Origin: Calditrichota bacterium
Lineage (GTDB): Bacteria; Calditrichota; Calditrichia; RBG-13-44-9; J042
DNA length: 19,184 nt
Direction of reading: 5' to 3'
NCBI GenBank assembly: GCA_013150955.1
Contig: JAADJD010000020.1
Coordinates: 206,071-225,254, forward strand
The translations under genes and the position numbers were made by a program. The notes under the pieces are model-generated. The model was given only the letters and a program-made list of their open reading frames with translations, was not told the origin of the DNA and did no database searches. Positions 1-19,184 of the stretch are shown here, piece by piece. The first letter of the stretch is position 1; each line of letters starts with the position of its first letter.

Positions 1-1079
1 GGCTTTTTGTGTTCAGCATTTTACTTATCGCATCATGTACGAAAAACACAACGGAGATTAATAAGAGATTTTCAATCACGGGGGTGGTTTATTATAATGG
101 TGTGCCCATACCAAATGCGGTCGTAATCCTTGATAATGACGAAAATTTTACTGTAGAAACGGGTGAAGATGGAACATTCATTTTAAATGATGTTCCAGCG
201 GGAAAACATTCGTTAACCATCAATAAAACATTTAAAGATGGAAGTTTTGTGGAGAAAAATATGGAACTTGCTGTAGAATCGGATATCACACTGGACAATT
301 TAACCCTCCCCAAAGCCGTTATTTTGCGTCCTCCAACAAACGTGACCGATAATTCGATGACTTTGAGCTGGACAAAAAGTGAAGAAAGCAATTTCCGTGA
401 ATATAAACTATACCGGCATATTACGTTTGGATTGGATGAAACCACGGGCACCCTTGTATACGTTGCGACTTCGGTGGATGATACCATTTTTACCGATCAG
501 AATTTGGATCCGTTAACGCCCTATTTTTATCGAGTATTTGTAATGAATGAATTTGGCCGGATAGGAGGAAGTAATATTGTCGGCGATACAACGATGAACC
601 GAAACTTCATCTGGAATGGGAATTTTGAGTTGCAAGACGATTTGTTGAACTGGTGGAATGGTTACGCCTATGGACAGGCTATCTATTCCGATAGTATACG
701 AAAAGAGGGAAATTATTCCCTTTTACTCATTGCAGACACCGTCAATGCGAATCCGCCGTATTTACTGGCTAACCTGAGTCACAATGACTTTCCCGGGCTT
801 GTTCCTAACAAGCAATATAAAATTTCATTCTGGGTAAAAACTGAGGGACCCGCAAGTGAATATGGTGGGGACTTTTGGGGTAAGCGGACTGAAAAAGCTG
901 GATTATTAGCGTACGATCACTTTGGAGTTTTGGGTATCCCAGAAAATACTGATTGGACATACATTGAAAAAACGTTCTATATCAGCGACCAAAATATTAA
1001 TTCTTTTAGTATTGACGTCCGGAGTTGTAGCAAATACGCCTGGTTTGATGACATTCGCCTAGAGATGGTTCCAGAGTAG
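1..1079 (+). CDS. Surface lipoprotein with regulatory-like, FN3 and CBM-like domains (5' end outside window)
   Basis: The reading frame is open to the left edge, so the true start and part of the signal peptide are missing. The first possible start inside the window is GTG at 9. Numbering from there, residues 2-10 end in a lipobox (I-A-S-C, Cys10), which predicts a lipid-anchored envelope protein. Residues about 22-95 look like a carboxypeptidase-regulatory-like beta sandwich (pattern GVVYYNGVPIPNAVV, then T-GEDGTF and VPAGKHSL). Residues about 107-195 fit a fibronectin type III domain (PPTNVTDNSMTLSW, then LTPYFYRVFVMNEFG). Residues about 200-356 resemble a CBM4/9-like jelly roll (NGNFEL start, YKISFWVKTEG). 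No catalytic motif is visible, so a role in binding polysaccharide or protein at the cell surface is inference. The codons are AT-richer than in the genes to the right. Confidence 0.8.
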   Translation, partial: LFVFSILLIASCTKNTTEINKRFSITGVVYYNGVPIPNAVVILDNDENFTVETGEDGTFILNDVPAGKHSLTINKTFKDGSFVEKNMELAVESDITLDNLTLPKAVILRPPTNVTDNSMTLSWTKSEESNFREYKLYRHITFGLDETTGTLVYVATSVDDTIFTDQNLDPLTPYFYRVFVMNEFGRIGGSNIVGDTTMNRNFIWNGNFELQDDLLNWWNGYAYGQAIYSDSIRKEGNYSLLLIADTVNANPPYLLANLSHNDFPGLVPNKQYKISFWVKTEGPASEYGGDFWGKRTEKAGLLAYDHFGVLGIPENTDWTYIEKTFYISDQNINSFSIDVRSCSKYAWFDDIRLEMVPE

Positions 1080-1442
1080 TACAAAAATCTTATCCGTTAT
1101 TAAGCCTTCAAAGTTTGAAGTGTAATCCGACGTATTGTTCTAAGTGATTAAGCTAATCGATCTAAAGGAATTTTGAATTAGGCGTCAAAAAGTTTTTTAT
1201 ATGAATAGTTGCTTTCCCATAAAATATTTTTATTTATTCGGGAATTGAGGATCAAAAACTTCATATTTACAGAATAAAGAAATTATTTTAAATCCTTGGT
1301 AGATTTTACTCAATATAAACAAAATATTCCTCCCGAATTTTAATTATTAACTTTTGCCCCATTATTATTTTAAACCAAATTCATTGTTATTACCTAACAA
1401 AGTGTGTAAATTTTTGTTTACGAAAATTTGAGGAGTGGCAGA
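1080..1442. other. AT-rich gene-free gap
   Basis: There is no credible coding sequence on either strand. A 15-nt near-palindrome at 1106-1120 has no following T-run, so it is not called a terminator. The right end carries the putative hslV promoter and the ribosome binding site. Confidence 0.6.
1384..1412 (+). promoter_or_regulatory. Candidate sigma-70-type promoter for hslVU-argF
   Basis: A -35-like TTGTTA (1384-1389) and a -10-like TAAATT (1407-1412) are separated by 17 bp. Each matches four of six consensus bases. Transcription would start near 1419 and leave a short leader that carries the AGGAG at 1431-1435. The region is AT-rich, so a chance match is possible. Confidence 0.3.
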
Positions 1443-1985
1443 ATGTTTACCTACCCGGAAATTCACGGTACCACCATTTTGGGGGTTATTCATAAAGGAG
1501 AGGCGGCCCTGGGGGGTGATGGGCAGGTCACCTTTGGCACCACGGTTCTCAAGCACAATAGCCGTAAAATACGGCGCCTGTACAATAATCAAATACTGGC
1601 GGGATTTGCCGGTGCGGCGGCAGATGCCTTCACGCTATTCGAACGGTTCGAAGAAAAGCTGGAACGTTACAACGGCAATTTAACCAAATCCGCCGTTGAA
1701 CTGGCAAAAGACTGGCGAACGGATAAGTTTCTTCGACGACTGGAGGCCATGCTGGCCGTCCTGGATGGTCGTACGGCCTTAATCATTAGCGGAACCGGGG
1801 ATGTGGTTGAACCGGATGATCAAATTTTGGCCATTGGCTCCGGTGGCCCTTATGCGTTGGCTGCGGCTCGAGCACTTAAATTATCTTCAGATCTCGGAGC
1901 CGCCGATATCGTTCAAAAATCGCTGGAAATCGCAGCCGATATTTGTATTTACACCAATCGCAACATTGTTGTAGAAACGCTTTAA
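1443..1985 (+). CDS. hslV: HslV, peptidase subunit of the ATP-dependent HslUV protease
   Basis: This is the 180-aa threonine peptidase (proteasome beta-like fold) that forms the double hexameric core of the cytoplasmic HslUV (ClpYQ) protease. The chain begins [15 protein letters not shown]. The catalytic residue should be Thr10, exposed when the nine-residue propeptide is cleaved. Family hallmarks follow: [55 protein letters not shown], the [14 protein letters not shown] loop and DICIYTNRN. Start choice: AGGAG at 1431-1435 lies 7 nt before ATG 1443. An upstream in-frame TTG at 1428 would add five residues and has no such site. Fourteen nt separate it from hslU, so the two are cotranscribed and made in matched amounts. 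Confidence 0.97.
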
Positions 1986-1999
1986 CGACTGGAGGAACA

Positions 2000-3376
2000 A
2001 TGAAACAGGATGCCCACGAATTGACGCCCAGAGAGATTGTTCAGGAACTGGATAAATACATCATTGGGCAGGATCGGGCAAAACGTTCTGTGGCCATTGC
2101 CTTGCGCAATCGCTGGCGACGACAACAGGTAAAAGGTCACTTAAAAGAAGAAATTCTTCCCAACAATATCATCCTGATTGGACCCACCGGGGTGGGCAAA
2201 ACCGAGATCTCCCGCCGACTGGCCAAACTGGCCCGCGCCCCTTTTATTAAAGTGGAAGCCACAAAATTCACCGAAGTGGGGTATGTGGGGCGGGATGTGG
2301 AAAGCATTATCCGGGATCTGGTGGATATTGCCATGAATATGGTGCGCGACGAGAAAAAGAAAGCTGTCGAACCACGGGCCAGGGAACAGGCCATCGAACG
2401 GTTGCTGGATATTCTAATCCCCGCCCCCAGTTATCCATCTCGACCCGGTTTTACTCCGGAGGAGGGGGAGCCCGATGAAAGTCCCGAATCCAAACATCAG
2501 CGTACCCGCGAAAAATTCCGCCAAAAACTTTTGAATGGAGAACTGGACGACCGGGTGGTTGAAATAGACATGCCTTCAGAAACCATGCCCATGATGCAGA
2601 TTTTTTCTCCCGTGGGAATTGAGGAGATGGGGATCAATATTCAGGAGTTGTTTGGCAATCTGATGCCGAAAAAGATCAAGAAACGCAAGGTGAAAGTGCC
2701 GGAAGCCCTGGCCATCCTGACCCAGCAAGAGGCGCAGAAACTCATCGACATGGAAGAGGTCATTCGAGAAGCCATTCAACGGGTGGAAAATTCCGGTATC
2801 GTGTTCCTGGATGAAATCGACAAAATTGCCGGCTCCGGCTCCAAGCATGGACCGGATGTTTCCCGCGAAGGGGTGCAGCGAGATCTTTTACCCGTGGTGG
2901 AAGGCACCACCGTGGTCACCAAATATGGGATGGTACGAACCGATCATATCTTATTTATTGCATCGGGTGCGTTCCACATTTCCAAGCCGTCGGATCTGAT
3001 TCCTGAACTTCAGGGACGGTTTCCCATTCGGGTTGAACTGGACAGTTTAACAACCGAAGATTTTGTCCGCATCTTAACCGAACCAGAAAACGCCCTGACC
3101 AAACAGTACAAAGCGCTGCTGGCAACGGAAGGGGTGGAATTGGAATTCACCGAAGATGCCATTCAGGCGATTGCGGAAACGGCCAGCTTTGTTAACTCTA
3201 AAGCGGAAAATATCGGCGCGCGTCGTTTACACACGATCATGACCACCTTGCTGGAAGACTTCCTGTTTGATGCTCCGGATTTGAAAGGGCAGAAGATTGT
3301 CATTACGGGCGAGTTTGTCCGTGAACGCCTGAAAGATATTCTGGAAGATGAAGACTTACGGAAATTCATTTTGTAG
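2000..3376 (+). CDS. hslU: HslU, AAA+ unfoldase ATPase of HslUV
   Basis: This 458-aa AAA+ ATPase unfolds substrates and threads them into HslV. Visible parts are Walker A GPTGVGKT (61-68), the pore loop GYVG (94-97), Walker B IVFLDEID (267-274), the [11 protein letters not shown] segment with the probable arginine finger Arg340, and the sensor-2 motif GARRLHT (406-412). The acidic C-terminus EDLRKFIL is the tail that docks into HslV. The intermediate domain is at about 110-240 and includes a Pro/Glu-rich stretch. Start choice: GGAGG (1991-1995) precedes ATG 2000 at the usual spacing. An in-frame upstream start at 1943 would overlap hslV and has nothing to support it. The length matches the bacterial family. 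Confidence 0.97.
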
Positions 3377-3407
3377 CCCAGATTGAATGTAAAACCAGGA
3401 GGCGCCA

Positions 3408-4325
3408 GTGAAGAAAGATTTTCTATCCATTGCGGATCTGACTCAGGATGAAATTTTCGAAATTTTCGATTTAACCCGCGATTTAAAACAAAAAACCCGA
3501 AATCGGGAGCCACATCCCATTTTACAGGGATATACCCTGGCCATGATCTTCGCAAAGCCCAGTGCCCGCACCCGCATTTCCTTCGAAACTGGAATGTTCC
3601 AATTGGGTGGACATGCTCTCTATTTGTCCCCACAGGACATTGGCATTGGGAAACGGGAGGCGGTAAAAGACATTGCCCGCGTTATTTCGCGTTACAACGA
3701 CATGATCATGGCCCGATTGTTTGATCATGCGGATATCGAAGAGTTGGCGGAATATGCCAGCGTTCCGGTCATCAATGGATTAACCGATTACAACCATCCC
3801 TGCCAGATCATGGCCGATGCATTCACAATTCTGGAACATCGGGGAACCCTTGAAAATCTGAAGATTGTGTATATCGGGGATGGCAATAATGTGGCCCATT
3901 CCTGGATTAATTTTGCCTATCGGGTTCCCATTCATCTGGTGATCAGCACGCCTCGAGATTACCAGCCGGATCCGGCAACCCTTCAACGGGCCAGAGAGGC
4001 GGGATTGAGCACTATTGAGTTAATTTCAGATCCTGTTGAGGCCGTTCGGGATGCGGATGTTGTTTATACCGACGTTTGGGCCAGTATGGGACAGGAGGAT
4101 GAGGCGGAAATCCGGAAACAGATTTTTAAACCGTATCAGGTCAACCAGGAACTGCTGGCCCATACCCGGAAAGACGTTCTGGTCATGCATTGTTTGCCCG
4201 CTCATCGGGGAGAGGAAATTACCGATGAGGTTCTGGATGGCCCCCATTCAATCGTCTTTGATGAGGCCGAAAACCGATTGCATGTCCAGAAAGCCATTAT
4301 GGTCAAATTGGCCGGGAAAGCCTGA
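3408..4325 (+). CDS. argF: Ornithine carbamoyltransferase
   Basis: The enzyme transfers the carbamoyl group from carbamoyl phosphate to ornithine, giving citrulline for arginine synthesis; it acts in the cytoplasm as a trimer. The 305-aa chain has the carbamoyl-phosphate loop PSARTR (51-56), HPCQ (130-133), the ornithine-side loop WASMGQE (224-230), and the HCLPAHRGEE active-site motif (from 261) with the ornithine-contacting Cys262. The WxSMG motif separates it from aspartate carbamoyltransferase. The start is GTG 3408, with AGGAGG at 3397-3402 five nt upstream. It lies 31 nt after hslU on the same strand, so it is probably cotranscribed with the protease genes. No other arginine gene is in the window, so a biosynthetic rather than catabolic role is inferred. 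Confidence 0.95.
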   Translation: MKKDFLSIADLTQDEIFEIFDLTRDLKQKTRNREPHPILQGYTLAMIFAKPSARTRISFETGMFQLGGHALYLSPQDIGIGKREAVKDIARVISRYNDMIMARLFDHADIEELAEYASVPVINGLTDYNHPCQIMADAFTILEHRGTLENLKIVYIGDGNNVAHSWINFAYRVPIHLVISTPRDYQPDPATLQRAREAGLSTIELISDPVEAVRDADVVYTDVWASMGQEDEAEIRKQIFKPYQVNQELLAHTRKDVLVMHCLPAHRGEEITDEVLDGPHSIVFDEAENRLHVQKAIMVKLAGKA

Positions 4326-4435
4326 TCGGATTCTTTTTGGTAAGCAGATTTAAACCCAGGTAACCGTCGATATTGCGTAAATTAAACCGTATTTCGTAAA
4401 TCCATATTGACTACCAGGCGGAAACGTACCCATTG

Positions 4436-5473
4436 ATGTCCGATTCGAAATATCGCGTTTGTGAAATTACCCTGGAGAATGAGCAGGAATGGCGCCAGCT
4501 TCTTTCGCACACTCAGCCGCCCATTCTATTTCATGAACCGGAATTTATTCGGATTGTGGCCGAGGTATTTTCGTTTTCCCCGCAATTGATCGTGATTGTA
4601 AAGGGGGAAACGCCCATCGGGGGAACGGTGATGTGGAAGCGTACCCGATGGGGACAACATCTGGGTATCACCCCGTTTTATGTTCTGTATAACCCCATCC
4701 GAATGCTGACTTTGGCTACATACCGTACTTTTCGACAAGTTGAAAATTTACATGATGTTGCCGTCCCGTTACTACAATGGGTGGAATCGCAATATCGTGT
4801 GGCCACCCTGAGCACACATCCGTCCTTTGGTGATGTACGGCCGTTTCTATGGCGTCACTGGCAGGTGCAGGTGCGGTACACGGCCTGTTTATCGCTACCC
4901 TGGACACAGACCTCTGTAGAAAGAATGGATCCCGAACACCACCGCCTGTACCGGCGTGCGCAAGAACGCACAGAATGGCGTTTTGTTACGGATGGTGATC
5001 CCGCTGCCCTGTGGGAGCTCATCCAGAAAAATTATGCGCAGGATGGTTTGCTTCCTCCAATACAGAAAAAGGAGTTTTTACGGTTTGCACACGAAATACA
5101 ACGGGCTCAGAAGGGTGAGGTATTCAGTATACAATCCGAAAAAGGGAATGTACTGGCTGCGACCCTGGTGCTCCGGGATGCCTCCACTGGATATGGGCTG
5201 TTTCTGGGCAGACAATCGGGGCATGATGGGAATCTGGCATCGATCCGTTTGCTGGTTCAGACGGCGGAATATTTGTCGGCGATGGGATTAACGCAGTTTG
5301 ATCTGGGGGGAGCCATGGTACCGTCCATAGCGCGATTTAAGTTGCAACTGGGTGCCGATCTGGTACCCTATTTCCATTGTCAGTGGACGCGGGGATCAAT
5401 TATCCGGTTGGCTCTGGCCTTTCAAAACTGGCGCAACCGGCGCAAACGACGGATCGTTTCGTCCAGCGGGTAA
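4436..5473 (+). CDS. FemAB/GNAT-type (Acetyltransf_6-like) acyltransferase
   Basis: This 345-aa protein has the layout of the double-GNAT FemAB/BioF2-like family. An early FHEPEFIRIVAEVF segment (about 29-42) is followed by an LWELIQKNY-like helix in the second half. The C-terminal signature QFDLGGAMVPSIARFKLQLG (from about 287) ends in VPYFH. Such proteins transfer aminoacyl or acyl groups, often in cell-wall or exopolysaccharide modification. The acceptor cannot be read from the sequence. The C-terminus is strongly basic (NWRNRRKRR). The start ATG 4436 is preceded immediately by an in-frame TTG at 4433. A possible AGGCGGA lies 14 nt upstream, which is far, so the exact start is uncertain. 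There are 110 nt between it and argF, so it may be a separate unit. No signal peptide is seen. Confidence 0.75.
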   Translation: MSDSKYRVCEITLENEQEWRQLLSHTQPPILFHEPEFIRIVAEVFSFSPQLIVIVKGETPIGGTVMWKRTRWGQHLGITPFYVLYNPIRMLTLATYRTFRQVENLHDVAVPLLQWVESQYRVATLSTHPSFGDVRPFLWRHWQVQVRYTACLSLPWTQTSVERMDPEHHRLYRRAQERTEWRFVTDGDPAALWELIQKNYAQDGLLPPIQKKEFLRFAHEIQRAQKGEVFSIQSEKGNVLAATLVLRDASTGYGLFLGRQSGHDGNLASIRLLVQTAEYLSAMGLTQFDLGGAMVPSIARFKLQLGADLVPYFHCQWTRGSIIRLALAFQNWRNRRKRRIVSSSG

Positions 5474-5503
5474 TTTTTCTGCTTGCAAATCAAATGTCGG
5501 TTT

Positions 5504-5533
5504 TTTACACTTATTTCTTTCAGTTATGATAAT
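5504..5533 (+). promoter_or_regulatory. Candidate sigma-70-type promoter for the ArsC/LMW-PTP-like gene
   Basis: TTTACA (5504-5509, five of six bases) and GATAAT (5528-5533, five of six) are separated by 18 bp in the gap after the acyltransferase. The predicted transcript start near 5540 leaves a very short leader that holds the GGAGG at 5543-5547. Confidence 0.45.
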
Positions 5534-5554
5534 GAGTCTGATGGAGGTAATGGA

Positions 5555-5986
5555 ATGGCAAAGAAAAAAGTGGTGGCTTTTGTTTCTCAACGGAATGTCT
5601 GTCGAAGTATTATTGCGGAAGCCTACGCGAAGCGGTTGGGACAGGAGGTGATTGAGTGCTTTAGTTTTGGTTTGGAGCCAGATCGGGTGCACTATCTGGT
5701 GCAGGAGGTGCTTGCCCAGCGGGGTTTCAATCTGACCTACTATTTTTCCAAGCGCTACGAAGTTGTGGAACGGCAACCTTTCGACATACTGGTGCTGATG
5801 CATCCATCATTGAAAGAACAGCTACCCCAAATTGGTTATCCTCACGAAGAGATCGTCTGGGAATTTGAGGATCCGATGCAACAGGATATTCCGGAGGCCG
5901 AAAAACGAAAGGCGATTGAACAATTGTGTGACGCCATCGAACAGAAGGTGAAAGAACTGGTGGCGTCGCAGCAGCAGGTGGCCTGA
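5555..5986 (+). CDS. Low-molecular-weight phosphatase / ArsC-like protein with Ser in place of the catalytic Cys
   Basis: This 143-aa protein is in the fold family of low-molecular-weight tyrosine phosphatases and thioredoxin-coupled arsenate reductases. The N-terminus VVAFVSQRNVCRSIIAEA aligns with the C-x5-R phosphate-binding loop (normally VCxxNxCRSxxAEA). Asn14, Cys16, Arg17 and Ser18 are kept, but the nucleophile position is Ser11 (TCT, 5585-5587). A general-acid-like Asp-Pro is present at 106-107 (EFEDP), which is closer to ArsC than to classical DPY phosphatases. Without the thiol, ordinary phosphatase or reductase chemistry is not expected. It may bind phosphate or an oxyanion, act as a regulator, or have another chemistry; this is inference. 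GGAGG at 5543-5547 fixes ATG 5555. A longer in-frame start at 5483 would overlap the promoter candidate. Confidence 0.82.
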   Translation: MAKKKVVAFVSQRNVCRSIIAEAYAKRLGQEVIECFSFGLEPDRVHYLVQEVLAQRGFNLTYYFSKRYEVVERQPFDILVLMHPSLKEQLPQIGYPHEEIVWEFEDPMQQDIPEAEKRKAIEQLCDAIEQKVKELVASQQQVA

Positions 5987-6016
5987 GACGGAATGAGCGA
6001 AGAAAGGTTTTTGAAT

Positions 6017-6065
6017 AAAAAATCCCACTCTCCAGATGAGGAGCATCCTGTATTGGAGAGTGGGA
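6017..6065 (-). terminator. Intrinsic terminator of the minus-strand 70-aa gene
   Basis: TCCCACTCTCCA (6023-6034) pairs perfectly over 12 bp with 6054-6065, around a 19-nt loop that can itself form AGGA/TCCT. On the minus strand the stem is followed directly by a T-run (complement of 6017-6022) and an AT-rich tail. The plus strand has no T-run after the stem, so termination acts on the gene at 6111-6323. Confidence 0.85.
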
Positions 6066-6110
6066 CGACCTGTATGAAAGGCCGTTGTGGGTTGTCCGTT
6101 GAGTCCGCTT

Positions 6111-6323
6111 TCAATGCATGTATTGTTTTTCCATGAACAATCGATTTTCCAGTTGATCCAGATAATGTTCCCGTTTTTGTAATTGTCGGAGTTTTCGATA
6201 AAGGGAGGTATTCCGTTTCCGATGCAATTTAATTTTGTCATCGCCGCCCATCTGCCGAATGACTTCCAGCATCTGGCGGTAGTTTTCGTCGTAAGCCTTG
6301 CGAATTTCGATTAAGCTTTTCAT
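6111..6323 (-). CDS. Unrecognised 70-aa charged helical protein
   Basis: I do not recognise this family. The 70 residues are rich in Lys, Arg, Glu and Gln, with heptad-like Leu/Ile/Met (MKSLIEIRKAYDENYRQMLE, later RKLRQLQKREHYLDQLENRL). That suggests a soluble helical hairpin or short coiled coil. It has no Cys and no membrane segment. It is likely real because a purine-rich GGGGGAAGGG sits just upstream of ATG 6323 on the minus strand, and a strong terminator (6017-6065) follows its TGA. It is the only gene in its transcription unit and is divergent from the response regulator. Its basic character would allow nucleic-acid binding, but this is a guess. Confidence 0.7.
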   Translation of the reverse strand: MKSLIEIRKAYDENYRQMLEVIRQMGGDDKIKLHRKRNTSLYRKLRQLQKREHYLDQLENRLFMEKQYMH

Positions 6324-6499
6324 ATACCCTTCCCCCTGTGTTTTTTCTAAAATGTTAAGGGGATGGGAAAATTTTTAATTTGATTCAGATTACAGAATGG
6401 TGAAAAAAGTGGCGTTATTTTGGGCCACTGGTAATACAGGCGATCGAAAAACGTTTAAACGGCTATTTGGGACGATCTTTTGAATACATTGTGCAACCC

Positions 6500-6889
6500 A
6501 TGAAGAAACAAAATGATAGCGAAAATATTATTTTGATTATCGAGGACGATTTTGACCTCATGTGGATGATCCACAAACTGCTGTCCACCAGTGGCTTTCA
6601 GGTTTTGACCGCAGTCACAGCCAGCCAGGCAATCGAAGTGTTTTCCCGATATATCTTTCAGATTTCAGCCGTGATTCTGGATCTTTCCCTGCCCGATAAG
6701 GATGGGGAGGAGGTTGCTGCCGAATTTCTAAAAGTCGTCCCGGACATCCCGATCATCATCACCACCGGATCGGAAGACCATGCGCAACGGGCTCGCCTGG
6801 AACGCATGGGGGTGGCCGCCTACCTCATCAAACCCTTTGATTTAACCGAGCTGGTTCAAACGATCGAGCGACTCATCCAACATGTTTAA
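6500..6889 (+). CDS. Single-domain response regulator (receiver only)
   Basis: This 129-aa CheY-like receiver has no output domain. The key residues are the acidic pocket at Glu15-Asp16-Asp17, the phospho-acceptor Asp61 in VILDLSLPDKDG, Thr88/Thr89 in IIITTGSED, and Lys111 in YLIKPFD. It would take a phosphate from a sensor kinase and act by protein contact. No histidine kinase is encoded in the window. The start is uncertain. ATG 6500 gives a normal receiver N-terminus, while an in-frame TTG at 6467 adds 11 residues; neither has a clear ribosome binding site. Its last 8 nt overlap the glycosyltransferase start, which points to translational coupling. Confidence 0.9.
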   Translation: MKKQNDSENIILIIEDDFDLMWMIHKLLSTSGFQVLTAVTASQAIEVFSRYIFQISAVILDLSLPDKDGEEVAAEFLKVVPDIPIIITTGSEDHAQRARLERMGVAAYLIKPFDLTELVQTIERLIQHV

Positions 6890-7955
6890 ATCACACACAA
6901 CGGATTCCCCACCCATTCGTCCCACACGAATTCTGGTTGTCCAAACCGCTTTTCTGGGAGATGTCATTCTAACCATTCCCTTACTCAAAGCACTTCATCG
7001 TGCCAATCCAGACGCCCGGCTGGACTTTCTTACCATCCCATCGTCCAGGAACCTGGTGGAAACCCTGCCCTACATTCATCGATTGTGGATTTACGACAAG
7101 CATGGCCGTGAGCGGGGAATTCGCTCGCTCTGGCGATTGGTTTCTCGGCTGCAGAAGGAGCATTTCGATCTGGCCCTGGTGCCCCATCGGTCTCTACGCA
7201 GTGCCCTGATGGTGGCCGCTGCTCGAATTCCCATGCGGGTGGGATTTCATAACAGCGCGGGAAAATGGTTGTTTACCCATCGGGTTCGGTACCGTCGGGG
7301 AATTCACGAAATAGACCGCAATCTGGAATTGCTTCAACCGGTGCTGGTGGATCGAGCGAAGCGAATTTTCCCGGAGATTTTTTTTACGGAAACGGATCAT
7401 CAGGTGGTGAATGCCTGGCTTGCGCAACAGCAAATATCGTTTGATCAGAACTGGATCACAATGGCGCCGGGATCGGTCTGGGCCACCAAACGATGGCCCC
7501 CGGAATATTATGCGGAGGTTGCCAGAAAACTTGCTGCGGAAAACGTGGGCACCATCTTAATCGGCGGAGAAGGCGATGCTCGTCTGGCGCAATGGATTGT
7601 CCAACGGGCGGGTGATCGGGTAAAAAACGCTGTGGGGAAATTTACCTTACGGCAGTCGGCTTTGATCATTCAAAAATCACGTTTGCTATTAACCAACGAT
7701 AGTGCTCCCCTGCATATGGGAGTGGCAGTAAACACACCGGTCATTTCCATTTTTGGCCCCACAGTCACCGAGTTCGGGTTTTACCCCTGCGGGCCACTGG
7801 ATGAAGTGATCGAAATTCCGGAACTGAAATGTCGACCCTGCGGTATTCATGGGGGACAGAAATGTCCCCTGGGTACCCATGAATGCATGAAACGCATTTT
7901 GCCGGATAGGGTATTTCAACGGGTCATGGAAAAATTGACTCAGATTTTGCATTAG
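6882..7955 (+). CDS. Glycosyltransferase family 9 (heptosyltransferase II-like)
   Basis: This 357-aa GT-B enzyme is of the ADP-heptose:LPS heptosyltransferase family. The N-terminal Rossmann half opens with RILVVQTAFLGDVILTIPLL (from 16). The C-terminal nucleotide-sugar half has MAPGSVWATKRWP (194-206), TILIGGEGD and the family motif TNDSAPLHMG (271-280), followed by PVISIFGPT. The tail carries four Cys (C317, C320, C328, C335), an arrangement seen in many WaaF-like proteins. It is expected at the cytoplasmic face of the inner membrane, adding heptose or a related sugar to LPS core or another glycan; the acceptor is not readable. ATG 6882 overlaps the preceding gene by 8 nt. The final codons and the TAG (7953-7955) lie inside the left end of a dispersed repeat, so the C-terminus may have been altered by its insertion. 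Confidence 0.9.
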   Translation: MFKSHTTDSPPIRPTRILVVQTAFLGDVILTIPLLKALHRANPDARLDFLTIPSSRNLVETLPYIHRLWIYDKHGRERGIRSLWRLVSRLQKEHFDLALVPHRSLRSALMVAAARIPMRVGFHNSAGKWLFTHRVRYRRGIHEIDRNLELLQPVLVDRAKRIFPEIFFTETDHQVVNAWLAQQQISFDQNWITMAPGSVWATKRWPPEYYAEVARKLAAENVGTILIGGEGDARLAQWIVQRAGDRVKNAVGKFTLRQSALIIQKSRLLLTNDSAPLHMGVAVNTPVISIFGPTVTEFGFYPCGPLDEVIEIPELKCRPCGIHGGQKCPLGTHECMKRILPDRVFQRVMEKLTQILH

Positions 7956-8102
7956 CCATGAATTACACGAATTAAAACGAATAAAAATAATAGAATCCAT
8001 TTGGATTAGATCTGAATAAAAATGTGATTCGGAGTTTATTCGCGATTTTGTGGATGTTTTTGGTTTCATTCAACAGATTCGCGGTTTAATGCATTAATTG
8101 GG
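7939..8102 (-). repeat. Dispersed palindromic element, copy A
   Basis: This is a roughly 164-bp copy of the family shared with 11812, 13416, 17901 and 18401. Its left arm (cagattttgcattag, then aattacacgaatta) and right arm (gattcgcggtttaatgcatt) are imperfect inverted repeats. Strand is given by the shared peptide reading, which here starts MKPKTSTKSRINSE on the minus strand from 8069. The left arm contributes the last codons and stop of the GT9 gene. Confidence 0.85.
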
Positions 8103-8111
8103 TTTATTGGT

Positions 8112-8158
8112 ATTTTGGGTTTCATTCGCGCAATTTACGGTTTGATGCGTAATATGGG
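8112..8158 (-). repeat. Half copy (right arm only) of the dispersed element, copy A'
   Basis: About 10 bp after copy A, a second right arm occurs alone (TTTCATTCGCGC, then ACGGTTTGATGCGTAATATGG). It lies directly upstream of the threonylcarbamoyl-AMP synthase start. Confidence 0.7.
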
Positions 8159-8191
8159 AGTAAGTCGGGTCTAAAATTTCAGGGATTGATG

Positions 8192-8842
8192 ATGAAGCGT
8201 TTTGTTGTGGATCAGAATCGTCCTCAGGAGGAAGCGATTCAGCAGGCGGCACAGGCATTGAAAAAAGGGGGCGTGGTGTTGCATCCCACAGAAACCGTGT
8301 ATGGCCTGGCGGCCGTCTTCGATGAACCCTCTGCATTACAGCGGGTGTTGCGTTTAAAAGGCCGGAGCGAACAGCAGCCTTTTTCGCTGATGGTGGATGA
8401 CATCTCGTGGATTTTGAATCTTTCGGGACAATCTGCACCGGAATGTAAGCGGTTTCTTGAGCGCGTGTTCCCCGCACCGCTGACCGTTTTGATTCCCCGC
8501 AAAAAGAAACTTGCAGCCGCCTACTGGAACCAGTTTGAATATCTGGGATTCCGGTTACCGGAGCATCCACTCAGTTTGCGATTGGTTCAGCGGGTTGGGA
8601 AGCCCATCATCACCACCAGCGCCAATCTGACGGGGCAGCCAGCGCCTTCGCGACCGAAGGAAATTGCTCCCGAAATTCGCGATGGAGTGGATGTGTTTCT
8701 GGATGGGGGCGAGACATCCTTCAAGATCCCATCGACGATTGTTAGAATTTCATGGGCGGATGGGCATATCGAATGCGTCCGTTCCGGGGCGGTACCTTTC
8801 GAAAATATTAAAACAATTTTTTTTGAAGAACTTGAAAACTAA
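8192..8842 (+). CDS. tsaC: L-threonylcarbamoyladenylate synthase (TsaC/Sua5/YrdC family)
   Basis: It makes threonylcarbamoyl-AMP from threonine, bicarbonate and ATP, the first step of the universal tRNA modification t6A37. The 216 aa cover the YrdC domain without the extra Sua5 C-terminal domain, so the protein is TsaC-sized. Motifs are PTETVYGLA (32-40), the KGR-x-x-x-QP loop (56-63), PLTVLIP, GFRLPEHP, PIITTSAN (138-145) and STIVR (181-185). Three candidate starts lie together (TTG 8186, ATG 8189, ATG 8192). AGGG at 8181-8184 suits 8192 best. The upstream region is a dispersed repeat and a half copy, so transcription must begin within or just after repeat DNA. The next gene follows after 59 nt. 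Confidence 0.92.
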   Translation: MKRFVVDQNRPQEEAIQQAAQALKKGGVVLHPTETVYGLAAVFDEPSALQRVLRLKGRSEQQPFSLMVDDISWILNLSGQSAPECKRFLERVFPAPLTVLIPRKKKLAAAYWNQFEYLGFRLPEHPLSLRLVQRVGKPIITTSANLTGQPAPSRPKEIAPEIRDGVDVFLDGGETSFKIPSTIVRISWADGHIECVRSGAVPFENIKTIFFEELEN

Positions 8843-8901
8843 ATTAGGCGGTCGAAAATAGGAGTGTTTTGGAACGAAAATGGTTAGGGGCGCGAAGATC
8901 G

Positions 8902-9411
8902 ATGTACAGGATATTGTTTGTTTGCACGGGAAATATTTGCCGCACGCCAATTGCCGAGGCCATTTTGCGGCGTTTTATTCATAAAGAAAAGCTGGAATCC
9001 ATCATGGATGTGGAATCGGCCGGTACCTGGGCCATTGATGGCAATCCGGTTTCGGAAAATACCCGCCTGGTTTGTCAGGAGCATGGTCTGGATGTATCTC
9101 ACCATCGGGCACGCCACATTGATCATTTCATGGTGAAGGAGGCAGATCTTATTCTGTGTATGGCGGAACAGCATAAACTGGATCTATTGACCATTTATCC
9201 CCATTTCCGGAATAAGATCTTTACCCTGAAAGAATTCATGGCCACAGAAAACCACCGCTCGCTGTCGGTAGACGATCCGTATGGACGCAATATCATGGCC
9301 TATCGGAAAACGTTTCAGGAAATTGAGCGAGAAATTCAAAGAATCTGGCCGGAATTAAAGGCACGGGCGTTGCAAAAAGCGCAGTATGTGGCAACCTCCT
9401 CCAATCAATAG
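8902..9411 (+). CDS. Low-molecular-weight protein tyrosine phosphatase (YwlE/Wzb-like)
   Basis: This intact 169-aa phosphatase has nucleophile Cys8 and Arg14 in [10 protein letters not shown], the SAGTWAIDG segment (39-47) and the general acid Asp125 in DDPYG. It removes phosphate from protein tyrosine or, in the YwlE branch, arginine. The residue after Asn11 is Ile, typical of tyrosine phosphatases, whereas YwlE has Thr there. [10 protein letters not shown] and NKIFTLKEF are otherwise YwlE-like. It follows the threonylcarbamoyl-AMP synthase, as ywlE is near ywlC in Bacillus subtilis. Start choice: ATG 8902 gives the usual N-terminus with a distant AGGGG at 8886. TTG 8869, with AGGAG 4 nt upstream, would add 11 residues and cannot be excluded. 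It converges with queC, and their ends overlap by 7 bp. Confidence 0.92.
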
Positions 9412-10112
9412 GTGTAAACCGGTCGTTCCCTGTAAGGGATGGGATCTTCCACGCCTAATTTTTGAAAGGCACGCAGGCGCAGTGCGCAGCTGTCGCAAAT
9501 CCCACAGGCAACATCTTCCCGCTGGTAACATGACCAGGTGAGATGCAGGGGGGCATGAAGCTCCAGGCCTTTCTGAACAATTTCAAATTTTTTCATGTGG
9601 ATGAGCGGGGTATGAATGGTTAGGTGAGTTTCCGGTCGAGTCCCCAGTTCAATGACCCGATTAAAGGCCTGAAAGAAGGGCAGGCGGCAATCCGGATATC
9701 CGGATGAATCCTCCTCCACTGCTCCAATAAAAATGGCGCGCGCCCCCAGAACTTCTCCCCAGCTAACCGCAATCGACAGTAAATGGGCATTTCGAAACGG
9801 TACGTAAGATGTGGGAATGTCCTGCGATTGCAAATTGGCCCGCGACACCGGAATGGTTTCGTCCGTTAAAGAGGAACCGCCAATTTTTTTCAAATGGGCC
9901 AGGGAGGTCACCAGTCGTCGGGATGGGGGGACTTTATAGTAATCGCAAATATCCTCAAATGCCTGCAATTCCCGTTTTTCCGTTCTCTGACCATAATTCA
10001 CGTGAAGCATGGCCAGTTCGTGGGTTTGGGCAGCGATGGCAGCCGTCACGCAGCTGTCCAATCCACCACTCACCAGTACCACTGCAAGGTCTCGCGATTT
10101 TTTTGCCGACAT
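9405..10112 (-). CDS. queC: QueC, 7-cyano-7-deazaguanine (preQ0) synthase
   Basis: It converts 7-carboxy-7-deazaguanine to preQ0 using ATP and ammonia. The 235-aa chain has the PP-loop SGGLDS (15-20), the HVNYGQRT segment (37-44), [11 protein letters not shown] and a zinc site of C195, C203, C206 and C209 in [18 protein letters not shown] 10112 is preceded on the minus strand by GAGGG at normal spacing. It is the last gene of queE-queD-queC, 33 nt after queD. No terminator separates it from the convergent phosphatase gene, whose last 7 bp it overlaps, so the two transcripts must run into each other or end inside coding DNA. Confidence 0.96.
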
Positions 10113-10145
10113 GGAACATCCCTCATTTTAACCATTCCATTTTAC

Positions 10146-10610
10146 TCATCCAGAGTAATCAGGATTCCCGGATTCTGGCCTGAGCGCCAGTGAGACTTCG
10201 GCGAACTCCTCCGGTGTTTCATACAAAAGGATGCGCAAAACATGCAGATTGGGGAAGGTTTCGAGAACCGGACGAATTCGCTGTGCAAAGTAATGGGCAA
10301 TGTTTTCCACGGTGGAGTGGAAATCAACAAAACAAACTTTCAGACCGGACTGTTTTAAAAAATCTCTGGCCAGTTCATCATCCTGCGAGCACATAAAAGC
10401 ATGATCCATCTCATCCACAATGGGTTGAATCAGATCCCGCAGATCGAAAAAATCGATGACCATGCCGTTGTCCTGAATTTCACCTTCCACCTCGACAATC
10501 ATTTTGTACGAATGCCCGTGAAAATTCTGACAGCCACTCTGATGATAGGGGATGCGATGCCCCATTTCCCAGCGAAACGTCTGCGCCACTCTGGCCAATC
10601 GCTTTGTCAT
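10146..10610 (-). CDS. queD: QueD, 6-carboxytetrahydropterin synthase
   Basis: It converts dihydroneopterin triphosphate to 6-carboxy-5,6,7,8-tetrahydropterin, the substrate for QueE. The 154 aa carry zinc ligands His18, His31 and His33 (MGHRIPY, FHGHSY), the catalytic Cys27 (SGCQNFHGH), MVIDFFDLRD (50-59), the Asp69-His70 pair (EMDHAF) and STVENIA (99-105). Start choice: ATG 10610 with AAGGG 8 nt upstream on the minus strand. Longer in-frame starts would run into queE in another frame and have no family support. It is 25 nt after queE and 33 nt before queC. No GTP cyclohydrolase (folE), which provides the upstream pterin, is in the window. Confidence 0.96.
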   Translation of the reverse strand: MTKRLARVAQTFRWEMGHRIPYHQSGCQNFHGHSYKMIVEVEGEIQDNGMVIDFFDLRDLIQPIVDEMDHAFMCSQDDELARDFLKQSGLKVCFVDFHSTVENIAHYFAQRIRPVLETFPNLHVLRILLYETPEEFAEVSLALRPESGNPDYSG

Positions 10611-10635
10611 GCCGTTGTCCCTTCTCCTGTTGAAG

Positions 10636-11343
10636 TTAAACGCCTCTCCGATTCGGATCCCAGATGTATTTGTGCAGTTGTAATTGAAATCGAATGTTGG
10701 GAAAGTTTGCCTGCAACCGATCCTCCAGCATCCAGGAAACCAGGGTAACGGGTTCCAGCCATTCAAACACCGGTGATAGCAGAATTGCATGGACTTTCTG
10801 GTGTAGGTTGTGGGTGCGGATGAAATCCTTTGCCCATTCGTAATCGTCCCGGTTGCCCACAACAAATTTTACTTCATCGTGAGGCAACAGGTAATTCACG
10901 TTTTCGATCAAATTCTTATGCACCATCTGGCTGGATGGGCATTTGAAATCCACAATTTTAATGACCCGCTGATCCACCCGTTGCAGCGAACGACTGCCGC
11001 CGGTTTCCAGCAGCACCTCGTAGTCCAGGTCGCAAAGCTGGCGCATGAGTGGAAATACGCCGGGCTGCAGGAGCGGTTCGCCACCGGTAATTTCTACCGT
11101 GCGGCAATTGTATTGCTTTATCCGTTCAAGAATCCCGGAAAGTGAAATGGGTTCTCCCTCATAAAATGCGTATGCGGTATCGCAATACACGCAGCGCAAA
11201 TTGCAGTAAGTTAAACGGACGAACACACACGGTTTGCCCGCGTGGGTGGACTCCCCCTGGATGCTGTAAAAAATCTCGTTGATCATCAGAGTCGACTCAT
11301 CGACTCTGGGTTTGACCCGGTGTTTTAAATGACGGGTTTGCAT
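10636..11343 (-). CDS. queE: QueE, 7-carboxy-7-deazaguanine synthase (radical SAM)
   Basis: This radical SAM enzyme rearranges 6-carboxytetrahydropterin to 7-carboxy-7-deazaguanine. Visible motifs are INEIFYSIQGES, the 4Fe-4S cluster motif C-x3-C-x2-C in TYCNLRCVYCDTAYAF, and EITGGEPLLQP, which binds SAM. VLLETGGS and VDFKCPSS follow. The start is not settled. ATG 11343 is annotated; TTG 11367 would add 8 residues. ATG 11286 gives the N-terminus closest to the family, with the first cluster Cys at residue 28. None has a good ribosome binding site. A perfect 9-bp hairpin (11287-11308) sits directly before ATG 11286. It heads the queE-queD-queC operon. Confidence 0.95.
   Translation of the reverse strand: MQTRHLKHRVKPRVDESTLMINEIFYSIQGESTHAGKPCVFVRLTYCNLRCVYCDTAYAFYEGEPISLSGILERIKQYNCRTVEITGGEPLLQPGVFPLMRQLCDLDYEVLLETGGSRSLQRVDQRVIKIVDFKCPSSQMVHKNLIENVNYLLPHDEVKFVVGNRDDYEWAKDFIRTHNLHQKVHAILLSPVFEWLEPVTLVSWMLEDRLQANFPNIRFQLQLHKYIWDPNRRGV
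11287..11308 (-). other. Perfect 9-bp hairpin at the queE start region
   Basis: CAGAGTCGA (11287-11295) pairs with 11300-11308 across a 4-nt loop. The stem ends one base before the internal ATG 11286. If translation starts there, the hairpin would cover the ribosome-binding region; if translation starts at 11343, it is only coding sequence. Confidence 0.4.
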
Positions 11344-11516
11344 TGGCTGCGAAAATTCTTTTTTCAAGTTTTATGCAATTATTTCCATTGTATAATCATG
11401 ATCCTAAGCGATACTTCAAGCATCCCGACCCATCCAACGGGCTAATTTAACCTTTTTTCGTTGGGGAAAGCAACCCGGAAAAGAAGCGACACTTTCGGTC
11501 TGGTTCACAAGCTCAA

Positions 11517-11672
11517 TCCAAATTATGCATCAAACGGCGAATCACGCGAGTGAATCTAAAACATCTCCACAAAATAGCGAACAGACACTGGGACGCATTT
11601 TTGTCCGGAATGCATTTTACGTTTTTTATTCGAGCGTATTCGTGTAATTCGTAGACGAATGCAACATGTGGG
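11517..11672 (+). repeat. Dispersed palindromic element, copy B' (inverted, diverged)
   Basis: It starts tccaaattatgcatcaaac and ends with cgtgtaattcgtag-acgaatgcaac, the reverse complement of the arms of the other copies. The peptide reading on the plus strand is STK-stop-R, later THF and IRVIRR, with an in-frame TAG and several changes. It faces copy B across about 140 bp. Confidence 0.75.
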
Positions 11673-11811
11673 GCAAATTCCCTTTGCAGGGAATGGTTGC
11701 TCCTGCAGACGAATGGGGATGATAAACCAGGTGCGGAAAAGAAGGTCTTGCTACGCAAGATGGAAATGGGCTTGCAGTAACCCGGATACAAATCTCCCAA
11801 TGCAAAAATTG
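11673..11811. other. Unassigned spacer between two inverted repeat copies
   Basis: There is no gene. Two small hairpins are visible: ATTCCC-tttgca-GGGAAT (11677-11694) and TCTTGC-tac-GCAAGA (11746-11760). No T-run follows either. Purpose unknown. The rest of the gap to queE (11344-11516) shows nothing certain. Confidence 0.4.
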
Positions 11812-11975
11812 AACCCAGATTAAGCATTAGACAACGAATTACACGAATTAACACAAATAAAATTAATTGAATAGCTTGAATTATATCTGGATGAAAATGT
11901 GTTTCGAGGTTCATTCGTGATTTGATTGATATTTTTGGTTTCATTCGCGCGATTTGCGGTTTAATGCATTTTTTG
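11812..11975 (-). repeat. Dispersed palindromic element, copy B
   Basis: Left arm aacccagattaagcattag then aattacacgaattaac; right arm ttcattcgcgcgatttgcgg then tttaatgcatt. The minus-strand peptide from 11944 is open (MKPKISIKSRMNLETHF, later LIRVIRCLMLNLG) and matches copy A residue by residue at most positions. Confidence 0.85.
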
Positions 11976-12014
11976 CATTAATTTTCACAAATGTTTGGAG
12001 AAACAAAATTCCAT

Positions 12015-12689
12015 TCAAAGGAGATGTGCCAGCTTTTGTTGAATAAATTGCCAGAAAATTTGTGCATTCTTCAAACTCATCTGCCAGCCTGCTTTCAAAA
12101 ATGCGTCGATTCCGGCTCCCCGAACCTCCAGTGCCGACAGGGTAAGCCCGATGAAGAACAGATTTCCCAGTAAGATGACAACCAGTGAAAAAATCACTCC
12201 CGTTGTTTGAATATCCGGCTGCGAGGGGTGCACCTCGGAAAACAAAGGAACAAGGTGAAACATCAGGAAAAATCCCAGAAGGAAGTTGAGCACATCATCG
12301 TAGTGAGGAACAATCAAAAATTTTAACAGGATGATGAACAGCACCGGTAGGGGAAAGATGTAGGGAGCCAGGGCGATAACAAAATTGCCGCCTTCTACGG
12401 TAACCTGTCCCCCGCGATTGCGAAAGGCATTCAACGATCGCACGCGCTTGAAAAAAAGCAGGGCAAAAACCGCATGGGTGAGCTCGTGTTCCACGATTGA
12501 CCAGAACGGAGCACGCCGGGAAAGATAAATCCGCCACAATAAACCGTAAACACCAACGCCTGCAAGAAACGGCCAGTTGGATTTCCAGCGGGAAAGAAAT
12601 GGAGGGATCAGCTCGATCAATGCCTGACCAAAACCACTCAATGCCACCAGCGCCGCAAAAAAGAACACGATCTTAACGAATCTTTCCAT
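12015..12689 (-). CDS. M50-like (S2P-type) membrane metalloprotease, putative
   Basis: This 224-aa membrane protein has about five to six hydrophobic segments (roughly 5-25, 38-55, 73-82, 104-127, 135-151 and 163-185). The HExxH zinc motif HELTH (68-72) lies at the start of the third segment, with Glu69 as the catalytic base. HPSQPDIQTTG (154-164) may give the third ligand (Asp159), as the later Asp does in site-2 proteases. That fits the M50B-like peptidases, which cleave inside membranes. There is no PDZ domain, and the substrate is unknown. ATG 12689 has a weak ribosome binding site. It is divergent from the DUF1232 gene with 57 bp between, so the pair may share a control region. No terminator is seen before repeat copy B. 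Confidence 0.7.
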   Translation of the reverse strand: MERFVKIVFFFAALVALSGFGQALIELIPPFLSRWKSNWPFLAGVGVYGLLWRIYLSRRAPFWSIVEHELTHAVFALLFFKRVRSLNAFRNRGGQVTVEGGNFVIALAPYIFPLPVLFIILLKFLIVPHYDDVLNFLLGFFLMFHLVPLFSEVHPSQPDIQTTGVIFSLVVILLGNLFFIGLTLSALEVRGAGIDAFLKAGWQMSLKNAQIFWQFIQQKLAHLL

Positions 12690-12746
12690 GAAAAATTGCT
12701 TTATCCGTATGAGCCTCTTATTTTTTATAGGTCAATTTAAAGGGCA

Positions 12747-13181
12747 GTGACTCCGAAAGTCCAGATGAAAATCGAGAATCTCCGGGAAGAATTCGAGAAA
12801 GTTAAGCAACGGGCAGATACCATTGCCAGGGAGGAACCGCGGCTGGAACACCTTATCCGGGAAGCTACTGAAAAGGCTCGCCGTCATCGGGATGAGCTGC
12901 AAAAATTATGGAGCAATCTCCAATGGCTGCTCCGGATGCTGGATGCTTATCGCAGGGGGCACTATCGGGAAGTTCCCTGGCGGGTCATCCTGTATGCGGC
13001 AGCGGCCATTTTGTATTTCTTGAATCCCATGGATCTGGTACCGGACTTTTTAACCGGCATCGGTTTTGTGGACGATGCCACCGTGCTGGCACTGGTGGTA
13101 AAGGCCATTCACGACGAACTGGAGCGGTTTAAACAGTGGTATACCCGGCAAAGTACGGCTGCCAGAAAACCCACCGACTGA
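12747..13181 (+). CDS. DUF1232 (YkvA-like) membrane protein with N-terminal coiled coil
   Basis: This 144-aa protein begins with a highly charged helix (about 5-60, MKIENLREEFEKVKQRADTI onward). It then has the DUF1232 signature at about 78-118: RVILYAAAAILYFLNPMDLV, then PDF-x-GIGF-x-DDATV. The family is a short hydrophobic hairpin of unknown function, often in the inner membrane. The N-terminal coiled coil is longer than the minimal family and suggests oligomers. The start is uncertain. GTG 12747 is annotated because it is the longest; its AAAGGG is only about 2 nt upstream. ATG 12765 is a good alternative. It is divergent from the M50-like gene, and no terminator is certain after the stop. 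Confidence 0.8.
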   Translation: MTPKVQMKIENLREEFEKVKQRADTIAREEPRLEHLIREATEKARRHRDELQKLWSNLQWLLRMLDAYRRGHYREVPWRVILYAAAAILYFLNPMDLVPDFLTGIGFVDDATVLALVVKAIHDELERFKQWYTRQSTAARKPTD

Positions 13182-13415
13182 ATGTCTAAGCTGTTGAGCA
13201 TCTTCAAAACGCGTATTTTACAGTTCCCTGTCAAAGAATTTCCGGGCAAAGGAAATTGTGAAAAGGCATTTTTTTGATTTTTTCAAACAGATCGATCGGT
13301 CTCATCGCTTTCACCTGACCATTTTGTGAACAGATAGAGGATGCACCGCACAATAGCCCGTTAACCTGAATTTACCCAAAAGGATTCTTTTTGCGAAATT
13401 AAACCGGCATAAATG

Positions 13416-13582
13416 AACCCAGATTAAGCAATAGCCTACGAATGACACGAATGAACACAAATAAAACCAATAAAATACATTGGATTGTGTCTGAATGAAA
13501 ATGTGTTTCAGGGTTTATTCGAGATTTTGTAGATATTTTTTGGTTTCATTCGCGTGATTCGCGGTTTATTGCATAATTTGGG
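13416..13582 (-). repeat. Dispersed palindromic element, copy C
   Basis: A full 167-bp copy. The outer arms are strongly complementary: aacccagattaagcaatag at the left, and gcggtttattgcataatttg at the right. About 30 of the outer 38 positions pair, by eye. The minus-strand peptide (MKPK, then a shift, then RINPETHFHSD and FIRVIRRLLLNLG) is broken by one extra base in an A/T run. Its first 110 bp are nearly identical to copy D at 17901. Confidence 0.88.
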
Positions 13583-13666
13583 ATGAATCCATCCCGGAAA
13601 GATGTGACCTGAAATTGTATGGAAATGACAATTTTTGCCCCGATTAAAAATGGCCACCTCTTTTTC

Positions 13667-13695
13667 TTGAATTCCATCCTGATTTCGCTTATCTT
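13667..13695 (+). promoter_or_regulatory. Candidate sigma-70-type promoter of the molybdenum hydroxylase operon
   Basis: TTGAAT (13667-13672) and TATCTT (13690-13695), each four of six, are separated by 17 bp. Transcription would start near 13703, 38 nt before ATG 13741, just after repeat copy C. Confidence 0.4.
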
Positions 13696-13740
13696 CCGGT
13701 TAGATTGAACGTGGTATTCAAAAGAGGAGGCCTGATTGAC

Positions 13741-14373
13741 ATGCCTGTAAAAAAGGGATCATCGGGAATATCCCGCCGGGATTTTTTAAAGGGAATGGGA
13801 ACCACCATTTTGAGCACCGCGGTCGTCACCGGTGGTGGGCTGGTGCCGGACAGTGCCACGGCAGCCTTACTGGACGACACGGTTGAGACCATTTCGGGCA
13901 GGGTGAAAATATCCCTTCGGGTCAACCATAAGGTCTATTCCGTTGCGGTGGAACCACGAACCACGTTGCTGGAGGTTTTGCGGGAACGGCTGGGACTGAC
14001 CGGTGCCAAACCGGCCTGTAATCGCGGAGAATGCGGTGCCTGTACGGTTCTGGTGGATAATCAACCCATGCTGGCCTGCAGCCTGCTGGCGGTAGATGTT
14101 CGCGATGCAGACATAATCACTGTGGAAGGATTGTCCACAGACGACACCCTCACTGCTGTCCAGAAAGCCTTCGTGGAAAAGGATGGGTTGATGTGCGGCT
14201 TCTGCACACCGGGATTTGTGGTCGCTGCAACGGCACTTCTCCAGAAAAATCCCAATCCCAGTTTGTCCGAAATTAAACAGGGATTATCTGGAAACCTCTG
14301 CCGTTGCGCAGCCTATCCTAAAATTTTTGAAGCTGTTCAACAAGCAGCCAGAACGATGCAAAGGGGGAAATAA
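13741..14373 (+). CDS. Tat-exported 2Fe-2S subunit of a molybdenum hydroxylase
   Basis: This 210-aa small subunit of the xanthine dehydrogenase/aldehyde oxidase family carries two 2Fe-2S clusters. The N-terminus has a twin-arginine signal (SRRDFLKGMG, 11-20, then a hydrophobic stretch and an Ala-rich end near 42), so the enzyme should work outside the cytoplasm. Cluster ligands are C93, C98, C101 and C113 in the ferredoxin-like domain, and C152, C155, C187 and C189 in the helical domain (MCGFCTPG, NLCRCAAYP). It passes electrons between the molybdenum site and FAD or an outside acceptor. AGAGGAGG at 13722-13730 lies 10 nt before ATG 13741. The small-subunit Tat signal is as in E. coli PaoA. 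The Mo subunit starts 3 nt after its stop. Confidence 0.94.
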   Translation: MPVKKGSSGISRRDFLKGMGTTILSTAVVTGGGLVPDSATAALLDDTVETISGRVKISLRVNHKVYSVAVEPRTTLLEVLRERLGLTGAKPACNRGECGACTVLVDNQPMLACSLLAVDVRDADIITVEGLSTDDTLTAVQKAFVEKDGLMCGFCTPGFVVAATALLQKNPNPSLSEIKQGLSGNLCRCAAYPKIFEAVQQAARTMQRGK

Positions 14374-14376
14374 GCG

Positions 14377-16491
14377 ATGGCCAAATGGAAATCTTTAAAC
14401 GAGATGAAAATTCTGAGTTCTTACTATCCCCGTCTGGACGCACCATTGAAAGTTCAGGGCAAGGCCAGATATATTTATGACATTTCTTTACCGGGCATGC
14501 TTTATGGCGCCATCTTAACCTCGCCGTATCCCTCCGCAAAAATCATTCGCATAGACGATTCTCGTGTACGCAAACATCCGGGTGTGCGTGCGGTATTAAC
14601 TGATGTACATCCGACGGGACGCATTCGTTACGCCGGGGAAGAGGTGGCAGCGGTAGCCGCCACCAGCCCGGAAGCCCTTCAGGAAGCCCTGGAATTGTTC
14701 CAGGTTGAATATGAGGTGCTTCCGTTTGTGGTGGATCTGGAAGCAGCCATGGATGAAAAAGCGCCCCGGGTTTTTTCCGATCGTCCGAATGTCCGAAAAC
14801 CCCGAGAGAGGGAAGAGGGCGATATTGAAAAAGGATTTGCCGAAGCCGATGTGGTGGTAGAGCGGGAGTTCCGCACCCAGGTGCAGGTACATGTTCCGCT
14901 GGAACCGCACGGGAGTGTGGTGACCTGGGAAGGCGATCAGTTGATCATTTACGACTCTACCCAGGCAGTTCACGGTGTCCGCGAAGGCGTTGCCAAAGCC
15001 CTGGATATTCCCGTATCCCGCGTGCGGGTCATTTGTGAACACATGGGAGGTGGATTTGGAAGCAAATTATGGGCCGGGCGTTACACGGCCATCGCCGCGC
15101 GATTGTCCCGTCAGGCCGGGGCTCCCGTCAAATTAATGCTCACCCGCAAACAGGACTTTCTGGGCGCCGGAAATCGTCCCAATAGCGTGCAGAAAATCAA
15201 AATGGGTGCCCGTAAGGATGGTACTCTGGTGGCCTTTTATGCCGAAACTTACGGGACTGCGGGAATTGCCACTAACGCCAATGTGCGATTGCCTTTTATT
15301 TATCAGGTACCCAACTGGAAGCATATTCATCGGGACGTCTTTATCAATGCAGGGGGTGGGCGTCCCTTTCGGGCGCCGGGATGTCCGCAGGCCTCCTTTT
15401 CTATGGAACAGATGATGGATGAGCTGGCCGAAAAGCTGGGCATGGATCCGCTGGAATTCCGCCTGAAGAACGATCCCAATACCACCCGGCAAAAGGAATG
15501 GCGCATCGGTGCGGAAAAAATTGGCTGGTCTCGTCGGCGGAAAGCTCCGGGAAGTGATCCAGGCCCGGTGAAACGCGGTCTGGGGATGGCCGCCAGCATC
15601 TGGTGGCCGGGAGGACGAGGCACAAAGGCCAGCATGACTATTTATCCTGATGGTTCCGTGGAAGTCCGCTGCGGAACCCAGGACATCGGCACCGGTACCC
15701 GAACCCTTGTGGCCAGTGTGGCTGCCGAGGAACTGGGAATCGATATGAGATGGATTCGGCCACTCATTGGAGACTCCAACTACCCCTATTCCGGTGCTTC
15801 AGGAGGAAGTACCACCGCGCCTTCGGTTGGACCGGCGATTAAAAATACTGCCGAGAAGGCCAGAGCGGCTCTTCTGGAACGCGTGGCCCGGAATCTGGGC
15901 CTGGCACCTGAAAAACTGACCTGGCAGGCAGGCAGCATTCGCATCACCGGCAGCCAGAGCCAGCAATTGTCCTGGAAGGAAATTTGCCAACACCTGGAAA
16001 ATGAACCGCTGGAAGTGCATGGTGAATGGGTGAAGGGACTCTCTTCCGCTGGTGTGGCCGGATGCCAGTTTGTGGAAGTGGCCGTGGATACCGAGACGGG
16101 GCAGATCCAGGTTGAAAAAGTAGTCGCCGTTGCCGACTGTGGCCTGGTTTTGAATCGTTTAACGACGGAAAACCAGATCAACGGCGGCATTCTGCAGGGA
16201 ATTAGTTACGCCTTGCTGGAAGAACGGTATATGGATCCCACAACCGGTACCATGGTCAATCCCAATTACGAAAGCTACAAAATACTGGGCGCCATGGAGA
16301 CGCCAGAAATAGAAATCATTCTTTATGATGAACCGGAACGCGGGGTCATTGGAATAGGTGAACCCCCGACCATTCCCACCGCCGCCGCTATTGCCAATGC
16401 GGTGTACCATGCCATTGGCGTGCGGTTGCGGGAACTTCCCATGACGCCCGATCGGGTGCTGAATGCATTGTATCAGGAAAAGAAAGTGTAA
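14377..16491 (+). CDS. Molybdopterin-binding catalytic subunit of a molybdenum hydroxylase
   Basis: This 704-aa large subunit binds the molybdenum cofactor and hydroxylates the substrate using water. Visible are the start of the a/b hammerhead (PRLDAPLKVQGKARYIYDIS), YDSTQAVHGVR, the HMGGGFGSK loop, FRAPGCPQASFSME and a GTQDIGTGTRT loop. The catalytic Glu662 is in GVIGIGEPPTIPT. It has no signal peptide and would be carried across the membrane folded with the Tat-bearing small subunit. By similarity of plan it is closest to periplasmic aldehyde oxidoreductases (PaoC type). The substrate cannot be named from the sequence; aldehydes or N-heterocycles are possible. AAAGGGGGAAA at the end of the upstream gene serves as ribosome binding site. 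No XdhC/PaoD-type cofactor chaperone is encoded in the window. Confidence 0.93.
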   Translation: MAKWKSLNEMKILSSYYPRLDAPLKVQGKARYIYDISLPGMLYGAILTSPYPSAKIIRIDDSRVRKHPGVRAVLTDVHPTGRIRYAGEEVAAVAATSPEALQEALELFQVEYEVLPFVVDLEAAMDEKAPRVFSDRPNVRKPREREEGDIEKGFAEADVVVEREFRTQVQVHVPLEPHGSVVTWEGDQLIIYDSTQAVHGVREGVAKALDIPVSRVRVICEHMGGGFGSKLWAGRYTAIAARLSRQAGAPVKLMLTRKQDFLGAGNRPNSVQKIKMGARKDGTLVAFYAETYGTAGIATNANVRLPFIYQVPNWKHIHRDVFINAGGGRPFRAPGCPQASFSMEQMMDELAEKLGMDPLEFRLKNDPNTTRQKEWRIGAEKIGWSRRRKAPGSDPGPVKRGLGMAASIWWPGGRGTKASMTIYPDGSVEVRCGTQDIGTGTRTLVASVAAEELGIDMRWIRPLIGDSNYPYSGASGGSTTAPSVGPAIKNTAEKARAALLERVARNLGLAPEKLTWQAGSIRITGSQSQQLSWKEICQHLENEPLEVHGEWVKGLSSAGVAGCQFVEVAVDTETGQIQVEKVVAVADCGLVLNRLTTENQINGGILQGISYALLEERYMDPTTGTMVNPNYESYKILGAMETPEIEIILYDEPERGVIGIGEPPTIPTAAAIANAVYHAIGVRLRELPMTPDRVLNALYQEKKV

Positions 16492-16503
16492 CAGGAGGCC
16501 GAT

Positions 16504-17484
16504 ATGTTCCCCTTTGAATACATCAACGTGCGGGAATTGACCGCATTACCGGATTACCTGGAAAAGGACGGAGAAAAAAGTGCTATTCTGGCCGGTGGCA
16601 CGGATTTACTGGGATTAATGAAAGAAGGCCTGTTAAAACCCCGGAAGGTGGTCAATATCAAGCAGATCAGGGAACTGCGGGGAATCCGGGATACCCGTAA
16701 GGGGCTGGAAATTGGCGCCGCGACCCGCCTTTCGGAAATTGAACAACATCCTATAATTCAGCAGCAATACCCGGTTCTGGCCCAGGCCGTAGCCTCGATT
16801 GCCACCCCTCAGTTGCGGAATATGGGGACAATCGGGGGTAACCTTTGTCAGCGTCCCCGCTGCTGGTATTTTCGCGGTCAGGAATATCATTGCCTGAAAA
16901 AAGGCGGCGACATGTGTTACGCCGTGGATGGGCTCAATAAGTATCACGCCATTTTGGGCGGAGGGCCTTGCTACATTGTTCATCCCTCGGACGCCGCACC
17001 GGCGTTAATTGCCTTGGGCGCCACCGTGGAAATCTTTGGCCCACAGGGAAAACGAACCGTACCGCTGGAAGAATTCTTCCAGCTGCCGGAAGACAATCTC
17101 TTACGGGAAAATATACTGGCTCCCAACGAAGTGGTTACCCGCATCTTCGTCCCCAGGCCGGAAGCAGAAACCCGATCCCTTTATCTCAAATTTCGGGAAC
17201 GTCAGTCCATGGATTTCGCCATTACCAGTGTAGCGGCTTTAGTACAGTTGCGGAACGGAAAAGTCCAGAAAGCGCGACTGGTTTTGGGGGGTGTGGCTCC
17301 CATCCCCTGGCGGGCACGGGAAGCCGAAAAAATTCTGGAAGGGAATTCCCTTTCCGCCGACCGCATTCAACAGGCGGCAGAGGCGGCCTTAAAAGAGGCA
17401 GATCCACTGGATCAAAACGCTTACAAAGTTATTCTTGCTCGTAATTTGATCCGGAAAGCGTTTACCCAACTTCAAAATGCCTGA
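16504..17484 (+). CDS. FAD-binding subunit with a probable 4Fe-4S cluster
   Basis: This 326-aa medium subunit has the FAD signatures AILAGGTDLLGLMKEG (27-42) and ATPQLRNMGTIGGNL (100-114), and a CO-dehydrogenase-flavoprotein C-terminal domain (about 220-326, LVLGGVAPIPWRA). Inserted after the second signature are four cysteines (C115, C120, C130, C138: CQRPRCWYFRGQEYHC, then MC). That position matches the extra 4Fe-4S cluster in PaoB and in 4-hydroxybenzoyl-CoA reductase beta. The HPSDAAPALIAL segment (161-172) follows. The subunit accepts electrons from the 2Fe-2S protein and hands them to an unknown partner. AGGAGG at 16493-16498 precedes ATG 16504, 12 nt after the Mo subunit. It has no signal peptide. 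Confidence 0.93.
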   Translation: MFPFEYINVRELTALPDYLEKDGEKSAILAGGTDLLGLMKEGLLKPRKVVNIKQIRELRGIRDTRKGLEIGAATRLSEIEQHPIIQQQYPVLAQAVASIATPQLRNMGTIGGNLCQRPRCWYFRGQEYHCLKKGGDMCYAVDGLNKYHAILGGGPCYIVHPSDAAPALIALGATVEIFGPQGKRTVPLEEFFQLPEDNLLRENILAPNEVVTRIFVPRPEAETRSLYLKFRERQSMDFAITSVAALVQLRNGKVQKARLVLGGVAPIPWRAREAEKILEGNSLSADRIQQAAEAALKEADPLDQNAYKVILARNLIRKAFTQLQNA

Positions 17485-17504
17485 AAAAAAGCACGAGGTG
17501 CCCT

Positions 17505-17786
17505 ATGCGATACATAAAAAATCCAGAGCATCCCAATATCCCGATCTGCAAATATTTAAGGGCAAAGGCCAGTTACGTGCCCGATATGCAAAATGAACAT
17601 TACATGGAGATTCATTATCCATACGATCAGTTTTATTGTCTGAAAACCCTTCACAATGTCGGGCCGGACGATGATGTGGTTTGTCCAGAAGATTGTTTAC
17701 CTCAGCGAGCTTGCTATGAGCCCCTGCGGGTTCCCACATTATTTGCTGAGGGGAATGATGGCGGTACCGGTTCAGAAAAAACGTAA
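17505..17786 (+). CDS. Small Cys-rich protein, fourth gene of the molybdenum hydroxylase operon
   Basis: I do not recognise this 93-aa protein. It has five cysteines (C15, C45, C60, C64, C70), three of them close together in VVCPEDCLPQRACYE, many Tyr and Pro, and an acidic C-terminal tail. It has no signal peptide or membrane segment. GAGGTG (17495-17500) lies 4 nt before ATG 17505, the gap from the FAD subunit is 20 nt, and the operon terminator comes 84 nt after the stop; together these support a real gene. The Cys pattern could bind zinc or an Fe-S cluster. It could serve as a maturation factor or electron carrier for the enzyme; this is inference from position. An overlapping minus-strand frame looks like a shadow. 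Confidence 0.68.
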   Translation: MRYIKNPEHPNIPICKYLRAKASYVPDMQNEHYMEIHYPYDQFYCLKTLHNVGPDDDVVCPEDCLPQRACYEPLRVPTLFAEGNDGGTGSEKT

Positions 17787-17870
17787 GGAAATCGGGGTGC
17801 GCCATATTTAAGTTTCTGGCAGCGGTTTTAAAAAGTTGAATGATTTGCATATCAGACGGCATTTCTTGTC

Positions 17871-17900
17871 TCCCGGTGGAATAAACACCGGGATTTTTTT
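17871..17900 (+). terminator. Intrinsic terminator of the molybdenum hydroxylase operon
   Basis: TCCCGGTG (17871-17878) pairs perfectly with CACCGGGA (17886-17893) around a 7-nt loop, followed by seven T (17894-17900). Repeat copy D begins at the next base. Confidence 0.93.
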
Positions 17901-18067
17901 AACCCAAATTATGCAATAGCCTACGAATTACACGAATTAACACCAATAAAACCAATAAAATACATTGAATTGTGTCTGGATGAAAATGTGTTTCAGGGTT
18001 TATTCGCGATGTTGTGGATACGTTTAGGATTCATTCGATTGATTCGCGGTGGAATGCATGATTGGGG
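17901..18067 (-). repeat. Dispersed palindromic element, copy D
   Basis: A full 167-bp copy beginning at aacccaaattatgcaatag and ending near ggaatgcatgattgggg. It abuts the operon terminator. The minus-strand reading has a frame break near the start, then RINPETHFHPDTIQ and LIRVIRRLLHNLG. It is closest to copy C. Confidence 0.88.
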
Positions 18068-18082
18068 ATTGATGGAATCATT

Positions 18083-18172
18083 AAAAAGGTACATATGTTT
18101 TGCCAAAAAGATACGTATGTTTTGATCAAAAGATATATATGTTTTGTGAAAAAGATACGTATGTTTTTCACC
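18083..18172. repeat. Four tandem 21-24-bp units with palindromic cores
   Basis: The units are 18083-18104, 18105-18127, 18128-18148 and 18149-18172. Each reads roughly AAAAAGATACGTATGTTTTG plus 2-4 variable bases. The cores are self-complementary (CATATG, ATACGTAT, ATATATAT, ATACGTAT). Spacing near two helical turns resembles binding-site arrays or iterons. No replication or regulatory gene is next to it. Confidence 0.8.
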
Positions 18173-18400
18173 AAATATCTAATTGCCCTCAGCAGTTTTC
18201 AGTTTGCAGCATGTATTCCAGCACACAGTGTGCAGTTGGCATTGGTGGGCTCAGGCTTTATGCCTACGGTATTTTTTTAACAGATGCAACAATTGGCAAA
18301 TTAATCCTGCGGCGAAGCTGGAGGACTACAGAATCAGATAGTCGGGCTAAAATTTGTAACCCCGCTCTCTGAGCGGGTGCGAGCGACAGCGAGCTATTAA
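18173..18400. other. Gene-free mosaic with hairpins
   Basis: Contains GCACAC-a-GTGTGC (18221-18233) and a 7-bp stem CCCGCTC-tct-GAGCGGG (18361-18377), followed by gcgagcgacagcgagc. The translated frames through here have no family features. It may be decayed mobile DNA; there is no direct evidence. Confidence 0.4.
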
Positions 18401-18535
18401 AACCACGAATTAGACGAATGAACATAAATAAAAATAAGAATATTATTAGATGAAAATTTGTTTTGGGGATTATTCGCGATGTTGTGGATATGCCTTGGGT
18501 TCTTTGCATGATTCGTGGTTTGCTGCATTATTGGA
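18401..18535 (-). repeat. Dispersed palindromic element, copy E (left end truncated)
   Basis: Shares aaccacgaatta, tagatgaaaat, tattcgcgatgttgtggata (also exactly in copy D) and gattcgtggtttgctgcatta. The outermost left arm is missing. The minus-strand peptide reads GISTTSRIIPKTNFH, then FMFIRLIRGF. Confidence 0.75.
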
Positions 18536-18862
18536 GATTAATATTAACGCATGGCTTTTCAGCCAGGAGAATGGATAACGTAACAGATTAATGATTAAAC
18601 ACACAATTATCAGAGATCCAATAAGGGGATCAGGTATTTTACCTCAAAGGCAGGCATACTTCCCTGGCAGATAAAATATCTTAAGCAATAATATTAAAGC
18701 ATCTGAAAAATGTCGTAGAAAAACAGCAACTTCACACGCTTTTCAATTAAACATGTTCTTCCCGATCCGATTCCTGCCGTGCAACCCAAGAAACCTGCGG
18801 ACAACTTTCGAAATTTTTGAGATATCGATTCAATAATAACAATGACTTACGAAAAATAACTG
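18536..18862. other. Gene-free AT-rich stretch
   Basis: I see no supported gene, RNA or site here. It separates the repeat nest from the AT-rich minus-strand gene. Confidence 0.5.
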
Positions 18863-19184
18863 TCAAAGTCGGATTAAAAATAAAATAATAATAGTAAAGG
18901 ATAAATTTAGTGTTAACAAAATTGTATAAATTTTTTTTGTTTTATTTAAATTTTCATTTAATATAGTCATTTTTAAATTTATATCATCTTTTAAATTTCT
19001 TTCAATAATGTCCAATCTACTAAATACATTTTGGATTGTTGAATTAATTGTACTTATTGAGGCATCAATTTTATCCAATCGAGCTGGAAAATCTATTTTA
19101 TCCAACTTTTTCATTAATTCACTAACTAAATTAGCTAATTCACGTGTATTATTTTGTAGTCTTTTTGTCTCATTTATAGTTTCA
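18863..19184 (-). CDS. Coiled-coil protein with C-terminal membrane anchor (5' end outside window)
   Basis: The minus-strand frame is open from its stop near 18863 to the right edge. An internal ATG at 19114 is not needed as a start, and upstream codons (ETINETKRLQNNTRELANLV) continue the same heptad-like pattern. The visible 106 or so residues are a coiled coil (LDKIDFPARLDKIDASISTI, then IQNVFSRLDIIERNLKDDIN). They end in a single hydrophobic segment, TLNLSFTIIILFLI, and RL-stop, as in tail-anchored or inner-membrane tethered proteins. The family is not recognised. Base composition is much more AT-rich than the core of the window, with Asn/Lys/Ile-heavy codons, which suggests accessory or transferred DNA. 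Confidence 0.7.
   Translation of the reverse strand, partial: ETINETKRLQNNTRELANLVSELMKKLDKIDFPARLDKIDASISTINSTIQNVFSRLDIIERNLKDDINLKMTILNENLNKTKKIYTILLTLNLSFTIIILFLIRL

Follow-up and report, generated by a model that had tools for sequence, protein, structure and literature searches.

The dispersed repeats in the window, the 19,184-nucleotide stretch analysed here (C29:206071-225254 of the 4.07-Mb draft genome G000), belong to a family of gene-free MITEs of about 165 bp that were most likely moved in trans by an IS1380-family transposase inserting at WTWAW; judging from the element ends and the target, we give this reading a probability of about 0.88. MITEs are a kind of element already known, while the family itself is apparently new and its load is unusually high.

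Copies in the window and across the genome

A single profile HMM of 168 positions, built from the copies, matched the six copies and one partial copy that had been proposed by the sequence-only reading. The imperfect inverted-repeat arms described earlier around a less symmetric core were also recovered, with a length of about 40-48 bp, and no transposase was seen in the window, as previously stated. The individual features are the following:

7939..8102 (HMM 7939-8104), + strand: MITE copy 1; nhmmer 107 bits; left end degenerate, CTCAGATTTTGCATTAG; bounds from sequence
8103..8158, + strand: probably the right-hand portion of an older copy; nhmmer 25 bits, model positions 110-166
11517..11673 (HMM 11517-11672), - strand: MITE copy 2, inverted; nhmmer 95 bits; bounds from sequence
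11814..11977 (HMM 11812-11975), + strand: MITE copy 3; nhmmer 124 bits; right end degenerate; left flank TTGAA
13413..13417, no strand: target-site duplication ATGAA, left of copy 4; exact 5-bp match with the right side
13418..13582 (HMM 13416-13584), + strand: MITE copy 4; nhmmer 149 bits; 165 bp, running from CCCAGATTAAGCAATAG to TTTATTGCATAATTTGGG; best preserved of the window copies
13583..13587, no strand: target-site duplication ATGAA, right of copy 4; exact 5-bp match with the left side
17903..18067 (HMM 17901-18069), + strand: MITE copy 5; nhmmer 131 bits; flanks TTTAA left and ATTGA right, duplication inexact
18403..18535 (HMM 18400-18536), + strand: MITE copy 6; nhmmer 66 bits, model positions 19-166; left terminal ~17 bp missing

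Copy 1 probably inserted into the older element of which 8103-8158 is the right part, since this segment begins with TTTAT, where nested insertions are common; the left part of this host is not visible. The earlier description of the copies as wholly intergenic did not hold for copy 1: its left end (7939-7955) supplies the glycosyltransferase-9 gene at 6882-7955 with its TAG stop and the codons just before it.

The family extends far beyond the window. The profile search was carried out on 1.855 Mb, corresponding to 45.6% of the genome and consisting of stretches from 19 contigs, mostly contigs with prior matches, and returned 1,233 raw and 618 non-redundant matches, 317 of which were full-length copies. 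The matches cover 4.16% of the sampled bases, and the reversed sequence of the same 1.855 Mb gave 0 matches. As the density was fairly even among the sampled contigs (2.8-4.7 matches per 10 kb), the sampling bias should be small, and by proportion the whole genome is estimated to hold about 700 full-length copies and about 1,350 copies in total. The repeats are AT-rich, with a G+C content of 35% vs 50% for the sample. Pairwise identity among the copies averages 79%, with a few pairs at 97-99%, and the mean divergence of 288 full copies from the consensus is 13%, with a minimum of about 5.7%.

The consensus, about 165 bp long, opens with CCCAGATTATGCATTAGCCTACGAATTACACGAATTAACAC... and closes with ...GTTTCATTCGCGTGATTCGCGGTTTAATGCATTATTTGGG; its ends are CCCAGATTATGCATTAG on the left and TTTAATGCATTATTTGGG on the right, the latter also given as CCCAAATAATGCATTAA. 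The outer ~17 bp form the terminal inverted repeats, CCCARATWATGCATTA, inside which the sub-terminal arms carry ACGAAT words at 9-10 bp spacing. When conservation was calculated by bin, the highest values were those of the arm-word bins (0.94) and the lowest fell in the core (0.78-0.79). A sigma-70 and terminator scan gave weak consensus matches only.

On crude gene calls, the midpoint lay inside a gene for 3 of the 317 full-length copies, and the copies were densest between convergent genes (1.62 per kb) and sparsest between divergent ones (0.72 per kb). The scarcity in genes and promoters may reflect selection against disruptive insertions, although target preference could also contribute.

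Target-site duplications, nested insertions and distribution

The flanks of 339 end pairs defined a target-site duplication of 5 bp with the consensus WTWAW. The duplication was exact in 115 of the 339 pairs, whereas 1,000 shuffles gave a mean of 26 and a maximum of 44; T at position 2 and A at position 4 are nearly fixed, and positions 1, 3 and 5 were concordant above the shuffles. Within the window, copy 4 keeps the pair ATGAA/ATGAA. A length of 5 bp, not 3 bp, is supported by same-orientation inserts, in which the flanking bases vary with the target.

Nested insertions provided a second line of evidence. Within other copies lay 19 full-length copies, 18 of them with definable ends, and an exact 5-bp duplication occurred at 10 of these 18. 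Deletion in silico of the insert and one duplication rejoined the host pieces as a single element of 83-140 bits in all 18 cases. The sites TTTAT and ATAAA recurred as nested-insertion points in the host copies.

G001, a genome of the same genus, shows synteny with the window at a DNA identity of about 73%, and copies 1-4 are absent from its matching loci. Empty sites were thus found both at the 18 nested insertions and, for copies 1-4, in G001, although base-exact ones come from the nested insertions only, the orthologous sites being too diverged. In total, G001 carries one hybrid copy with matching ends, an unrelated core and the flanks ATAAT/ATAAT. The family is numerous only in G000 among 16 genomes of the order, and a large expansion in the G000 lineage is the simplest reading. 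No match to the MITE consensus was found in the plasmid and phage collections. Taken with an insertion sequence (IS) bearing matching ends, described below, the duplications, the restorable nested sites and the orthologous absence bear out the MITE-like option of the sequence-only reading.

The candidate helper and alternative explanations

A search of 45.6% of the genome for two ends at most 4.5 kb from each other and flanked by the same duplication gave no autonomous version of the element; between the ends lay either nested copies or genes of ordinary appearance. A self-BLAST for long repeats returned mainly local tandem or array repeats and no obvious IS. Examination of the DDE transposases of G000 led to P0001, located at the start of contig C18, which was recognised as an IS1380-family transposase by NCBIfam IS1380 (219 bits, cut-off 180) and Pfam PF13701 (139.8 bits). 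Some 300 bp past the start of its open frame, as assembled, lies an end that matches the MITE. An element with such ends beside a transposase, of the type suggested earlier as the full-length partner, is therefore present elsewhere in G000 in the form of an IS1380-family IS with a gene that is frameshifted as assembled.

Of 18 positions compared with the MITE left end, the IS ends CCCAGATTACGCATTAGA and CCCAGATTACGCAATAGA match at 16 and 15, respectively; the IS1380 ends of G000 can also be written in short as CCCAGATTACGC... The IS flanks are mostly TTAAA, TTTAA or ATTAT, i.e. the target type of the MITE, and one of the five right-end junctions, in C18, is off-motif with the flank AATCT. The contigs of G000 break within the IS, identical right ends terminating C27, C13 and C21 and left ends terminating C14, C12, C19, C44 and C35. 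The sole assembled IS1380 transposase gene carries its frameshift near the N-terminus, and the remaining IS copies are collapsed at contig ends. IS1380 matches are absent from G001, G002 and G003.

Relatives of this IS at 46-62% protein identity occur in delta-proteobacteria, Nitrospirota, Nitrosomonas, Betaproteobacteria and others, and have ends of the CCCAGATTNNNCATTA type and mostly exact 5-bp WTNAW duplications such as ATTAT, ATTAA, TTCAA, TTCAT and ATAAA. Published members agree with this pattern: in IS1247 the repeats measure 16 bp and the duplication 5 bp (PMC3281130), and the left repeat of ISEcp1 is CCTAGATTCTACGT and its duplications are also of 5 bp (PMC7864471, PMC2887853). Ends of the IS1380 type and the 5-bp WTNAW target are thus shared by the MITE with IS1380 elements elsewhere, both the relatives in other phyla and the published IS1247 and ISEcp1. 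From these sequence comparisons we infer that the IS1380 family, and not another enzyme, moved the MITE. The transposase, a DDE enzyme, would bind the MITE ends in trans and insert the element at WTWAW, duplicating 5 bp. Since only the terminal ~17 bp are in common, the MITE does not represent the IS with its interior simply deleted.

The precise helper might nevertheless have been a different one, either a second IS with the end CCCAAATAATGCATTAGAGCG or a lost IS1380-like element, the assembled IS being only a cousin; we regard this as a substantial possibility, somewhat short of an even chance. Over 16 bp, the end of this second IS does not differ from the right end of the MITE; it was found at three contig ends, flanked by TTGAA, TTAAA and ATAAA. 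This fit to the right end is better than that of the assembled IS, making the exact helper uncertain. The ages point in the same direction: the 13% mean divergence of the 288 MITE copies, none below about 5.7%, suggests that the bulk of the amplification is not recent, whereas no differences separate the ends of the assembled IS copies. However, the second IS was assembled to 204 bp only and its body is missing. As the two candidates agree in end type and target type, this alternative alters the identity of the helper and not the mechanism.

The sequence-only reading also proposed structured-RNA repeats; in a wider form of this alternative, the repeats would be conserved structured RNAs or regulatory elements acting at gene ends. 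The consensus does form an extended hairpin (-56 and -42 kcal/mol on the two strands), 49 of 330 copies lie within 20 bp of a stop vs 13 of 268 from a start on crude gene calls, and the higher density in convergent than in divergent gaps would also agree with such a role. However, among 288 copies pairing was no better than in shuffled controls (0.8594 vs 0.8587), double compensating changes were not in excess (126 vs 134 shuffled) and the orientation relative to tandem genes had no clear bias (99 vs 89), so that there is no sign of a maintained RNA structure. The Rfam search of the window gave no match, and the target-site duplications and nested insertions indicate transposition instead, which makes the RNA explanation very improbable.

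Least credible of all is a reading of the repeats as REP-type palindromes mobilised by a Y1 transposase of the RAYT kind: they are palindromic, intergenic and very numerous, and G000 encodes two Y1_Tnp genes, but the better of these sits in a different, unrelated GC-rich repeat array without MITE ends, and the 5-bp duplications, which are not generally expected from Y1 transposases, led us to reject such a helper.

Origin of the interior and relation to known elements

The MITE shares its sub-terminal arm motif with short CCACGAATTNCACGAATTNNCACGAAT-arm palindromes of the same phylum. Of 40 genomes of the phylum, 6 contained the arm pattern CNACGAATTNCACGAATTNNCACGAATA and none contained the reversed pattern used as a control. 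The arm-motif copies inspected in G016, G024, G014 and G009 were without IS1380 ends, and several of those in G016 were palindromes of about 85-95 bp. A literature text search for the arm motif found no paper. As the arm motif (CCACGAAT...CACGAAT) occurs in related genomes unaccompanied by such ends, the MITE could tentatively be viewed as a chimera in which IS1380 ends captured a pre-existing palindrome with CCACGAAT-CACGAAT-CACGAAT arms, present alone in the phylum, although we consider this rather unlikely. A route to the chimera is offered by the IS1380 elements themselves, which use alternative right ends and carry off adjoining DNA (PMC9330008, PMC7864471). If the scenario were true, a low-copy repeat would have become a transposon occupying 4% of one genome.

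Among known systems, ISEcp1, IS1247 and ISPme1 of the IS1380 family resemble the MITE in their CCYAGATT-type terminal repeats of 14-16 bp and in the 5-bp duplication, and differ in being about 1.0-1.7 kb long, whereas the element described here spans about 165 bp without a transposase gene. The end type and target also recall the eukaryotic piggyBac, to which IS1380 served as outgroup (PMC10813416); compared by ends and target only, piggyBac has CCC-type ends and a TTAA-like target, but its duplication is the 4-bp TTAA, vs 5-bp WTWAW and a bacterial host here.

Correia/CREE, Chunjie, ERIC and MITEAba12 are, like the present family, short, gene-free, mostly intergenic elements with inverted repeats and a high copy number, from which the family in G000 is distinguished by its probable IS1380 partner and 5-bp WTWAW target. 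MITEs with IS partners are well known, and nested insertion has also been described for small pneumococcal repeats (PMC10969869). The term IS1380 is not present in that review, and an IS1380-linked MITE was not described in the literature searched, whose coverage was partial. The family would represent a very abundant bacterial MITE, with a defined end sequence and target, tied to the IS family that spreads beta-lactamase genes via ISEcp1. Its copy number is estimated at about 700 full-length copies, against the 711 ERIC copies cited for Photorhabdus, and its load of 4.2% is about twice the value cited as 'up to 2% of a bacterial genome' (PMC3281130), thus providing a natural case for the MITE load tolerated by a bacterium.

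Insertion sequences of the source genome

The following features concern the IS1380-family insertion sequence regarded as the candidate helper of the MITE:
L164:3-1257, strand -, the transposase gene as assembled
L177 (G000:C12:1-1531), 65-304, strand -, a Cas1 gene cut by the left end of the element after about 66 codons

The assembled transposase was found in two frames, the break falling at about model position 66 of the family, which reflects either a real lesion or an assembly error. The interrupted gene on L177 returned a Pfam Cas_Cas1 match of 53 bits and, since the IS1380 left end interrupts Cas1, a gene of CRISPR adaptation seems to have been disrupted by the element.

The end of a second, unassembled insertion sequence, CCCAAATAATGCATTAGAGCGTACTCCCCC, was observed at L062:1-204, L309 and L310, with a hairpin CCTCTGACA...TGTCAGAGG immediately internal to it.

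A Y1 transposase gene within a repeat array

A RAYT-like Y1_Tnp transposase gene was located at L091 (G000:C35:3403-6744) within a dense array of GC-rich palindromic repeats (CCCCACGCGNTGCGTGGGG, TCCTTCGGACAAAA), which are distinct from the MITE; gene and array together likely constitute a REP/RAYT system.

Repeats in related genomes and beside copy 5

The sole copy in the same-genus relative G001 (L032:1240-1550, contig C15) has MITE arms on either side of a core that looks like a different repeat (CACAAAGACTCG...CTTTGTGCC), as if one repeat had been inserted into, or had replaced, the core of another. Other members of the class (L036, L037, L038 and L041) contain palindromes of similar plan and different words (CCACAGAGA..., CTCCGTGTTCCCGGTGG, CTTCGTGTAATTCGTGTAATTCGTGG), one of which, on L038, is enclosed by different inverted ends, CTGTTGCAGATT.

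In the window, a 22-bp tandem repeat of AAAAGATACGTATGTTTTGATC type occurs four times at 18084-18171, a little beyond MITE copy 5.
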